Source: Rhodococcus oxybenzonivorans (lineage in GTDB: Bacteria; Actinomycetota; Actinomycetes; Mycobacteriales; Mycobacteriaceae). From it: a stretch of DNA of 64,000 nucleotides. The stretch is from assembly GCF_003130705.1 (NCBI RefSeq), contig NZ_CP021355.1, positions 806,001 to 870,000 of the forward strand, read 5' to 3'. Positions 1 to 64,000 of this stretch are shown piece after piece; within the stretch, counting starts at the first letter, position 1; each line of letters opens with the position of its first letter. The position numbers and the translations under genes were made by a program. The notes under the pieces were generated by a model. That model did not search any database and was not told the DNA's origin. It saw nothing but the letters and a program-made list of their open reading frames with translations.

Positions 1-193
1 ACGCGCAGATCGCGTCGGCGTCGAGATCGGTCCAGTCCAACCGTGACGGGGCTCGGTGGGTTCGTTGTTCCATGAACGCCAGCAGCAGCCGCATCGTATC
101 TCGGTAGGCGGCGATGGTGTGTTCGCTGGCGCGGCGCTGCATGGTCAACCGCTCGAGGAAGAACGACTGCACCGTCGACGCGATTGCGGTCAT
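1..193 (-). CDS. Tyrosine recombinase, N-terminal part (cut by window edge)
   Basis: Reading the minus strand from the ATG at 193 gives an open frame to the window edge. The visible 64 residues (beginning MTAIASTVQSFFLERL) resemble the SAM-like core-binding domain at the N-terminus of tyrosine recombinases, including the usual ...SEHTIAAYRDTMRLLL... helix. Its ATG overlaps the stop of the upstream recombinase at 190 (ATGA), the tight coupling typical of multi-recombinase transposons. The catalytic domain lies outside the window, so activity cannot be judged. Confidence 0.75.
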   Translation of the reverse strand, partial: MTAIASTVQSFFLERLTMQRRASEHTIAAYRDTMRLLLAFMEQRTHRAPSRLDWTDLDADAICA

Positions 194-555
194 GAGTTCA
201 CCTGCGGCAGGGTTGGTTCGAGCCGCTCTGCCGCCAACGCCAGCAGCTGCGGTGCCGCGGACAGATACCAATAGGTCGATCGTGGGTCGCGGTGACCGAG
301 GTAGGTGGAGAGCCGCGGAAGTCGAGCGGCGACGTCCTCGCCGTCGCGGTACCACTGCAACAGCACTGTCACTGCGAACGTGTGTCGGAGGTCGTGGATC
401 CTCGGCGCCACCGTCGACTGTCGCCCGATTCCGCTGCCGCGCCGTAGGTCTGCGAATACTTCGAACACCGACTCGTAGATCACCCGGCGGCCGGTGAGCG
501 AGACGAAGTAGCTCTCGTTCCCGGGTGTGCGGTCGAAGCTCTCGCGTAGGGATGC
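190..555 (-). pseudogene. Tyrosine recombinase, C-terminal catalytic fragment
   Basis: The minus-strand frame ending at 190 carries the C-terminal catalytic part of a tyrosine recombinase: RIHDLRHTF (H-x-x-R), then LSTYLGHRDPRSTYWYL containing the GH box and candidate nucleophilic tyrosine. Similarity stops near 555-575, where the sequence becomes the coding strand of another recombinase reading in the opposite direction, so the N-terminal half is missing. The open frame continues to 1263, but that part is only antisense of the next gene. The fragment is coupled to the recombinase at 1-193. The junction probably reflects recombination between two related elements. Confidence 0.7.
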
Positions 556-1125
556 GTGGCGCGCCAACGCCTCGGTTTGCAGCATCGCGATTGGCACACC
601 GGGTGCGGCGACACCCCGTACGTCGAGGTCGTCGCCCGAGACCACCCGCATGAGGTGCGGGCCAAGAGCGGCTACCGGCGGGTGTACGTCTCCGACGAGC
701 TGGACCGCCTCTACGGCGAGTACGTCTGGCGGTTGTGTGAGGTCGGCGCCGATCTGGCCACCGACGACTTCGACGGCACTTGCGTGTTCGTCAACCTCGA
801 CCGGGAGCCGCGGTTCGCGCCGTGGCGACCGGAGTCCGTCTACGACCTGGTGGACCGGCTGCGCCGCGAGCTGTCGGGGCAGGTGCCGCAGGCCTGGTCG
901 CCGCACTGGATGCGGCACAGCCACGCCACGGCGCTGTTGTTGTCGGGGGTACCGGTGCACGTGGTGAGTCGACGATTGGGGCATGTCGACGTGCAGACCA
1001 CGCTCAACACCTACGCGCACGTGAGCGAGGACGCCGAGATGCGGGCGGTCGCCGACTGGAAGGCGGTCACCGCCGGCTGGCGAGTCGGCGCGCACCGCGA
1101 CGAGCGGATCGAGTCCGGCTCGTGA
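556..1125 (+). pseudogene. TnpA-like tyrosine recombinase, 5'-truncated
   Basis: About 180 residues of a tyrosine recombinase catalytic domain of the Tn554 TnpA type. Visible motifs are WMRHSHATALL (H-x-x-R), RRLGHVDVQTTLNTYAHV with the GH box and catalytic tyrosine, and a C-terminal tail of about 30 residues. The N-terminal DNA-binding domain and the first catalytic arginine region are absent, and the frame starts at the junction with an oppositely oriented recombinase, so the gene is truncated. Its stop overlaps the GTG start of the next gene, showing that the pair was a translationally coupled operon. Confidence 0.75.
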
Positions 1126-3290
1126 CCGGCGGGCGCGACGAGGCCACGATCGACTGGGTGGAAGCGGCCCGCGTCCGCTGCGACCCGCAGGCGCTGGAGG
1201 ACTTGTGGGCGGCGGTGCCGGAACCGATGCGGCTGTTGTGCTTCGCCGAGTCGAGTGTCCCACCGGAATACGCGGGAGCGTTCTGCCACGACGGGACCTG
1301 GCGGGCCGGGGTGGACTTGTCGCAGCTGCCGGAGCCGATGCGCCGGGAGGTGGCGTGGTGTGTGTTCCGGATCATCGAGCTGGGCGGGAAGATCCCGACA
1401 CCGGGCTTGAGCATGCTGGTGCGCCGGCTCGGTGAGGTGATCGCCGATCGTGCCGGGCGGGCGCCCGCCTCCCTGCTCGGACTGCCCGTGCGGGACTGGT
1501 GCCGGCAGATCCAGCATGCGGTGCACCGCCGCCGCGGACGGCTGCCGGCGGCCACCACGATGAACAACATCCGCTGCCTGCTGACGCGGATGATGCGGCT
1601 GCTCGTCACCGCCTCCGATACCGGCCCGTGGTGGCAGCGAGACCGATGGAACCCGGTCGAGGACAACCGGATCCCGCTGCGCGAGCACGAGCCGATGGGC
1701 CGGTACTCGGTGCGGTTCGACCGGATCGGCACCCGCTGGCTGCGGCGCGGGCTGCAGTGGCACTGCAAGGTCGGGCTGGAGACGGGATCGTTGAGCTGGT
1801 CGACGGTGCACCGCCGGATCGTGGCGGTGGGCGAGTTCGACGGCTTCCTGGGCGGCCGCGGGGTCGAGGGGCCGTGGCTGATCGATGGCGCCGCCGGGAT
1901 GCGGGCCCTCATGCTGGAGTTCCTCGGTCATCTCCGCGCCAGGCCGGTCACCCGTGGACGCCGCACCGGCCGGTTGTCACCGGCGTCGATGCAGCGCCTG
2001 GCCAGCGATGTGGAGCAGTTCTACCTATTCATGACCGACAACAAGGACGCGGCCGCCGCGGCGCTGGCCGAACCGGGCTGGCGGCGACTCGGACCCGAGC
2101 ACGCCGGCTTCTACCGGCGGGGTGAGCTGCCCGGCAAGCCGCGGCCCCGACTCGACGGTCAGGTCATCGACGACGACGCCATGACGCGGATCATGGGCGG
2201 GCTGGACCTGCTCGGCGCCGCGGTCGCCGACGGCGGGTTCGGGGACGAACAGGCCATGCGGATCACCATGCTGGTGGCGTTGTTGGGCCGGCGCGTCAGC
2301 GAGATCTGTCTGCTCGACCGCGACCCGCTGCTGCCGTTGTCGCCGACGGCCCCCGCCTCGCCGGGCGACCCCGCGGCAGACGGCGACGAGCTGGGGCTGG
2401 TCGCCAAGCTCCGCTACCAGCAGACGAAGATCGACGGCGGGCCGGACACCATCCCGGTGCACGCCGAGGTCGTCGCGATCATCCGCGAGCAGCAACAGTG
2501 GGCGCAGCGGTTCCTCGCCGAACACGGCGCACCCGGCAGGACCCCGAAGTACCTGTTCCTGGCCGCGCTGATGAACCGCAACGGCGACCGGCCCTACTCC
2601 GGCACCGTCCTGCGGAATCTGCTGACCGATCTGGCCGTCCGGCTGGACGTGCGTGACAGCACCGGAGCCCTGGTCGATTTCAACCGCACCCACCGATTCC
2701 GCCACACCGTCGCCACCCGGTTGCTGAACTCCGGCGTCCCGTTGCACGTGCTGCAGCGTTACCTCGGGCACCTCACGCCGACTATGAGCATGACGTATGC
2801 GCAGACGTTGCAGTCCACCGCCGAGGCCGAGTTTCTGCGCTTCCGCAAGATCACCGCCGACGGGCGCGAGCTCGAGGTCGATCCCCGCGACCTCTACGAC
2901 ATGCTCGAGCTGGACAGGCGCACCGACCGGATCCTGCCCAACGGGTACTGCCTGCTGCCGCCGCGTCAGGTCTGCGGCAAGGGCAACGCCTGCCTGACCT
3001 GCGACAAGTTCGCCACCGACGCCACCTTCCTGCCCGAGCTGCAAATCCAACTCGTCCGAACCACGCAACTCATTACCGAACGCCGCGCGACGTTCGAGGC
3101 CCGCACCGGACACCAGATGGGCGAGGACAACATCTGGCTCGCCGGACGCCACCAGGAACGCGACGCCCTCGGCCGAATCATCCTCACCCTCGGGCACACC
3201 CGGCTCGCCGACGGCACCGCCGGGGCGATACGCGGCGCCGGCGTCGAGGCTCGCACCGAGGCCATCACCGGAAAAGAGGACAACCACTGA
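1122..3290 (+). CDS. TnpB-like large tyrosine recombinase (Tn554 family)
   Basis: A 722-residue site-specific recombinase. I chose the GTG at 1122 because it overlaps the TGA of the preceding recombinase. The N-terminal ~400 residues are a long TnpB-type region. The C-terminal catalytic domain shows LLGRRVSEICLL (first Arg), HRFRHTVATRLL (H-x-x-R) and QRYLGHLTPTMSMTYAQ (GH plus Tyr). After it comes a cysteine-bearing tail (QVCGKGNACLTCDKF), also known from TnpB proteins, where it probably binds zinc. It acts with TnpA and TnpC in cut-and-join transposition without a DDE transposase. The gene looks intact, but its partner TnpA is truncated. Confidence 0.85.
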   Translation: MTGGRDEATIDWVEAARVRCDPQALEDLWAAVPEPMRLLCFAESSVPPEYAGAFCHDGTWRAGVDLSQLPEPMRREVAWCVFRIIELGGKIPTPGLSMLVRRLGEVIADRAGRAPASLLGLPVRDWCRQIQHAVHRRRGRLPAATTMNNIRCLLTRMMRLLVTASDTGPWWQRDRWNPVEDNRIPLREHEPMGRYSVRFDRIGTRWLRRGLQWHCKVGLETGSLSWSTVHRRIVAVGEFDGFLGGRGVEGPWLIDGAAGMRALMLEFLGHLRARPVTRGRRTGRLSPASMQRLASDVEQFYLFMTDNKDAAAAALAEPGWRRLGPEHAGFYRRGELPGKPRPRLDGQVIDDDAMTRIMGGLDLLGAAVADGGFGDEQAMRITMLVALLGRRVSEICLLDRDPLLPLSPTAPASPGDPAADGDELGLVAKLRYQQTKIDGGPDTIPVHAEVVAIIREQQQWAQRFLAEHGAPGRTPKYLFLAALMNRNGDRPYSGTVLRNLLTDLAVRLDVRDSTGALVDFNRTHRFRHTVATRLLNSGVPLHVLQRYLGHLTPTMSMTYAQTLQSTAEAEFLRFRKITADGRELEVDPRDLYDMLELDRRTDRILPNGYCLLPPRQVCGKGNACLTCDKFATDATFLPELQIQLVRTTQLITERRATFEARTGHQMGEDNIWLAGRHQERDALGRIILTLGHTRLADGTAGAIRGAGVEARTEAITGKEDNH

Positions 3291-3712
3291 TGCGTGGCAA
3301 CCCGGACAACCTCCGCCAGGCCGCCGCCCGCAAGAGCGCCGCCGCTCAGGCCCGAGCCGAGCAAGGACTGCACGAGATCATCCGCCGCAACGAGCCGGTC
3401 ACCTTCCGCGGCCTCGCCCGGACCGCGGGTGTCTCCCTGGACTTCCTCTACCGCTGCACCCCGATCCGCCAACGCGTCCAACAACTTCGGGCACAACAGC
3501 AGAACACACCGCCACCGGCAGCAGCGGCCCCGACCGGAGACGGAACTCCGAGCAGCGTCGTCCGCACCCTCACCGCCCAGCTCACCGAACTCAAACGGCG
3601 TCACCGTGACGAGATCAGCGTGCTCCAACAAGCGCTCGAGGCCGCACACGGCGAGAACCTCGAACTACGTCGCCGCCTCGGCGCCCAACGCGCCCTCCAA
3701 ACACCAGGGTGA
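3290..3712 (+). CDS. TnpC-like accessory protein of Tn554-type element
   Basis: A 140-residue basic protein overlapping the stop of the large recombinase by one base. It has an N-terminal segment that looks like a small DNA-binding domain (VTFRGLARTAGVSLDFLYRC), a proline/alanine linker and a C-terminal coiled coil of charged heptads (about residues 95-130). Size, position and layout match TnpC, the non-catalytic third gene of Tn554-like transposons, which influences the efficiency and orientation of insertion. Assignment rests on context and architecture. Confidence 0.7.
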   Translation: MRGNPDNLRQAAARKSAAAQARAEQGLHEIIRRNEPVTFRGLARTAGVSLDFLYRCTPIRQRVQQLRAQQQNTPPPAAAAPTGDGTPSSVVRTLTAQLTELKRRHRDEISVLQQALEAAHGENLELRRRLGAQRALQTPG

Positions 3713-3808
3713 CGCCCTGACACTCTTCTTGCAGACGCGTACGCAAACGATCTACCTGCGTAAACACGCAAATTCACGCTCATTACCCCAGATAAGAATT
3801 CGGTATAG

Positions 3809-4099
3809 GTCGACGAACTGGGCTATCTCCCGTTGCCCGGTGAGGCAGCGTCGGCGCTGTTTCAGGTTGTCACGCAACGGTATTTGAAGACCTCGATCAT
3901 CATGACGACAAACCGCAGTGTCGGCGAGTGGGGTCAGGTCCTCGGTGACACCACCGTCGCCGCGGCCATGCTCGACCGGCTCCTGCACCGCTCCGTGGTG
4001 CTCAATCTGGACGGGGACTCCTACCGCCTTCGGGATCATCACGCCCGCTCCGAAAACCTCCGCAAAGCCACCACCACACCCCGCCAACCGCTACAGTAA
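3809..4099 (+). pseudogene. istB: IstB-like ATPase fragment (IS21 family helper)
   Basis: After a TAG at 3806 the frame reads VDELGYLPLPGEAASALFQV and then IIMTTNRSVGEWGQVLGD and AAMLDRLLHRSVVLNLDGDSYR. These are the Walker B and sensor region and C-terminus of IstB, the AAA+ helper of IS21 transposition. The Walker A half and the whole istA gene are missing, so this is a 3' remnant. Terminal-type repeats of the element follow directly downstream. Confidence 0.8.
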
Positions 4100-4111
4100 T
4101 CACCGCTACAG

Positions 4112-4153
4112 GTGGGCACTTTCACCGAGCAAGTCTGAGCACTTTCGCCGAGC
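4112..4153. repeat. IS21-type terminal repeats
   Basis: Two direct copies of a motif like GCACTTTC(A/G)CCGAGC lie 24 bases apart just after the IstB fragment. IS21 elements carry multiple short repeats at their ends that bind the transposase, so this is probably the surviving right end of the degraded element. Only one end is present. Confidence 0.6.
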
Positions 4154-4186
4154 GTCGTCAGTATCCGGATCCGTGTCAGCGCCGGA

Positions 4187-4618
4187 CTACTTCTCTGATT
4201 GGCTCTTGATTCCGGAGAGGTTCCCCTTGATCCCCTTATTGATGATCGACTTAAGCATGAAGTCCGGCACCGTCCATTTGATTGCGATATCCAACGAATA
4301 GATGAGCTTCGTGCCGGCGCCGTCTTGGACGAGCTGATAGGTCTGCTCCTGCTTCACGATCATGTCCCCCTCGGTGAGGGTTGATGTGATCGTGGAGCTG
4401 TCGGGGTAGCTGAAGGCGAGCGTGTACCCCGCCTTCTGACCCATGGCGGACACATCGAACTTCACTGTGGCCGGCCGGCCCTGATCATCTTTTTCCAGGA
4501 TTTCCACCTTCTGCATTTCCTTCTGCCAGATGGGGTATGCCTCCACATCGAGGATCACCGATTGCACAGTTTCGATGGGCGCTTTGATGGTGGTGGACTC
4601 GGTAATGCTGCTACTCAT
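4187..4618 (-). CDS. SRPBCC (START-like) family protein
   Basis: A 143-residue protein. The sequence APIETVQSVILDVEAYPIWQ near the N-terminus and the alternating strands that follow are typical of the SRPBCC / polyketide-cyclase fold, a helix-grip pocket for hydrophobic ligands. No signal peptide or membrane segment is seen. It is divergent from the TMEM165-like gene, with a 421-base gap between them that may hold both promoters. The ligand is unknown; a role in lipid or steroid binding or aromatase/cyclase-like chemistry is possible but not shown. Confidence 0.8.
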   Translation of the reverse strand: MSSSITESTTIKAPIETVQSVILDVEAYPIWQKEMQKVEILEKDDQGRPATVKFDVSAMGQKAGYTLAFSYPDSSTITSTLTEGDMIVKQEQTYQLVQDGAGTKLIYSLDIAIKWTVPDFMLKSIINKGIKGNLSGIKSQSEK

Positions 4619-5039
4619 TTTCTGGCCTCCGTGATTGTGGGATTTCGGGTGTTGCCGCGAGGGGCATGTTGATGCACCGACTGTCGGCGCGAGAGTCCGC
4701 TGTGGATTCTGCTGAAGTGGTGGGTATGTGACGCAAACCTATTCGTGAGCGGAACGGCGGTCCCGTCGCCACGCGTCGACGAGATCCAGGACGGTGCTCG
4801 GGGTTGTCAAGGGAGTGGCCAGCAGTTAACCTAAATCTGACTCAGTTTAGAATATGTATCCGGTGATTGCCACCCTTGCTTTCCGGAAATTTCGATTCGC
4901 CCAACAAGCCGGGCAAAGCTGCGACGGGCACTGTGACATTTCGATCACCAGATCGGGCCCCGAGTTCAACCCATCCGCCCGCGGTCAGACCGAAGGCACC
5001 CGCCCGACCGCTCCGATCGTCAACCTGAGAGGCAAGGTC
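4619..5039. other. Intergenic region with divergent promoters and an imperfect palindrome
   Basis: No gene is evident. A near-palindrome, CTAAATCTGA followed by CTCAGTTTAG (about 4831-4850), has the size and A/T-edged form of a TetR- or MarR-type operator and lies between the divergent SRPBCC and TMEM165-like genes. The open frame from 4854 upstream of the TMEM165 start has no recognisable domain and a poor start context, so I treat it as non-coding leader. Confidence 0.45.
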
Positions 5040-6257
5040 ATGGATGGATTCTTCTTGACTCTGGTTATCAGCTTCGGGGTGATTTTCGTGGCGGAGCTCG
5101 GCGACAAGTCACAGCTGATGGCATTGACGTTTGCTAGTCGTTTCCGTCCGCTTCCCGTCCTCATTGGTGTCACCATCGCAACGTCGTCGGTCCATCTGAT
5201 CTCTGTTGCGGTGGGCCACGGTCTCGGAGTCTCGACAACTCCGGGCTGGACCTCATTGGCGGCGGCCACCGCCTTCTTCGGGTTCGGAGTGTGGACGCTG
5301 CATGGTGACAGCTTGAGCGAGGAGGACGAGGCAAGAGCGCGTCGCAGCGTTCGCTCCGTCATCATTGCGGTGTCCACGGCATTCTTCCTCGCCGAACTCG
5401 GTGACAAGACGATGCTCGCCACGATCACACTGTCGGCGCAGAACGGTTGGTTCGGGGTATGGCTGGGGTCAACCGCGGGCATGGTCGTTGCCGACGCGCT
5501 GGCGATCTGGATCGGAATGCGGATGGGCCGGCATTTGGATGCCCGAGTAATCCAATTGGGGGCATCTGCATTGTTCTTCGGATTCGCACTGTGGCTTACC
5601 GACCGTGCCATGTCGGAACTGACCGGTTCGTCGATCCTTGATCGCCTCGCAGTGCCATTCGAAGGACGGGTGGCGAGTCTGGTTGCATCGGTGCTGGGAG
5701 TCCTGGCACTCACGGCGGTGTGGATCACGCGCCGACACGCGCTCGGCCGGGGTCTGTGGCCACGTGGACGTGCGGTATCGGGCAGTGTGGTGTGGTGGGC
5801 GCGCGTCCTGTTCGGCGCGGCAGCTCTGCTCGGCATCCTGGCACCCATCGCCGTTCTCACCGGCGCGGTGGAGCCGATCGATCTCGATCTGCTCGCAGAA
5901 CCGGGTCTAGTGACCATCGGCGCTGCCCTGCTACTACTCGGCGTGAGCGTCGTGTTGATCGCGCAGGTTCAAGTGGGTGCAGCGCGACGCGCGGAGACTT
6001 CTGGCCGCTCACCGCTCGCGACGCGCGGAGTCTTCAGCCGTACGCGGAATCCGGGATTCACCGGAATGGCGATCGCGAACGGGGGAATGCTCTTGATGGT
6101 CCCGACGGTCCTCTCGGTTCTCAGCACAATTCTGATGTTGGCAGCAGCCCGAGTACATGTGCGAGGTGTCCGGGAACCAGCCCTTATCAGGAAGCAGGGA
6201 GAACTCTTCGTCGAGTACTCCGACCGCGTGGGCAGGTTCTTGCCCCGCATTCGATGA
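5040..6257 (+). CDS. TMEM165/GDT1-like transporter fused to isoprenylcysteine-methyltransferase-like domain
   Basis: The ATG at 5040 is preceded by GAGAGG, and the protein then starts with a membrane helix, so I prefer it to the upstream ATG at 4854. Residues ~1-200 hold two copies of the UPF0016/GDT1 signature (AELGDKSQLMAL and AELGDKTMLATI), each on a membrane helix. This family (TMEM165, Gdt1, MneA) transports Mn2+, Ca2+ or H+. After three or four more membrane segments, the last ~100 residues show GVFSRTRNPGFTGM and EPALIRKQGELFVEYSDRV, the RNPxxxG and E..Y motifs of the ICMT/PEMT integral-membrane methyltransferase family. The whole is 405 residues. The fusion is unusual; its substrate is unknown. 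Confidence 0.8.
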   Translation: MDGFFLTLVISFGVIFVAELGDKSQLMALTFASRFRPLPVLIGVTIATSSVHLISVAVGHGLGVSTTPGWTSLAAATAFFGFGVWTLHGDSLSEEDEARARRSVRSVIIAVSTAFFLAELGDKTMLATITLSAQNGWFGVWLGSTAGMVVADALAIWIGMRMGRHLDARVIQLGASALFFGFALWLTDRAMSELTGSSILDRLAVPFEGRVASLVASVLGVLALTAVWITRRHALGRGLWPRGRAVSGSVVWWARVLFGAAALLGILAPIAVLTGAVEPIDLDLLAEPGLVTIGAALLLLGVSVVLIAQVQVGAARRAETSGRSPLATRGVFSRTRNPGFTGMAIANGGMLLMVPTVLSVLSTILMLAAARVHVRGVREPALIRKQGELFVEYSDRVGRFLPRIR

Positions 6258-6274
6258 AAGGAGCGCATCGCGCA

Positions 6275-6772
6275 ATGAATGGTATCGAGTTGGCAAGGAT
6301 TGGACTCCGTACGGTCGTCGGCACGACGATGGTCGCGCATGGCGTGAAGCACGGCCGGACGTTGGACGGGACTGCAGGTTGGTTCGAATCGATCGGGTTC
6401 CGCCAGCCGCGAATTCAGGCTCGTGCGAGCGCGATCGTGGAGGTCGGTGCAGGCGCCGCATTGATCGCCGGAATTGCTACTCCTGTTGCTGCTTCGGCTG
6501 TTGTCGCCACCATGGCGGTTGCCGCACGCACAGTGCATAAGGAGAACGGATTCTTCATCACGTCGGAGGGCTATGAGTACGTGCTAAATCTAGCCATGGC
6601 ATCGGTCGCGGTCAGTGCGCTGGGGCCCGGGCGATGGAGTGTGGACCGGCTCATACGCGCCGATTCCCGATCCTCTGGTATGCAGCGTGCCGCAGTCACC
6701 GCAGGTCTCGGTGTGGCCGCGGCGGCCACACAGCTTGCGGTCTTCTGGCGTCGCCCGCCCCGGAGACTCTAG
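6275..6772 (+). CDS. DoxX family membrane protein
   Basis: A 165-residue protein with about four hydrophobic segments. It starts RIGLRTVVGTTMVAHGVKH and continues with ARASAIVEVGAGAALIAG and ENGFFITSEGYEYVLNLAM, a pattern typical of the DoxX/DoxD family of small integral membrane proteins linked to redox or thiosulfate metabolism. The ATG at 6275 lies 15 bases after the TMEM165-like stop and is preceded by AAAGGAGCG, so the two are probably co-transcribed. Exact function is unknown. Confidence 0.8.
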   Translation: MNGIELARIGLRTVVGTTMVAHGVKHGRTLDGTAGWFESIGFRQPRIQARASAIVEVGAGAALIAGIATPVAASAVVATMAVAARTVHKENGFFITSEGYEYVLNLAMASVAVSALGPGRWSVDRLIRADSRSSGMQRAAVTAGLGVAAAATQLAVFWRRPPRRL

Positions 6773-6862
6773 ACGTGAGCCAACCTCCGGGCTTCTCGCG
6801 GACCGAAACTTGGTCGCCTCGGTGACGCCATCAGCCCTAGCGGGCCTGACAGCTAGTGTGTT

Positions 6863-6897
6863 TCAATTCATTGATGTAGAAATTTTGTTAGATTTCT
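6863..6897. promoter_or_regulatory. Two small palindromes before the aldehyde dehydrogenase
   Basis: TCAAT-TC-ATTGA (6863-6874) and AGAAAT-N8-ATTTCT (6878-6897) sit in an AT-rich stretch about 140-175 bases before the ATG at 7039. The drop in GC and the dyads suggest a promoter with a regulator site. The binding protein is not known. Confidence 0.4.
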
Positions 6898-7038
6898 GCG
6901 ACAGCACGGAGCCAGACGGAGTGCCATGCGCCCGCGAACGGCGGCTCGATTCCATTTCAGTTGTCGCTAGCCGGCCGAGTTGCACGACGACATACGCAGA
7001 GATGCTCGATCGCTCTGCGTCGAGAGAGGACAGTCGAC

Positions 7039-8607
7039 ATGACAGCAGAAACCACGGAGCAGGCCGTCTCCACCGGTCCCTCCGAGGGAAGGAGCAGGAT
7101 CGAGGTACGCTGCCCCGCTGACGGGCGGCTCGTGGGCCGAGTTCCCGACCTGGGTGCGGCAGGAGTCGCTTCGGCCGCGAAACAACTGCGTGAAGCGCAG
7201 CCGGAATGGGAGGCGATCGGACCGACCGGCCGCGCGAAGCATATGCGGAATTTCCTCGACTGGATTCTCGACAACGAAGCAAACCTCATCGGGATCATGC
7301 AGGAGGAGACCGGCAAGTCGTGGGGTGACGCCTCGCTCGAGATCGCGATGGCCGTTGATTTGATCAACTACTACAGCGGTCACGCCGCTGAGTTCCTCGC
7401 TGACCGAAAGGTTCGCAGTTGGGGAGCAGCGGGAATGACCAAACGCCTCAGAGTTTTCGCCCGCCCGTACCAGCTGGTCGGCATGATCACTCCGTGGAAC
7501 GGGCCACTCGGCGGCCCGATGCTCGATGGCGTGGCAGCCCTAATGGCCGGCGCCACTGTTCTCTTCAAGCCGTCGGAAGTCACACCCTTCACCTGGGCCG
7601 AGGCCTCGCGTGGCTGGCTCGAGGACATTGGAGCACCACCCGTACTCGCGAATATCACGGGCGGCGCCGAGGCCGGCGCAGCGGTTGTAGACGAGGTCGA
7701 CATGGTGATGTTCACCGGCTCGACCCGCACCGGGCGCAAGATCGCGGCACGAGCCGGCGAGCGGCTCATTCCATGCAGTCTTGAACTCGGCGGTAAAGAT
7801 CCGATGATCGTACTGGCAGATGCGGACATCGACCGGGCGTCCAGCGCTGCGGCCTGGGGTGGGATGTGGAACTCCGGGCAGATATGCATTTCCGTGGAGC
7901 GGGTCTATGTCGAGGCTCCGGTCTACGACGAATTCGTCTCGAAGGTGACCGAGAAGGTCGCGAATCTTCGACAGGGAATGGACCCCGACGGCAGCTTCGC
8001 AACCGACGTCGGAGCGATGTGTACTCCGGCGCAGATCGACATAGTGAAAAGTCACGTTGACGATGCCCTCGCGAAGGGGGCGCGCGTGCTCACCGGCGGA
8101 AAGCGGGCCGAGACCGGGCAGTTCTTCGAACCGACTGTTCTGGTCGATGTAGATCACTCGATGCTGTGTATGCGAGACGAAACCTTCGGTCCCACTTTGC
8201 CGATCATGAAGGTGGGGGATGAGCGTGAGGCCGTCCAGCTTGCCAACGACACCCCGTACGGGCTGAGCGCGAGTGTGTGGACGTCGGATCGTAGACGCGC
8301 GGACCGTATTTCGCGTCAGGTTGAGGCGGGAGCTGTGAACCAGAACAACGTCATGATGAGTACGTTCCAGATGACGATACCGATGAGCGGTTGGAAGCAG
8401 TCGGGCGTGGGCAGTCGCTCTGGTGGAGCCCCCGGCATGCTCAAGTTCTGTCGACAGCAGTCGGTGGTGTCCGAACGAATCAAGCTGAAGTCCGAAGCGC
8501 ATTGGTATCCCTACGTGCCGAAAAAGAGCCGCTTCCAGGCGAAGATGGTGCGGTTCTTGGGCGCTCACGACTGGCGGCGGCGGTTAGGTCGTGCGCCCAA
8601 GCGCTGA
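7039..8607 (+). CDS. NAD(P)-dependent aldehyde dehydrogenase
   Basis: A 522-residue aldehyde dehydrogenase oxidising an aldehyde to a carboxylate. Visible landmarks are MITPWNGPLGGP (cofactor loop), FTGSTRTGRKI, the general-base glutamate in LELGGKDP, and the nucleophilic cysteine in NSGQICISVERV. The ATG at 7039 follows GAGAGGAC at good distance; the frame extends upstream to 6961 without family similarity. The C-terminus carries a ~45-residue basic extension (KSRFQAKMVRFLGAHDW) beyond the usual end. It precedes the monooxygenase gene on the same strand but is separated by a hairpin and its own operator-like region. The substrate is unknown; a product of ketone or alcohol breakdown is likely. 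Confidence 0.9.
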   Translation: MTAETTEQAVSTGPSEGRSRIEVRCPADGRLVGRVPDLGAAGVASAAKQLREAQPEWEAIGPTGRAKHMRNFLDWILDNEANLIGIMQEETGKSWGDASLEIAMAVDLINYYSGHAAEFLADRKVRSWGAAGMTKRLRVFARPYQLVGMITPWNGPLGGPMLDGVAALMAGATVLFKPSEVTPFTWAEASRGWLEDIGAPPVLANITGGAEAGAAVVDEVDMVMFTGSTRTGRKIAARAGERLIPCSLELGGKDPMIVLADADIDRASSAAAWGGMWNSGQICISVERVYVEAPVYDEFVSKVTEKVANLRQGMDPDGSFATDVGAMCTPAQIDIVKSHVDDALAKGARVLTGGKRAETGQFFEPTVLVDVDHSMLCMRDETFGPTLPIMKVGDEREAVQLANDTPYGLSASVWTSDRRRADRISRQVEAGAVNQNNVMMSTFQMTIPMSGWKQSGVGSRSGGAPGMLKFCRQQSVVSERIKLKSEAHWYPYVPKKSRFQAKMVRFLGAHDWRRRLGRAPKR

Positions 8608-8638
8608 TGGCGCGCAAGTAGGCGGTGCCGAGAACGAG

Positions 8639-8688
8639 CGGCGCCCGTGTGGTCGGTTCCCAGTTGGGAATACTCCATGCGGGCGCCG
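8639..8688. terminator. Nested stem-loop after the aldehyde dehydrogenase
   Basis: A 9-bp outer stem (CGGCGCCCG at 8639-8647 with CGGGCGCCG at 8680-8688) encloses an inner 6-bp stem TTCCCA-GT-TGGGAA (8657-8670). It begins 31 bases after the stop codon. No U-tract follows, but GC-rich stems without U-tracts are common terminators in actinobacteria. An alternative is a protein-binding cruciform. Confidence 0.5.
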
Positions 8689-8797
8689 TTGGGTGTCTTG
8701 CGGGTGCCGGTAACGCCCCTGGTGTGTCAACCTGGCGGGAGGTTGCGCCACCATAATCTATGTTCACTTCGTATCAACTGTCCCCTACCTGTGGCTG

Positions 8798-8885
8798 GTT
8801 TTACCAGGTAAAACAGACCGGTGCGCCGCCGCAGGTGTTGCGAAATAATTGGTGTGTGGGGCACAATATCTAAGAAGATTTAGAT
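8798..8885. promoter_or_regulatory. Operator-like palindromes before the monooxygenase
   Basis: A perfect 17-bp dyad, GTTTTACC-A-GGTAAAAC (8798-8814), and a second dyad, ATCTAA-N6-TTAGAT (8868-8885), lie 112-128 and 41-58 bases upstream of the GTG at 8926, in locally AT-rich DNA. Such perfect dyads are typical operators of TetR- or IclR-type regulators. No regulator gene is adjacent, so the regulator is unknown. Confidence 0.55.
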
Positions 8886-8925
8886 GACGTATCTGGCAAC
8901 GTGCCACAACACTGAAGGAGAGCAT

Positions 8926-10881
8926 GTGCCGTCGATGATGAATCCGCGGGGTCCGATCGATGAGGTCCGCCTCCGCCAAGCGGTTCTAGTTGCCAACCTG
9001 CCCACGCTGACGATGGTGCTCTTCCAACTGACCGGGGATGAGCGATGGCTCCAGGACCCTTACCGCCCGCAACGTGCGCGGGGCCTGGGCCCGAACGATT
9101 CCGGTGGGTTTCCTCCTGACGTTGCCGACGTAATCCGATTGAACGCCGTATCCGCGATTGTCGAGTGGTCGCGTGGTGCTCCGCCTGTGGTCCCAGTTCC
9201 GGAGCCTGAGTTGCTCAAACAGATGCTCAGTATCTGTATGGGGGAGGAGATCCCGGACGAGTACGAGCGATTGATGCGGGAGGAGATGGGGTTCGTACCA
9301 GCGCCGAAAACTGAACCGGTACAAGCCGGTGACTTCTCTGTGGTGATCATCGGTGCGGGTATATCCGGCATGATCGCCGCGATTCGTTTGAAAGAAGCCG
9401 GCATTCCCTTCGTGATCCTTGAGCGCAATCCCGATGTCGGCGGGGTATGGCTCACGAACTCCTATCCGGGAGCGGGTGTGGACACGCCGAGCTACCTCTA
9501 CTCCTTCTCATTCTTTCCGCGCAATTGGTCGACGCACTTCGGCAAGCGGGATGAGATGGTGGAATACCTCCACGAGGTCGCAGACCACTTCGAACTGCGC
9601 CGGAGCATCGTTTTCGAAACAGAGGTGGAGACGGCGGTCTACGACGAATCGGCGCAGCGTTGGACTGTGAGTTCCCGCGATCGAAACGGCGCTACTCAGG
9701 AGTTCACAGGTAATGCCGTCATCAGCGCCGTTGGTCTCTTCAACAAGCCGAAACTGCCGCAGATACCAGGAATGGACTCCTTTGAAGGACCGATATTCCA
9801 CACTGCGCAATGGCAGGACGGTCTAGATCTGGCGGGTAAGCGCGTCGCCGTCGTCGGTACTGGTGCGAGCGCCATGCAGGTTGTTCCCGCTGTGGCAGAC
9901 GAGGTAGCCAACCTCACGGTATTTCAACGTTCGCCGCAGTGGATCGGCGCCAGCGACGAATACTTCGCGCCGGTGCCGGAAGACGTTCATTGGCTGATGG
10001 AAAATGTCCCGAACTATCATGCGTGGTACAGGTTCCGGTTGGCCTGGGTGTTTAACGACCGTGTCCACGCATCGCTGAAGATCGACCCGGACTGGAAGCA
10101 TTCGGATCGCTCTCTCAACGCCGTTAATGACGGGCATCGTCGCTACTTCACCAGGCATCTCACCTCCCAGCTCGAGGATCGACCGGACCTAATCGAGAAG
10201 TGCTTGCCGCACTACCCACCCTTCGGCAAACGGATGTTGCTCGACAACGGCTGGTTCGCTGCACTCAAGAAGGACAACGTCGAACTGGTTACGGACGGGG
10301 TCTCGGAGGTGACTCGAACAGGCGTGGTGAGCAGTGCCGGTGAAGAATTCGACGCAGACGTGATCGTGCTGTCCACTGGGTTCGATGCGTCTCGCTACCT
10401 CCAGCCAATCGAGGTGATCGGTCGGGGTGGGCGCTCGTTGCGCGACACGTGGGGCGATGACGACGCTACGGCGTACCTCGGAATCACCACGCCAGGGTTC
10501 CCGAACCTGTTCTTCATGTATGGACCCAACACAAACTCTGGCGCGGGGGGGTCCTACTTCTTCATAGGGGAGTCTCAGGGGCGTTACATCGTGGAACTGA
10601 TCACGCGGATGGTCCGTGAGGGGCACGGCGCGGTGGAGTGCCGGGTCGAACCGCATGATCGATGGGTCAGAGAAATCGACGCCGAACATTCGCAAATGGT
10701 ATGGAGCCATCCCGGAATGTCGACGTACTACCGTAATTCTCAGGGCAGGGTGGTCACGAACTCGCCTTACCGGGTCGTCGACTATTGGGCAATGACACAT
10801 GATCCGGATCTTGCGGATTTTGTGACCGAACCAGTTTCCGTAACAGCGATTGCCGATGCAGCAGGAGCGCGCGCTGGATAA
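8926..10881 (+). CDS. Baeyer-Villiger-type flavin monooxygenase with N-terminal extension
   Basis: The protein (651 residues from the GTG at 8926, which is preceded by GAAGGAGA; the ATG at 8884 lacks such a site) has a ~130-residue N-terminal extension and then an FAD-binding VVIIGAGISGM. Next come the type I Baeyer-Villiger fingerprint FEGPIFHTAQWQDG (F-x-G-x3-H-x3-W) and a second Rossmann motif, VAVVGTGASAMQ, for NADPH. Length and extension resemble 4-hydroxyacetophenone monooxygenase-type enzymes. It should insert oxygen next to a ketone, giving an ester or lactone. It follows an aldehyde dehydrogenase on the same strand. The specific ketone cannot be inferred. Confidence 0.88.
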   Translation: MPSMMNPRGPIDEVRLRQAVLVANLPTLTMVLFQLTGDERWLQDPYRPQRARGLGPNDSGGFPPDVADVIRLNAVSAIVEWSRGAPPVVPVPEPELLKQMLSICMGEEIPDEYERLMREEMGFVPAPKTEPVQAGDFSVVIIGAGISGMIAAIRLKEAGIPFVILERNPDVGGVWLTNSYPGAGVDTPSYLYSFSFFPRNWSTHFGKRDEMVEYLHEVADHFELRRSIVFETEVETAVYDESAQRWTVSSRDRNGATQEFTGNAVISAVGLFNKPKLPQIPGMDSFEGPIFHTAQWQDGLDLAGKRVAVVGTGASAMQVVPAVADEVANLTVFQRSPQWIGASDEYFAPVPEDVHWLMENVPNYHAWYRFRLAWVFNDRVHASLKIDPDWKHSDRSLNAVNDGHRRYFTRHLTSQLEDRPDLIEKCLPHYPPFGKRMLLDNGWFAALKKDNVELVTDGVSEVTRTGVVSSAGEEFDADVIVLSTGFDASRYLQPIEVIGRGGRSLRDTWGDDDATAYLGITTPGFPNLFFMYGPNTNSGAGGSYFFIGESQGRYIVELITRMVREGHGAVECRVEPHDRWVREIDAEHSQMVWSHPGMSTYYRNSQGRVVTNSPYRVVDYWAMTHDPDLADFVTEPVSVTAIADAAGARAG

Positions 10882-10984
10882 CCGAACCGAGCTACGGTGC
10901 CCGCGTCACGAGCCAGCGCGGGCACCGGCAGGGGCGGGTCCGTTCCCTCCGTTGAGGACTCTTCAACACGGTGCGGGCGGTCCA

Positions 10985-11410
10985 GTATGAAGTCTGAGCT
11001 GCGGCCCGCTGGGTGCCGGGTGTAGTGGAAGCGTATCCGCCGTGCAGTTCCCACCACTCCTCGGCGCGTTTGGCGGTTTCGCGAGCGGGGGTCGTAGCCC
11101 TCGGTGCGGGCATTGGCCCGAGAGACGTTCTCATGCGGGAAGCAATCGCCGCGATCCGCTCACTCGGGGTCGAGTTTGCTGCCGCCGCGATCTCAGAGTT
11201 TCCAGGTGTTCCGCCGGCGTAACCTTGGTGATCTGCGTTTGTTCGCCAACTGAAGCAGATGGAGATCATCGACCACGAGTGTCTCGTTCGGCAGCAGTCC
11301 CGCGGGGTCGATGGCCACGTATTCGATCGCCTCCCGGAACTGCGGCGTGCGTTGTTTTCAGGCGGGCGATCACCGCCGCCGTGGTGCGCCCTTCTGTACC
11401 AGGATCCCCG
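10985..11410 (-). pseudogene. ISL3-family transposase remnant
   Basis: On the minus strand several frames carry broken ISL3 transposase pieces: an EYVAIDPAGLLPNETLVVDD-like block with the following DLHLLQLANK (catalytic aspartate region), and further on ARTEGYDPRSRNRQ and RRIRFHYTR, which correspond to the family C-terminus. Frames change between the blocks and large parts are missing, so the gene is dead. Limits are approximate. Confidence 0.6.
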
Positions 11411-11519
11411 GTTGTCGGACAGTCGATGAAGCCGGTGTCCCAGGGATCTCAAATCCGAGGTTGCCCGCTCAAGATTGAATTGAAGAGCCCCGTTGAGGGG
11501 AGTGCGGGAACTCCTAAAG

Positions 11520-12969
11520 CCAATACCGTTCAGTTAGTGAACAAGGATGGTGCATTTCGGCGGCTGGGTGGGTTGTGGATGGTGTTGGTGGTGCGCGCGT
11601 TTGGCGGCCCACTTGAGGACTTTGCGTTTGACGACCCGTGGGTTGGCGCGGTGGCGGCGTGCGGGATTGATTCGGCGCAATAATTTGTCGATGCCGCGGT
11701 TCCACAATCTGGTGGCAGCGTTGTGGTTATGAGGGGGAGAAGGAGCTGTGGGACAGGGATCGTCGGGCGATCCGCAAGGCGGCGACGAAGGAGACCCGGT
11801 CCGGGTCGTGACCGCCGGCGGTCGCGGCATCGAGCATGAGCGTGCGGATGGCGTAGTGGCAGCACAGGTGCCCCCAGATTTCCTGCTGCACCAATGGTGG
11901 GGATTTCGACCGCAGCACGGCGCGTGGTCCGCGCTGATGGGTTTTCAGCTCGTCGAGGGTGTTCTCGATTTCCCAGCGCTGGGCGTAGGCGAGGGCCAAC
12001 TCTTCGGCAGGTGCATCGGAGGGGTCGAGGATCGTGGTCAGCAACCGGTACTGCTCGGGGTTCTCCCGCCCGTCGTCGAGGGTGTAGTCGATCACGCGCA
12101 CCGTCAGTGCGCGCTGCCGCCGATTCTTCCCGGAGGTGGGGACGATCTGCGCCAGCCAGGATCCGTCGTCGAGGGTCTCGAGGCGCCGAGGTGAGAGGGT
12201 CGATTTGACCCTCCACAGCAGGTCGGCGCCGGTGGCGGCGGCTCGGGTCCACATGTCGAATCCGTAGACGCCGCGGTCGGCGAGCAGCAGCATCCCGGGT
12301 TCGAGGGTGTCCATCAGATCGTGCGCCAGCTCCCGCTCGGAGGTGCGGCACGATCCGATCGCGGCGTCGAACACCGCGTGGGTGCCGCACTCGGCGACCG
12401 CCACCAACCGCGCCTGCGGGAACGCGGACTGCTCGCCGCGACTCGATCCCGGCCGCCCGAAATGCTCGGCGTTGGCCGGGGTGTCGGGCAGGTCGAGACA
12501 GGTCCCGTCGAGGGCCACCAACCGGCGCCCCGCGAGCCAGGATCCTGGTGTACCCGTGTCGGCGAGCGGTCGCGCGACACGGCGGAACAGCTCCCGCACC
12601 GGTTCGTATCCCAAACGTGAACGGGCTTGAAATATGGCCGATTTCGTCGGCGGCGACCAGGACTGCGACCATCCCGACGACCACGACAAACCGTCGGTGA
12701 GCTGCTCGAAGACCTCCTCGTAGGAGCCCTGCGAATTCAATGCCATCCCGATCGAGAAATACGCCGTCACGCGAGCGGTCAACGTGCGACTTCGCTGCTC
12801 CCTGCGACCGTATTCCGCGATCACCTCATCGACCAAGGACGCGGGAAACACCCTGGTCAGCAACCCCACCGACACCACATCCGACAACCGCCGATCCGAG
12901 ACCGGCTTCACCCATCCACTCCGAGGCACACCTCATCGTATCGCAAACATCACTAACTGAACGCTATCG
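11520..12969 (-). mobile_element. IS4-family insertion sequence with terminal repeats and target duplication
   Basis: The element is bounded by inverted repeats. The left end reads inward CAATACCGTTCAGTTAGTGA (11521-11540); the right end, read inward on the minus strand, is CGATAGCGTTCAGTTAGTGA (12950-12969), with two mismatches in 20. The 9-bp sequence CTCCTAAAG is directly repeated immediately outside (11511-11519 and 12970-12978), a target duplication in the size range of the IS4 family. The intact duplication implies a fairly recent insertion into the older ISL3 debris. Confidence 0.88.
11534..12929 (-). pseudogene. IS4-family transposase with a 3' frameshift
   Basis: The first 400 residues are open and show a DDE transposase: LVALDGTCLDLPD (first D), LLADRGVYGFDMW (second D), and YAQRWEIENTLDELK with the Y-R-E signature of IS4. 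At about 11738, in TCCCCCTCATAAC, the frame shifts. The typical C-terminus (RLWNRGIDKLLRRINP... PRVVKRKVLKW) continues in the next frame to 11534. One base gained or lost in the C run would account for this, so either the transposase is a late-frameshift mutant or this is a sequencing error. Confidence 0.8.
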
Positions 12970-12978
12970 CTCCTAAAG

Positions 12979-13688
12979 TGTAGGGGAGCGCTCGATGCGG
13001 TTCCGGTGGCTCACTTAGCGCTATCGGTCCACTGCGATTGGGGTGAAGGACATTTCGGTCTCGCGGCGCTTTGTTCAGGTGTAAGTACAGCGGTGTCGCG
13101 GAGCGTCACCTTCTGAACTCCCCAGCGATCTCACGGAACGTCAGGGCTGCATCCACGACGATGCTGCACGAGTCCACAGCACCCGTCGGGACGTGCGGTC
13201 CTATCCCATCGCATTGTTCGACGAATTTCGCACCCAGGCACCCAAGAATTCGCGGGCCTGGGTGCGAGCGGTTGTGCACTCCGTTTGCGACCAATCGGAC
13301 ACCAATTCAATTCGTGCCCAATTCGTTCGGGTGATCGATGCGTTGTCGGTGTAGTTGCCCAGGGGTGGCCGATATCACCCTGCGTCGCGCCCGGCCGATC
13401 TCTGCGTGTTTACTGGTTTTAGGAATCGTTCTGGAGGTTAGAAGAAGTCAAGACTATCGTGCGAGACGGACGAAGTCTTCGAGACCGCGGGTGCCGCGGT
13501 CAGCAAGTCCGTCGAACAGTTGAGAAGGACGATGCCGACGTTCCGAGCCACCGACATCGTGGCTCTGGCAGTCTGAAGTGGTTCTGGCCCACTTTCCGTG
13601 ATGGTCGTGTTCTCCGCGTGTCGCCCCCGGTGGGGTGGGGATTGTGAGAGATGATCTTGCTGGTGTTCCGGAAGCTGTTGTGACCTGC
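12979..13688. other. Intergenic stretch, mostly unrecognised
   Basis: About 700 bases between the IS4 element and an ISL3 fragment. Open frames here are short and none has a convincing start or family match. A sequence like GGTTCTGGCCCACTTTCCGTGATGG-type ISL3 ends occurs around 13580-13610 (key part TTCCGTGATGG), probably the left terminal repeat of the ISL3 element that follows. Confidence 0.4.
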
Positions 13689-13689
13689 G

Positions 13690-14145
13690 TGTTTTGCTTC
13701 CCCACCTGGTGGGTGTCGCGATCGATTCGATCGACGTCACTTAGGGCGGGTGAGCATTCGCGCTTCCCCACTGTCGGTGTCGGCGTCCTGCCCCACCTGC
13801 GGTGATACCTCCGAGCGAGTGCACAGCCGATACGAACGCACGGTGGTCGACACCGCGATCGGTAATCGACCGAGTCGCCTCGTCCTGCGGGTGCGCCGAT
13901 TCCTGTGCAGTTCGACCGCGTGCGACCGGCGCACCTTCGCCGAGCAGATCGACGGTGTGACCACGCGATATGCGCGACGCACCCCACTGCTGTGGGGAAT
14001 CCTCGAAGGGATCGGGCTGGCGCTGGCCCGCCGCGCCGGAGCCCGACTGGCGACAGCACTGGGCGTGCACGTCGGACGCAGCACCCTGCTACGACTTGTC
14101 CGTGCGCTTCCGGACCCGCCGGCAGCAACGGTGGAGGCGCGTTGA
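13690..14145 (+). pseudogene. ISL3-family transposase, N-terminal fragment
   Basis: The fragment begins LLPHLVGVAIDSIDVT (TTG near 13690), hits a TAG, and continues in a shifted frame from 13750 with the zinc-finger domain of ISL3 transposases: SCPTCGDTSERVHSRYER and then RRFLCSSTACDRRTFAEQ, followed by LARRAGARLATALG and STLLRLVRALPDPP. It stops at 14145, where another element begins, so the catalytic DDE part is lost. Two lesions (frameshift and truncation) make it a pseudogene. Confidence 0.75.
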
Positions 14146-15480
14146 CTCATCGAAAATGCTCGCGTAGCCGCCTTCGTTGACGCGCTCGAGAATGCCCGCG
14201 TGGCGGCGTGTCGCTTGAGCGTGCGGGCGGGGTTGCGCTACCGCCGGAGGATGGGATTGACGATGGCCGAGCGCAAAGCCGTGACGAAGACGATCGCGAC
14301 CCGCTACAAGCGGGCGGACAAGGCCGGTAAGGCGAGGATCCTGGACGAGTTGTGCGCCACCACGGGCTGGCATCGCGATCATGCCCGTAAGGCGTTGCGT
14401 GGCGCACTGCGGCCGCGGGTGGTGCGCCCGCGGACGCCGCGTCCACCGACGTACGGTCCGAACGTCATTGCCGCGCTGATCTTCTGCTGGGCAGTGTTGG
14501 GGATGCCCGCCGGCAAGCGGCTGGCCCCGATCCTGGGCGAGCTGGTGCCGCGGCTGCGCCACTTCGGCGAGTTGGACATCGACGACGACACCGCTGCGTT
14601 GCTGGTGTCGATGTCGGCGGCCACCATCGACCGGCGCCTGACCCCCGAACGGCGCAAGCACGAGCTGGGGGGCCGCAACCACACCAAGCCTGGGTCGCTG
14701 CTCAAGTCGCAGATCCCGATCCGTACGTGGGCGGACTGGGACGACGCGAAACCGGGGTTCGTGGGGATCGACCTGGTCGGCCATGAGGGCGGCAACGCCG
14801 AAGGTGAACATGCCTACACGCTGACGGTGACCGACATCGCCACCGGGTGGACCGAGAACCGCTCCGTGCGCAACAAGGCCCGCAAATGGGTGATCGCCGC
14901 CCTGGACGAGATCGCGAGAATCATGCCGTTCCCGATCCTGGGCGTGGACAGACAACGGCTCGGAGTTCATCAATCATCACCTGCTCGCGTGGTGCGAGAA
15001 ACGCGAGATCACCTTCACCCGGTCGCGGCCCGGCAACTCCAACGACGGCGCTCATGTCGAGCAGAAGAACTGGGCGATCGTGCGCACCATCGTCGGCTAC
15101 CACCGCTACGACACCGAGGCAGAATTGTTGCTGCTCAACAAGATCTGGGCGCTGCAGTCGAACCTGGCCAACTACTTCTGCCCACAACGGAAACTCGTCT
15201 CGAAGGTCCGCAACGGCGCGAAGGTCGCCAAGAAGTACGACGTCGCGACCACCCCACACCGGCGCGCCGAACACCACAAAGCGGTCGGGAAACACGACAA
15301 GGAGATCCTTGCCGACACCTGCACGGGCATCAACCCCGCCGCCCTCCAACGCCGGATCCAGGCGCTCACCACCGAACTGCTGACGCTGACCACCAGCAAG
15401 GCAGGGCCAGCCCGAAAGGCACCCGTCACGCGGGCATCCACAAATGAGTCAACGAATCAGACTTCGCGGGCATCTTGACG
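14142..15480 (+). mobile_element. DDE (ISNCY/integrase-type) insertion element with repeated ends
   Basis: Both ends carry two copies of a ~24-base motif of the form TTGAC(T/G)C...ATGCCCGCG. On the left they start at 14142 and 14178; on the right, reading inward on the minus strand, one starts at 15452 and a diverged outer one lies near 15479-15464. Paired subterminal repeats are likely transposase binding sites. The element abuts the truncated ISL3 gene, which it probably interrupted. I did not find a clear target duplication. Confidence 0.65.
14263..15478 (+). pseudogene. Integrase-core DDE transposase, frameshifted
   Basis: An N-terminal HTH-like region (ERKAVTKTIATRYKRADKAG) is followed by an integrase core with GFVGIDLVGHEGG (first D) and, in another frame, GSEFINHHLLAW and AHVEQKNWAIVRTIVGYHRY (E). 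At about 14950 the expected second-aspartate motif V-D-S-D-N-G is damaged: the DNA reads GTGGACAGACAACGG where two bases (CG) appear missing, so the reading moves to another frame and continues to 15478. The start is taken at 14263, 12 bases after a GGAGG; 14251 is also possible. Inactive unless the shift is an error. Confidence 0.75.
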
Positions 15481-15522
15481 TGAGGCAATAGGCGCGTCTC
15501 CAGACAGTGTCGCCGATGGAGT

Positions 15523-16929
15523 CTATCGGTTCCGCGCTTTGTCGGGCTCGCTGGCCGCGACCATTTCGTGGCGTTCGACGACCTTGATTCGCTCACGGCC
15601 CTCGGGCTCGCCCAGGCTGCGCTCGTGCGCATCGAGGCGGTACCAGCCCTGCCAGGTGGTGTACGGGACCTGCTTGCCCTCGAGGAAGTCGATGATCGCG
15701 TCCTCGGACGGGTTGGCGGGCTCGGCGAAGCCGGACCGGTCCTCGAGCAGGTTCGCGACGGTCTCGTTCGCGTCGCCCTTGGTGTGGCCGATCAGGCCGA
15801 CCGGGCCGCGCTTGATCCAGCCGGTGACGTAGGTGGCGGGCATGAACCGGTCGTTGCCCTCGGCGGTGTCGTCGGCGATGACGCGTCCGGCCTCGTTCGG
15901 GACGGTGCCTGCCTGCTCGTCGAACGGGAGCTTGGCGATGTTCTGCGACAGGTAGCCCACCGCGCGATACACGGCCTGCACGTCCCAGTCGTTGAACTTG
16001 CCGGTGCCCTTGACGTTTCCGGTGCCGTCGAGCTGGGTGCGCTCGGTGCGCAGGCCGACGACCTTGCCGTCTTCGCCGAGCACCTCGGTGGGCGATTCGA
16101 AGAAGTGCAGGAACAGCTTGTGCGGCCGGTTGCCCACGTCGCGGATGGCCCAGTCCTGCAGGGTGTTGGCGACCATGTCGACCTGCTTGGAGTTGCGGCG
16201 CGCCTGCTCGGAGCCCTCGTCGTAGTCGATGTCCTCGGGGTCGACGATGACCTCGATCGTCGGCGAGTGGTCGAGTTCACGCAGCTCGAGGGGGGTGAAC
16301 TTGGCCTGCGCCGGTCCGCGGCGGCCGAACACGTGGACCTCGACGGCCTTGTTGGCCTTGAGTCCCTCGTAGACGTTGGCGGGGATCTCCGTGGGCAGCA
16401 GTTCGTCGCCGGTCTTGGCGAGGACGCGGGCGATGTCGAGGGCGACGTTGCCGACACCGAGGACGGCGACCTTCTCGGCCTCGAGGGGCCAGGTGCGCGG
16501 GACGTCGGGGTGGCCGTCGTACCAGGAGACGAAGTCGGCGGCGCCGTAGCTGCCGTCCAGTTCGATGCCCGGGATGTTGAGGGCGCGGTCGGCGTTGGCA
16601 CCGGTGGAGAAGATCACCGCGTCGTAGAAATTGTGCAGGTCTTCGAGGGTGATGTCGCTGCCGTAGTCGATGTTGCCCAGCAGGCGCACCGACGGCTTGT
16701 CGAGCACCTTGTGCAGGGCGGTGATGATGCCCTTGATGCGCGGGTGGTCGGGTGCGACGCCGTACCGGATCAGACCGAAGGGGGCAGGCATCCGCTCGAA
16801 GAGGTCGATGCTGATCCCGCCGTCAGACGCGGCATCGGATTTCATGAGAGCGTCGGCTGCGTAGATACCGGCGGGGCCGGCACCCACGATCGCAACGCGC
16901 AACGGACGTGTCTGCACGGAGTCGGACAC
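15523..16929 (-). CDS. fprA: NADPH-ferredoxin reductase FprA
   Basis: A 468-residue flavoprotein close in layout to mycobacterial FprA. Residues 11-25 are the FAD-binding VAIVGAGPAGIYAAD, followed by FGLIRYGVAPDHPRIKG, then the NADP-binding VAVLGVGNVALDIARVL near residue 155, and ATYVTGWIKRGPVGLIGH, which is strongly conserved in adrenodoxin-reductase-like enzymes. It passes electrons from NADPH to ferredoxins that serve P450s and other oxygenases. It stands alone, transcribed away from the mce operon. It could support the P450 at 59-60 kb, though that is only inference. Confidence 0.93.
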   Translation of the reverse strand: MSDSVQTRPLRVAIVGAGPAGIYAADALMKSDAASDGGISIDLFERMPAPFGLIRYGVAPDHPRIKGIITALHKVLDKPSVRLLGNIDYGSDITLEDLHNFYDAVIFSTGANADRALNIPGIELDGSYGAADFVSWYDGHPDVPRTWPLEAEKVAVLGVGNVALDIARVLAKTGDELLPTEIPANVYEGLKANKAVEVHVFGRRGPAQAKFTPLELRELDHSPTIEVIVDPEDIDYDEGSEQARRNSKQVDMVANTLQDWAIRDVGNRPHKLFLHFFESPTEVLGEDGKVVGLRTERTQLDGTGNVKGTGKFNDWDVQAVYRAVGYLSQNIAKLPFDEQAGTVPNEAGRVIADDTAEGNDRFMPATYVTGWIKRGPVGLIGHTKGDANETVANLLEDRSGFAEPANPSEDAIIDFLEGKQVPYTTWQGWYRLDAHERSLGEPEGRERIKVVERHEMVAASEPDKARNR

Positions 16930-17990
16930 AGCATCTCCTCACTCATCGGTTCCGGCAAGCGCTGGAACGTCAACTGATGTTACAGCATGAACGTCATCAA
17001 AATCTAAAAAGAAATCGAAAGAATCGACTTGTTGTGCCGATCATGTTGTTGACCTTTCCAGATCTCGCCAGAAGCGAGATACCCCACCCCAGCTGCTGGT
17101 ATGGACAAATCGCTGAAGCGTCTCTGTCCTGTGTCTCCGATGCATGAAACTGCTGATTCACCGCAGCGTCGAGGGATGAACGGTGTCGCGGATGAGTAAT
17201 CTATTCTCTGTTAGGCAGGCGGATGTGCCGGGGGTTAGCTCTCGGGCCAGTTTCTTGCAACTGAAGTTGGAAGCCCTTCGAAGGCCCGGCGCGAGAGCGA
17301 ACAATCCGTCCAGATTCGCGAGGTTTCGGCTTCTCACGTAGAAAGCTGTGAACGGAGCGTCGATCTTGCGCCGGGCGAGGTTGTGGATTCGGCAACCATC
17401 CAAGATCAGGTCCCACCGGATCGCACAATTTCTAAGCTGAGATTGGTTGTAACCGTGAACGCAGTCCGCTTACACGGGTGGCAGATGCCCTCTGAGTAGT
17501 AGCCACGCGATTGCCGTGACCAACCCCTGGACCGGGTCGACAAGGTCGATGATCATCTCTCTTCCTTTCTGTGTTAGAGCCCCTTTGATCAGCGCAAATG
17601 CGTGCAGCGTGAGGGTTGGTCACGCTGATTGTCGCGTCTTTGCGCTGTTGGGTCGAAACGGCGATCTCGGACATTCGAGACACTTGGGGTCGCATTAGAG
17701 CGCCTCTTGCTTCAAGCGGTCGAGATCTTGTCCCGTTCCGATAATGGCAGACTACGTCTTCTTGCGCTCAAAAAAACCTGTGCTAGTTTAGATTCACTGT
17801 GACTCAGGGCACAAAGGAAATCGGAGGACCGAGAAGCAGCGCTTTCGATCCGGGCGGTCCAACCGCGAGTACCGGTCCACCCGCGAGCGGTCGGCCCTGA
17901 GTTCCATGGGTGAGAAGTACGCGGACGAGCGAGGCGCTCTGCAGGTAGCTGAATTGCGACATTCGTACTGGAAGGGCGGTGAGGGTAGTG
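16930..17990. other. Long leader region between fprA and the mce operon
   Basis: About 1 kb without a convincing gene between divergent transcription units. The frames on both strands are short, lack family features and have poor starts. It should hold the fprA promoter near 16930-17050 and the mce promoter nearer 17700-17900, where the sequence is AT-rich (around 17765-17800). A strong nested stem-loop lies at 17590-17647 and is listed separately. Confidence 0.5.
17590..17647. promoter_or_regulatory. Nested perfect stem-loop upstream of mceG
   Basis: An outer 9-bp stem, CAGCGCAAA (17590-17598) with TTTGCGCTG (17639-17647), encloses an inner perfect 8-bp hairpin, CAGCGTGA-N7-TCACGCTG (17605-17627). 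It is about 340 bases before the mceG start. It could be a structured 5' leader, a double operator, or the end of a small transcript; no downstream U-tract is present. Confidence 0.5.
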
Positions 17991-19027
17991 GTGGGAGTCG
18001 AAGTGCAAGTGGAAGGACTGACCAAGTCCTTCGGTTCGCAGACGATTTGGAAGGACGTGACATTGACCCTTCCCCCAGGGAGGTCAGTGTGCTGTTGGGT
18101 CCGTCCGGGACGGGGAAGTCGGTCTTTCTGAAGTCTCTGATCGGTCTGCTCTGTCCTGAAGAGGGATCGATCGTCATCGACGGCACGGACATCATGGGCT
18201 GTTCGAGTGATGAGCTCTACGAGATCCGCAAGCTGTTCGGTGTGTTGTTCCAAGACGGGGCGTTGTTTGGGTCGATGACTCTTTACGACAATGTCGCCTT
18301 CGTTCTCCGGGAGCACACAAAGAAGAACGAGACCGAGATCCGCCGCATCGTGATGGAAAAGATGGAGTTGGTCGGTCTCATCGGTGCCGAGGAGAAGCTG
18401 CCGGGGGAAATCTCAGGAGGAATGCGCAAGCGTGCCGGATTGGCGCGCGCGCTAGTCCTCGATCCACAGATCATCTTGTGCGACGAGCCGGACTCCGGTT
18501 TGGACCCTGTCCGCACCGCGTACCTGTCGCAGCTGCTGATCGATATCAACGCGCAGATCGACGCCACCATTTTGATTGTCACCCACAATATTTCCGTGGC
18601 CAGGACAGTGCCGGACAACATTGGAATGCTCTTTCGCAAGGAACTCGTCATGTTCGGACCACGCGAGGTGCTGCTCACCAGCGATGAACCGGTCGTCGAC
18701 CAGTTCCTGCAAGGTCGACGGCTCGGTCCGATCGGCATGTCCGAGGAGAAGGACGAAGCCCAGATGGCGGAAGAACAGGCGATGGTCGACGCCGGCCACC
18801 ACCACGGTGGCACAGACGACGTCAAAGGAATTGTGCCCCAACTTCAGCCCACGCCCGGAATGCCGTTTCGGCAGGCAATTACCCGTCGGCAGGCGCGCGT
18901 ACGTCAGATGATGGATTCGCTCCCGCCCAATGCACGTGCGGCTATCGAGGAAAGCATGCTCGACACCGACTGGGTGGACTATGAAGATGCTGAGTCTGCA
19001 GATGCACTGCATTCGGCACGGATCTGA
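17991..19027 (+). pseudogene. mceG: MceG/Mkl-type ABC ATPase with apparent frameshift
   Basis: From a GTG at 17991 the DNA encodes VGVEVQVEGLTKSFGSQTIW and then DVTLTLPPG. At 18078-18083 the frame breaks, and the ATPase continues in another frame as EVSVLLGPSGTGKSVFLKSL (Walker A) to 19027, with ISGGMRKRAGLARAL (signature), IILCDEPDSGLD (Walker B) and TILIVTHN (H-loop). Restoring one G in CCCCCAGGGAGG would mend the frame. The C-terminal tail (QARVRQMMDSLPPNARAAIE) is typical of Mce-associated ATPases, which energise Mce importers. Ten bases separate it from yrbE. Without repair the first strand and A-loop are lost, although a shortened product from an internal start is conceivable. Confidence 0.85.
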
Positions 19028-19036
19028 GGTGCGACG

Positions 19037-19885
19037 ATGAGCAGCGATGTCACGGAGCCGATAGCGATCGCCCGGGAGACCCGTACGCCTTCAACGGCGG
19101 CGCCGAGTAACTACCTGCTCGAACGATTCGTGAACACTCCATTGCACGCGGTGGGCGGATTCTTCGAGATGTGTGTGGACACGTTCAAGGCGACGTTTAA
19201 ATCGCCGTTCCAGTGGCGTGAGTTCTTCCTGATGGCATGGTTCGTGGTGCGTGTTTCGTTGGTGCCAACGCTGCTAGTCTCAGTGCCCTTTACGGTGTTG
19301 GTTGTCTTCACCCTCAACATCCTGCTGGTTGAGTTCGGTGCTGCCGACCTGTCCGGTGCAGGTGCCGCCCTGGGTGCAGTGACCCAGATCGGGCCACTCG
19401 TAACTGTTTTGATCGTGGCGGGTGCCGGAGCGACCGCATTGTGCGCGGACTTGGGCGCACGCACGATTCGAGAAGAAATCGATGCTATGCGGGTTCTGGG
19501 CATCGATCCGATCCATCGTTTGGTCGTACCGCGGGTCCTTGCCTCGACCGTTGTTGCGCTCTTGCTCAACGGCTTGGTAGTCACGATCGGTCTGGTAGGT
19601 GGGTTCAGCTTCTCGGTCTTCATTCAGAACGTCACTCCAGGTTCTTACGCATCCTCGCTGACTCTCGTCACCGGACTTCCGGAAATTGTGATCTCAGAGG
19701 TCAAGGCGGCCTTGTTCGGCCTGGTTGCCGGTCTGGTGGCCTGTTACCGCGGCCTCACCGTCAAGGGCGGACCGAAGAGCGTGGGCGACGGGGTCAACGA
19801 AACAGTCGTCTATTCATTTATGGCCTTGTTCGCCATCAACGTCGTGGTAACCGCCGTCGGCGTCAAATTTGGTACAGGGCACTGA
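19037..19885 (+). CDS. yrbEA: YrbEA (MlaE-like) Mce transporter permease
   Basis: A 282-residue integral membrane protein of the MlaE/YrbE family with about five or six hydrophobic segments. It contains IREEIDAMRVLGIDPIHRLV, the conserved EQ-loop-like cytosolic element that contacts the ATPase, and VKAALFGLVAGLVACYRG near the C-terminus. It pairs with the next gene to make the inner-membrane channel of an Mce lipid importer. Its ATG is ten bases after the mceG stop. Confidence 0.93.
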   Translation: MSSDVTEPIAIARETRTPSTAAPSNYLLERFVNTPLHAVGGFFEMCVDTFKATFKSPFQWREFFLMAWFVVRVSLVPTLLVSVPFTVLVVFTLNILLVEFGAADLSGAGAALGAVTQIGPLVTVLIVAGAGATALCADLGARTIREEIDAMRVLGIDPIHRLVVPRVLASTVVALLLNGLVVTIGLVGGFSFSVFIQNVTPGSYASSLTLVTGLPEIVISEVKAALFGLVAGLVACYRGLTVKGGPKSVGDGVNETVVYSFMALFAINVVVTAVGVKFGTGH

Positions 19886-19899
19886 GAGAGATTGGACAA

Positions 19900-20757
19900 A
19901 TGGCAGCGACAGCCTCGCGGCAACGACAATTTCCGCGCGCACGCAAGGTGATCAGTACACCCTCGCGTTCCGTGCGAGGCCTGGGTGGACATGGGGTGTT
20001 CTATTGGCGTGCAGCCCGCAACACCCCCCACGCGGTCACCGCGTATCGAAAGGAAACCCTGCGTCTCATCGCAGAGATCAGCATGGGTTCAGGAGCACTC
20101 GCGGTGATCGGTGGCACCGTAGTCATCGTCGGCTTCATGACCCTATCTGGTGGATCGCTGGTGGCCATCCAAGGGTTCTCGTCCCTGGGGAACATCGGAG
20201 TGGAGGCTCTCACCGGATTCTTCGGTGCCTTCATCAACGTCCGGATCATTGCGCCGGTAATCTCCGGTATCGCCCTAGCTGCGACTATCGGCGCCGGCGC
20301 AACTGCTCAGCTCGGCGCGATGCGCATTTCCGAAGAAATCGACGCACTCGAAGTCATGGGTATCAAGTCCATGTCGTATCTTGTCTCCACTCGCTTGATC
20401 GGCGGCCTGATCTCGATCATCCCGCTGTATTCCTTGGCTGTGATCATGTCATTCGTGGCGACGAGGGTCACTACGACCGTGTTTTACGGGCAGTCTTCGG
20501 GTGTCTACGATCACTATTTCGCGACGTTCCTGCGCCCAACTGATCTGTTCTGGTCGTTCCTCCAGGCGATCCTCATGGCGATCGTGGTGATGCTGATCCA
20601 CTGCTACTACGGCTACACGGCTTCCGGTGGTCCCGCGGGCGTCGGTGAAGCTGTCGGGCGCGCTGTGCGGACATCTCTCATTGCGGTTGTCATGGTGACG
20701 CTGTTGGCGTCACTGGCCATTTACGGCACTGCCGGCAATTTCAACCTGGCGGGTTAA
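19900..20757 (+). CDS. yrbEB: YrbEB (MlaE-like) Mce transporter permease
   Basis: The second MlaE-type permease, 285 residues. The ATG at 19900, 15 bases after yrbEA, is preceded by GAGAGA; the frame extends upstream, but only antisense-like to yrbEA. It shows FYWRAARNTPHAVTAYRKE at the N-terminus, ISEEIDALEVMGIKSMSYLV (the ATPase-contact loop, parallel to that in YrbEA), and IHCYYGYTASGGPAGVG towards the end. It forms a heterodimer with YrbEA. Confidence 0.93.
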   Translation: MAATASRQRQFPRARKVISTPSRSVRGLGGHGVFYWRAARNTPHAVTAYRKETLRLIAEISMGSGALAVIGGTVVIVGFMTLSGGSLVAIQGFSSLGNIGVEALTGFFGAFINVRIIAPVISGIALAATIGAGATAQLGAMRISEEIDALEVMGIKSMSYLVSTRLIGGLISIIPLYSLAVIMSFVATRVTTTVFYGQSSGVYDHYFATFLRPTDLFWSFLQAILMAIVVMLIHCYYGYTASGGPAGVGEAVGRAVRTSLIAVVMVTLLASLAIYGTAGNFNLAG

Positions 20758-20759
20758 CG

Positions 20760-21974
20760 GTGACGAAATTGAACGGGTTGACGTCTTCGAGAACCCATCA
20801 TGCGCCGCCGCGGCTGATGACAGCTGGTGTGCTGCTTGGGCTGTCACTGTTCGGGATCGTGTCGCTCTGCCTCGTTCAGTTCCGGGGAGGCTTCGACCGT
20901 TACGATACCTTTACCTTGCGTGCGGATCGGTCTGGGCTCGTCATGGACCCGGGTGCGAAGGTTCAGATGCACGGCGTACAGATCGGAAAGGTCTCTCGTG
21001 TAGACATGACCGACGGATCGGCAACGTTGCAGCTGGAGGTCGAACCGAAGTGGGCTGACCTCATCCCGTCGAACGCGAGCGCGGAGATCAAAGCGACAAC
21101 GGCATTCGGCTCGAAGTACGTGGCCATCAATGTGCCGACGAACCCCTCGGCTGACCGCCTTCATCCGGGATCGACAATCACCTCGACCAATGTCACTACC
21201 GAGGTGAACACTCTATTCGAGAGCCTGACCTCGGTGATGGGACACATCGATCCCGCCAAGCTGAATGCGACCCTGACTGCGGTCGCGGACGGGCTCAGCG
21301 GTCGGGGCGCGAAACTGGGGGAGACCCTCACGACATCGAACCAGTACCTGAGTGCGCTGAACCCGCACTTGCCGCAGCTGCAGGAAGACTTCCGACAGTC
21401 TGCGATCGTAGCGAACACATACGCCGGTGTCGTACCCGATGTCATGGGAGTTCTCGACAATGCGTCCACGACGTCGGACACCATCACACAACAAGAGAAG
21501 GATGTGGGTGGACTTTTGCTGGCCGCGATTGGTTTCGGGACTACGGCCACCGATGTTGGCAACGAGAACGTTGACGGATTCGTAGCGTCAAATGACCATC
21601 TGGTCCCGACGACCGAACTTCTTGCCGAGTACAGCCCCGAGTACCCGTGCTTGTTGAACGCATCGGTCCTGGGCGGCAAAGTCATGAACAACGCAGTCGC
21701 CGAGACCGGATACTCTCTCACCGTAGATGCGGCTCTGCTGCTCGGTGACAATGTGTACGAGTACCCCAAGAATCTGCCGAAGGTGGCGGCAAAGGGAGGC
21801 CCCGGTGGAAAGCCGGGTTGCTATCCCACGATCACCAAAGACCTTTATCCAACACCGTATTTGGTGGCAGACACGGGGGCCAGCATCGCGGATTCGACAT
21901 CGATCAAACCGAACCACAACCCCGACCTCCTCCAGTGGTTGTTGGGGAGCACACCGGGAGGTGCGGCCCGATGA
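20760..21974 (+). CDS. mceA: MceA-family lipid-binding protein
   Basis: A 404-residue protein starting at a GTG two bases after yrbEB. One N-terminal membrane helix (residues ~22-42) anchors it. The MCE/MlaD domain follows, with DRSGLVMDPGAKVQMHGVQI and GKVSRVD, then a long helical region with two late cysteines (PCLLNAS and KPGCYPT). MceA-F form a hexameric tube that carries lipids across the periplasm-like space to YrbE. It is the first of six paralogues in canonical order. Confidence 0.92.
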   Translation: MTKLNGLTSSRTHHAPPRLMTAGVLLGLSLFGIVSLCLVQFRGGFDRYDTFTLRADRSGLVMDPGAKVQMHGVQIGKVSRVDMTDGSATLQLEVEPKWADLIPSNASAEIKATTAFGSKYVAINVPTNPSADRLHPGSTITSTNVTTEVNTLFESLTSVMGHIDPAKLNATLTAVADGLSGRGAKLGETLTTSNQYLSALNPHLPQLQEDFRQSAIVANTYAGVVPDVMGVLDNASTTSDTITQQEKDVGGLLLAAIGFGTTATDVGNENVDGFVASNDHLVPTTELLAEYSPEYPCLLNASVLGGKVMNNAVAETGYSLTVDAALLLGDNVYEYPKNLPKVAAKGGPGGKPGCYPTITKDLYPTPYLVADTGASIADSTSIKPNHNPDLLQWLLGSTPGGAAR

Positions 21975-22990
21975 AGGTCGGCGGATCCATCATCAAGTTC
22001 TCGGTCTTTGCGCTGGTCATGATAGTGATCGCAGGAGGGCTGGTCGTGGTATTCGGCCAGATGCGCTTCGACAGCCAGAACGGATACAAAGCAGTCTTCT
22101 CGAACGTTTCTGGGCTTCGCACGGGGGAGTTCGTCCAAATTGCAGGTGTGGAAGTCGGAAAAGTCGACAAGATTACGATCGTCGACAATACCCAGGCCGA
22201 GGTGGAGTTCTCGCTCGATCGTGAAGTATCGCTCATGACCTCCACGCGCGCATCGGTTCGTTGGTCAAATCTGATCGGCGACCACTACCTCGAGTTGATA
22301 GAGGGTACGGCGACCGCTGAGCCGCTTCCCGTCGGGGGCACGATCCCCATCGAGAACACCTCGGCTGCATTGGATTTGGACGCACTTCTCGGTGGATTCA
22401 AGCCGTTGTTCAAAGCGCTGGATCCGGACCAGGTCAATCGCCTCAGTTCCTCGCTGATCACCGTATTTCAGGGTCAGGGTGGATCGATAGCCGACGTGCT
22501 CAATCAAACCGCCCAACTCACCGGCGCTCTCGCAGACCGCGACCAGTTGATCGGATCGGTGATCACCAACTTCAACACCGTCTTGCGGACAGTCGATCGG
22601 CACAACGAACAATTCTCCCAGGGAATCGACAACCTCCAACAGTTGGTGTCAGGTCTCGCTCAGCAATCCGACCCCATCGCAAATTCGCTGGCGCATATCA
22701 ATGATGCTTCAGCGACCGTCGCCTCCCTACTCGGTCAAGTCCGTCCAAACATCGTCAACGACGTGCATCAACTCGACCGGACCGCAACTCAAATCAACAG
22801 CGACAGTGAGTTCCTCGATTCGGTTCTCGGGCGACTGCCCACGATCTACCAGAAGCTGTCCCGACTCGGCCTCTACGGCGACTTCTTCTCGTTCTACATT
22901 TGCGATGCAACACTCAAAGTGAATGGTCCAGATGGCAATCCGGTCCTCATTCCGATTGTCGGTCAACGTGCGGGAAGGTGTGCTGTCTGA
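21971..22990 (+). CDS. mceB: MceB-family lipid-binding protein
   Basis: A 339-residue protein whose ATG overlaps the mceA stop (ATGA). It has an N-terminal helix (FSVFALVMIVIAGGLVVVF), an MCE domain with NVSGLRTGEFVQIAGVEVGK, and a helical region of repeated hydrophobic heptads that would build the channel. It ends with a short tail containing YICDATLKV and a cysteine close to the C-terminus. Second subunit of the Mce tube. Confidence 0.92.
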   Translation: MKVGGSIIKFSVFALVMIVIAGGLVVVFGQMRFDSQNGYKAVFSNVSGLRTGEFVQIAGVEVGKVDKITIVDNTQAEVEFSLDREVSLMTSTRASVRWSNLIGDHYLELIEGTATAEPLPVGGTIPIENTSAALDLDALLGGFKPLFKALDPDQVNRLSSSLITVFQGQGGSIADVLNQTAQLTGALADRDQLIGSVITNFNTVLRTVDRHNEQFSQGIDNLQQLVSGLAQQSDPIANSLAHINDASATVASLLGQVRPNIVNDVHQLDRTATQINSDSEFLDSVLGRLPTIYQKLSRLGLYGDFFSFYICDATLKVNGPDGNPVLIPIVGQRAGRCAV

Positions 22991-24222
22991 TGAGATCCGT
23001 TGACAGGAGCAAACGGATTCGGATCGGTCTCCTCGGAATCGTGACGACCGTCGCCGTGGTACTCATTGCGCAGAGTTACGGCAAGATGCCGTTCATCACG
23101 GGAGGTAATGACTACAGTGCATATCTCGCCGACACTGGTGGCCTGCAAGCTGGCAGCAAGGTCGAAGTGGCTGGGGTCACCGTCGGAAGCGTTCAGGATA
23201 TCGACATCGACGGCGACAAGGTGATCATGCATTTCTCGGCCAAAGGGGTCGAGCTCAGCGCGGATACCTATCTCGCGGTCAAGACTCAGACGGTGTTGGG
23301 GACGAAGATGGTGGAACTGAGCCCCGGCCGAGGCGATCGCATGCCACGGGGCTTCGTCATACCCGTCGAACACACCACTGTTCCGTATTCATTGACAGAC
23401 GCACTGGGTGACTTGACCAATACCGCAACCGGGTTGGATACCGAACAGGTGACGAATGCTCTCGACGTCCTCAGCCACACCTTCGAAGAGACGGCACCGC
23501 AGCTCGGGGCGGCGATGGAAAATGTCTCACGATTCTCCGATACCGTTGCCTCACGTGATCAGATGGTTCAAGACCTCTTCGGCAACGCCGAGAAGGTCAC
23601 CAGCGTTCTCTCGGATCGAAGTGAACAGATCAACCGGCTGCTCCTCGACGGCAATACCCTCCTCGCCGCGCTGGACGCTCGTCGAGGTGCGCTAGACACC
23701 CTGCTCACCAACGTCTCCGCAGTCACCGCTCAGGTGAAGGGGCTTATCGCCGACAACAACACCGAACTGACTCCGATGCTCGAGAAACTGAACGCCGTGA
23801 CGGATCTACTCAACAGGCGGAAAGACGACATCCACGCAATCTTTCAGCCTCTTGCCCTCTACGGAACCTCGCTCGGCGAGTCCGTTTCGGGAGGCCCCTT
23901 CTACAAGGCGTACGTGGCGAACATCCTGCCGGGGCAGTTCCTGCAACCGTTCATCGACGCAGCTTTCAAAGATCAAGGTGTCGATCCAGCGACACTCCCG
24001 GGGATAGGTGCCACATGGCCTGTCGACTGTGGAAACAACTCGCCCCCCGGCACGGTGCCACCAGGCGGCACGAAGCCGCTGCCCAACCCGAGCCAGTGCC
24101 CGGTATCGCCCGAGACCGTTCCCATTCCGGGCGTCAGCCCGCCACCGCCACCGGCACCTCAACCGCCGGTACCGCTGCCATTGATTCCGGGCCTGCCGGC
24201 CATCCCCGGATTGGGGGGCTGA
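22990..24222 (+). CDS. mceC: MceC-family lipid-binding protein with proline-rich tail
   Basis: A 410-residue Mce protein overlapping the mceB stop by one base. Residues 1-35 contain the membrane anchor, followed by an MCE domain (ADTGGLQAGSKVEVAGVTVG) and a helical needle region. The last ~60 residues are very rich in proline (SPPPPPAPQPPVPLPLIPG), a feature common in MceC-type subunits and possibly interacting with the cell wall. The position matches MceC. Confidence 0.92.
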   Translation: MRSVDRSKRIRIGLLGIVTTVAVVLIAQSYGKMPFITGGNDYSAYLADTGGLQAGSKVEVAGVTVGSVQDIDIDGDKVIMHFSAKGVELSADTYLAVKTQTVLGTKMVELSPGRGDRMPRGFVIPVEHTTVPYSLTDALGDLTNTATGLDTEQVTNALDVLSHTFEETAPQLGAAMENVSRFSDTVASRDQMVQDLFGNAEKVTSVLSDRSEQINRLLLDGNTLLAALDARRGALDTLLTNVSAVTAQVKGLIADNNTELTPMLEKLNAVTDLLNRRKDDIHAIFQPLALYGTSLGESVSGGPFYKAYVANILPGQFLQPFIDAAFKDQGVDPATLPGIGATWPVDCGNNSPPGTVPPGGTKPLPNPSQCPVSPETVPIPGVSPPPPPAPQPPVPLPLIPGLPAIPGLGG

Positions 24223-24225
24223 TCT

Positions 24226-25566
24226 GTGCAGAACATTCGGGAACTACGCGACAAGTTCGGCGTGCGTCGGCTGATCGCGGCTGCGGTGGTCGCAGTCATC
24301 GCTCTGGGCTCGGTTCTATTCGTGGGATGGCGCATCTATACCGCCACCACAACGACATCCGTTACCGCCTACTTCAACAACACGAGCGGTATCTATATCG
24401 GTGACGACGTGAAGATCATGGGCGTCAACGTCGGAAAGATCGACCAGATCGAACCGGACGGCGACCGAATCAAGGTCGACTTCCACTATGACTCGTCCTA
24501 CAAAGTTCCCGCCGATGCAAAGGCAGTCATCTTGTCGCAAAGCTTGATCTCCTCGCGCGCGATCCAATTGGCGCCCGCCTACACAGGCGGTGACGCGCTC
24601 ACTGACGGGGCTGACATACCGCTGGAACGGACCGCAGTTCCCGTGGAATGGGACGACTTCCGGGCGCAGTTGGAGCGTCTGTCCGCATCTCTCGGCCCCA
24701 CCGAGACCAACAAGGACGGTGCCCTTGGCGGAATGGTCGACTCAGCGGCGGAGGCACTGAGTGGTAAGGGTGATTCGATCAACCAGACGATCAAGAAGAT
24801 GTCGGATGCGATGTCGACCCTTTCGAATGGACGCACCGATCTGTTCGGAACCATCCAGCACCTTCAAGTGTTCGTGAGCGCGCTCGCTGCAAGTGACCAA
24901 CAGATCGTCCAGATCAACGGTCACTTCGCTTCGGTCACCGATGCGCTGAACGGAACCGACCACGACCTCAGTGACGCCCTGAACGACATCGACTCGGTGA
25001 CCGCTGATCTTCAGCAGTTTGTCGAGCAAAATCGTGACGGATTGACCAAGTCTCTCGACGACCTGGCTGCGGTGACCGGCTCGCTGGAGTCTTCCAAGCC
25101 GGACATCGAACAGATCCTGCACATTCTGCCGACAGCGTTGGCGAACTTCGCCAATATCTATCAGCCAGCGCAGGGAGGCATGACCGGGGCCTTGGCGGTG
25201 AATCATTTCCAGAACCCGCTCCAATTCATTTGCGGGTCCATCCAGGCCGCAGCGCAAAAGGGAGCAGAGGAGTCGGCGAAGCTCTGCGCACAATATCTGG
25301 CTCCCGTGCTGAAAACCCTTCAGTTCAACTATCCACCGGCAGGGATCAATCTGCCCACTGGCATCCAAGTGCGTCCAGAAGAAATCGACTACAGCGAAGA
25401 TTCGTTGCGCCCACCCCCCGGAATGGTCGACACCTCGGTTCCGGGAGTATTCGAGTCGGCCCCGACGAAGAAAGCGACCGACACCGTGACGGCTGGGGAC
25501 GGCTTGGCCGGCCTGCTCGGCGCACTGCGGCTGCCCGAAAACGGACCGAGCGGAGGTGGACGATGA
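24226..25566 (+). CDS. mceD: MceD-family lipid-binding protein
   Basis: A 446-residue Mce protein with a GTG start at 24226, three bases after mceC. An N-terminal helix (LIAAAVVAVIALGSVLFVGW) precedes the MCE domain with NTSGIYIGDDVKIMGVNVGK and DRIKVDFHYDSSYKVP. A long helical stretch follows, then two cysteines (FICGS and KLCAQY) and a disordered tail rich in Thr, Pro and Gly. Fourth subunit of the tube. Confidence 0.92.
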   Translation: MQNIRELRDKFGVRRLIAAAVVAVIALGSVLFVGWRIYTATTTTSVTAYFNNTSGIYIGDDVKIMGVNVGKIDQIEPDGDRIKVDFHYDSSYKVPADAKAVILSQSLISSRAIQLAPAYTGGDALTDGADIPLERTAVPVEWDDFRAQLERLSASLGPTETNKDGALGGMVDSAAEALSGKGDSINQTIKKMSDAMSTLSNGRTDLFGTIQHLQVFVSALAASDQQIVQINGHFASVTDALNGTDHDLSDALNDIDSVTADLQQFVEQNRDGLTKSLDDLAAVTGSLESSKPDIEQILHILPTALANFANIYQPAQGGMTGALAVNHFQNPLQFICGSIQAAAQKGAEESAKLCAQYLAPVLKTLQFNYPPAGINLPTGIQVRPEEIDYSEDSLRPPPGMVDTSVPGVFESAPTKKATDTVTAGDGLAGLLGALRLPENGPSGGGR

Positions 25567-26699
25567 TGTTGAAAAGTCGGCGGGTCGCCAAGATAGGGAT
25601 GGGTCTTACCGCAGCTGCGCTGGTGCTCTCGGGCTGTGAATGGCAGGGGGTCAACTCCCTCCCCATTCCAGGAACAGAAGGAAACGGCCCAGGTTCGTAC
25701 ACAGTCGACATCGAGATGCCCAATGTCGCGTCACTGCAACGGAACAGTCGGGTTCGTGTGGCGGATGTCGATGTCGGGCACGTCACGGACATCCGGTTGC
25801 AGGATTGGCACGCCCTCGTGACGGTGCAACTCGACGGCGGTGTCACGCTGCCGAAGAATACGGTGGCCAAGGTTGGCCAGACCAGCCTGCTCGGCACGCT
25901 GCACGTCGAATTGGCACCGCCCCTGGATGAGCCGGCAGAAGGAAGGTTGGCGGACGAAGACACGATCCCGATCGCGCATGCCGGGCTGTATCCGACGACG
26001 GAGCAGACTCTCGCATCGGTGTCAACGCTCCTCAATGGCGGAGGGTTGGCGCAGTTGAATCAGATCGATACCCAGCTCAATGCCGCGTTGTCGGGGCACG
26101 AGACCGACGTCCGCAGCTTGATCACCCAACTGGACACTTTCACGTCCGCGTTGAACGAACAGAAGGACGACATCATCACGGCGTCAGAGGGGCTCGACAG
26201 GCTGGCAGGAACCGTGAACGCCCAGACCCCCGTCCTGGAGAGGGCTCTCGATTCGATTCCGCCCGCGTTGGCCGTGCTGAATGAACAGAAGGACAATCTG
26301 AGCAACGCGATTGTCTCAGTGGGCAATTTCGCCGAGGTCGCGAATCGCGGAGTCACCGAAAGCCACGACGACTTGGTGCGGAATCTGCGTGCACTCGAGC
26401 CTACGTTGCGCGGTCTCGCTGACGCCGGACCTGCCCTGACTCAGGCGCTCGGCTACCTCCCCACATTCCCGTGGCCGCTCGACGGCACGCCGAATTTCGT
26501 CAAGGGCGACTACGCGAACCTCAGCCCCATTATCGATCTGACCCTGGGGCGGCTAGACAACTCGGTGCTGCAGGGCACTCCGGCGGAGGGTTCCCTCATC
26601 GCCCTCGAGACCGCGATGGGTCGCACACTCGGGCGCCAGCCCAACGTCGCGACCACAGCAAATCCGCTCACCGCACCGATGGCAGGAAGTGGCAACTAA
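25563..26699 (+). CDS. mceE: MceE-family lipoprotein
   Basis: A 378-residue Mce protein that overlaps mceD by four bases (ATGA). The N-terminus is a lipoprotein signal peptide: charged MLKSRRVAK, a hydrophobic stretch, then the lipobox LVLSGC with the cysteine at about residue 25. The MCE domain follows (MPNVASLQRNSRVRVADVDV). A lipid-anchored member in the fifth position is the hallmark of MceE (LprN-type). Confidence 0.93.
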   Translation: MMLKSRRVAKIGMGLTAAALVLSGCEWQGVNSLPIPGTEGNGPGSYTVDIEMPNVASLQRNSRVRVADVDVGHVTDIRLQDWHALVTVQLDGGVTLPKNTVAKVGQTSLLGTLHVELAPPLDEPAEGRLADEDTIPIAHAGLYPTTEQTLASVSTLLNGGGLAQLNQIDTQLNAALSGHETDVRSLITQLDTFTSALNEQKDDIITASEGLDRLAGTVNAQTPVLERALDSIPPALAVLNEQKDNLSNAIVSVGNFAEVANRGVTESHDDLVRNLRALEPTLRGLADAGPALTQALGYLPTFPWPLDGTPNFVKGDYANLSPIIDLTLGRLDNSVLQGTPAEGSLIALETAMGRTLGRQPNVATTANPLTAPMAGSGN

Positions 26700-28207
26700 T
26701 GATGCTCTCCAGCTTCGTCCGCGTCCAACTGATCATTTTCTCCATCGTCACTGTCATTTCACTTGTCGTGATGGGCGCGTACTACATGCGCATACCGTCA
26801 CTCGTGGGCATTGGCAGGTACGAGGTCACCGTTCAACTCCCCACCAGCGGTGGCCTGTATAAGACATCCAATATCACCTACCGTGGCGCTGATGTCGGGA
26901 CAGTGCTCGATGTTGTTCCGACACAGCAGGGAGCCACCGCAACCTTGAGTATGAACAGTTCGGTGAAGATTCCTGCCGATGTCACCGCGGAGGTGCACAG
27001 CCGTTCAGCAATCGGCGAGCAGTACATCGACATGGTCCCCACGGCGCTCGACGGACCGTATTTGCACGACGGTTCGCTGATCCCAGCGGCGCAAACCACG
27101 GTGCCACAGGACATTGCCCCGATGCTCGATACCGCCAACAAGAACTTGGCGGCGATCGCACCCGGCAAACTCTCCACCCTCATCGATGAGAGTTACAAGG
27201 CGTTCAATGGAACTGGCCCGGATCTTCAACGGTTGCTTGACTCCGCAAATCTCCTAGTTCATGACGCACATGCCAACGTCGCCCCGACAACCCGGCTGAT
27301 AGACGACATGGGCCCGTTCCTCTCCGCTCAGGCGCAGAGCAGTGACGATATCTATACGTGGGCGCGAAACCTGAACAGCCTCACTGCCCAAGCCAGGGAG
27401 CGAGACGAGTCGATCCGCGCGATCCTCCAGAAGGGTCCCGGTGCCGCCGACGAGGCCACAAAGCTGTTTCAGCAACTCAAACCGACGTTGCCGCTACTCC
27501 TCGGGAACTTGACGAGCCTGGGTCAAGTCGCCGCGACGTATAACCCGTCGCTCGAGCAGACACTGGTGATCCTGCCGCAGCTGATGAGCATGCTCAACAC
27601 CATCGGCGTTCCGAACGACGTGCACAACGGAGGTGCGGGCGGTCCGGTCCTCTCCTTCAACCTCGGCAACCTGAACGCACCGGAAAACTGCACAACGGGT
27701 TACCTCCCCGCATCCGAGCGGCGCGACGCGAGCGCAATAGACGCGCCGCCACGTACTACCGACCCCATGTACTGTGCCATTCCACAGAATGCTCCACTAG
27801 ATGTACGCGGAGCCCGCAACCTCCCATGCATGGAACATCCGGGCAAGCGCGCGCCGACCGTGGCGATCTGTAACAGTGACGAGGAGTACCAGCCCAAAGG
27901 CACCAACCCGTGGATTGGTGATCCTCTCCCAGTCGTCGGCAACCCACTGGGCGATCAGGTCCCCGGAAACGGCGGTCCAGCCCAACCGGCGCCGGGTGCT
28001 GGCGGCGGCACGCAAGCTGCACCGGCTTCCTACGGCACCGCTGTCACCCCAGGTGCCCCCGCACCCGTGGCAACCGCAACCTACGACGCCAAGACGGGTC
28101 GGTATCAGGGACATGACGGTGCGACATATGAGTTGTCCTCCGTTGCCACCTCCTCGTCGAATGAGGTTCGAACATGGCAGACGATGTTGACCGGCCGGAG
28201 CGCGTGA
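26699..28207 (+). CDS. mceF: MceF-family lipid-binding protein
   Basis: A 502-residue Mce protein whose ATG overlaps the mceE stop. It has an N-terminal anchor (LIIFSIVTVISLVVMGAYY), an MCE domain with LPTSGGLYKTSNITYRGADV, and a helical region. The extended tail contains four cysteines and Pro/Gly/Ala-rich low-complexity sequence (GGPAQPAPGAGGGTQAAP) before the motif YDAKTGRYQGHDGATYEL. The tail is longer than in many Mce proteins, and this motif is common at the C-terminus of MceF. Confidence 0.92.
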   Translation: MMLSSFVRVQLIIFSIVTVISLVVMGAYYMRIPSLVGIGRYEVTVQLPTSGGLYKTSNITYRGADVGTVLDVVPTQQGATATLSMNSSVKIPADVTAEVHSRSAIGEQYIDMVPTALDGPYLHDGSLIPAAQTTVPQDIAPMLDTANKNLAAIAPGKLSTLIDESYKAFNGTGPDLQRLLDSANLLVHDAHANVAPTTRLIDDMGPFLSAQAQSSDDIYTWARNLNSLTAQARERDESIRAILQKGPGAADEATKLFQQLKPTLPLLLGNLTSLGQVAATYNPSLEQTLVILPQLMSMLNTIGVPNDVHNGGAGGPVLSFNLGNLNAPENCTTGYLPASERRDASAIDAPPRTTDPMYCAIPQNAPLDVRGARNLPCMEHPGKRAPTVAICNSDEEYQPKGTNPWIGDPLPVVGNPLGDQVPGNGGPAQPAPGAGGGTQAAPASYGTAVTPGAPAPVATATYDAKTGRYQGHDGATYELSSVATSSSNEVRTWQTMLTGRSA

Positions 28208-28956
28208 TGCCTGCGGCCACCGGTACCGCAAGCGCACAACTGGCGCGTGCCCGCGCCGTTGCTGCGCAGAAGGCTGCCGAAGCAGCGGAGGCGACAGCCT
28301 TGGCCGCGGAGGCAGAGGCGGAAGCGGAAGCGGTTGCTGCCGACGAGTCCGCAGCCGTAGGGGCGCAGGAGATGGTCGCACACGATGCCGGAGAGCGGGC
28401 GGAGGAATCAGTTGCGGAGGAGCTGAGTTCGGAACACGAGGGCAACACGGTGAGTCGGAGTCCGATGGGGCGACGACAGTTCGCACTTGCCTCCGGATTC
28501 CTCGCCGTGGTCGCCGTGGCACTGGCACTCGCGAGCGTCTACATGCTGCTGCACCATCGGACAGTATCGACCCAGGAGGAGCGTGAAGCCGCGATCGTCG
28601 ACTTCACCACCGCCAACATCAGCAATCTGATCGCCCCATCCTACGAGGACGCAGATGGGAGCGCACAGCGGATTCTCGACGCTGCTACAGGAGATTGGGC
28701 CGAACAGTTCGGGCCGAACAAAGATGCGTTCGCCGCCGCCCTGGTAGAGGCGAAAGTGCAGTCCTCGGCCGATGTAACCGATGTAGGAATAGAGAAACTC
28801 AACGAGGACGGAACCACAGATCTCCTCGTATCCGCGACATCCCAGGTGCAGAACACTGTGTCTCCCGATCCGACCCTGCGGACATGGCGTCTGCGCGTGA
28901 CCGTCACAGAGATGGACGGGCAGTACAAGTTCTCGAAGGTGGAGCAGATCGTATGA
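28174..28956 (+). CDS. Mce-associated protein with Ala/Glu-rich coiled N-terminus
   Basis: Up to 260 residues. The ATG at 28174 overlaps mceF by 34 bases; GTG 28204 or ATG 28207 at the mceF stop are equally plausible. The first ~90 residues are an alanine/glutamate-rich helix, then one membrane segment (FLAVVAVALALASVYML), then a compact domain ending YKFSKVEQIV. This is the Mas layout of Mce-associated proteins, which stabilise Mce complexes. It is followed immediately by an RDD-domain gene; this pair is duplicated at 30030-31756. Confidence 0.85.
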   Translation: MADDVDRPERVMPAATGTASAQLARARAVAAQKAAEAAEATALAAEAEAEAEAVAADESAAVGAQEMVAHDAGERAEESVAEELSSEHEGNTVSRSPMGRRQFALASGFLAVVAVALALASVYMLLHHRTVSTQEEREAAIVDFTTANISNLIAPSYEDADGSAQRILDAATGDWAEQFGPNKDAFAAALVEAKVQSSADVTDVGIEKLNEDGTTDLLVSATSQVQNTVSPDPTLRTWRLRVTVTEMDGQYKFSKVEQIV

Positions 28957-29987
28957 GTACCGAGACACGCGCAGGCGAGGCCGTCGAAATCGACGACACC
29001 TCGCATCTCTACAAGCCCACGACCTCCGATGAGGAGGCGCCGGCAACCGGGCCCGGCACGGTCGCCGATCCCGAGGGGCGAACGGCCCATGCGCCGTGGC
29101 GCAAGCGTGTGGCCGCCTTCCTGATCGACGTGATCGCGCCCGTTGCTTGCATGCTTGCCGTCTTCGAGCTCTGGGACGTGCTACAGAGACCAGGATGGGG
29201 CTTGGCCGCAATGGTCGCCGTGTACCTTGCGTTGTGGGCTTTCCTGGTGTGGAACAGCATATTTGAGCAGGGTCGTACTGGTAGAACAATTGGAAAGTCT
29301 TTCGTGGGGATTCGAGTTGTTGACGGTGCCGACGGTCGACCGCTGGGATGGTTTCGAGCGTTTACTCGCAACCTTGCCCATGTCATCGACATCGTTCCAC
29401 TGCTGTCGGGGTGGGCATGGCCGATCTGGAGCCGGCGAAAGCAGACGTTCTCCGACATGCTCTCCGGATCAGTCGTGCATATAGACACAGTACGGTCGGC
29501 CGACACTCGCTCGAAGCGGCTTCTCCCACTTGCCGTTGGGCTCGTGTCGGCGGGCACCCTCGTAGCGCTAGCGGTCGCGGCATATGCGACGCAATACAGT
29601 CAGGATAGAGACGCCGAGCAGACGAGAAGTGTGATTGCTCAGATCGCAGCAGACAAAGCTGCTGCGGTTCTCTCCTACAAGCCGGACACCGTAGAGACGG
29701 ATATGGCTGCAGCACAAACTAATCTCACTGGCGGCTTTCTCGAGTACTACAAGAAGTACGCGGACGAAACGGTGATACCCAACTCGAAGAAGGATCTGAT
29801 TGGTACCGCGTGGACCGTCGTGGGTACTGCGGTCACCAAGGCGGATCCGTCCACGGCTGAGGTTCTGGTGTACCTCAATGGCACCGTGACTACCGGCGCC
29901 CAACCGGCCGACATGATCAGTAGCATCCGACTGCACCTGGAGAAGGTTGACGGTGCGTGGTTGATCTCGGACCTCGTACCACTCTGA
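28953..29987 (+). CDS. RDD-domain / Mce-associated fusion protein
   Basis: A 344-residue protein overlapping the previous gene by four bases. Residues ~48-180 form an RDD-type membrane domain (WRKRVAAFLIDVIAPVACM, RTGRTIGKSFVGIRVVD), with a further helix near residue 195, then a Mas-like extracytoplasmic domain ending VDGAWLISDLVPL. The fusion of RDD to a Mas domain within mce operons is known from rhodococci. Function is probably assembly or stability of the importer. Confidence 0.82.
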   Translation: MSTETRAGEAVEIDDTSHLYKPTTSDEEAPATGPGTVADPEGRTAHAPWRKRVAAFLIDVIAPVACMLAVFELWDVLQRPGWGLAAMVAVYLALWAFLVWNSIFEQGRTGRTIGKSFVGIRVVDGADGRPLGWFRAFTRNLAHVIDIVPLLSGWAWPIWSRRKQTFSDMLSGSVVHIDTVRSADTRSKRLLPLAVGLVSAGTLVALAVAAYATQYSQDRDAEQTRSVIAQIAADKAAAVLSYKPDTVETDMAAAQTNLTGGFLEYYKKYADETVIPNSKKDLIGTAWTVVGTAVTKADPSTAEVLVYLNGTVTTGAQPADMISSIRLHLEKVDGAWLISDLVPL

Positions 29988-30029
29988 CCGCGACGACCAA
30001 GAGAGACACCATCAAGTAAGGAAGGCACC

Positions 30030-30722
30030 ATGGCAGAGCAGAACTTCTCTGTGACCGGTTCGACCCGCCTAGCGGCGGCACGGAAGCGAGCCAAAGGCGC
30101 CCGCGCCGCTGCGGAGCGAGCGAGCGCGGAGGCGGAGAAGGCGCTGCTGGCCGCTGAGACAGTGGCCGCCGAGGGCACGGAGAACGCGTCATCAGACGCG
30201 GCGGAAGAGCGGGCCGCCAGAGGTGTCCACCGCAGATCACGACGCGACCTGGCACTGATGGTGACCGCGGCGCTCGTGGCGGCTTCGGCGGGCGCGATCA
30301 GTATCGTTCTCGCCATCAACCACCACACAAAACAGGCCCGCGCAGACGAGGATGTCGCAATCGTGCAGGCCGCACGTGAGCAGGTGGTCAATCTACTCAC
30401 TATCGACAAGAACGACGTAACTGGCTACTCCGATCGAGTGCTCGCAGGTTCCACGGGTCGGTGGCAGGAGGAGTTTACCGCGAACAAAGACGCGGTGATG
30501 GCCGCGCTCACCGATGCGACGCAGCCCACGTCTGGGCGGGTTGTAGAGGCGGGGATAGAAGATCGAGGAGAAGGAGGCACAACTTCGGTATTAGTGTCGG
30601 CCAACACGATTGCTGGTTCCAACGCCGATGAGAAACAACCGGGAACAGCGGTCCGCATGAGGGTCGGTGTCACCGAAGTAGACGGCCAATGGAAGCTATC
30701 GAAAGTCGAGATCGTTCGATGA
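30030..30722 (+). CDS. Mce-associated (Mas) protein, second copy
   Basis: A 230-residue paralogue of the protein at 28174: an Ala/Glu/Arg-rich helical N-terminus (residues ~15-65), one membrane helix (LALMVTAALVAASAGAISIV), and an extracytoplasmic domain ending VDGQWKLSKVEIV. The spacer of 42 bases from the preceding gene contains AAGGAAGG before the ATG. It probably arose with its downstream neighbour by tandem duplication of the two-gene Mas/RDD unit. Confidence 0.83.
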   Translation: MAEQNFSVTGSTRLAAARKRAKGARAAAERASAEAEKALLAAETVAAEGTENASSDAAEERAARGVHRRSRRDLALMVTAALVAASAGAISIVLAINHHTKQARADEDVAIVQAAREQVVNLLTIDKNDVTGYSDRVLAGSTGRWQEEFTANKDAVMAALTDATQPTSGRVVEAGIEDRGEGGTTSVLVSANTIAGSNADEKQPGTAVRMRVGVTEVDGQWKLSKVEIVR

Positions 30723-31756
30723 CGACAACACAGATGAAGGCCAGCGGCGGCGTGAACGGCCAGGCCGAGGAAAATTCGGCTCCGGAAGACACGGTTGTCG
30801 GCGCTGTGGAGCGGACAGAGTCTTCGGACACCTCAACACCGGATACGGACTACGCCGGATTCGCCCGGCGTGCGGGTGCATTCGGGCTTGACTGGATTGC
30901 CCCGGTGGTGGTTATCGCGACGGTGGCTGCGATCAATGTTGTTCTCGATCATCCGTTGTGGTGTCTGATCGTGTCCGGCCTGGTCGCTGCGGCCACCATC
31001 TCGTTTGTTCTCTGGAACCGGGTGTGGGAACAAGGGCGCACCGGGTCGACGGTGGGGAAAAGTGCCGCGCGCATCGTTACCGTCGACGTAGAAGAGGAAA
31101 CGCCCATCGGGTGGCGGCGGGCACTATCTCGCGAACTGGCCCACGTGATCGACACGTGTGTATTGATGACAGGGTGGTTCCGACCTTTGTGGGACGGCAA
31201 GCGTCAGACACTCGCAGACCGTCTCGTGAAGACCGTCGTCGTAGTCGAGCCGTCCGAACCCGCTCGTGACAAGGGTCGGCTCCGCGTTGTCGCAATTCTC
31301 ACGGTCGTAGTTATCGCGGGCGGGACGCTTGTGGCAACCACCTACTTCGCCCAGTACCGCCACGATCAGCAGACGTCGGAAGCAAGAACGACAGTCCAGC
31401 AAGTGGCCGCAGCCGGTTCGACCGCCCTTCTGTCGTACACCTTCGACACCGCAGAGGCCCAACTCGAGTCCGCCTCAACATTCCTGACCGGCGATTTTCT
31501 CGACTACTACAGGAAATTCACAGAACAGGTAGTTGTTCCTGCAGCCAAAGAGAAGAGCGTCACCACGCAGGCGAATGTCGTGGGTAGCTCGATCGAACAG
31601 GTAGACCCGACCAGTGCGACAGTACTGGTGATGGTAAATCAATCCACGACCACTTCCGACAGCCCGGCACCGTCCGCCTCCCAAAGTGCCGTGCGCGTCG
31701 AGTTGGAAAAAGTGGGCGGACGTTGGTTGATATCGGCCTTCAACCCGGTCTCGTGA
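30719..31756 (+). CDS. RDD-domain / Mce-associated fusion protein, second copy
   Basis: A 345-residue paralogue of the gene at 28953, overlapping its upstream partner by four bases. An RDD domain (FARRAGAFGLDWIAPVVVI, RTGSTVGKSAARIVTVD) is followed by a helix (VVAILTVVVIAGGTLVATTY) and a Mas-like domain ending VGGRWLISAFNPVS. The repeated order Mas-RDD/Mas-RDD suggests duplication followed by divergence. Confidence 0.83.
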   Translation: MTTTQMKASGGVNGQAEENSAPEDTVVGAVERTESSDTSTPDTDYAGFARRAGAFGLDWIAPVVVIATVAAINVVLDHPLWCLIVSGLVAAATISFVLWNRVWEQGRTGSTVGKSAARIVTVDVEEETPIGWRRALSRELAHVIDTCVLMTGWFRPLWDGKRQTLADRLVKTVVVVEPSEPARDKGRLRVVAILTVVVIAGGTLVATTYFAQYRHDQQTSEARTTVQQVAAAGSTALLSYTFDTAEAQLESASTFLTGDFLDYYRKFTEQVVVPAAKEKSVTTQANVVGSSIEQVDPTSATVLVMVNQSTTTSDSPAPSASQSAVRVELEKVGGRWLISAFNPVS

Positions 31757-31795
31757 ACTTTTCGAATACCGAACCTCAAAGGAAGAAACCGATCC

Positions 31796-32413
31796 ATGAG
31801 CACGCTGCTGAGAAGGTTCAAGTCCTCTGTCACCAGGGTTCAACCCGCGGGGACGGCCAGGAATTCGGCCCGGCGCAGATGGCTGATACGAGGCCTCGTA
31901 TTGGCGGTCGTACATGTGATGGTCCGTGCCGCAATGGGGGTGGGAGTGACGAACCACCCATCATCGGATTCTGCCCTGCGGCTGCTGGCGATCGGTGCAG
32001 TCGTTGTAGTTGCTCTGGTTTGGGGAATTCTCGACGGGATCTGTAAAGGACGAGATTCTCCGTCCGCGCAGAACGCCGACCTGACCATCATTTGGCTTGA
32101 GGCGGCGGCGGTGGCGGCAGTCCTCGCGGGCGTACTGGCCTGGATTGTCGGTCAGGCAACCTCCATCGGCGTTGGCCGCAACTCGCTGTTCTTCGAGGCG
32201 ACCTCTGGTGCGGCCTTCACGTTGATGCTAGTCTTCGCGCCCGCCGTAGCAGGATCAATTGTCGGACACTACCTGACGCTACGGAACACTAAGGGGCAGA
32301 AGGTGGCAGCAGTTTCCCAGAACAAGAACGTCGAGTATCTCGAAGACTTTGAGTATCTAGAAGAGGAAATCGTTGACCATTCCTACGAGGGTCCGCATCA
32401 GCATCATCGATAG
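31796..32413 (+). CDS. B-4DMT-like four-helix membrane protein
   Basis: A 205-residue protein with four hydrophobic segments: GLVLAVVHVMVRAAMGVGV, ALRLLAIGAVVVVALVWGIL, AAAVAAVLAGVLAWIVG and AAFTLMLVFAPAVAGSIVG. The first helix motif RGLVLAVVHVMVR and the GILDG turn resemble the B-4DMT family of actinobacterial membrane proteins. AAAGGAAG precedes the ATG at 31796. It lies at the end of the mce block, so a role with the importer is possible. The acidic/histidine-rich tail is unremarkable. Confidence 0.65.
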   Translation: MSTLLRRFKSSVTRVQPAGTARNSARRRWLIRGLVLAVVHVMVRAAMGVGVTNHPSSDSALRLLAIGAVVVVALVWGILDGICKGRDSPSAQNADLTIIWLEAAAVAAVLAGVLAWIVGQATSIGVGRNSLFFEATSGAAFTLMLVFAPAVAGSIVGHYLTLRNTKGQKVAAVSQNKNVEYLEDFEYLEEEIVDHSYEGPHQHHR

Positions 32414-32769
32414 CCGCGCCGGTGAATCACACCAGAGTGTGTGACAGCCAGCGCCTAGCGAAACCGTGCAACGCCAATCGACTATCTGGCCAATGTTGGG
32501 TCGGCAGTGGAAACATCTCTCCACCGGGTACCTGAGGGTGACGATCATCGTCATCAATGCGGAACTGATCAGCGACCGAAGACTGCGGCGCGCGAAAAGG
32601 CTTGCCCGTGGTAAACGGGGCGAGCCATCGGCAGGTCTGCGGTGTGCATACAGGTGTGACCGAGCGCCCATCGAATCTGGCGCGCAGCGACACGAGTCCA
32701 CTTGACGGACTGTCGAATTCGGACAAGAATTCGCCAGAGGGGTCAGCAGTGCCCGTCGAAGGAGGCGCC
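32414..32769. other. Gap without gene inside the operon tail
   Basis: About 350 bases separate the B-4DMT-like gene from the next membrane protein. The open frames here are short and arginine-rich with no motif. The upstream extension of the next gene's frame (from 32602) lacks a ribosome site. This spacing suggests that the three downstream genes may have their own promoter. Confidence 0.4.
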
Positions 32770-33522
32770 GTGAGAAATGGATGGTCTCAGCGACTTTGCG
32801 TATGGAGCGGTGCTCTGTTCGCTCTCTTGTTCTTCATCGGTTTCGGCGTGATCGCGCGATACATCCCGCCGCCGGATCCACAACGAAGCGCGGCCGACGT
32901 CGCGGCGTTCTACCGTGACAACGCGAACTCAATCCGCACCGGCATGCTCGTCAGCATGTACGCCCTAGTCCTCTACGTTCCGTTTGTAGCCGCTATATCC
33001 GTGCAGCTCAAGCGCATCGAGGGAACACACACCCCGTTGACCTATACTCAGCTCGGAATAGGATGCACGCTCCCCGTGGCGTTCTTCCCTCCGCTATATT
33101 TCTTCCAGGTCGCGGCCTACCGGCCGGAGCGCTCCGACGACTCGATCATGATGCTCAACGACATGGGGTGGCTACCGTTTACCGGCATCATCTACGCGAT
33201 CTTCATACAGAACCTTGCCATCGGCTTCGCCGTACTGGCGGATCGTCGTGCAAATCCGATCTATCCGAGGTGGTACGGCTACTTCTGCTTCTGGACCGCT
33301 TTGCTGTACTGCCCCGCCGGGTTCGATGTCTTCGTCAAGGACGGACCACTTGCTTGGGACGGCCTCTTCTCGTGGTGGCTCTCGCTGGTCTCGTTCTTCG
33401 CATGGCTAGTCGTGACCATCATGGTGACACTGCACGCGATAGCCGCCCACGTCGCTGCTCCTGACGACTGCGCAGACACGCCGGTCGCGGTCCGCGAAAC
33501 CGCAGGACTGTTCATAACATGA
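32770..33522 (+). CDS. Unrecognised multi-pass membrane protein linked to oxidase subunits III/IV
   Basis: A 250-residue protein from a GTG at 32770 with a strong GAAGGAGG site. Six or so hydrophobic stretches are visible, for example LCVWSGALFALLFFIGFGV, LVSMYALVLYVPFVAAI and a C-terminal SLVSFFAWLVVTIMVTLHAI. I do not recognise the family. It contains an interhelical segment IPPPDPQRSAADVAAFYRDN. Its stop overlaps the start of the oxidase subunit III-like gene, so the three genes to 34449 form a coupled set. A role as an electron-linked membrane partner is only a guess. Confidence 0.7.
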   Translation: MRNGWSQRLCVWSGALFALLFFIGFGVIARYIPPPDPQRSAADVAAFYRDNANSIRTGMLVSMYALVLYVPFVAAISVQLKRIEGTHTPLTYTQLGIGCTLPVAFFPPLYFFQVAAYRPERSDDSIMMLNDMGWLPFTGIIYAIFIQNLAIGFAVLADRRANPIYPRWYGYFCFWTALLYCPAGFDVFVKDGPLAWDGLFSWWLSLVSFFAWLVVTIMVTLHAIAAHVAAPDDCADTPVAVRETAGLFIT

Positions 33523-34127
33523 CCTCCACGAAGGACAACGCTGCCTGCGGGCCGCAAACAGATCGCCGCGAACGTAGCCTTCCGGCGGAAGCGGGCCTAT
33601 GGCTGTTCATCTTCGGAGACCTGGTCGTATTCACCCTCCTGTTCCTCGTCTATCTCGCGTATCGCACAGACGAGCCAGAACTCTTCGCCAGCTCACAACA
33701 GACGCTGAGCATCAACGTCGGGGCCGTGAATACCCTGGTGCTACTCTGTAGCTCGCTGTTCGTCGTGGGGGCCGTGAGGGCGACACGAGCGGGCAACCGG
33801 CAACTCGCGCCATGTCTGGTACTCGCCGCGATGGCCTGCGGTTTCGTGTTTGTCTCGGTCAAGGTGTTCGAGTACCACGACAAGCTCGAAACTGATCACA
33901 CGCCCGCCTCCAACTACTTCTACTTCTTTTACTTCTTCATGACCGGGCTGCACCTGGTCCATGTCGTGATAGGCCTGGGTGTCCTCACGTTCCTCTGGCG
34001 GCTGACCCGGCGCGCCGACGAACTCACCTCGCTGGGCATGTCGTCCGTCGAGGGGTCTGCGTCCTTCTGGCATCTTGTCGATCTGCTCTGGATCGTCATC
34101 TTCCCGCTGCTGTACCTAGTCCAATGA
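33519..34127 (+). CDS. Heme-copper oxidase subunit III-like (NorE-like) protein
   Basis: A 202-residue protein with five membrane segments typical of the subunit III/NorE family: AGLWLFIFGDLVVFTLLFLV, NTLVLLCSSLFVVGAV, VKVFEYHDK, MTGLHLVHVVIGLGVL and GSASFWHLVDLLWIVIFPL. The conserved glutamate of VFEY and the H/W of FWHLVDLLWI are present. Subunits I and II are not nearby, so this is an orphan subunit. It overlaps the upstream gene by four bases and is followed by a subunit IV-like gene, like norEF pairs. Confidence 0.85.
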   Translation: MTSTKDNAACGPQTDRRERSLPAEAGLWLFIFGDLVVFTLLFLVYLAYRTDEPELFASSQQTLSINVGAVNTLVLLCSSLFVVGAVRATRAGNRQLAPCLVLAAMACGFVFVSVKVFEYHDKLETDHTPASNYFYFFYFFMTGLHLVHVVIGLGVLTFLWRLTRRADELTSLGMSSVEGSASFWHLVDLLWIVIFPLLYLVQ

Positions 34128-34158
34128 GCTTGTTCGAAGTCCCGAGGTCCCAGGCCCG

Positions 34159-34449
34159 ATGAACAGAATCAGAATCCTTATTGCATCGCGGCCAATACTT
34201 GCTCTCAAGGTGCCCGAGGTGCTCGTCTGGATCGTGCTCGTAGTCGCGACGGCGTTCTCGTGGCTCCTCGGTCACGAGGCGGGGCGCGAGGTCGTAGCGA
34301 TTGTCATCATGGCGGTCGCGTACGTGAAGGTACGCCTCGTCGGACTGTACTTCATGGAGTTGCGAGGCGTGGTTGGACTCCGTAGATCGCTCGATGCCTA
34401 CATCCTGATCAGCCTCGTGCTGATCATCGGGTTCTACCTCGCCGCATGA
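34159..34449 (+). CDS. Cytochrome c oxidase subunit IV-like (NorF-like) small membrane protein
   Basis: A 96-residue protein with three hydrophobic helices (VLVWIVLVVATAFSWLLG, VAIVIMAVAYVKVRLVGLYF, AYILISLVLIIGFYLA). The size and the motif VKVRLVGLYFMELR match the prokaryotic cytochrome c oxidase subunit IV / NorF family. It lies 31 bases after the subunit III-like gene and ends the operon. Function without catalytic subunits is unclear. Confidence 0.8.
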   Translation: MNRIRILIASRPILALKVPEVLVWIVLVVATAFSWLLGHEAGREVVAIVIMAVAYVKVRLVGLYFMELRGVVGLRRSLDAYILISLVLIIGFYLAA

Positions 34450-35078
34450 TAGACGGCCTTGCTTATTCGCGAGGAGCTCTTGCGACGATGTCATCGGTCG
34501 GCGAGGTCGGACACAACCCAGATCCACCAGAAACGTCTGAGCCTCTTCGGAAGTGAATCGTAGTGATCTGAAATCGATTCGATGAGCTCATCGCACACTT
34601 GGAATCTGCTCAACGGCAGGTTGCCTGGCTTCTGGTCGTCACGGGGAGTTGTCAGGTGGTCACCGCTGTCGACAGTTACTCCATTACTCCGACGGTTTCA
34701 AGCTGGTGCCCAGCCAGTGCCAGTCTTCGACGACCAGGACTACGGCCGCACCGCTCGGTAGCCCCGAGGTCGTGGATATGCACGATGTCCGGAGAGTCTG
34801 CCCATCGCGCGTGGTTCGCCGAGTAGCCGTCATGTTCTCGGCATCGAGATGAGACGGAGAAGTTTGACGGCGACGATTGAGTCTAGGGAGGGCTGATGGT
34901 AGGGGTACACGACGACGAAGCTGCCTCCCCCGATTTCCTGCAGCGTCGTCGACATCGCATTCGTCAACCCCTCAAGAATGGATCCTTGACAGAGCATTGG
35001 CGTGCGTCACTCGCCCACCATGGTGGCGAACCGGGAATCTGCCGCGGCGTCCGGATCGCCGGCGTCGGCTACGAGAAT
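34450..35078. other. Convergent intergenic region, no gene seen
   Basis: About 630 bases between the plus-strand operon end and the minus-strand hydrolase. No frame shows a domain or a good start, and the overlapping plus-strand frames at 34877-35310 are antisense to the hydrolase tail. It should hold the terminator(s); I do not see a clean hairpin plus U-tract. Confidence 0.4.
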
Positions 35079-35972
35079 TCAGGATGTGCAGTCCGCGAGG
35101 GCACCGAGGAATTCGCCGACCACGTCCACGAACACCGCATTGTCGTCACCGGCAACCATGTGTCCGGCGGCGGCAACGGAGACGGCACGTGACTGTGGAA
35201 TCAGGTCGAGCAATTCTTGGATGCCTTCGTTGCCGACGATGTCGGACTTGGCGCCGTGCACGAGCAGCGTCGGCGCAGTGATGTGGCTTGCTGCGGAGAA
35301 GGCAAGCTGATGAATTCCATGGGGGTTGTCCAGGTTTGCGCCGAGGCGGGTGAATGCTGGATCCCAGTGCCAGTAAAGGCGACCGTCGGCACGCTCACGA
35401 ACGTTCTTCCGCAGGCCTTCGATGTTCTTCGGGCGGGGACGGTGGGGCTGATAGGCGGCTACTGCGTCGGCGACCTCTTCGAGGTTGGCGAAACCGTCGG
35501 GTGCGCTTCGCATGAAGTCGCGGATGCGTTTGATCCCCTGGGGTTCGACCTTAGGAGTGATGTCCACCAGAACGAGCGCGCGCGCGAATCCGGGGTTGCC
35601 ACCCTCCGTGAGGATACTGGTGAGACCGCCCATCGAGGCGCCGAAGAGCACGGGACGGACGCGGTGTCCTGCTCTCTTTCCGATCTGGTCGACCACCATT
35701 TCCAGATCCCGGCCTAACGCGTCGATGGCATAGTCACCGTCTTGGTCCCAGGCGCTGTCGCCATGCCCACGAGCGTCGAGGGTGTAGACGTCCCATCCCT
35801 CGGCGACCAGGTTTTTCGCCGCGCGATCCCAGGAGTGCCTGGTTTGGCCGCCACCATGCAACATGACCACGGTTCCCCGGGTCGGCCCATCTGAGCGTGG
35901 CGACCATCGGTCTGCGGCGATAGTACCGGCGCCCCCGTCGAATTTGACAGGCTCCGACTTGTACTTGGTCAC
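35079..35972 (-). CDS. Alpha/beta hydrolase (ester or C-C bond hydrolase)
   Basis: A 297-residue alpha/beta hydrolase. Visible features: the oxyanion region VVMLHGGGQTRHSW, YTLDARGHGDS, the nucleophile elbow LFGASMGGLT (serine in G-x-S-x-G), the acid likely in LLVHGAKSDIV, and the catalytic histidine in VAAAGHMVAGDD. No signal peptide is present. Possible roles include ester or meta-cleavage product hydrolysis. It is transcribed towards the mce operon end and has no tight neighbour. Confidence 0.88.
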   Translation of the reverse strand: MTKYKSEPVKFDGGAGTIAADRWSPRSDGPTRGTVVMLHGGGQTRHSWDRAAKNLVAEGWDVYTLDARGHGDSAWDQDGDYAIDALGRDLEMVVDQIGKRAGHRVRPVLFGASMGGLTSILTEGGNPGFARALVLVDITPKVEPQGIKRIRDFMRSAPDGFANLEEVADAVAAYQPHRPRPKNIEGLRKNVRERADGRLYWHWDPAFTRLGANLDNPHGIHQLAFSAASHITAPTLLVHGAKSDIVGNEGIQELLDLIPQSRAVSVAAAGHMVAGDDNAVFVDVVGEFLGALADCTS

Positions 35973-36557
35973 AGAGTTGCCCTTCTATAGATAGTGCGTG
36001 TCTGTGTTCCAGTGAACCGCATCGTCCGTGGTGACGGGATGGTGGGTCTGGCTGGTATGGAACTCTACCCAATGTGGGGCAAGCTCGCGACAGCGAAGAG
36101 CTTAGGAGTCAGCTTGCTCGTGCTTACGTTGGTGGTGGTGAGTGCCTGAGAAAAAGGTACCCGGTTGCGGCGTGAGGTGGGGTTCGGGATGGCGAATGCG
36201 AGTGAACCGTTGATGAATGTCGGAACCCGATTCGATGGCATCGAAGGCGTGGCATGGCGTGGCTCCGACTTCGGCTTCGGCTTCGGGAGGGAGTCTGGCG
36301 ACGACAAGAGTGCCGGCGGCGCTCGCGCCATTCGCGGCGACGAGACCCTCGATACTCATCGGGCTGGCAAGGGTCTCACACGCCAGTTTCAGTCACGGGG
36401 GAAGAACACCAAACGAATCCCCCCGCGGCTACCGCAACTTTCGAAACTACCGTCTCCGTCTTCCTCTCACAGTGCAGAATCCTCCACAATCGCTGGACAT
36501 CAACGGATCTGAACCCGCCGACCCAGCTGGGGATGTAGTGCCCGTAAACTGAGGATC
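35973..36557. other. Intergenic region with unrecognised open frames
   Basis: About 585 bases. Open frames occur on both strands (for example 36102-36359 on the minus strand, beginning MSIEGLVAANGASAAG), but none has a ribosome site with a recognisable domain. A short GCTTCGG-type triplicate is seen near 36268-36290. The region probably carries the promoters of the divergent hydrolase and ferritin genes and perhaps gene debris. Confidence 0.35.
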
Positions 36558-37091
36558 ATGACTTCGTCGACGCCGACCACCGCCAGCGACTTCCACCGTC
36601 TGCTCCAAGAGTAGATCCGCAACGAGTTCGCGGCGTCCCAGCAGTACGTCGCGGTCGCGGTGTACTCACAGCTGGCGGGACGCTTCTACCGGCAGGCGGC
36701 CGAGGAACGCGGCCACGCGATGATGATCATCCAGTACTTCGTTGACAACACACTCGAAGTAACGGTGCCGGGCATCCCGGACGTCGTCACCCAGTTCGAT
36801 TCGGTCCGCGCGCCCGTCGAAATCGCACTCGAGTGGGAACGTGCCGTCACCGACCAAATCAGGACACTCGCGCGCACCGCCCGCGACAGCGGCGACTACC
36901 TCGGCGAGCAGTTCATGCAGTGGTTCCTCAAGGAGCAGGTCGAGGAGGTCGCCAGCATGCACACCCTGCTGACGATCGTCGACCGCGCCGGGGACAACCT
37001 CTTCAACGTCGAGAACTTCGTGGCCCGCGAGATGAGCGGCGTGGCCCGCGCCGACTCCACCGCACCGAAGCAGGCTTACGCCGACGACTGA
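36558..37091 (+). pseudogene. Ferritin-like gene with internal stop and short deletion
   Basis: From the ATG at 36558 (after GAGGATC) the frame reads MTSSTPTTASDFHRLLQE, then TAG at 36612-36614, then IRNEFAASQQYVAVAVYSQL and onward to 37091. The rest matches the actinobacterial ferritin family (FYRQAAEERGHAMMIIQYF with the E-x2-H metal ligands; GEQFMQWFLKEQVEEVASM). The TAG replaces a residue usually Gln (CAG to TAG is one change). In addition, about seven residues of the loop after VAVAVY (usually FDGEDLP-like) seem missing in frame. Either lesion could affect iron storage, so this is probably a decaying ferritin. Confidence 0.8.
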
Positions 37092-37204
37092 GCGACCGCC
37101 AGCGGCGGGTGTGGCCGGGCTCGCCGCGGAACCGGGGACTGTCGGGATAACGGTTGAACTGGATCTGGCGACACGCCGAGTTCTCTTGGCGAGAAGGCAA
37201 GACG

Positions 37205-37893
37205 ATGACCGAAACACTGGATCCCATGGATCAGTCGAAGATTGACCACCAGAAGCTGGCCCAACAACTGTTGGCCCAGGCCAAAGCTGAAGGTGTGGAG
37301 TTGGTCGGCCCGAACGGACTGCTCAACCAGCTCACCGCGAACGTCCTCGAAACCGCGCTCGACGTCGAGATGGATGAACACCTCGGATACGAGAAACACC
37401 ATGTCAAGGGGAGAAATGGAGGGAACTCCCGCAACGGGCGACGAGCGAAAACGGTGCTCACGGAGATCGGCCCGGTCGAGATCGAGGTCCCGCGAGACAC
37501 CGACGCCTCCTTCGATCCGCAGATCGTCAAGAAACGGCAGCGACGCCTGACCGGCGTCGACGAAATCATTCTGTCCCTCTCGGCAAAAGGCCTGACCACA
37601 GGCGAAATCGCAGCCCACTTCGACGACGTATACGGCGCATCGGTCTCGAAAGAGACGATCAGCAAGATCACCGACAAGGGCCTCACGGAAATGACCGACT
37701 GGTCCGTCCGCCCCCTCGACTCGGTGTATCCGGTGATATTCATCGACGCCATCCTCCCCCGCAAGCGGGGGCACCCCCAGTCAAGGTCCGCGACGGTCAG
37801 GTCGCCAACCGGCCCATCTACGTCGCGATCGGTGTCACCACCGCCGGAGAACGCGAGATCCTCGGATTGTGGGCCGGCGACGGCGGCGAGGGA
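37205..37893 (+). pseudogene. IS256-family transposase, 5' half
   Basis: From the ATG at 37205, residues match the N-terminal half of IS256 transposases: LDVEMDEHLGYEKHHVKG, GPVEIEVPRDTDASFDPQIV and the first catalytic aspartate in YPVIFIDAI. A 27-bp palindromic repeat (37754-37780) breaks the frame there. The protein then continues in another frame as VKVRDGQVANRPIYVAIGVT and LGLWAGDGGEG, and stops matching at 37893. The 3' half resumes at 42675, so this gene is split by a mobile module. Confidence 0.82.
37754..37780. repeat. Small palindromic repeat inserted in the IS256 gene
   Basis: CTCCCCCGCAAGCGGGGG followed by CACCCCCAG interrupts the IS256 codons for F-I-D-A-I / V-K-V-R-D. Read on the minus strand it begins CTGGGGGTGCCCCC and ends GGGGGAG, the same outline as the repeat at 45438-45473. 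Small dyads of this type are scattered through actinobacterial genomes. Confidence 0.6.
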
Positions 37894-37992
37894 TATGGAA
37901 CGAGCACAGGTTCGTTTCCGTAGTTTCGTGCTGCTACCTGAGGTTTTCCCACTGATTGGCGTGTCGTTAATCTTCGAGGTATAAGCCCGCGA

Positions 37993-39600
37993 GTTAAGCT
38001 TGTCGTTTAACCTCTGCCGTGGCGTGGGGCAGTTGGTGCTGGTGTTGTTCGGCGTGTCGCAGCGGCATGAGGCGACCACCGCCTGATCATCTTGAAGTTC
38101 CTTCCAGAGAACTTTCGAGACGAAGACAGGCGGTGGCCGTGAGTATCAGTGTGCCCGATCGGCGGGCGGTCGGGGAAGAATCGGTCCCCGATCCGCGTGT
38201 CGACCTGGTGTCGTTCCGCGAAGAGTTCTACCGGTCCCTGCCGGCCCGAGGTGATGCTTTGTTCGAGTTGACCGATGCGCTGCTGTGTTCCGGCACCGCG
38301 GTTCGCACCCTGGTCGAGTTGTCACTGGCCGCCGAGCATCGGCGCGGTCACGGCGCCTTGTACGACGCAATCAACTGCGGCCGAATAGATTACACTCGGC
38401 TGCGCCGCGCCCTCGGCGGGCTGACAATCCCGCGTGATCGCGGCGGCCGGATCGTGTTGGCCGTCGACATCAGTGCCTGGTTGCGCCCGGATGCACCGAC
38501 GAGTCCGCAGCGGGGTTCTGCCACGTCTACGGCCGCGGGAAGAATCAGGCACAGCTGATCCCGGGGTGGCCGTACTCGTTCGTCGCCGCCCTCGAGACCG
38601 GCCGTACCTCGTGGACGACGGTGCTCGACGCGGTCCGCCTACGCCCCGACGACGACGAAACCGCTGTGACGGCCACCCAGGTGCGTGAAGTGATCACGCG
38701 GTTGCGCGACGCCGGGCACCACCGCGACGGCGACCCGGACATTCTGCTGGTGTTCGACGCCGGGTACGAGCTGGCCCGGCTGGCGTTCGTGCTCGCCGAT
38801 CTCCCGGTGCAGGTGCTGGGTCGGATGCGTTCGGACCGGGTGCTGTGCTTCCCGGCGCCGCCACCGGGCCGTACCGGGCGCCCACCCCGGCACGGTTCCG
38901 ACTTCAAATTCGCCGACCCCAGACCTGGCCCGAACCCGAGACCACCACCAGCACCGACACCGATCGCTACGGAACAGCCACCGCTGCGGCGTGGAATCGG
39001 TTGCACCCGAGGCTCGTCCATCGTGGCTCGTGGGCGGACCACCCGGGACCGCCACCGATCGTCGAAGGCACGGTGATCCGGCTGACGGTCGATCACCTGC
39101 CCGGGGACCGGCATCCCAAACCGGTGTGGCTCTGGTACTCACATCCTGGTGCGGGAACCGCCGATATCGACCGATTGTGGCAGATGTTTCTGCGGCGCTT
39201 CGACCTCGAACACACCTTCCGTTTCTTCAAGCAGACGTTGGGGTGGACCGCCCCGAAGCTCCGCAGTCCCGAGGCGGCCGACCGCTGGACCTGGATCGTG
39301 CTGGTGGCCTACGCCCAACTCCGGCTCGCCCGTCCTCTGGCCGAGGACCTACGCCGCCCGTGGGAACGACCCGTCCCACCAACACGATTGACGCCGGCAC
39401 AGGTTCGTCGAGGGTTTTCGCGCACCCGCGCGACGATGCCTGTTCCGGCCAGTGCACCGAAACCCAGTCGACCCGGACCCGGACGCCCACCCGGATCGAA
39501 AAACACCCACCGCGCACCGCATCACCACGTGGGCAAACGCGCCGAAACCAAAGCTAGAAAACCCGTCGGGGCCGCCTGCCCAGGTTAAAGATCAAGTTAA
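37993..39600 (+). mobile_element. Degraded IS (IS701/NF041680-like) inside the module
   Basis: Inverted repeats flank a broken transposase: GTTAAGCTTGTCGTTTAACC on the left and, reading inward from the right on the minus strand, CTTAACTTGATCTTTAACC. The element seems to have inserted just after the left end of the recombinase module. I cannot define a target duplication with confidence. Confidence 0.6.
38139..39588 (+). pseudogene. NF041680/IS701-like transposase with two frameshifts
   Basis: Three frames add up to one transposase. Part 1: DLVSFREEFYRSLPARGDAL, ALFELTDALLCSGT and IVLAVDISAWLRPDA (first D). Part 2, after a shift near 38512 in CAGCGGGGTTC: GRGKNQAQLIPGWPYSFVAA and DPDILLVFDAGYELARL (second D). 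Part 3, after a shift near 38920 in GACCCCAGACC: FLRRFDLEHTFRFFKQTLGW (E region) and PTRLTPAQVRRGF. Both shifts sit in 4-base homopolymers. As read, it cannot make an active transposase. Confidence 0.78.
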
Positions 39601-39639
39601 GGTGTTACCGCGAAACGCTAGGTGCGAGGAAGGCGTGCG

Positions 39640-40692
39640 GTGGGTGACGAGCGACTGCGGGTGATCTCGGGCGACGTCGCACCGGGCGTGGCGACGCGAG
39701 ATCCGCAGTGTTTCCAGGCCGAATGTGTGGAGGCGTTCGTCGCGTCGTGGACCGCGCGTGGATTCGCGGAATCGACGATCGCCAACGACGTCGGCGTGCT
39801 GGAGCGGATGCTGGCGGCGCTGGGTCGGCCGGTGTGGGAGGTGACCGCCGCCGACGTCGATAGGGTGGTGGGCGAGCTGGCCAGCTCGGGTCGATCGGTG
39901 TCGACTCGGCGGAACTATGTGCAGGTGTTCAAGGGCTTTCACCGGTTCCTCGAGGTTCGCAAAGCGGCGGAGATCGAGGCAGCGTTCGGGGTGCGGCTGG
40001 CCTGTCCGCTGGACGAGTTCAACGCCGCCCGCCACGTCGGCGACGACTCGCCAACCGCGAACACGCCGCCGACACCGGAGCGGGTGGCGGCATTCTTCGA
40101 GTTCCTCAAGGCGCGGATCGCGACCGCGCGCAAGTATGGCCCGGCCGCGCGGGACTACGCGTTGTTCCGCACGCTGTATCACGCCGGAGTGCGCGCCGAA
40201 GAGGTCGTGATGCTCGACCGCGGCGACGTGCACTTCGGGCGAGGCGCATTCGGCAAGCTGCATGTGCGGTTCGGGAAGGGCGCCAAGGGATCCGGGCCCC
40301 GGCCACGGGGGGTGCCGATGTTGGACGGGCTGGATCTGGTGTTGCGCTGGTATCTCGATGACGTCCGTGGCCGGTTCCCGGACAGCTCGGTGCTGCTGTG
40401 TGACGAGTCCGGCGGCCGGATGGCCGCGGCCACGATCCGTAACCGGTTGCGGCACCTGATGGACGTGGAGGGTCGGCCCGAAGCGGAGTGGTTCAGCCCG
40501 CACGGTATGCGTCGTGCCTGTGCCACCCACAACTACGAGCGCGGCGTGGATCTGGTTGCCATCCAACAACTTCTAGGCCACTGGACGGTCGGGTCGACCA
40601 TGCGGTACGTGCGCCCGTCGGAAACGTTCATCGAAGACGCCTACCAACGCGCGATCTCGGCGACGCTGACCGAGTTGACCGGACAGGAGTGA
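39640..40692 (+). CDS. Tyrosine recombinase (first gene of the module)
   Basis: About 350 residues; I chose the GTG at 39640, six bases after GAGGAAGG, over the GTG at 39622. An N-terminal SAM-like domain (SWTARGFAESTIANDVGVLE) is followed by a complete catalytic domain: YHAGVRAEEVVML (first Arg), SPHGMRRACATHNY (H-x-x-R), QQLLGHWTVGSTMRYVRP (GH and tyrosine). All key residues are visible, so it is probably active. Its stop is followed within two bases by the HTH gene. Confidence 0.87.
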   Translation: MGDERLRVISGDVAPGVATRDPQCFQAECVEAFVASWTARGFAESTIANDVGVLERMLAALGRPVWEVTAADVDRVVGELASSGRSVSTRRNYVQVFKGFHRFLEVRKAAEIEAAFGVRLACPLDEFNAARHVGDDSPTANTPPTPERVAAFFEFLKARIATARKYGPAARDYALFRTLYHAGVRAEEVVMLDRGDVHFGRGAFGKLHVRFGKGAKGSGPRPRGVPMLDGLDLVLRWYLDDVRGRFPDSSVLLCDESGGRMAAATIRNRLRHLMDVEGRPEAEWFSPHGMRRACATHNYERGVDLVAIQQLLGHWTVGSTMRYVRPSETFIEDAYQRAISATLTELTGQE

Positions 40693-40694
40693 GC

Positions 40695-41012
40695 ATGCAG
40701 ATCAGGTGGAAACTTCGGATGGCCGCCGCCCACCGCGAGGTCTGGACCGGCGCCCAGCTGCAACGGCTGCTCGCGGAGAAGGCCGGATTGGAGCTGTCCT
40801 CGGCGTCGGTGTCGGCGTTGTTCACCAAACAGCCCAGCCAGCTCAAGCTGTCCACCCTGATCGCGTTGTGCACCGCCTTGGACTGCACACCGAACGACCT
40901 GTTCGACATCGATACTACCCCAGTCGCACAACCGATCTCGTCGAACCCGACCAAGGTCGCGGCGAACGACACACGGGCGTCGCGGCGGGGCCGGTCGATG
41001 CCGCCGATCTGA
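40695..41012 (+). CDS. Xre-type helix-turn-helix protein (second gene of the module)
   Basis: A 105-residue protein. Residues ~5-70 form a Cro/C1-like HTH domain of the type with LQRLLAEKAGLELSSASVSA and STLIALCTALDCTPNDLFDI. It is tightly packed between the recombinase and the zinc-ribbon gene (two bases on each side), so it is part of the mobile unit. It may regulate the unit or help place the recombinase at the target. Confidence 0.85.
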   Translation: MQIRWKLRMAAAHREVWTGAQLQRLLAEKAGLELSSASVSALFTKQPSQLKLSTLIALCTALDCTPNDLFDIDTTPVAQPISSNPTKVAANDTRASRRGRSMPPI

Positions 41013-41014
41013 GC

Positions 41015-42626
41015 ATGACCCGCCGGATCCGGGACTGCTGCCGCTGCGGCCGCGGTGTCGGCAAATCCGACCGTGACCTGTGTGCACGCTGCCACTGGGC
41101 GGCTTCGCACGCCCCGGTCAAACACCGCTGCCCGGGCTGCGGTGCCGACCGGGTGCTGCAGCCGGGCACCGGTCGTTGCGTGCGCTGCTCGCGCACCTGC
41201 CGACAGTGCCAGGCCCCGGTGTTGTTCGTCGCCCGAGACCTGTGCAAGGAGTGTCTCCGACGGCAACGGCGAGACGCCGATCGAGCCGAGTGCCCGCGCT
41301 GCGGCAAACGCCGGGACTTGCGATCCGGCACCGGCTGCTGCGGTTCGTGTTCGCGTCCGGGCCGGCCACCGAATCCGGACACGACCTGCGTCGACTGCGG
41401 CCGGGTCACCCGACTGACCGGCGCCGGGCGGTGCCGACCCTGTTGGGAACGCTCGCCGCACAGGATCACCGTCCGCGCCGCCAATATCGCTGAAGCACTG
41501 GTTGATCCGCCCAGCTGGCTGGGCGGATTCGCCGCCTACCTGGTCGGCCGCCATCATCCCAGCCGCGCGTGCGCCATGCTCACCTGCCTCGGCAAACACC
41601 TGATCGACGATGCTCCGGTGTATCCGCAGGTACTACTGGACGCTGTCGCCGCCGACGTGCCGCTCGCGCGGGCGCTGGAGGATTTCCTCACCGCGAGCAA
41701 ACTGGCACTGCCGCCCGACCGCGACGAACGCCGCGCCGCCGCCCGCCGCCAGTCCCGCATCGACGCCGTGCCCGCACCGCTGCGACCGGCGGTGACCGGG
41801 TTCGCCGCGCACCTTGTCGCCGGCCGCGAACGCGCCCGCCGCGCCGGCACCCACCGGCGCGGGCACGCCACGCTCGAGGCCCGCCTCACTGCGGTGCGGG
41901 ATTTCGCGCGATTCCTGACCGCACGCCGTGGCAAGACCGACTGGGCGACAGTCGATGTCGGCGACGTCGAGGCGTTCTTGCACGCACATCCCGGCCGTCG
42001 GACCTTCTACCTGACCGGGCTGGGCCAGTTCTGCCGTTACGGAATGAGGCGTCGGTTGCTGCTGATCGATCCGACCGCCACGGTGCGAGCACCGCAAGCC
42101 ATGGCAATTCCGCGGACCGACGCTTCCCGGCGACCGCCAGCGCGAGTTGTTCCGGCGATGGAGCACCGACCCCGACGTGCACCCGCACGAGGCGTTCGTC
42201 GGGCTCGCTGCCTTTTTGCACGGCGCTACCACCCGGGACCTGCAGCACCTCACCGACGACGACATCGACCACGACCAGCGCCGCATCACTCTGGGGCGTC
42301 GATCGCATCCCACACCGTTGGACCCGTGGACCTGGACCGCGCTGCAACGCTGCCTGCAGTACCGTCGGAACCTGGGCAGCCGAAACTCCCGTGTGCTGAT
42401 CACCATGCAGACCAAGGCCACCCGAACGGCAGCCTCCGACAGCTACGTCAAGCACACCCTGCGCGAGGTCGGTATTCAACCCAGGATCCTGCGCTCCACC
42501 CGGCTGGTTGACCTCGTCGGCACGGTCGATGCGAAACTCGTCGCCGCCGTTTACTGCATGACCAACGAGGCCGTCATCGCCTACCTCTCCGATCACGTCG
42601 ACACCGCGCGTCTGCCGAACCCGTGA
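41015..42626 (+). pseudogene. Zinc-ribbon recombinase-like protein (third gene), frameshifted
   Basis: Residues 1-150 contain many C-x2-C pairs (CCRCGRGVGKSDRDLCARCH, CPGCGAD, CRQCQ, CKEC, CPRCGK, CVDCG), i.e. several zinc ribbons. A recombinase-like region follows (residues ~250-370, LEARLTAVRDFARFLTARRG). At about 42119, in GCGGACCGACGC, the frame changes and continues as LPGDRQRELFRRWSTDPDVH to the end. The C-terminus has ILRSTRLVDLVGTVDAKLVA and IAYLSDHVD in place of H-x-x-R, GH and the nucleophilic Tyr, so even the repaired protein lacks an obvious catalytic tyrosine and may be a structural partner. Confidence 0.75.
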
Positions 42627-42643
42627 CAGTTCAGGCGCCACCT

Positions 42644-42669
42644 CGCACACGTTCGCTCGAACATGTGCG
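42644..42669. repeat. 26-bp near-palindrome at the right end of the module
   Basis: CGCACACGTTCG and its inverted partner CGAACATGTGCG are separated by two bases. The site lies 18 bases after the last module gene and five bases before the IS256 sequence resumes. Position and symmetry fit a tyrosine recombinase core site. The other copy (45124-45149) is a perfect palindrome. Confidence 0.65.
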
Positions 42670-42674
42670 CTTTT

Positions 42675-43025
42675 GCCAAGTTCTGGCTCGCCGTGCTGAC
42701 GGAAATCCGCAACCGCGGCGTCGCAGACGTGTGCATCGCCGTCTGTGACGGGCTCAAGGGGCTGCCCGAGGCGATCACCACCGTGTGGCCACTGACGGTA
42801 GTGCAGACCTGCCTGATTTATCTGCTCCGCAACACCTTCCGGTATGTATCCCGTCAGTACTGGGACGAGATGTCACGGGACCTGCGGCCGATTTACACCG
42901 CAGTCAACGAGACCGCGGCCAATGAGTGTTTCACCGAGTTCGCCGGCAAGTGGGGACCGAGGTATCCGGCGATAGTCCGGCTGTGGGACAACGCGTGGAG
43001 CGAGTTCGTGCCGTTCCTTGACTAC
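42675..43025 (+). pseudogene. IS256-family transposase, internal fragment
   Basis: Resumes the IS256 protein exactly where the 37893 fragment stopped: AKFWLAVLTEIRNRGVADVC, VQTCLIYLLRNTFRYVSRQY and YPAIVRLWDNAWSEFVPFLD. It ends at Y of FLDY, where an IS1182 inverted repeat begins at 43026, so the C-terminal catalytic glutamate part is missing. Together with 37205-37893 it shows one IS256 gene broken at two sites. Confidence 0.82.
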
Positions 43026-44768
43026 GGAGCCCGTCGCAGAATGCGCGTTGAGAGAACGGGTGGAGCAGTCGAGTCGATTTTCTCGTTTGCTGCCGATTCT
43101 GAGGTGGCCGACTCGTTCCGGCTGGCGCGTTCAGCTGGCTGTTGCTCGGTGGATCTTCATCAGGTTGAATGCGCTGGCCGCGAGGTTGAGCTCGCCGAGG
43201 GCGCTGTTTAGACCACGGCCGGAGAATCGGTCGAGGACCTTCTTCAGGTTGCCGATGCCGGGTTCGACGGTGGCCCCGCGGCGTTTGTAGAGACGGGATC
43301 CTTCTGGTGTGCGTAGCCGGTGCGACATCGCCTGTCTCGGGCTCGCGCCTTCCGGAGGTGGTCCTGTCACGGGCTGTTCTATGACCGCTTTCGCGTGGTC
43401 GCGTGTCTTGTTCAGCGCGATTAACCGCTCTGGTCCGGGCGCAGAAAGGTTGCTGTCACTGCAGTACCCGGCGTCAGCGAGGACGACACCGATGATGTGT
43501 TCGGATCTGCCGGTATCGGTGTGCAGCATCGCGGCGGCGCGCCCACTTGCCTCCATCATCGGTACAAGGGATGCAATGTCATTGGGACTCTGACCAATCT
43601 GTACGGCCGCGATGATTTGATCGCTGGTGACGGCGAGTTGAGCGTTGTAGCCCTGGAGGAATCCGCGCCTGGTCGGCATTAACCGTGATTGTGGATCGGT
43701 GGTGTTGGCCACCGTCTTCGGCAATACACGCTTGGCCGGCTTCGTGGCGGCTGTGTGTTCGGCTGCCAGTGCGGCTTCGACGACTCGTCGGGCGCGGATG
43801 ATTCGTGAGTGCTGTTCCAATGGAACAGGTGGGGCGCCCATCGGTTTCTTCCCCGCGGCGATCAGTGCGGCACGCCGTTCGAGTTTCGACTGGTGAGTAG
43901 CGGTTTCACGTGCCAGGTGGGCGCGTGCTTCCGCGAGCCGGTGCGGTCCGTCAGGGATACGACCGACCACAGGTTCACCCGCTTGAGATTTCGCCAACCG
44001 TGCCCGTGCCGCTGCATCGCGGTCATCTTCGTTGTTGCGCTGGCGTTTCAATTGTGCGGCCACCTCGTCGGCCGCTTGACGGATTCGCCGTGCACGACTG
44101 CTCTGGTCCATCAGCCGGGCAGGAACCCGATCATCGTCATCATGTGCACGCTGTGCAGCGCGGATGTTCTCGGTGGCGTCGGTCTGTTCGGCTTCGGCAA
44201 CCATGTGAGTGACCTGCTCGCTCAGCCACTCATGCCCGCGGTTGGCGTCGATCGATGCGTTCGCGGCGATCTTGGTGCCATCGATTGCGACCGTTCCGAA
44301 GTGCCCTAGACCGGCGTGGCCGGCGATCATCAGTACCTGCGTGAACAACCCGGTGAACGCGTCCTGGCATTCGGCGCGGAACCGGGCGATCGTGCAATGG
44401 TCGGGGACGTCTTGCGCGCACAGCACCCGGAACGCGACATCGGTCGAGCACAACCGTTCAATCTGCCGCGAGGATCGAATCCCTCTGCAGTAGGCATAAA
44501 TCAGAAGTCCCAGCAGCATCCGCGGGTCGTAACCGGCCGCGCCCACCCCACCACGGCGACGACGCCGGTCGAACTCGTGGGTATCGAGCACGTCGATCGT
44601 CTCCAACAGAAACCAGACAAGATGATCCGCAGGAAGCCATTCCCGCATATCCGGAGGCAAAAGGAACACCTGATCGCGCAACACCGGACGATATCCCTTG
44701 GCCATACCCAATTTTCCCAGACGAGCGTCACGATCAGTCCCGACGACACGCATTCTGCGACGGGCTCC
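43026..44768 (-). mobile_element. IS1182-family element with perfect 20-bp inverted repeats
   Basis: GGAGCCCGTCGCAGAATGCG at 43026-43045 is repeated in inverted orientation at 44749-44768. The 1743-bp element contains one transposase gene on the minus strand. Its two flanks are IS256 sequences in opposite orientation, each ending at the same FLDY codon. Confidence 0.88.
43131..44705 (-). CDS. IS1182-family transposase
   Basis: A 524-residue DDE transposase with ATG at 44705. It opens with MAKGYRPVLRDQVFLLPPDM, then has FLLETIDVLDTHEFD, MLLGLLIYAYCRGIRSSRQI, HCTIARFRAEC and GTVAIDGTKIAANAS (first aspartate), VLADAGYCSDSN (second), and TVEPGIGNLKKVLDRF near the end (glutamate). The frame is uninterrupted, so the element may be functional. 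The upstream extension of the frame to 45008 is IS256 debris. Confidence 0.9.
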   Translation of the reverse strand: MAKGYRPVLRDQVFLLPPDMREWLPADHLVWFLLETIDVLDTHEFDRRRRRGGVGAAGYDPRMLLGLLIYAYCRGIRSSRQIERLCSTDVAFRVLCAQDVPDHCTIARFRAECQDAFTGLFTQVLMIAGHAGLGHFGTVAIDGTKIAANASIDANRGHEWLSEQVTHMVAEAEQTDATENIRAAQRAHDDDDRVPARLMDQSSRARRIRQAADEVAAQLKRQRNNEDDRDAAARARLAKSQAGEPVVGRIPDGPHRLAEARAHLARETATHQSKLERRAALIAAGKKPMGAPPVPLEQHSRIIRARRVVEAALAAEHTAATKPAKRVLPKTVANTTDPQSRLMPTRRGFLQGYNAQLAVTSDQIIAAVQIGQSPNDIASLVPMMEASGRAAAMLHTDTGRSEHIIGVVLADAGYCSDSNLSAPGPERLIALNKTRDHAKAVIEQPVTGPPPEGASPRQAMSHRLRTPEGSRLYKRRGATVEPGIGNLKKVLDRFSGRGLNSALGELNLAASAFNLMKIHRATAS

Positions 44769-45118
44769 ATAGTCGAGGAAGGGAATGAATTCCGTCCAGG
44801 CGTTCTGCCAGAGCCGGATGATCGCCGGATACCGCGAGCCCACTTGCCGGTGAACTCGTCGAACTGCTCCCGTGCGGCAGCCTCGTTGGCAGCGGTATAA
44901 ATCGGTCGCAGATCCCGTGACATCTCGTCCCAGTATCTGCGGGACGCGTACCGAAACGTGTTGCGGAGCAGATGAATCACACATGTCTGGACAATCGTTC
45001 GATCCCACACCGCGGTGATCGCGTCCGGCAGGCCCTTCAGTCCGTCACACACCACAATGCACACATCGGCGACACCTCGATTCTTGAGCTCGGTGAGGAC
45101 GGCGAGCCAGAACTTCGC
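44769..45118 (-). pseudogene. Second IS256-family transposase fragment, inverted
   Basis: Reading the minus strand from 45118: AKFWLAVLTELKNRGVADVC, VQTCVIHLLRNTFRYASRRY, then a frameshift after FDEFTGKW and continuation as SRYPAIIRLWQNAWTEFIPF to FLDY at the IS1182 boundary. It is a diverged copy (roughly 80% identical at DNA level by eye) of the fragment at 42675-43025, so it comes from a different IS256 copy rather than a recent duplication. Confidence 0.78.
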
Positions 45119-45123
45119 GAAAG

Positions 45124-45149
45124 CGCACACGTTCGCGCGAACGTGTGCG
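45124..45149. repeat. Perfect 26-bp palindrome at second module end
   Basis: CGCACACGTTCGC followed by its exact complement GCGAACGTGTGCG. It is the counterpart of the imperfect palindrome at 42644-42669 and sits five bases from the resumed IS256 codons. It is probably the terminal recombination site of the module. Confidence 0.7.
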
Positions 45150-45166
45150 AGGTGGCGCCTGAACTG

Positions 45167-45400
45167 TCACGGGTTCGGCAGCCGGGCGAAGTCGACGTGG
45201 TCGGAGAGGTAGGCGATGACGGCCTCGTTGGTCATGCCGTAAGCGGCGGCGACGAGTTTCGCGTCGACCGTGCCGACGAGGTCGACCAGCCGGGTGGAGC
45301 GCAGGATTCTGGGTTGGATACCGACCTCGCGCAGGGTCTGCTTGACGTAGGAGTCGGAGGCGGCCGCGCGGGTGGCCTTGGTCTGCATAGTGATCAGCAC
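45167..45400 (-). pseudogene. C-terminal fragment of a second zinc-ribbon recombinase-like protein
   Basis: A 77-residue frame beginning MLITMQTKATRAAASDSYVK and ending VIAYLSDHVDFARLPNP, nearly identical to the last 77 residues of the module gene ending at 42626. Similarity stops at about 45400, where an IS630 fragment begins. It is the surviving right end of another copy of the recombinase module. Confidence 0.8.
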
Positions 45401-45404
45401 AGGC

Positions 45405-45592
45405 AGTCACGACTACGCCCGCAGCGGCGTCACCAGCCTGGGGGTACCTCCCTGGACGTAGTCCTTGGGGGAGTCGCGGCGTTCAACATCGCCGACGGCA
45501 CGGTGATCTCCGAGCTTTATCGACGTCACCGGGCCGTGGAGTTCAAGAAGTTCCTCACCGCGATCGACAAGGCCGTCCCCGATCTCGTTCGA
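45405..45592 (+). pseudogene. IS630-family transposase fragment
   Basis: HDYARSGVTSL is followed (after a palindromic insert at 45438-45473) by AAFNIADGTVISELYRRHRA and VEFKKFLTAIDKAVPD, characteristic of IS630 transposases around the second catalytic aspartate. Both ends of the gene are missing. It is fused to a truncated hydrolase gene on its right. Confidence 0.75.
45438..45473. repeat. Small palindromic repeat inserted in the IS630 fragment
   Basis: It begins CTGGGGGTACCTCCCTGG and ends TTGGGGGAGT, splitting IS630 codons for VTSL / AAFN. It has the same border pattern as the repeat at 37754-37780 read on the other strand, so both belong to one family. Confidence 0.6.
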
Positions 45593-45596
45593 GCGT

Positions 45597-45728
45597 TCCG
45601 TCCGCACCTTGGCTCGGAAGGTCCACGGTCTTCGTCCTTATGCCGCGCAGTTCCAGTTCGGCAATCACTGTGTCCCACACCCATGATCCGGTGAAGGCAC
45701 CGTGCACGAGAAGCACGGGCTTGGCCAT
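45597..45728 (-). pseudogene. Alpha/beta hydrolase, N-terminal remnant
   Basis: From the ATG at 45728 the first ~43 residues (MAKPVLLVHGAFTGSWVWD, ELELRGIRTKTVDLPSQGA) match the start of an alpha/beta hydrolase with the HGAF oxyanion segment. The nucleophile and the rest are lost where the IS630 fragment begins. The remnant marks the right boundary of the mobile block. Confidence 0.75.
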
Positions 45729-46013
45729 GAAATACACCTCATTCGTTTTACGCCGGGTAGTCGCATTATCGCCCGGGAGATGGTTGCCTCGCGATCGAGG
45801 CGTTCGGTTTCGCCCCGACACGTCAGGAGGAACGGCTTGGTCAATGTTTTACTCGGGCATTGTCACCCTCTGAGTCCGGAAGGCCGATGGCCTTCTACCC
45901 GTACGTACCCGCCACCTCTGAGCGTCACGCGACCAACCTGTCCCGATTGATTGCGATGGCGCAAGTTGGTCGCGTGAGCGCTCAGCGTGATGGCGGATGT
46001 GACGTTGGGGCGA

Positions 46014-46532
46014 TCACACACTGGTCGTCACCGGCGCTTGTGACTCGCAGGCCGACGCAGCAGCGCCCAGGCCGAGGAAGCCGATGGCAATCAAGGCGAT
46101 GAACCCGAGGAATACCAAAGCGGCGCCGAGTCGGGTGTTACCGATTCCTGACATGAGCACCGACCACGAAAGTGGCCCTTTCATCGCGAACACGGTGACA
46201 ACCGCTTGGAAGACTCCGGCCAAAACGCAAATGCCGCTGAGGACCCGCGTACAGGTGCGCACGGTGGCGATCGCGAGAACGGTGGACGCCGTCGCGAAGA
46301 CCCAGCCGAGCCAGCTGAAATACGCCGCTTGGAGGAAGGACGGACTTCCGACGCTCGCAGCCGCCAATCCGGCGAAGGTCAGATCCATCGCCGGGGAGTT
46401 CGTCGACGCTTGCGCCGGGACGTACGCCCCGGCTGGCCCCAGCAGACCCAGCCACAATGCCGCTGGACAGATCACGCCGAGCAGCGGCGGAATACGACGA
46501 CCACCCGCGGTGATCTCGATATCAGTGCTCAT
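46014..46532 (-). CDS. Small four-helix membrane protein, unknown
   Basis: A 172-residue protein with four hydrophobic segments: LLGVICPAALWLGLLGPAGA, AYFSWLGWVFATASTVLAIA, VLSGICVLAGVFQAVVTVFA and GAALVFLGFIALIAIGFLGL. No family is recognised by eye. The ATG at 46532 has AAGGAACAA upstream. It stands alone between mobile debris and the thioesterase gene, divergent from the latter. Confidence 0.6.
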   Translation of the reverse strand: MSTDIEITAGGRRIPPLLGVICPAALWLGLLGPAGAYVPAQASTNSPAMDLTFAGLAAASVGSPSFLQAAYFSWLGWVFATASTVLAIATVRTCTRVLSGICVLAGVFQAVVTVFAMKGPLSWSVLMSGIGNTRLGAALVFLGFIALIAIGFLGLGAAASACESQAPVTTSV

Positions 46533-46959
46533 TCGATTGTTCCTTCAGTTCGTAGGTGCACTTTGTTCGACTGGCAGTGTTGAAGTAGGCAGTGCGCCCC
46601 GCTTTTTGCAAGGTACAAATCGTTGACTGGGTTCGCGACAATCTCTCGGTGGCAGTCGCACCAATGCTGTTTCGCAGTTTCGTCACGGCGCGTTAAACGT
46701 GGCCGGCGATGACGTCGAATGCGCTGTGCCGGTTACATCCGCGACCGACTGCGACCCCAGACTCCATGTCGCATCCGGTCAGGGTTGACTGTATATCGAG
46801 TTCGACGGTACCATGATGACGCGGTCGGCGATAGAGGTTCGAGCCGATAGATCCTCTTCGAATCCTGTTCGGAACTCCGGCATTTCGCGCTCACTGCCCA
46901 ATATTGCCACCCAATAGTTCACCCGTCATTGAGCATGGGATGTGAACAAAGGAGCGTCC
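46533..46959. other. Intergenic region between divergent genes
   Basis: About 430 bases with no supported gene. It should contain promoters for the membrane protein (minus) and the thioesterase (plus). I see no clear operator dyad. Confidence 0.4.
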
Positions 46960-47610
46960 TTGCCGAAATTAACAGCAGCGAGCGATCAACCGACACCTAC
47001 GGCGCCGCAGCGACCTGGCGACCTGGCGGGGCCTACTCCGACCGAAGACCACCGAGGAGATCACGAGTTCGGTGAGCTCTTGGCGACCTTCCGCGAGCTG
47101 CAGGCTGCCCTGTCCGCAGCGGCGCCGCCCATTGGCCTGATGGGACAATTGCGCCGCGAGCTTCGTTCTGCGACGGAACGATTGGCGGAGTTTCGGGTGC
47201 CCGAACAGGAGCGCTACTCGCAGCGAAACGAGATGGAGGGCAGAGGGAGTCCGGTGCTGATCCCGTTTGCTGTTGAGGAGCTGAGCGAACGCTACATGGC
47301 CGTCGGTGTCGAGTTCACCGATGCGCACTTGGGCGGGAACGCCGCCGTCCACGGCGGCATTATTCCGCTGCTATTCGACGACTTGATGGGAAAATTTACG
47401 CGCAACAACGGGCAGGGTGTGTCGCGCACAGCATTTTTAAATGTGAACTACGGAAAGGTCACGCCACTCTATCGACCGCTGAGGGCGGAGGTGTCGATCG
47501 ACCGGATGGAGGGCCGTAAGACGTGGATTACCGGCGGACTCCTCGATGGTGAGGAGTTGCTGGCAGACGCTGACGCGCTGTTCGTTCGGTTGCTTCCCGG
47601 GCAGCCGTGA
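46960..47610 (+). CDS. PaaI-type hotdog thioesterase
   Basis: About 216 residues from the TTG at 46960, which has AAAGGAG at seven-base spacing; the GTG at 46942 is a second choice. The C-terminal ~130 residues show a hotdog fold with GNAAVHGGIIPLLFDDLMGK, the HGG motif and catalytic acid of PaaI-like acyl-CoA thioesterases, and ETSIDRMEGRKTWITGGL-like strands (actual EVSIDRMEGRKTW). The N-terminal ~85 residues are helical and polar without a known domain. It would release CoA from acyl-CoA intermediates, plausible for the neighbouring catabolic genes. Confidence 0.8.
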   Translation: MPKLTAASDQPTPTAPQRPGDLAGPTPTEDHRGDHEFGELLATFRELQAALSAAAPPIGLMGQLRRELRSATERLAEFRVPEQERYSQRNEMEGRGSPVLIPFAVEELSERYMAVGVEFTDAHLGGNAAVHGGIIPLLFDDLMGKFTRNNGQGVSRTAFLNVNYGKVTPLYRPLRAEVSIDRMEGRKTWITGGLLDGEELLADADALFVRLLPGQP

Positions 47611-47791
47611 ATGCCTCGGAGAGGCGGGGAACCAGTACAGGTAGCGAGATGTAGTGCGCCCCGGAGAAGCGGGACGGCCATCTCTTCGGGGTAATCGCGC
47701 CGGTGCGATGCCGAACGGGGCGCGCTATCGACCGCGGCCGGCGAGATCGGCCCGACAATCCGAGATTGGCATGTCACATCGGGCGACGACC

Positions 47792-48049
47792 TTAGCGCAG
47801 GGAGGTGGATTCGCTCCGGCGTCCGAAAGCGCCCTCGACGTGCAGTCGACACGTCGCAGCGAGGGTTCGATGATCGGCTGCGCTGAGATGGTGGCCATTG
47901 CGGTCACGGTCGAGGGCAGCGCGTACCCGATTGTAGAACTCGTCGGTAGACAGGCCGAAATTGACGAAAAGATCCTCGTCTGTCGCTCCTCCGTATGGCG
48001 CCCACGCCAGGGCGGTACAGACTAGTGCGCGGTCTTCTTTGGTTAGCAC
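47792..48049 (-). CDS. Small HTH-like protein related to DUF3263
   Basis: An 85-residue protein with GTG at 48049 preceded by AAAGGAA. It begins MLTKEDRALVCTALAWAPYG and has DEDLFVNFGLSTDEFYNRVR, the pattern of short actinobacterial DUF3263-like helix-turn-helix proteins. It lies downstream of the reductase gene on the same strand, separated by ~300 bases. A regulatory role is likely but the target is unknown. Confidence 0.6.
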   Translation of the reverse strand: MLTKEDRALVCTALAWAPYGGATDEDLFVNFGLSTDEFYNRVRAALDRDRNGHHLSAADHRTLAATCRLHVEGAFGRRSESTSLR

Positions 48050-48347
48050 AGGTATTCCTTTCTTGGAGGGGGACAGAGCCGTCAGCGGGATCAGCGAACT
48101 GATGCGGCCATTGGGGGACCAACCGGCGTTCCGGCCACCGCGACCGCCCGGGTCCGGGATTGGGACGTTACGAAGTTTCCGGAGGTGACTAGCATGCTCG
48201 ACTGCAGGTGAAGTTGTCGCGATCGATGAGACGGTGTCATGAAGATCTGTGATCGCAGCCGGGATGGCAGAGGCGGATCGTGATCGTGCCCATATCCGCC
48301 TCGCCTTCTCAGCTCATCCCGATTCGACCCGGTACACGAGCACAGCG
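48050..48347. other. Short intergenic region
   Basis: Nearly 300 bases between the reductase stop and the small HTH gene. No gene is seen. It may contain the promoter of the HTH gene. Confidence 0.4.
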
Positions 48348-49301
48348 CTAAAGGTCGAGGATCAGTCTGGCGCTCTTTGCGCGTGAGACACATGGGTACA
48401 TAACGTCATTCGCTGCCTGTTCGGCTGGACTGAGCAGACTGTCGCGGTGGTCGACCTCGCCTTCGAGGACCACCGCCTCACAAGTGCCGCACGTGCCCTC
48501 CTGGCATGAGGACACCGTGAATACGCCGGCCTCGTCGAGCATCTCGAGCACTGACTTGTCCGGTGGGACGGTCACCGTTTTACCCGTCCGCTCGAGTACG
48601 ACGTCGAAGGATTCGGTGCGGATCGGGTCGCCGAGCTCTTTGGGAGCGAAGCGCTCGAGGTGCAGGGCTCCGTCCGGCCAGGCTGAGCAGCGCTCTTCGA
48701 CCGCCTGCAGGAGTGCTTCCGGCCCGCAGCAGTAGATGAGTGTGTCCGGCTGCGGAACCTTCAGCACGGAGTCGAGGTCGATCATTCCGACCTCGTCCTG
48801 CGGATGAACTGTCAGGCGGTCAGGGTATTCGGACTCGAGCTCGTGCAGGTAGGCCATCGATCCCCGGCTGCGTCCACCGTATTCGATACGCACGTCGGCG
48901 CCGTCGGCAACCGCCTGAGCAACCATCGGTACGAGGGGGGTAACCCCGATGCCGCCGCCGATGAACAGGTAGCGGGGGGACGGATCCAACTCGAAGTGGT
49001 TGCGGGGTCCTCGCATATGCACGACTGCCCCATCACTCAGGTGGTCATGCACGTATCGGGAACCACCGCGGCTCTTCGGCTCGCGAAGTACGGCGATCTT
49101 GTACCGCGTCAGGTCGGTCGGTTCACCGCAGAGTGAATACTGTCGCACCAGTCCCGGCTCCATGATCAGATCGAGGTGTGCCCCGGGCGTCCACTTCGGC
49201 AGCTCACCGCCGTCCGGTCGCTGCAAGACCAGCTGCGCCACCTGGTCGGCGATCTGTCGATGGCTCGTCACCACGAGGTCGAGTTCGTGCTCCTCAGACA
49301 T
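48348..49301 (-). CDS. Phthalate-dioxygenase-reductase-type oxygenase reductase
   Basis: A 317-residue flavin and iron-sulfur reductase; ATG at 49301 with AGAAGGAAAG upstream (the frame's ATG at 49361 lacks this). Order: flavin domain with LVRQYSLCGEP (R-x-Y-S), NADH domain with FIGGGIGVTPLVPM and YCCGPEALL, then a C-terminal plant-type [2Fe-2S] domain, SSCQEGTCGTCEAVV ... CVSRA (C-x4-C-x2-C and a later C). This FMN-NADH-FeS order is that of PDR/VanB-type reductases, not the KshB order. It transfers electrons from NADH to an oxygenase. No Rieske oxygenase gene is nearby, so its partner is unknown. Confidence 0.9.
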   Translation of the reverse strand: MSEEHELDLVVTSHRQIADQVAQLVLQRPDGGELPKWTPGAHLDLIMEPGLVRQYSLCGEPTDLTRYKIAVLREPKSRGGSRYVHDHLSDGAVVHMRGPRNHFELDPSPRYLFIGGGIGVTPLVPMVAQAVADGADVRIEYGGRSRGSMAYLHELESEYPDRLTVHPQDEVGMIDLDSVLKVPQPDTLIYCCGPEALLQAVEERCSAWPDGALHLERFAPKELGDPIRTESFDVVLERTGKTVTVPPDKSVLEMLDEAGVFTVSSCQEGTCGTCEAVVLEGEVDHRDSLLSPAEQAANDVMYPCVSRAKSARLILDL

Positions 49302-49461
49302 TGTTACTTTCCTTCTAATTAAGAGGGTATGGAGGACAGGCGTCACAAGCCCACGAATCAAGCCACCGAAACGGGGCCACGATTCCGATCCGGTGAGGCC
49401 GATGTGTCATGCACCGCGTTCAGGCACCCAGGTGCATAGGACCGGTGCACAAGCGAGTTCC

Positions 49462-50691
49462 TCATGGAGGAGGTGCTCCGCCGATCGCGGCCGTCGCTGC
49501 TGCGGCAACGGTGACGAGCCGGGCGCAGCAATCGTTGATCTCGGCTCCCGATAGCGGTCGACCCAGTTTGTACAAGCTCAACAACAGCACCGCTGAGCCA
49601 CGGTCGTCGAATACCGGAACGCTCATCACTCTGACGTCGTATTTGCGGTCCGGATGAATAAGGGCGGGTTCGTAGTCGTCGAGGATGAGGGATTTAGTTG
49701 CCGCAGTCAGCTCGAGGGTCTGCTCTCGGCTCGCGTCCCGCAGCGGTAGTGCCGCGACAGCGCGTTCGAAGCGCCGTTGCTGGTCGCTTTCGAGCACCAG
49801 GGACCATCCGCGGTCGCGTACCCGATCGACGGCCGCTGCCAGCGCGTCCTGGTCCAGGACCTCACGCGATGAGGACATCCATCTTGTAACCTTCGAAGAG
49901 TCCTCCCAGGCGATCAATGGGACAGCCAGCGGCGGCAAGAACGGCATGCGCTGGCCAAGTCGGGTGTGGGGGGCTGTCCGGAGCCGGTCGGCCACACTAC
50001 TTCCGATCAGCACCAGTTGGTCACCGATCGCGGTGGAAGCGCAGCACTCGCCCTCGAACTCGTTGGCGAGGGTGCTCATCTCGTCACGAATTCGGTCCAC
50101 ATAGCGCAATTGTTGAAAGAGGTCTGCCTCCGCCGGCGCCGTCAACGATGTCGAGGCGAATCGCCCGTACCCGCCTTGGAAGAAGATCAGCGGGGAGTGA
50201 TCCGTCTCGACCTGCAGGTCTCTGACGCGTCCGACGACTATGTAGTGGTCCCCGGCGTCGTGGACAGTGTCGATATCGCAATCGATCCACCCGATCGCGC
50301 CATCGATCCGTGGTGCCCCGCTGCCTGCGGGTGTCCAGGAGATGTTCGCGAACTTGTCGACTCCCTTCAGGGAGAGTCGCCGACACACATCTTGTTGTTG
50401 TGCGTTGAGGATGCTCACGCAGAAGCGTCCGGAGCGTTCGATCGTGGGGAAGGTGGTCGACACTTTATCGGGGAAGAATGCCACCAAGGGGGGATCCAGG
50501 GAGACCGATGTGAACGACCCCACTGCCATGCCGACCGGTTTGTCGCACTCGTCTGTCGAAGTGATCGCGACAACTCCGGTGGGGAAATTGCCCAGGACGT
50601 TCCGGAAGTGGCGTGGATCGATCGCGCTATCGGCATTTACCACTGGAATCACCGTTTCTATCAGGATGGCCTTTAATCGACGCGTTGCCAC
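49462..50691 (-). CDS. Flavin reductase fused to an IclR-like effector domain
   Basis: A 409-residue protein; the GTG at 50691 is the longest start and internal GTG/ATG starts are possible. Residues ~25-185 form an HpaC/RutF-like flavin reductase (RNVLGNFPTGVVAITSTDE, VGMAVGSFTSVSLDPPLVAF, GRFCVSILNAQQ). Residues ~195-405 resemble the ligand-binding domain of IclR regulators (STAIGDQLVLIGSSVADRLR, GQRMPFLPPLAVPLIAW, VFDDRGSAVLLLSLYKLG) without an HTH. Such fusions supply reduced flavin to two-component monooxygenases and may be ligand-tuned. The oxygenase partner is not in the window. Confidence 0.82.
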   Translation of the reverse strand: MATRRLKAILIETVIPVVNADSAIDPRHFRNVLGNFPTGVVAITSTDECDKPVGMAVGSFTSVSLDPPLVAFFPDKVSTTFPTIERSGRFCVSILNAQQQDVCRRLSLKGVDKFANISWTPAGSGAPRIDGAIGWIDCDIDTVHDAGDHYIVVGRVRDLQVETDHSPLIFFQGGYGRFASTSLTAPAEADLFQQLRYVDRIRDEMSTLANEFEGECCASTAIGDQLVLIGSSVADRLRTAPHTRLGQRMPFLPPLAVPLIAWEDSSKVTRWMSSSREVLDQDALAAAVDRVRDRGWSLVLESDQQRRFERAVAALPLRDASREQTLELTAATKSLILDDYEPALIHPDRKYDVRVMSVPVFDDRGSAVLLLSLYKLGRPLSGAEINDCCARLVTVAAAATAAIGGAPPP

Positions 50692-50739
50692 CAGAGTTAC
50701 CTTAATTCTGGTCGTAACACATCGCTTGCGTACGGGAAT

Positions 50740-50961
50740 TTAAATGTTGTCGCCGGCCTCGACCCGGAAACCGACTTTTAGCGATACTTGGAAGTGCGCG
50801 ACGGCGCCGTTCTCTATGTGTCCTCGCGTGCCGATCACCTCGAACCATTCCAGGTTGCGCACCGTTTCGTGAGCGCGGGCGATGGCGTTCCGTAGGGCTG
50901 CGTCGGCGTTGTCGGGTGACGAGCCGACGATTTCGATGGAGCGGTAGATATGATTGCTCAT
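50740..50961 (-). CDS. Dodecin-family flavin-binding protein
   Basis: A 73-residue protein with ATG at 50961 after AGAAGGAAAG. It begins MSNHIYRSIEIVGSSPDNAD and contains AIARAHETVRNLEWFEVIGT and VAHFQVSLKVGFRVE, the compact beta-alpha-beta-beta fold of dodecins with the flavin-stacking tryptophan in NLEWFEV. Dodecins store or buffer flavin. Placement beside a flavin reductase gene fits this role. Confidence 0.87.
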   Translation of the reverse strand: MSNHIYRSIEIVGSSPDNADAALRNAIARAHETVRNLEWFEVIGTRGHIENGAVAHFQVSLKVGFRVEAGDNI

Positions 50962-51097
50962 TTTCTTTCCTTCTGTGTCGATGCGTGGTTGTGAGAACGG
51001 CCAGGGGCGAGTTCCTCTGGGTTTTGTTATGGCTTGCGTCGTCGATCCATGTACTTCTTGATTCTCGTCGTCGGTCCGCCGGCGGAGGCAGGCGATG

Positions 51098-52264
51098 TCA
51101 GAGGGAGCGTCCGATGAGTTCTTTCATGATCTCGTTGGTGCCGCCGTAGATTTTCTGCACCCGCGCCGCAGCGTAGAGTTGGGCGATGGGGTATTCCATG
51201 ACGAATCCGTATCCACCGAATATTTGCAGGCAGCGGTCAATTACTTCGACCTGTTTCTCCGAGCACCACAGCTTGGCCATTGAAGCGGTGGCTGAATCGA
51301 GGCCGCGCTTGATGTGATCGTCGATACAGTAGTCGATGAAGGTTTTTCCTACGAATGCGTCGGTTTTGCATTCTGCTAGAACGAATCGAGTGTTCTGGAA
51401 TTCGATGATCGGTTTGCCGAAAGCTTTCCGTTCGCGGGCATAGTCGGTGGCCAGTGCAACGGCTGTTTGCGCTGCTGCGGCGGCCATTACGCCGATGATC
51501 AAGCGTTCTTGACCCAGTTGATTCATCAGTTGAGAGAACCCGGCACCCTCGCGGTCCCCCAGCAGGTTCCCGGCAGGGACATGCATGTCGACGAATGCGA
51601 GTTCACGCGTGTCCTGTCCGTTACCGCCGATCTTCTCGAGGACGCGACCGCGCTCGAATCCGGGCAGGTTGGCTGTTTCGGCGACTATGAGCGAGATACC
51701 TTTTGCGCCCTGGCCGGGGTCTGTCTTTGCGACGATGATCAACAAATCACAGTGCGAGCCGTTGGTGATGAAGGTCTTCGAGCCGTTGATGACGTAATCG
51801 GCTCCGTCGCGGCGTGCAGTGGTTTTGATTCCTTGCAGGTCCGAGCCTGTGGTGGGCTCGGTCATCGCGATCGCTCCGATGAGGTCACCCGACGCCATTT
51901 GTGGCAGCCATCGGCATTTTTGTTCGTCGCTCCCGTAGGCGAGGATGTAGTGCGCGACGATCGCCGAGTGGACCGAGTGTGCGATCGAGGTGTCGAGTCC
52001 GAACACGAGTTCCTGCTGCACGATCGCCTCATGCCCGAAGTTCCCGCCGAGTCCACCGAATTCCTCGGGGATGGAGGGACAGAGCAGGCCGGCATCGCCG
52101 AGCTTCTTCCATACCTCGCGGTCGATCTGATGTTGCTGTGCCCAGCGAGTCTGGTTGTCTGTTACCTCGCGGGCCACGAATTCACGTGTGTGCAAACGGA
52201 ATTCGTGCTGTTCGGGAGTCTCCCACGGGCTCGGGTGGTTCGGAAAAATATTGGTGAGCATCAT
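51098..52264 (-). CDS. Acyl-CoA dehydrogenase
   Basis: A 388-residue acyl-CoA dehydrogenase with FAD. Visible: YSDEQ-type loop YGSDEQKCRWLPQMASG, AMTEPTTGSDLQGIKTTA (FAD binding), ITNGSHCDLLIIV, GQERLIIGVMAAA, and the C-terminal IYGGTNEIMKELIG, where the glutamate of N-E-I is the usual catalytic base. It oxidises acyl-CoA to enoyl-CoA, or in LvaC-like relatives removes the phosphate from a 4-phosphoacyl-CoA. The sequence alone does not decide which. It is separated from the next operon by ~180 bases. Confidence 0.9.
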   Translation of the reverse strand: MMLTNIFPNHPSPWETPEQHEFRLHTREFVAREVTDNQTRWAQQHQIDREVWKKLGDAGLLCPSIPEEFGGLGGNFGHEAIVQQELVFGLDTSIAHSVHSAIVAHYILAYGSDEQKCRWLPQMASGDLIGAIAMTEPTTGSDLQGIKTTARRDGADYVINGSKTFITNGSHCDLLIIVAKTDPGQGAKGISLIVAETANLPGFERGRVLEKIGGNGQDTRELAFVDMHVPAGNLLGDREGAGFSQLMNQLGQERLIIGVMAAAAAQTAVALATDYARERKAFGKPIIEFQNTRFVLAECKTDAFVGKTFIDYCIDDHIKRGLDSATASMAKLWCSEKQVEVIDRCLQIFGGYGFVMEYPIAQLYAAARVQKIYGGTNEIMKELIGRSL

Positions 52265-52388
52265 ATTCTCATTTCAACGCTCGTGCGTCTTCGCCCGGGT
52301 GGGCCACTGGTAGCGGGTCTTCTCGCCATCGACCGGGAGCGGTGTACGAGAGAGTCTTGACAAGGTGTGCGACGGGTGAGCGACCCGC

Positions 52389-52416
52389 CGCATCCCGCAA
52401 CAGGTTGGGGGATGCG
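52389..52416. terminator. Hairpin after the minus-strand catabolic operon
   Basis: CGCATCCC (52389-52396) pairs perfectly with GGGATGCG (52409-52416) around a 12-base loop. It lies just after the stop of the last operon gene (52445) on the minus strand. No U-tract is visible, so assignment as a terminator is tentative. Confidence 0.5.
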
Positions 52417-52444
52417 ACGGTGGTACGGCAACGCTCGTGTCGTC

Positions 52445-53332
52445 TCAGGGTCGGCCGTCGGCCCGGGGGACGTCCACCGTGTGGGTGTATAGCTCGGATT
52501 CCTTGGCGGCTTTGCGTTCCTCCTCCGCGAAGCTGGGTGCAGTGCACACCAGCAAGGTGCGGCCGTCGGGTCCGCCGAGCGTGCAGGAGTACAGCCCCAA
52601 ACCGTTGGGGGCCTTCACCTCGTCGACGATCGCCCCCCCGGGTGCCACGCGTACTGCCCGGCCATACAGTGCGTCCGCGACCCAGATATGTCCCTCGGCG
52701 TCGAGAGCGCACCCGTCGGGTGCGAAGTCGGTCTGCACGATGGTTTCGATCGACTCGTACGACGGTTCCTTGCCGACCTGTCCCCACACACGCCGATCGT
52801 GCAGCGCACCGTCCTCACCGATGGTGAATGCGGTGAACCGGGCGCCGAAGGTCTCGGCGACGATCAGTGTCTTACCGTCGGGGGTGACGACCATCCCGTT
52901 GGGAAAGCGCAGGTCTTCGGCGACGACGGTGACCGTGCCGTCGGGATCGACCCGGGAGACTGCGCCGGGGGCGGGGGTGCCACCTCCGAACAGGTCGAAC
53001 CCGAATGTTCCGACGAAGGCGCGTCCGCGTTGATCGACGACCATGTCGTTGGCGTAGCCGACTGTGTGCGGCGCGAGGTCACCGTGCAGTTGGAGGGTAC
53101 CGTCGCGATCGCGGCGCAGCACACGCGAGTCCTTCATCGAGACCACGAGCATGGTGCCGTCGGGCAGCCAACCGATACCGGAGGGCTGATTGGGGGCATA
53201 GCCCATCTCAGTGGTGGTGCCATCGGTGTCCACCCGCAGCACCCGGTGGGTGTAGAGGTCGGAGGTGTACCAGGCTCCCTCGTGCCACCGCGGGCCCTCG
53301 AAGAAGGTTCCTCCGTCAAGCAGTTTCTTCAT
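52445..53332 (-). CDS. SMP-30/gluconolactonase-like hydrolase
   Basis: A 295-residue beta-propeller protein with ATG at 53332 after GAGAGGAC. It has the metal ligands of the SMP-30/Gnl family: glutamate in FFEGPRWHEG, asparagine in VGYANDMVVD, and aspartate in DGCALDAEGHIWVADALYGR. These enzymes open lactones. It is the last gene of the operon beginning at 61651, so a lactone intermediate may occur in the pathway. Confidence 0.88.
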   Translation of the reverse strand: MKKLLDGGTFFEGPRWHEGAWYTSDLYTHRVLRVDTDGTTTEMGYAPNQPSGIGWLPDGTMLVVSMKDSRVLRRDRDGTLQLHGDLAPHTVGYANDMVVDQRGRAFVGTFGFDLFGGGTPAPGAVSRVDPDGTVTVVAEDLRFPNGMVVTPDGKTLIVAETFGARFTAFTIGEDGALHDRRVWGQVGKEPSYESIETIVQTDFAPDGCALDAEGHIWVADALYGRAVRVAPGGAIVDEVKAPNGLGLYSCTLGGPDGRTLLVCTAPSFAEEERKAAKESELYTHTVDVPRADGRP

Positions 53333-53357
53333 GATCGATGTCCTCTCGTTGGATGTG

Positions 53358-54782
53358 TCAGTTGGTGCGGGGGAGTGCGACGCTGACCGTGCGCAACTCG
53401 CAGTACTGGTCGAGGCCGACCGCTGCGTTGGCCCGGCCCACTCCGCTCTGTTTGGTGCCACCGAACGGCACCTCGGGGGAGACGATCCCGTGCCGGTTCA
53501 CCCATGCCGATCCGGCGTCGAGGCGAGCGGCGATCTCGGTGCCGGCTGCGATGTCGGAGGTCCACACCGACGCGCCCAGCCCGAAGTCCGTCGAGTTCGC
53601 GGCGTCGATCGCCTCATCGACGTGGTCGAAGGGGAGGATCGGCAGGGCGGGACCGAATTGCTCCTCCGCCACCAGGGCGGCGTCCGGGTCGAGGCCGGTG
53701 ACGAGCGTCGGCGGGTAGAACAGACCCGGTCCGGGTAGAGGTGCGCCCCCGGTCACTGCGGTGCCCCCCGAGGCGAGGGCAGTTTCGACGAGCGTCCGCA
53801 CCCGTTCGAACTGTGCCCGGTTCGCGAGGGGACCCATCGTCGTGGCCGGGTCGAACGGGTCACCGAGGGTGGTCGCCTGGGCTACCCGGGCCAGCGCCGC
53901 CGTCAAGGGCTCGAGGACGTCGGTGTGGACGTACAGTCGCTTGATCGCCGCACAGACCTGCCCCGTGCGGTAGAAGGCCCCCGCGAAGATCTTTGACGCG
54001 ATCTTGTCGACATCGACGTCCGGGAGAACGATCGCTGCGTCGTTGCCTCCGAGCTCGAGCGAGAGCCGCCGCAGCCGCGGCGCGGCCGCAGCCATGATCT
54101 GCCGGCCCGCTGCGGTGCTTCCGGTGAACGAGACCATGCCGATGTCGGGGTGGGTCACCAGGGCGGCGCCCAGCTCGTCGTCGCCGACGACGACGTTGAG
54201 AACCCCAGCCGGCAACACCTCCCTGAGCAGGCTTGCGAGCTGCAGCAGTGTGAGCGGTGCGAGGGGGGAGGGCTTGATGACGATCGTGTTGCCCGCCGCG
54301 AGAGCACACGAGAGCTTTTCGACGGCGATCATCACGGGAGCGTTCCAGGGGATTATCGCGGCGACGACGCCGATGGGTGCACGGTACACGCGGACGGACT
54401 GACGTGCGTCGTCGTGAATGATGTCGACCGGGAGCGGGTGTGCGGCACGGTGCCGCGCGAATGCGGCGGCGGCGGCAACCTCGAACTTCGCGTCCTTCAG
54501 CGGCAGTCCGATCTCGAGTGACAGTGTCTGCGCAAGAGTTTCGGCGTTATCGGTAAGGGTGTGTGCGATGGTCTCCAGTGCGCGGCTGCGCGTGCTCCAG
54601 TCGGCTGCCCACGTGCTGCCGGCCCGCAGAGCTGCATCGACGGCATCGTCGAGAAGCGCACGAGAGGCAACGGGACATTGTCCAGCGGACTCCCCGGTGG
54701 CGGGATTCTCCACGGTGAGAGTAGCGCCGGTGGCGACGAGTTCGCCGTTCACGAGCAACCGGGGCTCGGTGAGGATGGTCAT
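53358..54782 (-). CDS. Aldehyde dehydrogenase
   Basis: A 474-residue aldehyde dehydrogenase with ATG at 54782 after GGAAGGAACC. Landmarks: VVAAIIPWNAPVMIAVEK, FTGSTAAGRQIMAAA, the base in LSLELGGNDAAI, the nucleophilic cysteine in YRTGQVCAAIKRLYVH, and EQFGPALPILPFD. It overlaps the upstream DUF6285 gene by four bases, hence translationally coupled. Confidence 0.9.
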   Translation of the reverse strand: MTILTEPRLLVNGELVATGATLTVENPATGESAGQCPVASRALLDDAVDAALRAGSTWAADWSTRSRALETIAHTLTDNAETLAQTLSLEIGLPLKDAKFEVAAAAAFARHRAAHPLPVDIIHDDARQSVRVYRAPIGVVAAIIPWNAPVMIAVEKLSCALAAGNTIVIKPSPLAPLTLLQLASLLREVLPAGVLNVVVGDDELGAALVTHPDIGMVSFTGSTAAGRQIMAAAAPRLRRLSLELGGNDAAIVLPDVDVDKIASKIFAGAFYRTGQVCAAIKRLYVHTDVLEPLTAALARVAQATTLGDPFDPATTMGPLANRAQFERVRTLVETALASGGTAVTGGAPLPGPGLFYPPTLVTGLDPDAALVAEEQFGPALPILPFDHVDEAIDAANSTDFGLGASVWTSDIAAGTEIAARLDAGSAWVNRHGIVSPEVPFGGTKQSGVGRANAAVGLDQYCELRTVSVALPRTN

Positions 54783-55312
54783 GGTGTGGTTCCTTCCGTC
54801 GAGGGGGTCGCTGCAGTCACAGGAAAGACCGCCTGCCAGCCCACGCGCGCCTCGGCGTGTCGGCCCAGTGCGGCATAAAGTTCGTCGAGCACAGCGGCGG
54901 CACCGGGCTTGTCGAGCTTCCCCTGCAGCGAAGTGAGAACTTGCGCCGACAATGCCGTCACGTCGTGGTGCAGCTGTTCCACATTCGTGTGCCGGTCGCT
55001 TCCGGAGTCGGCCCTGCGACGCAGCTCGGCCAGCTCACCTGCAAGACTTTCCTCCGGCACTAGCGCCACGGCCGCTGCGCTCGAGATGAGCAGCTCGTCC
55101 ACTTCTGCGCGGAGCAGCTCGTGCCGACAACTGAGCTCGATCTCGACAGTGCGCAGCAGCTTCACCACCGCCCGCACCTCGCCGACCAGTTCGGCGGGCA
55201 CCACCGGGACCACCTCGGCGGTAAGGAACAGGCGAATCTGTGCGAGGGTGTCCAACCCAGTGGTGCGCACTTGTCGGGTGGATGGCACAGTGCTGCAACC
55301 GGTGTCGGTCAT
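54779..55312 (-). CDS. DUF6285 protein (LvaB-like partner)
   Basis: A 177-residue helical protein starting MTDTGCSTVPSTRQ, with VEIELSCRHELLRAEVDELL and a C-terminal EARVGWQAVFPVT. This family sits directly beside APH-like phosphotransferases and acyl-CoA dehydrogenases in many genomes. In the lva operon of Pseudomonas the small LvaB is needed with LvaA for phosphorylation of 4-hydroxyacyl-CoA, and I think this is its counterpart. Four-base overlaps on both sides support obligatory pairing. Confidence 0.7.
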   Translation of the reverse strand: MTDTGCSTVPSTRQVRTTGLDTLAQIRLFLTAEVVPVVPAELVGEVRAVVKLLRTVEIELSCRHELLRAEVDELLISSAAAVALVPEESLAGELAELRRRADSGSDRHTNVEQLHHDVTALSAQVLTSLQGKLDKPGAAAVLDELYAALGRHAEARVGWQAVFPVTAATPSTEGTTP

Positions 55313-56325
55313 GATGCCTCCTCGGTGAGGTTCGCGCGCAAGCATTGGGCGATTGCGTGCTCGAGGTGGACCACCGCGCGGCCGAGCAGAAGAAGGGTCG
55401 GCCGGACCGGGGACCCGTCCTCGGGGCCGACCGCACCGGAGAGGAAAATCGCCGCGAGCTTGACCAACGCGTGCAGGCGCCAGAAGGCCAGGCGCTGGGG
55501 GTCGACCGCGTGTCCACTCGCGACCGCATAGGCCCGGACGTACTCGTCCTCGGAGAGCAGCCCGCCCACGAGATCGAAGCTGGTGGTCCACAGCATGGTC
55601 CAGGCCAAATCCTCGAGCGGGTCACCGAGGTGGGCGAGCTCCCAGTCGAGCACGGTGACGCGTCCGTCGGACCCGAACAGCAGGTTGTTGGCCTTGAAAT
55701 CACCGTGCACAACACCGACGCGATCGGCTGCGGGAGCGTGAGAGCGCAACCATGCCAGCGCCCCGGTGATCAACGGACCGGGATCGGAGGTGGCCTCGGC
55801 GATTGTGGTGGCCCACCGCTCCACCTCGGTCGAGGGGGACGATTCCTCGCCGACCGAGTCCGGGGCCGGGACGGCATGCAGCTGCGCCTGGAGTCGGACG
55901 AGTTCGTGTCCTAGCACCACACGGTCGGGCGCGCGGCCTTTACCCGCGAGGGCTTTCCGGAGGTCGGTTCCGTCGATGCGTTCGAGAATCATGAACGGCA
56001 GGCCGAGGGGCGAGTCGTTCACCTCACACCAGAATGGCCGGGGTACCGGAATTCCACGCGCCGCGAGGTCACAGAGCAGATCGAATTCCGTGCGCAAATT
56101 CCCATCGAGGGTCGCATTGTCGAACTCACGGCGCAGCACGAAGGCTTCGGTCCCGGTTTCCGAGTCGTGCACGTCGAAAGCCCACGTCTCGTGCAAGGTG
56201 CCACCCGCCAGGCGGCGCAAACCGTCCACGGAAACCGGTCGCCCCCGGCGGTCGCCGATGTACTTGCTCAGGGCGGCGCCCAAATCACCGCTCGCCGGCG
56301 CGTGCAGCGTGGCAGCGGCAGTCAT
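55309..56325 (-). CDS. APH-like phosphotransferase (LvaA/ACAD10-11 type)
   Basis: A 338-residue kinase-like protein of the aminoglycoside phosphotransferase fold. It has VDGLRRLAGGTLHETWAFDV, the catalytic loop GVVHGDFKANNLLFG (H-G-D ... N) and VTVLDWELAHLGDPLEDLAW (D-W-E). This type, also fused in mammalian ACAD10/11, phosphorylates 4-hydroxyacyl-CoA. It overlaps the DUF6285 gene by four bases. Confidence 0.85.
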   Translation of the reverse strand: MTAAATLHAPASGDLGAALSKYIGDRRGRPVSVDGLRRLAGGTLHETWAFDVHDSETGTEAFVLRREFDNATLDGNLRTEFDLLCDLAARGIPVPRPFWCEVNDSPLGLPFMILERIDGTDLRKALAGKGRAPDRVVLGHELVRLQAQLHAVPAPDSVGEESSPSTEVERWATTIAEATSDPGPLITGALAWLRSHAPAADRVGVVHGDFKANNLLFGSDGRVTVLDWELAHLGDPLEDLAWTMLWTTSFDLVGGLLSEDEYVRAYAVASGHAVDPQRLAFWRLHALVKLAAIFLSGAVGPEDGSPVRPTLLLLGRAVVHLEHAIAQCLRANLTEEAS

Positions 56326-57425
56326 GAGGTGAATCCGTAGCGTGGAAAGGCGCCGAAGATCTGAGTTTCGAACGTCCCATACCCGACTTCACCTGTGTCC
56401 GTGGTCATCCGGCACAGCACATGGGTGGGACCGATACGCGCAGTGACGGACTCGTCGGAAAGGTCATAGGACACCGAGTCGACCCAGTTCTGCCCCATGT
56501 AGGCGCCGTGCCGCCACGGGTCCGGCCCACCGTATCCGGTACCGGCCCGCAGGTATGCACGCCGCAGAGGTTCGAGGTTGACCTGGCGTCGGGTGCCGTC
56601 GGCCTCGAGGAACGAGATCGACGACCCATCGAGCAGTTCCCGATTGGCGTCGAACTTCAGTTCGTGTTCGAGCCCGGAAAGCTCGAGCACGGATCCGCCC
56701 GCGGTGAACGTCGGCACCTGCCGGACTGTCTCGATCTCCCGCTCACCGGAGGCGTGCTCGGACACGACGAGGTGGACGGTGCGTTCCTCGAACTGCATCG
56801 GCGACCAAATCCACAACGGCGGTCTCTGCGCGGACAATCCATGGGCCTGCGCGATGCCCTTGGGTTCACGCTCGAGGCCAATCGACCGCACCCCCCAGGA
56901 GCGGTCACGGGCACCCCACCACGTGTCCGGTTGGACATCGAAACGTCGTCCGGCGACCGTGATCTGGCCCGTCCACCGTCCGCTCTGAATCAGACGGGTA
57001 CCCTGCTCGAGCACCCGGCCCGCGACGCGGGAGAACAGCGGCGGCTCCTCGAAGGCGGGAACCGCACCGTTCCACTCGAGATCCAGGGAGACGTCTTCTC
57101 CTGGTGCTACCCGAAACCGCAACCTGCGCAAACCCTCGAGCACTTCGAGGTCGACCGGACCGACCGAAGTGGAATCGAGCCTGTCGACCCCGAGCTCCCG
57201 CGAGGCGCGGGTGGTCCACTGCGTGTCACCCACGGCGACCGAGGCGAAGGTGTCGATCACACCGAGGTTGGGGTAGACACCCATACCCAGCATGAAGAAC
57301 ACCTCACCGTCGTTGGAGTGGCCGGTGAGAAAGTGCCGGTCGTAGAAGCGCCGGTCACTCGTACCGGCGAAACGCACCGGCTCGTGGGTTTGGTGAATCA
57401 TCAGGTCGTCAGCTGGGCCGATCAT
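56322..57425 (-). CDS. Conserved DUF7064/7065-like protein of unknown function
   Basis: A 367-residue protein rich in beta strands with no signal peptide. Motifs seen: FYDRHFLTGHSNDGEVFFML, GMGVYPNLGVID, DTWWGARDRSWGVRS and GYGTFETQIFG. The pattern resembles the tocopherol-cyclase-like/AttH-related DUF7064-7065 group often found with terpenoid or steroid catabolic genes, but function is not established. It overlaps the phosphotransferase gene by four bases. Confidence 0.65.
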   Translation of the reverse strand: MIGPADDLMIHQTHEPVRFAGTSDRRFYDRHFLTGHSNDGEVFFMLGMGVYPNLGVIDTFASVAVGDTQWTTRASRELGVDRLDSTSVGPVDLEVLEGLRRLRFRVAPGEDVSLDLEWNGAVPAFEEPPLFSRVAGRVLEQGTRLIQSGRWTGQITVAGRRFDVQPDTWWGARDRSWGVRSIGLEREPKGIAQAHGLSAQRPPLWIWSPMQFEERTVHLVVSEHASGEREIETVRQVPTFTAGGSVLELSGLEHELKFDANRELLDGSSISFLEADGTRRQVNLEPLRRAYLRAGTGYGGPDPWRHGAYMGQNWVDSVSYDLSDESVTARIGPTHVLCRMTTDTGEVGYGTFETQIFGAFPRYGFTS

Positions 57426-57441
57426 TGTGTACTCCCGTGTC

Positions 57442-59070
57442 TCAGTGGTCGGTGGTCAGTAGTAGACAGCCGGCGGGAATTCCCCCACCGGAAGTGGCGA
57501 CGGCAACCTCGGCGCCGGGTACTTGCCGCGCGCCGGCACGTCCTTGTAGTTGCAGAACGGCCTCGACGAGGTGATCGAAACCGTTGCTGCGCCCCGCGGT
57601 GAGCTGCCCACCGTGCGGGTTGAGCGGCAACTCGCCTCCGGGCCCGATGCGGGTCGCTCCGGCAACGAAGTCACCCGCTTCACCGACGCCACAGAAACCG
57701 AGCGCCTCCAGCCAACTCAAGGCGTTGAAGGTGAATCCGTCATAGAGCAACGCGACATCGACGTCGGTGGGTCGCAGGTTGGTGCGGCTCCACAGGTGTG
57801 CCGCCGGGCCGAAGAGGTTGGGCTGATGGGTCATGGTGCCCTGATCCCACGATTGCGGCTCAGCCAGTTGGGTTCCGACGGCCTCCACCCGCACTGGCGA
57901 ATGCCGCAGATCACCGGCGGCGTCGGCCGCTGACACGATGACCGCAACCGCACCGTCACAGGGGATGTCGCAATCGAACAATCCGAAGGGTGTGGTGATG
58001 GTTCGCGCGGCCAGGTAACTGTCCATGTCCAGGGCGGTGCGATTGAGAGCGGCAGGATTGCGGGCGGCGTGCCTGCGCGCGGAGATCGCCAGCCAGCCCA
58101 GTGCCTCACGGTCGACGCCGTATCGCGCCATGTACTGCGAGGCATACAGTGCAATCCAGTGCGCCGGGGTGATGGCGCCGAAGGGCAGCCGCCACTGTCC
58201 TTCCCCGCCGATCCGATCACGGGTCGCATCCAGCCGCGGCACTGCTGTGGTGCTCACCGCGGTCACACAGAGCACGTGCCGGCACAAGCCGGCTGCGACC
58301 GCAAGCATGGCCGCGATGACGGTCCCGGCCTGACCGGGAACCTCCGCGGCACCGCAATGCCAACTCGGATGCAATGCCAGGGCCTGTTCCAGACCTCGCA
58401 CACCTCCCTCGGATACGCCCGGAAGGCCGACGGTCCCTGGGTAGGCGCAGATGCCGTCGATATCGGCGGCGGTCAGGCCGGCATCCGCGATCGCGGTTCG
58501 GCAGGCCTCGACCGAGAGTGACAGCGGTGTGCGTGCCAGTCGCCGACCGAACTCCGACCGCCCGACACCGGTCAGCGCTACCCGATGTTCGAACCGGTCG
58601 ACGCGGGCCGGTGGTCTCACTACAACCGAGGGGGCTTGTAGCTTCACGGGAGGCGCGGGCTCGGCGGACGGCTCGAACACCGGTAACCACACCTCGTCCT
58701 TCTGCACGAACCGTGCTTGCACAGCGAGTCCGACCGCGACCTCTTCCGGAGGGCAGCCGACAATGTTCGTGGTCAGCCGCACCCGCGGGTCTTCCGCGAG
58801 GGCGACGACGGCCACGACATACGGCGGTGGAAACTCCGGGGAGAACTCGTGCCGGTCGAGAGTGCATGCGATGACCGAGCCCTGTCCGGACACGCAGGCG
58901 ATGGCGAGGTCGCCGGCTCCACAGTCCGGGCAGAACTCCGCCGACGGATGCACCAGCCGGGTGCATCCGTCGCAACGCAGCACCCGCAGCGTCCCGTCGG
59001 AGCCGGAGGTCCAGAAGAAACCACTCGGCCCGTCGGTCCGCGGCAGGGGTGCCATCGTCAGGGAAGTCAC
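57442..59070 (-). CDS. DUF35 (Zn-ribbon/OB) - thiolase/SCP-x fusion protein
   Basis: A 542-residue fusion. Residues ~20-125 are a DUF35 domain with a zinc ribbon, LRCDGCTRLVHPSAEFCPDCG, and an OB fold. Residues ~165-540 are a thiolase of the SCP-x/Ltp type (SVEACRTAIADAGLTAADID, GICAYPGTV, and near the end PLNPHGGQLTAGRSNGFDHL with the HGG motif). In steroid degradation, Ltp2 works with a separate DUF35 protein as a retro-aldolase, so this fused form may cleave a side-chain acyl-CoA. No classical Cys nucleophile is obvious. Confidence 0.85.
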   Translation of the reverse strand: MTSLTMAPLPRTDGPSGFFWTSGSDGTLRVLRCDGCTRLVHPSAEFCPDCGAGDLAIACVSGQGSVIACTLDRHEFSPEFPPPYVVAVVALAEDPRVRLTTNIVGCPPEEVAVGLAVQARFVQKDEVWLPVFEPSAEPAPPVKLQAPSVVVRPPARVDRFEHRVALTGVGRSEFGRRLARTPLSLSVEACRTAIADAGLTAADIDGICAYPGTVGLPGVSEGGVRGLEQALALHPSWHCGAAEVPGQAGTVIAAMLAVAAGLCRHVLCVTAVSTTAVPRLDATRDRIGGEGQWRLPFGAITPAHWIALYASQYMARYGVDREALGWLAISARRHAARNPAALNRTALDMDSYLAARTITTPFGLFDCDIPCDGAVAVIVSAADAAGDLRHSPVRVEAVGTQLAEPQSWDQGTMTHQPNLFGPAAHLWSRTNLRPTDVDVALLYDGFTFNALSWLEALGFCGVGEAGDFVAGATRIGPGGELPLNPHGGQLTAGRSNGFDHLVEAVLQLQGRAGARQVPGAEVAVATSGGGIPAGCLLLTTDH

Positions 59071-60302
59071 GGTGTGATTCCGTCAGCACGCAACCACAGT
59101 TCCTGCAGCCCGCGGGTCAGAAACACCTGCTGCCAACGCAAAGGCCGTTCGGCGAGGCGAACTCCGGGGAGCCCCGTCAGCAGAATCGGGACCGCGACAC
59201 TCGCCTCCAGCCGCGCAAGCGCCGACCCGAGGCAGGTGTGGGCGCCGAACCCGAAGGCGACATGGGTGTTGTTCGCCCGATCGAGGCGCAGCACGTCCGG
59301 ATCGTCGAAGACCTCGGGGTCGTGATTCGCCGCAGCCAGCACCAGAAACACACGTTGGCCCTTGCGGAGGAGTTGGCCACCGAACTCGGTGTCCTCCCTC
59401 ATCACTCGCACGACGGCCTTGCCGGGTCCGTCGAACCGCAGGAGCTCTTCGACCGCCAGGCGTGTATCGACCTGTCCGTCGCGCAGCGCCGCCAGTTGGT
59501 CGGGATGCCGGAGCAACGCGAGCATGGAGTTGGCGATCAGGTTCGCGGTAGTTTCGTGGCCACCGAACAGCAACAGAGTGCAGGTAGCAACGACCTCTGC
59601 CTGCGTCAGGGCGTCGCCTTCGTCACGAGATTCGATCAGTCCCGAGATGAGATTGTCGGCCGGTTCGGCTTCGTAGCGACGCAGCAGATCCCCGAAGTAC
59701 TCGATGAGGGCGTCCATCGCCGCGGCCGCCCGGGCGTACCGGTCCGGATCGTCGAGCCCGGCCGACACCAACGGCGCGATCTCATCGGTCCAGTGCTTGA
59801 ACGTGTCTCGGTCCTCGGGCGGCACCCCGAGCATTTCGGCGATGACGATGGCAGGAAGGGGATAGGCGAATTCGGCGATGAGGTCGAACTCGTCGTCAGC
59901 CGAAATCTTGCTCAGCAGGTCGGTGGACAGTTCGGCCACCCTCTCCTGCATTCGCTGCACGGAGCGCGGAGTGAATGCTTTGCGAACCAGGCTGCGCAGC
60001 CGCATATGGCTCGGCTCGTCCTGGAAAACCATCCAGTGCCGCAGTACCTCGAACGCCTGGCGGATCAAGGGGTCGGTGCCCGGGTCGGCCAGCTTGCGCT
60101 CGATGAAGGGCGCAATGCGGTCGGAGGAGAAGCGATCATCGCGCAGTGCGGCCGACACATCCCGATGGCGGGTGATCACCCATGATCGGTATTGCGGATT
60201 CCACACGACGGGGTTATCGCTGCGCAGCGGGGCGAACGCGCTGTAGGGATCCCGGATCGCTTCTTCTCCCATGAGATCGATCTCGGGTGTCGCGGCGGTC
60301 AT
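59067..60302 (-). CDS. Cytochrome P450
   Basis: A 411-residue soluble bacterial P450 with ATG at 60302, overlapping the ligase stop by four bases. It shows LLLFGGHETTANLIANSML (I-helix with acid-threonine pair), EELLRF (E-x-x-R), and heme loop VAFGFGAHTCLGSALARLE with the heme-ligating cysteine. It hydroxylates an organic substrate using ferredoxin electrons. No ferredoxin gene is seen nearby; FprA (15.5 kb) or the reductase at 48.3 kb might serve. Confidence 0.93.
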   Translation of the reverse strand: MTAATPEIDLMGEEAIRDPYSAFAPLRSDNPVVWNPQYRSWVITRHRDVSAALRDDRFSSDRIAPFIERKLADPGTDPLIRQAFEVLRHWMVFQDEPSHMRLRSLVRKAFTPRSVQRMQERVAELSTDLLSKISADDEFDLIAEFAYPLPAIVIAEMLGVPPEDRDTFKHWTDEIAPLVSAGLDDPDRYARAAAAMDALIEYFGDLLRRYEAEPADNLISGLIESRDEGDALTQAEVVATCTLLLFGGHETTANLIANSMLALLRHPDQLAALRDGQVDTRLAVEELLRFDGPGKAVVRVMREDTEFGGQLLRKGQRVFLVLAAANHDPEVFDDPDVLRLDRANNTHVAFGFGAHTCLGSALARLEASVAVPILLTGLPGVRLAERPLRWQQVFLTRGLQELWLRADGITP

Positions 60303-61651
60303 CGTGCCACCGCCTCGGGGCGCTCGTCGATGACCCGGCGGGCCTTGAGCACAGCGCGCTCGAAGGAGCCGGACTCGACGAGAGTGACCGGAATTCTGAT
60401 CAGGCACCGGGTTTTGAGCTCGTCGGCGGCTCGCCGTCGCACCCGTTCCCGGTCCTCAGCGCTGCCGAGGAAATCGGAAGACAGCTCGGCCTCTACCGCA
60501 ATCTCATCCAAGTTTCCCCTACGGGACACGCGGATTCGGAATTCGAGGCCGAGTCCGTCGACCCCGCGCAGCGCGTGTTCGATCGCGGACGGGAAGACGT
60601 TCGCGCCGCGGATCACCAGCATGTCGTCGGCGCGTCCGAGTAGTCCGCGAGGCATCCGCGGATAGGTTCTCCCGCACGCGCAGGGTTCGGAAGTCATGAA
60701 GCTTCGATCATTGGACGCGAACCGGATCATCGGCTGCGAGATCCGCCACAGATGGGTATAGACAATGTTCCCGACTTCGCCCTCCGGTACAAGATTCGCC
60801 GGATCGTCCGGATGGACGATTTCAGTCCATACCTCGTCGTTGTAGACGTGGGTGCCATTCATCTGGTCACACTCGGCGTTGGTGACGAAGGGGAACATCT
60901 CCGAGGTGGTGCCGGCGTCACAGACCGTCTTCAGGCCCCAAGTGTCGAGCAACTTCTGTCGTGTCGACGGGATCGACCCTCCGGGCTCTCCGCCGGAGAG
61001 GAAGACCCGCAGGGGCGACGCCGCCGTGTCGTAGCCGAGGTCCTGGGCGACTTCGGCCATGTGCAATAGATACGAGGGAGTGCCTTCGATGACGGTGCAA
61101 CCCATCTTGTAGATCATTTCGATGTGCCGACGGGTGTCCGCGGCACCCATCGGAAGCACCGTGGCCCCCACCGATTCGGCGGCGTACAGCATCGCCCACC
61201 CGCCGAAGAACAGGCCGAAGGGAAACGCGAAATGCACGATGTCGTTCGGTCGCACACCAGACGCCCAGTGCGTCATCGCGAAGATCTCCCGTGCCTGGTC
61301 CCAGTCCTGCTTGGCGACCCCGTACATCGTCGGAGTGCCCGAAGTGCCGCTCGAGCCATGGATGTGCCAAATGTCCGACCGATCGATGCCCAGGTATGAA
61401 CCGAACGGCGGGTGCTCGGCCTGGTCAGCTACCAACATCTTCTTCGTGATGATCGGACAACGCTTCGTGAAGTCATCGAAGCTGCGCACCTGGTCCGGGT
61501 GGAATCCGTGGGCGTCCCAGTGACGCTTGTAGAACGGCAGCGTGTACGCCCGCGCAAGTTGCTTCTGCAACTGGGCGAGTGAGGCTGCCTCGCGTTCTAC
61601 CGGGTCACGGAGCTCGCGCTGCGGGTTCCAATACGCCGACGTGTCGGGCAT
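60299..61651 (-). CDS. PaaK-like acyl/aryl-CoA ligase
   Basis: A 450-residue AMP-forming ligase of the phenylacetate-CoA ligase family. It has IHGSSGTSGTPTMYG (ATP P-loop), HFAFPFGLFFGGWAML, DAGTTSEMFPFV (AMP binding), RPPxAC-like ASNDRSFMTSEPCACGRTYP, and the C-terminal lysine in ERAVLKARRV. It would activate a carboxylic acid of the pathway to its CoA thioester. It is the first gene of the operon running to 52445, with successive four-base overlaps. Confidence 0.88.
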   Translation of the reverse strand: MPDTSAYWNPQRELRDPVEREAASLAQLQKQLARAYTLPFYKRHWDAHGFHPDQVRSFDDFTKRCPIITKKMLVADQAEHPPFGSYLGIDRSDIWHIHGSSGTSGTPTMYGVAKQDWDQAREIFAMTHWASGVRPNDIVHFAFPFGLFFGGWAMLYAAESVGATVLPMGAADTRRHIEMIYKMGCTVIEGTPSYLLHMAEVAQDLGYDTAASPLRVFLSGGEPGGSIPSTRQKLLDTWGLKTVCDAGTTSEMFPFVTNAECDQMNGTHVYNDEVWTEIVHPDDPANLVPEGEVGNIVYTHLWRISQPMIRFASNDRSFMTSEPCACGRTYPRMPRGLLGRADDMLVIRGANVFPSAIEHALRGVDGLGLEFRIRVSRRGNLDEIAVEAELSSDFLGSAEDRERVRRRAADELKTRCLIRIPVTLVESGSFERAVLKARRVIDERPEAVAR

Positions 61652-61677
61652 GGTGGGGGTCCTTTCGGGGAACTGGG

Positions 61678-61806
61678 TCAGACGGTGACGGCGGCGGCAG
61701 CGGCGGTTGTTTGCTCGTTGATGCGCCGGTTCACCTCGGGGATGACTTCTTCGGAGATCAGCCGCAGGCTCTCCTTGACGTCCTTGTAGTCCATTCCGCC
61801 GTAGGA
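61678..61806 (-). pseudogene. C-terminal remnant of a luciferase-like monooxygenase
   Basis: The frame ending at 61678 reads SYGGMDYKDVKESLRLISEE and then VIPEVNRRINEQTTAAA. This looks like the last helix of LLM-family (F420/FMN) oxidoreductases, where EEVIPxx is typical. The rest of the gene is missing upstream. It sits 26 bases before the ligase start and may be the old first gene of the operon. Confidence 0.5.
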
Positions 61807-62043
61807 GACGGAGTCGGATCGTGTACCGAGTGGATCGGTGTGCAGCCGCCGTGGTGGGCGGTGCTTTGATCGGGACTGCACCTGGCCTGCATCAAGAGTG
61901 ATGCACATCACGTGCCTGGTCAACCGAGGGCACTACGGTTAAAGATGCGGGCCACGTCCGGGGAAAACACGGACAACGATGCCGACGGTGACACGTAAGC
62001 TTTTGCTCCTGTCCGCGAGTCGCGTCCCACTGGAGGAGGAACC

Positions 62044-64000
62044 ATGCAGCACACCTCCACCTCAGCCCATGAGTGGTCGAATTACGCGATACTCCAAGTC
62101 CTCAAACGCACCCCTACCAGCGAGACACACCTCGCGGTGCAGCACCACACCGGCGCAAAAGTGATACTGAAAACCGCCGACGCTGACATGGCCTCGATCG
62201 CCACCGGAATCCCCAGCGAGCGTCAAGCCGCGATACTGTCGAAGGAGCACTGTCCTGGCGTCGCCGCACCACTCGACATAAAGGTTTCTAACGGGCGGAT
62301 CCACACCGTCCGGCCCTACATCGAGGGAATCTCGTTGCGGGAGTGCCTCACCGGCGGACCCCTCGGTCTCACCGACACCCTTGCGACGGGTCGCGGCGTT
62401 TTGACCGCGCTGTCTTGTCTCCACGGGCAGGGTCTCACACACCGCGACGTCAAACCCGAAAACGTGATCGTCAACGACCCCGGCCCGCTGCAGTCCATCA
62501 CGATCGTCGATCTCGCTGTCACCTCCACCCCGTTCCCCACTCAGGCCCACGGTGACCAGTCCGCCCGCACTCCCCGGTATATGGCCCCCGAACTCACGGG
62601 GATTCTCGACCGAACCGTCGACGGACGCGCGGACCTCTATTCCCTCGGAATCGTGTTGTTCGAGTGCCTTACAGGGCGACCCCCGTTTGGCGCACCAGAA
62701 ATGCGGGACCTGCTGCGGCAACACCTTTCTCAGCCCTTGCCGCCGCTCCGATCGATCGGCGTGCGGGCCCCACAGGCGCTGGAGGAAATCCTTCGGAGGC
62801 TCACGCACAAGGACCCGGAAGACCGATACCACTCGGCGGAGGCGGCGCTCGCCGACATCGTCGCGTTGGGCCAAGCACTCGGTCGTGGTGTTCTCGAACC
62901 CGACATCGCCGTCGGCTCCCACGATTGGCGCCAGACCCTGACCGAACCGGCGCTCACCGGGCGGGAGACGGAGCTGGGAGCTTTGCACCGGGGCATCACC
63001 GATGCCGGGGCAGGCGCGAGCCGGCTGATCATCCTCGAAGCCGAATCCGGCGGAGGTAAGTCGCGGGTCCTCGACGAGTTCTGTCGCCGAGCCGCGTCCG
63101 AGGGTGCCTGGGTGTTGCGTGGGCAGGGCATCGAACTGGCCGCCCAGCACCCCCTCCAGGTGCTCGCCGGCGTTGTTACCGGGATTACCGCTGACCGGAA
63201 CGAGATCCCGCGGATCGTCGATCGGCTCGGTGACGCCGTGGATCCACTGTGCCAAGCGCTACCGGAACTCGTTGATGTCCTGCCCGGCCCCTCGAGCCCT
63301 CCCATGGTCTCAGAGGCGCAAGCCCGGGTCCGCACTGTGACAGCGCTGGTGGATCTGCTCAATGCGCTCGGTTCGGCAAATCGGCCGGCAGTGGTCGCAC
63401 TCGACGATTGCCAATGGATCGACGAACTGACCCTGCAGGTACTCCAAGCCTGGTGTGAGCAGACCTATGACGACACGGCAGAGCCAGCGCACGTACTCGT
63501 CGTCCTCGCTGTGCGTCCTGACGAGGGCGCAACCCCCCAGCTCGTGGCGGGCCTGGCCGCGGCCGAGCGCGTGCTTCTCCCCAGATTGGACACCGAGCAG
63601 ATCAGCAAGATCGTCACGTCGATGGCCGGCGTGGTACCGGACGAAGCGATCCGCGCCGTTGTCGAGCTCTCCGGCGGCAACGCCTTCATGGTTTCGGCAG
63701 TACTGCGCGGGCTGGCGGAGTCCGGGACACTGCGCGCCGACCGACACGGGTGGCGCTTCACTCCTGGCCCGGGCGGATGGCAAGCATCACGGGAAGCGGC
63801 GGCGATCCTCGCCCAACGCATCGCACTCCTGGCCCCCGCCACCCGCCGGCTCCTCGCCGCCGGCGCAGTACTGGGGCGATCCTTCGATCTACGGCTAGCG
63901 GCGCGGCTGGCTGCCAGCGGAGAAGACCACACGCCCGCCGAAGTATCGGCCATCGTGCGGCAGGCAGTCGAGCGGCATCTGGTGTGGTGGGACGGACCCG
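62044..64000 (+). CDS. Serine/threonine protein kinase with AAA-type ATPase domain (cut by window edge)
   Basis: From the ATG at 62044 (after GGAGGA) the frame stays open to 64000. Residues ~15-265 form a Hanks-type kinase: the ATP-binding lysine in GAKVILKTADADM, catalytic loop LTHRDVKPENVIVNDPG (H-R-D-x-K-x2-N), activation motif IVDLAV (D-L-A in place of D-F-G), and YMAPELTG with DGRADLYSLGIVLFE. From residue ~300 on comes an ATPase like those of PknK/MalT-type regulators: Walker A ILEAESGGGKSR, later VVALDDCQWIDEL (Walker B). A LuxR-type HTH may follow outside the window. It is divergent to the catabolic operon and a candidate regulator. Confidence 0.88.
   Translation, partial: MQHTSTSAHEWSNYAILQVLKRTPTSETHLAVQHHTGAKVILKTADADMASIATGIPSERQAAILSKEHCPGVAAPLDIKVSNGRIHTVRPYIEGISLRECLTGGPLGLTDTLATGRGVLTALSCLHGQGLTHRDVKPENVIVNDPGPLQSITIVDLAVTSTPFPTQAHGDQSARTPRYMAPELTGILDRTVDGRADLYSLGIVLFECLTGRPPFGAPEMRDLLRQHLSQPLPPLRSIGVRAPQALEEILRRLTHKDPEDRYHSAEAALADIVALGQALGRGVLEPDIAVGSHDWRQTLTEPALTGRETELGALHRGITDAGAGASRLIILEAESGGGKSRVLDEFCRRAASEGAWVLRGQGIELAAQHPLQVLAGVVTGITADRNEIPRIVDRLGDAVDPLCQALPELVDVLPGPSSPPMVSEAQARVRTVTALVDLLNALGSANRPAVVALDDCQWIDELTLQVLQAWCEQTYDDTAEPAHVLVVLAVRPDEGATPQLVAGLAAAERVLLPRLDTEQISKIVTSMAGVVPDEAIRAVVELSGGNAFMVSAVLRGLAESGTLRADRHGWRFTPGPGGWQASREAAAILAQRIALLAPATRRLLAAGAVLGRSFDLRLAARLAASGEDHTPAEVSAIVRQAVERHLVWWDGP

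Follow-up and report, generated by a model that had tools for sequence, protein, structure and literature searches.

What divides the IS256 transposase gene in the window, the whole stretch of 64,000 nucleotides from Rhodococcus oxybenzonivorans analysed here, and could the inserted DNA have come there by its own means? The 5' half of the gene lies on the plus strand at 37205..37892 (PF00872 profile 6-183; NF033543 profile 1-135) and contains a frameshift of its own near 37.77 kb, and the 3' half follows on the same strand at 42674..43048 (PF00872 profile 208-333; NF033543 profile 168-308). The reading frame breaks off after ...GDGGEG at 37892 and picks up again from 42674 with (T)GCC AAG TTC TGG, that is A-K-F-W. 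In two intact IS256 genes, from Rhodococcus sp. JS3073 and R. pseudokoreensis, nothing separates the two flanks, so that the split at G-E-G|A-K-F-W stated in the original prediction is borne out. The insert of 4.8 kb that was likewise predicted is real, with its ends corrected to 37893 and 42673 (37893..42673, plus strand, 4781 bp, as defined from relatives and the intact IS256 genes), but it cannot be regarded as a single element, since a nested NF041680-family insertion sequence (IS) with its own 7-bp target duplication accounts for 1.6 kb of it. This IS is found on the plus strand at 37999-39594 (37992..39601 including the duplications AGTTAAG at 37992-37998 and 39595-39601) and its transposase frames are broken; it is matched by 18 Rhodococcus plasmid records, 15 of which cover at least 80% of it, with 82-93% identity in the eight listed of the 18. 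The module proper, without the nested IS, is thus about 3.2 kb.

The module holds three genes on the plus strand. Gene A (39622..40692, 356 aa) encodes a tyrosine recombinase (PF00589, E 8e-21) and gene B (40695..41012, 105 aa) a Cro/C1-type helix-turn-helix protein (HTH_26, PF13443, E 2e-9), and both frames are open as originally claimed, but gene C (41015..42626) is frameshifted near 42.1 kb, and the window copy is therefore damaged; intact relatives of C have 536 aa. The catalytic set of A is nearly invariant, R191, K219, H294, R297 and H320 being present in 64 of 64 aligned sequences and Y329 in 63 of them. C is predicted to consist of five zinc ribbons and an inactive-looking tyrosine-recombinase fold, which agrees with the composition first proposed for the third gene. 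It has 20 invariant cysteines across 28 sequences, and in predicted fold it resembles the lambda, Tn1549 and Xer recombinases (Foldseek of the C model against lambda Int: 4.3e-7, probability 1.00, with low TM-scores and a model pTM of 0.37). C furthermore seems to be devoid of catalytic residues, a view resting largely on alignment by eye: it shows T opposite the first catalytic Arg of A in a weak profile alignment of the catalytic sites (probability 1.1), and both His are absent by eye. In profile searches none of A, B and C reached the cut-off of a DDE family, and the tested pieces of C gave no NCBIfam match. In RefSeq the three genes carry the unrelated labels 'site-specific integrase', 'helix-turn-helix transcriptional regulator' and 'integrase'.

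The left end (37893..37914, plus strand) is made up of ATATGGAACGA and a left inverted-repeat arm GCACAGGTTCG at 37904-37914, and the right end (42644..42673, plus strand) of the previously noticed 26-bp dyad, located at 42644-42669 with two facing 11-bp arms, and a terminal CTTT; the inner arm of the dyad, CGAACATGTGC, is found at 42658-42668 on the plus strand. The right end reads ...CGAACATGTGCGCTTT and the left end ATATGG... or ATCTGG..., and the family shares subterminal inverted repeats, the left arm at +12 pairing with the right arm at -16 with a mean of 10.0 of 11 matches in 37 distinct elements against a background of 2.9 +/- 1.2, at an offset chosen as the best in a 29 x 29 grid. In those clades that yielded it, the right end is near-constant, in line with the expectation that relatives would have the same ends, and 25 of 93 rows, among them a remote clade adjoining an AAA gene, yielded no right end of this type. 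The core right-end pattern GAACNNGTGCGCTT has only two occurrences in the 8.0-Mb genome, both at IS256 insertions in the window, and a reversed control pattern has one. The second of these insertions, absent from the original prediction, is a shortened minus-strand copy at 44746..45401 (84.5% over 658 bp, with the right-end pattern), in which the end of gene C and the right end (45120-45401) are joined to the 3' half of another IS256 (44746-45119), interrupted at the same codon as the first.

A search for the trio retained 79 genome loci and 45 plasmid records from soil actinobacteria, and 67 of the 79 genome loci have A, B and C in order, as had been anticipated. The elements are roughly 3.1-4.2 kb in size, the measurement set being 30 loci chosen among those with a right end, and carriers amount to at least 5 of 394 genomes in a class sample. 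Rhodococcus jostii RHA1 also has a relative of the element. The designation of IS256 as the target holds for one clade, located at the codon G-E-G|A-K-F-W and including the window copy, but most relatives with readable borders lie in istB, the IS21 helper ATPase gene, where the sister clades are mostly found antisense at one fixed codon. Right ends with enough flank were obtained from 59 of the 93 rows and comprise 39 in istB, 10 in IS256, five PLD-like and five unassigned, in a tally whose istB and PLD-like reference pieces were taken from its own loci, whose rows are partly redundant (L009 is the window copy, L010 lies inside L021 and L013 equals L063), and whose two collections may have further genomes in common. 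The junction falls within 6 nt in 36 of the 39 istB right flanks; among 44 readable left flanks 40 are istB (38 within 3 nt), two IS256, one PLD-like and one none, and for L029 and L033 the flanks, taken unjoined, place the break at PF01695 positions 197|198 and 197|199. Like the IS256 genes, two intact istB genes are contiguous at the site, and no duplicated or lost target bases were seen in any of these four intact genes. The remote Streptomyces clade mentioned above adjoins an AAA gene that neighbours a Mu-type transposase, as judged from the left junction only; its right junction was searched for and not found. The notion that the target is always a transposon gene was rejected on account of a few off-target copies in other genes, e.g. 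glycosyl hydrolase (GH43) and PLD-like genes. In a tree of A proteins the IS256-targeting ones form one clade (SH-aLRT 99), with some target labels assigned by hand and with another recombinase (row L067) included by mistake on a long branch outside that clade, and the target appears to have switched between istB and IS256 at least once along the supported clade. Among viral contigs 18 pattern matches were obtained, none of which was confirmed.

These distributions might also arise if the trio were immobile, having entered IS256 and istB on a few old occasions and thereafter been carried as a passenger of the IS or exchanged by homologous recombination between IS copies. Indeed some elements have spread together with their host IS, as the flanks are 99.7% identical in L016/L123 and 98.9-100% in L118/L121, and by eye the left and right flanks of L052, L054, L070 and L084 come from different istB subfamilies, a sign of recombination. 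Such an origin is nonetheless very unlikely, since four genomes each contain elements that differ by one base at most, in IS genes only 56-64% alike and cut at the same base, namely L025/L026 (elements 3195/3195 bp, flanks 57%), L041/L042 (3663/3663, flanks 57-64%), L061/L062 (3306/3307, flanks 56-61%) and L018/L020 (3157/3158, flanks 56%). Furthermore, one Rhodococcus genome harbours near-identical elements in istB as well as in a PLD-like gene (L018, L020 and L019), and the copy in the GH43 gene is likewise in poor agreement with passive carriage. Pairwise comparison of 11 copies of the IS256 clade, with L009, L024, L121 and L122 left out, further shows the element to be more alike than the adjoining IS256 in 53 of 55 pairs. 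The near-identical copies in unlike IS genes, together with the contiguous intact targets, make it likely that the family is mobile and site-specific and that it specialises on genes of other transposons, and we hold with considerable confidence that 37893-42673 is a damaged copy of a near-constant-ended family residing, in most readable copies, at a fixed IS256 or istB codon and probably inserting by way of its own tyrosine recombinase.

As to how such an element might find its target, a motif derived from istB sites only gives the GH43 insertion site the top score among 1750 positions of the 900-bp right flank, a sign that DNA sequence is recognised. The same motif ranks the site in an intact IS256 gene 8th of 3152 with the right flank and 50th with both flanks, one occupied IS256 52nd of 1750, and two PLD-like sites 46th and 86th of 1750; with these lower ranks the target code is not accounted for by one motif, and the search for a single target motif common to all clades gave none. 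A putative mechanism would have A bind the inverted arms CGAACATGTGC near both ends and join the ends of the element into a circle, whereupon the end joint would recombine with a weakly matching stretch of the target gene, identity at the crossover not being required; C could then select the target or be an architectural partner, with B as regulator or directionality factor. It is furthermore conceivable, though we put this forward as a tentative view a little short of an even chance, that the clades are hyperparasitic tyrosine-recombinase transposons, each on a conserved coding motif in the transposition machinery of other elements (IstB after sensor-1, IS256 at G-E-G|A-K-F-W, and the AAA gene by the Mu-type transposase), and that they are retargeted from host to host by the catalytically dead zinc-ribbon recombinase as a programmable selector.

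No description of the trio family was found in a literature search conducted mostly without full-text reading. We consider it unlikely that existing names already cover the family as a Tn554-like, RIT-like or SE-like transposon of actinobacteria. Like Tn554 and its actinobacterial relatives, and like the SEs, as portrayed in PMC10214605, it is a small multi-gene tyrosine-recombinase transposon that is site-specific and makes no target duplication, as seen in the two intact genes each of IS256 and istB, and A bears a weak similarity to the long Tn554-type recombinase that the window itself encodes (BLASTP E 1e-4). Tn554 however employs TnpC besides two active recombinases, TnpA and TnpB, and leaves a footprint of 6 bp (PMC10214605), whereas in the trio only A, one of three proteins, is of the active type, the targets are istB and IS256, and no 6-bp donor footprint is seen at one end, as target codons directly abut both ends. 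B, encoded by the middle gene, belongs to HTH_26, and BLASTP detects no similarity between the inactive-looking C with its predicted zinc ribbons and the window's long recombinase (E 0.13). The RIT elements, one type of which is reported from a Tn6049-type transposase gene (PMC3414803), share the compact trio of about 3.5 kb and the inverted repeat and palindrome near the ends; their RitA, RitB and RitC are recombinases with catalytic motifs encoded by adjacent overlapping genes, and their target specificity is listed as not formally tested (PMC10214605, in part), but in the trio B is an HTH protein and C seems to be without the catalytic set. A recombinase-fold partner without catalytic residues, such as C may be, is known beside active recombinases from the site-specific SEs, strand-biased circularizing integrative elements reported from Gammaproteobacteria with the partner Tfp (PMC10214605, in part), and from the GInts of several phyla, several of them at ssb, with the partner GinC (PMC5385486, in part). 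Both differ in having four core genes and two active recombinases, as far as those excerpts go: the SEs comprise intA, tfp, intB and srap and the GInts ginABCD, three recombinase-type genes and a fourth, whereas the trio has three genes, one active-type recombinase, and only A and C recombinase-like. The Gamma-mobile-trio GmtX, GmtY and GmtZ is similar in being a trio with recombinases, going by NCBIfam names, and cargo (PMC12715929, in part), but A reaches only 14.6 and 11.3 bits against the GmtY and GmtZ NCBIfam models, whose cut-offs are 340 and 600. The trio shows neither the DDE transposase nor the target duplication of DDE insertion sequences, the nested NF041680 IS being separate. Tn5053-type transposons hunt res sites by DDE transposition, and they resemble the trio in targeting the recombination module of another mobile element but differ in using DDE transposition into res sites instead of tyrosine recombination into coding motifs.

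It could finally be imagined that the module serves the host, entering transposition genes in order to silence insertion sequences. The IS256 transposase and istB are needed for the movement of their IS, and insertions into them accordingly break genes that those IS require. This notion is nonetheless extremely doubtful, as it is in poor agreement with the off-target copies in GH43 and PLD-like genes, with the presence of copies on several plasmids of one strain, with the passenger genes in Streptomyces copies (six of ten passenger proteins tested were without a Pfam match), and with the scarcity of carriers, all of which are more simply read as the traits of a selfish element. For the mobile, site-specific element that we favour, a target gene that is multicopy, dispensable and itself spreading would entail little harm to the host and a gain of vehicles and further sites.

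The usual view is that integrases aim at tRNA genes or housekeeping genes. This compact recombinase family likely has its main targets in coding motifs of other mobile elements, and its sites would therefore multiply and travel with those elements. The near-constant ends provide a simple means to annotate the trio genes, and, given the apparent switch between istB and IS256, exchanging A, B or C among close relatives would put the evolution of integration specificity to the test.

The element interrupts an IS256-family transposase gene on the plus strand of the window, as the original prediction held, and family profiles together with the reading frame place the halves of this gene at 37205-37892 and 42674-43048, with the second glycine codon in G-E-G|A-K-F-W split after its second base. 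It runs in the plus direction from 37893, where it starts with ATATGG, to 42673, where it ends in CTTT, and carries on the plus strand a tyrosine recombinase (gene A, 39622-40692), an HTH_26 protein (gene B, 40695-41012) and gene C (41015-42626), the last with a frameshift near 42.1 kb in this copy. Nested in it is a broken IS of the NF041680 family (37999-39594) with AGTTAAG at both sides. This IS is matched by 18 Rhodococcus plasmid records, of which 15 cover 80% or more of it, and several carry an NF041680 transposase annotation. Without the nested IS the element is about 3.2 kb long; plasmids of Rhodococcus sp. ZPP, with 3 copies, and of R. rhodochrous carry elements of a comparable 3175-3177 bp. 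A second, truncated copy is on the minus strand (45401-44746), where another IS256 is likewise cut at A-K-F-W. The two do not have the appearance of a single unit that was duplicated: they are 92.4% alike over the final 250 bp of element and 76.9% over the adjoining IS256. The two broken IS256 3' halves have an IS1182-type transposase (43131-45008, minus) between them, and the region is thus a pile-up of several mobile elements. By eye, a short G/C-rich palindromic stretch at 37753-37782, seemingly inserted, breaks the frame of the left IS256 half.

The catalytic residues of A are well kept, since R191, K219, H294, R297 and H320 are present in all 64 aligned sequences and Y329 in all but one, and the nearest solved relatives by sequence are Xer recombinases. 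Pieces of the window's protein C match no NCBIfam family, and its C-terminal piece matches Phage_integrase weakly (E 0.029). No Pfam family matches the intact relative P0002, whereas P0097, which is more distant, hits Phage_integrase with an E-value of 1e-4 that falls short of the curated cut-off. Twenty invariant cysteines in ten CxxC pairs are common to 28 aligned relatives of C, and five zinc ribbons are therefore predicted. An AlphaFold model of C (mean pLDDT 80.6, pTM 0.37) retrieved lambda, integron, Tn1549 and Xer recombinases with Foldseek (best E 4.3e-7, TM-scores low). In a weak profile alignment a threonine stands opposite the first catalytic arginine of A, and by eye the two catalytic histidines are replaced by arginine and methionine while an arginine and a tyrosine are still present; C is probably catalytically dead.

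C-like proteins at E <= 1e-3 numbered 294 among 7993 candidates scored, and occur in 45 of 72,556 plasmid records and, within the window's genus, in 7 of 28 genomes; at E <= 1e-20 they were found in at least 5 of 394 genomes of its class, the window's own counted. A scan of genome contigs confirmed 96 relatives, and A, B and C follow in this order at 67 of the 79 loci kept. Several contigs of about 3.2 kb (L021, L023, L028, L059) begin and finish at element ends, as expected of a repeated element. In one genome (G392) both contigs have a copy of the remote Streptomyces clade about 7 kb from their first base, and the larger has another at 9.65 Mb.

The right end, where found, is close to nGCACAnGTTCGCnnGAACATGTGCGCTTT, although the search pattern was drawn from the first copies themselves and had no match in 25 of 93 rows, the remote clade included. 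Two facing 11-bp arms make up its 26-bp dyad, and a third arm lies 12-22 bp inward of the left end; among 37 distinct elements the inner right arm (-16 to -6) matches the left arm (+12 to +22) at a mean of 9.97 of 11 positions, minimum 9, against a background of 2.86 +/- 1.17 over all offsets tried, the offset being the best pick of a 29 x 29 grid. Joining of the ends into a circle, which we infer, would place the arms on either side of the joint, the layout expected of a recombinase core site. At L032 (4339-4460) two left ends follow each other in tandem at a spacing of 100 bp, perhaps a scar from a further insertion at the left junction that was later excised. Aligned to two intact IS256 genes of Rhodococcus (JS3073 and R. 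pseudokoreensis), the window's flanks meet directly, as do those of L033 when aligned to a pair of intact istB genes from Streptomyces, and no base was therefore duplicated or lost at those sites. A 6-bp footprint, as reported for SEs and Tn554 (PMC10214605), was found at none of the sites compared, where the target codons run on at both sides.

The target tally covers 93 rows, namely L009-L099 plus both window copies, with three known repeats among them. Each flank was compared on its own with reference pieces, of which some stem from the same loci. Right flanks gave 39 istB, 10 IS256, 5 PLD-like, 5 unassigned, 9 too short and 25 without a right end, and left flanks 40 istB, 2 IS256, 1 PLD-like, 1 none, 3 too short and 46 without a left end. 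Similarity to istB begins within 6 nt of the junction in 36 of 39 right flanks and within 3 nt in 38 of 40 left flanks, and on the unjoined pieces PF01695 stops at position 194-197 in five right pieces and starts at 198, 199 and 206 in three left ones. Insertions in istB are antisense, directly after a conserved '(T/S)SN..F'-like motif, whereas those in IS256 are in sense orientation, with NGC(C/G)AAG starting all eight right flanks listed. In the RefSeq annotation of pREL1 from R. erythropolis PR4, istB directly adjoins the trio. Among the five unassigned right flanks, three (L035, L078, L084) end in the istB motif by eye, and that of L057 is a GH43 gene (Glyco_hydro_43, E 1e-27), an off-target insertion at a stretch resembling the istB target; the flank of L069 has no assignment. 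Five loci of the window's genus (L013, L014, L015, L019, L063) share one spot of a PLD-like gene, whose PLDc_2 and DUF7463 matches are both below cut-off, and these copies are near-identical to istB copies. In L071, L075, L086 and L089 the remote clade sits directly after the Walker-B-like DEAQ motif of an AAA gene, AAA_22 by Pfam in the first three and preceded in L075 and L086 by a transposase with a Mu-type C-terminal domain; its right junction was looked for and not found, and this third target is thus half shown.

When positions are scored with a motif built from 40 distinct right flanks in istB, the L057 junction comes first among 1750 in its 900-bp right flank, six IS256 junctions rank 1, 1, 1, 2 (of 514), 3 and 52, that of L069 3 of 344, the site in an intact IS256 8 of 3152 (50 with both flanks), and two PLD-like sites 46 and 86. 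Together with a G-[CT]-T-C-G-like half-site read by eye 13-17 bp right of the junction, these ranks suggest recognition at the DNA level, partly common to istB and IS256, yet one motif lacks the power to explain all clades.

Identical or near-identical copies lie in unlike surroundings within single genomes: 3195/3195 in Prauserella muralis (L025/L026; IS256 flank 57%), 3663/3663 in Streptomyces sp. V4I2 (L041/L042; flanks 57-64%), 3306/3307 in Pseudonocardia dioxanivorans (L061/L062; flanks 56-61%) and 3157/3158 in G005, of the window's genus (L018/L020; flank 56%), where L019 is 97.5% identical and lies in the PLD-like gene. Among 11 IS256-clade copies the element is furthermore more alike than the adjoining IS256 in 53 of 55 pairs. 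These comparisons fit repeated insertion; in the two exceptions element and IS256 are both 94-100% alike, and composite spread of the element with its IS also occurs. By eye, the left and right flanks of L052, L054, L070 and L084 are of different istB subfamilies, which suggests recombination between element copies, leaving chimeric istB genes. A quick maximum-likelihood tree was built from 65 A proteins, with midpoint rooting and SH-aLRT as the sole support measure; one of its rows, L067, is a wrong pick. In this tree one clade (99) holds all 7 IS256-target rows and 3 unlabelled rows, beside rows with mostly istB targets, and labels on 55 rows need 4 changes versus a mean of 14.5 in shuffles.

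C and the right end are about 50 bp apart in those window-clade copies that were inspected, and 452-1067 bp separate them in 26 of 30 loci measured. Single small passenger genes occupy this space in Streptomyces and related loci, e.g. L095, L055 and L085, one being a barstar homologue; Pfam names 4 of 10 passenger proteins tested (Barstar, DUF6228, DUF6882 and, just under cut-off, a HAD-like hydrolase), and in one Streptomyces plasmid copy a gene annotated as a GNAT acetyltransferase follows C. Several passengers may, at a guess, be lone immunity proteins.

Like Tn554, RIT, SE and GInt elements the family is compact, site-specific and multi-protein, but it fails a defining feature of each. The window itself holds at 556-3887 a Tn554-like pair, a long tyrosine recombinase (780-3290, 836 aa) and a shorter recombinase fragment (556-1125), beside a third gene without Pfam match (3294-3887), a set resembling the actinobacterial Tn554-related class of PMC3414803. 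Searches of an open-licence library listed no description of the family. The data show the ends, the fixed target codon, the lack of target duplication, and identical or near-identical copies in unlike genes; we infer the circle, the roles of A, B and C and the benefit of a haven, and we take the family to be a tyrosine-recombinase transposon that specialises on the genes of other transposons.
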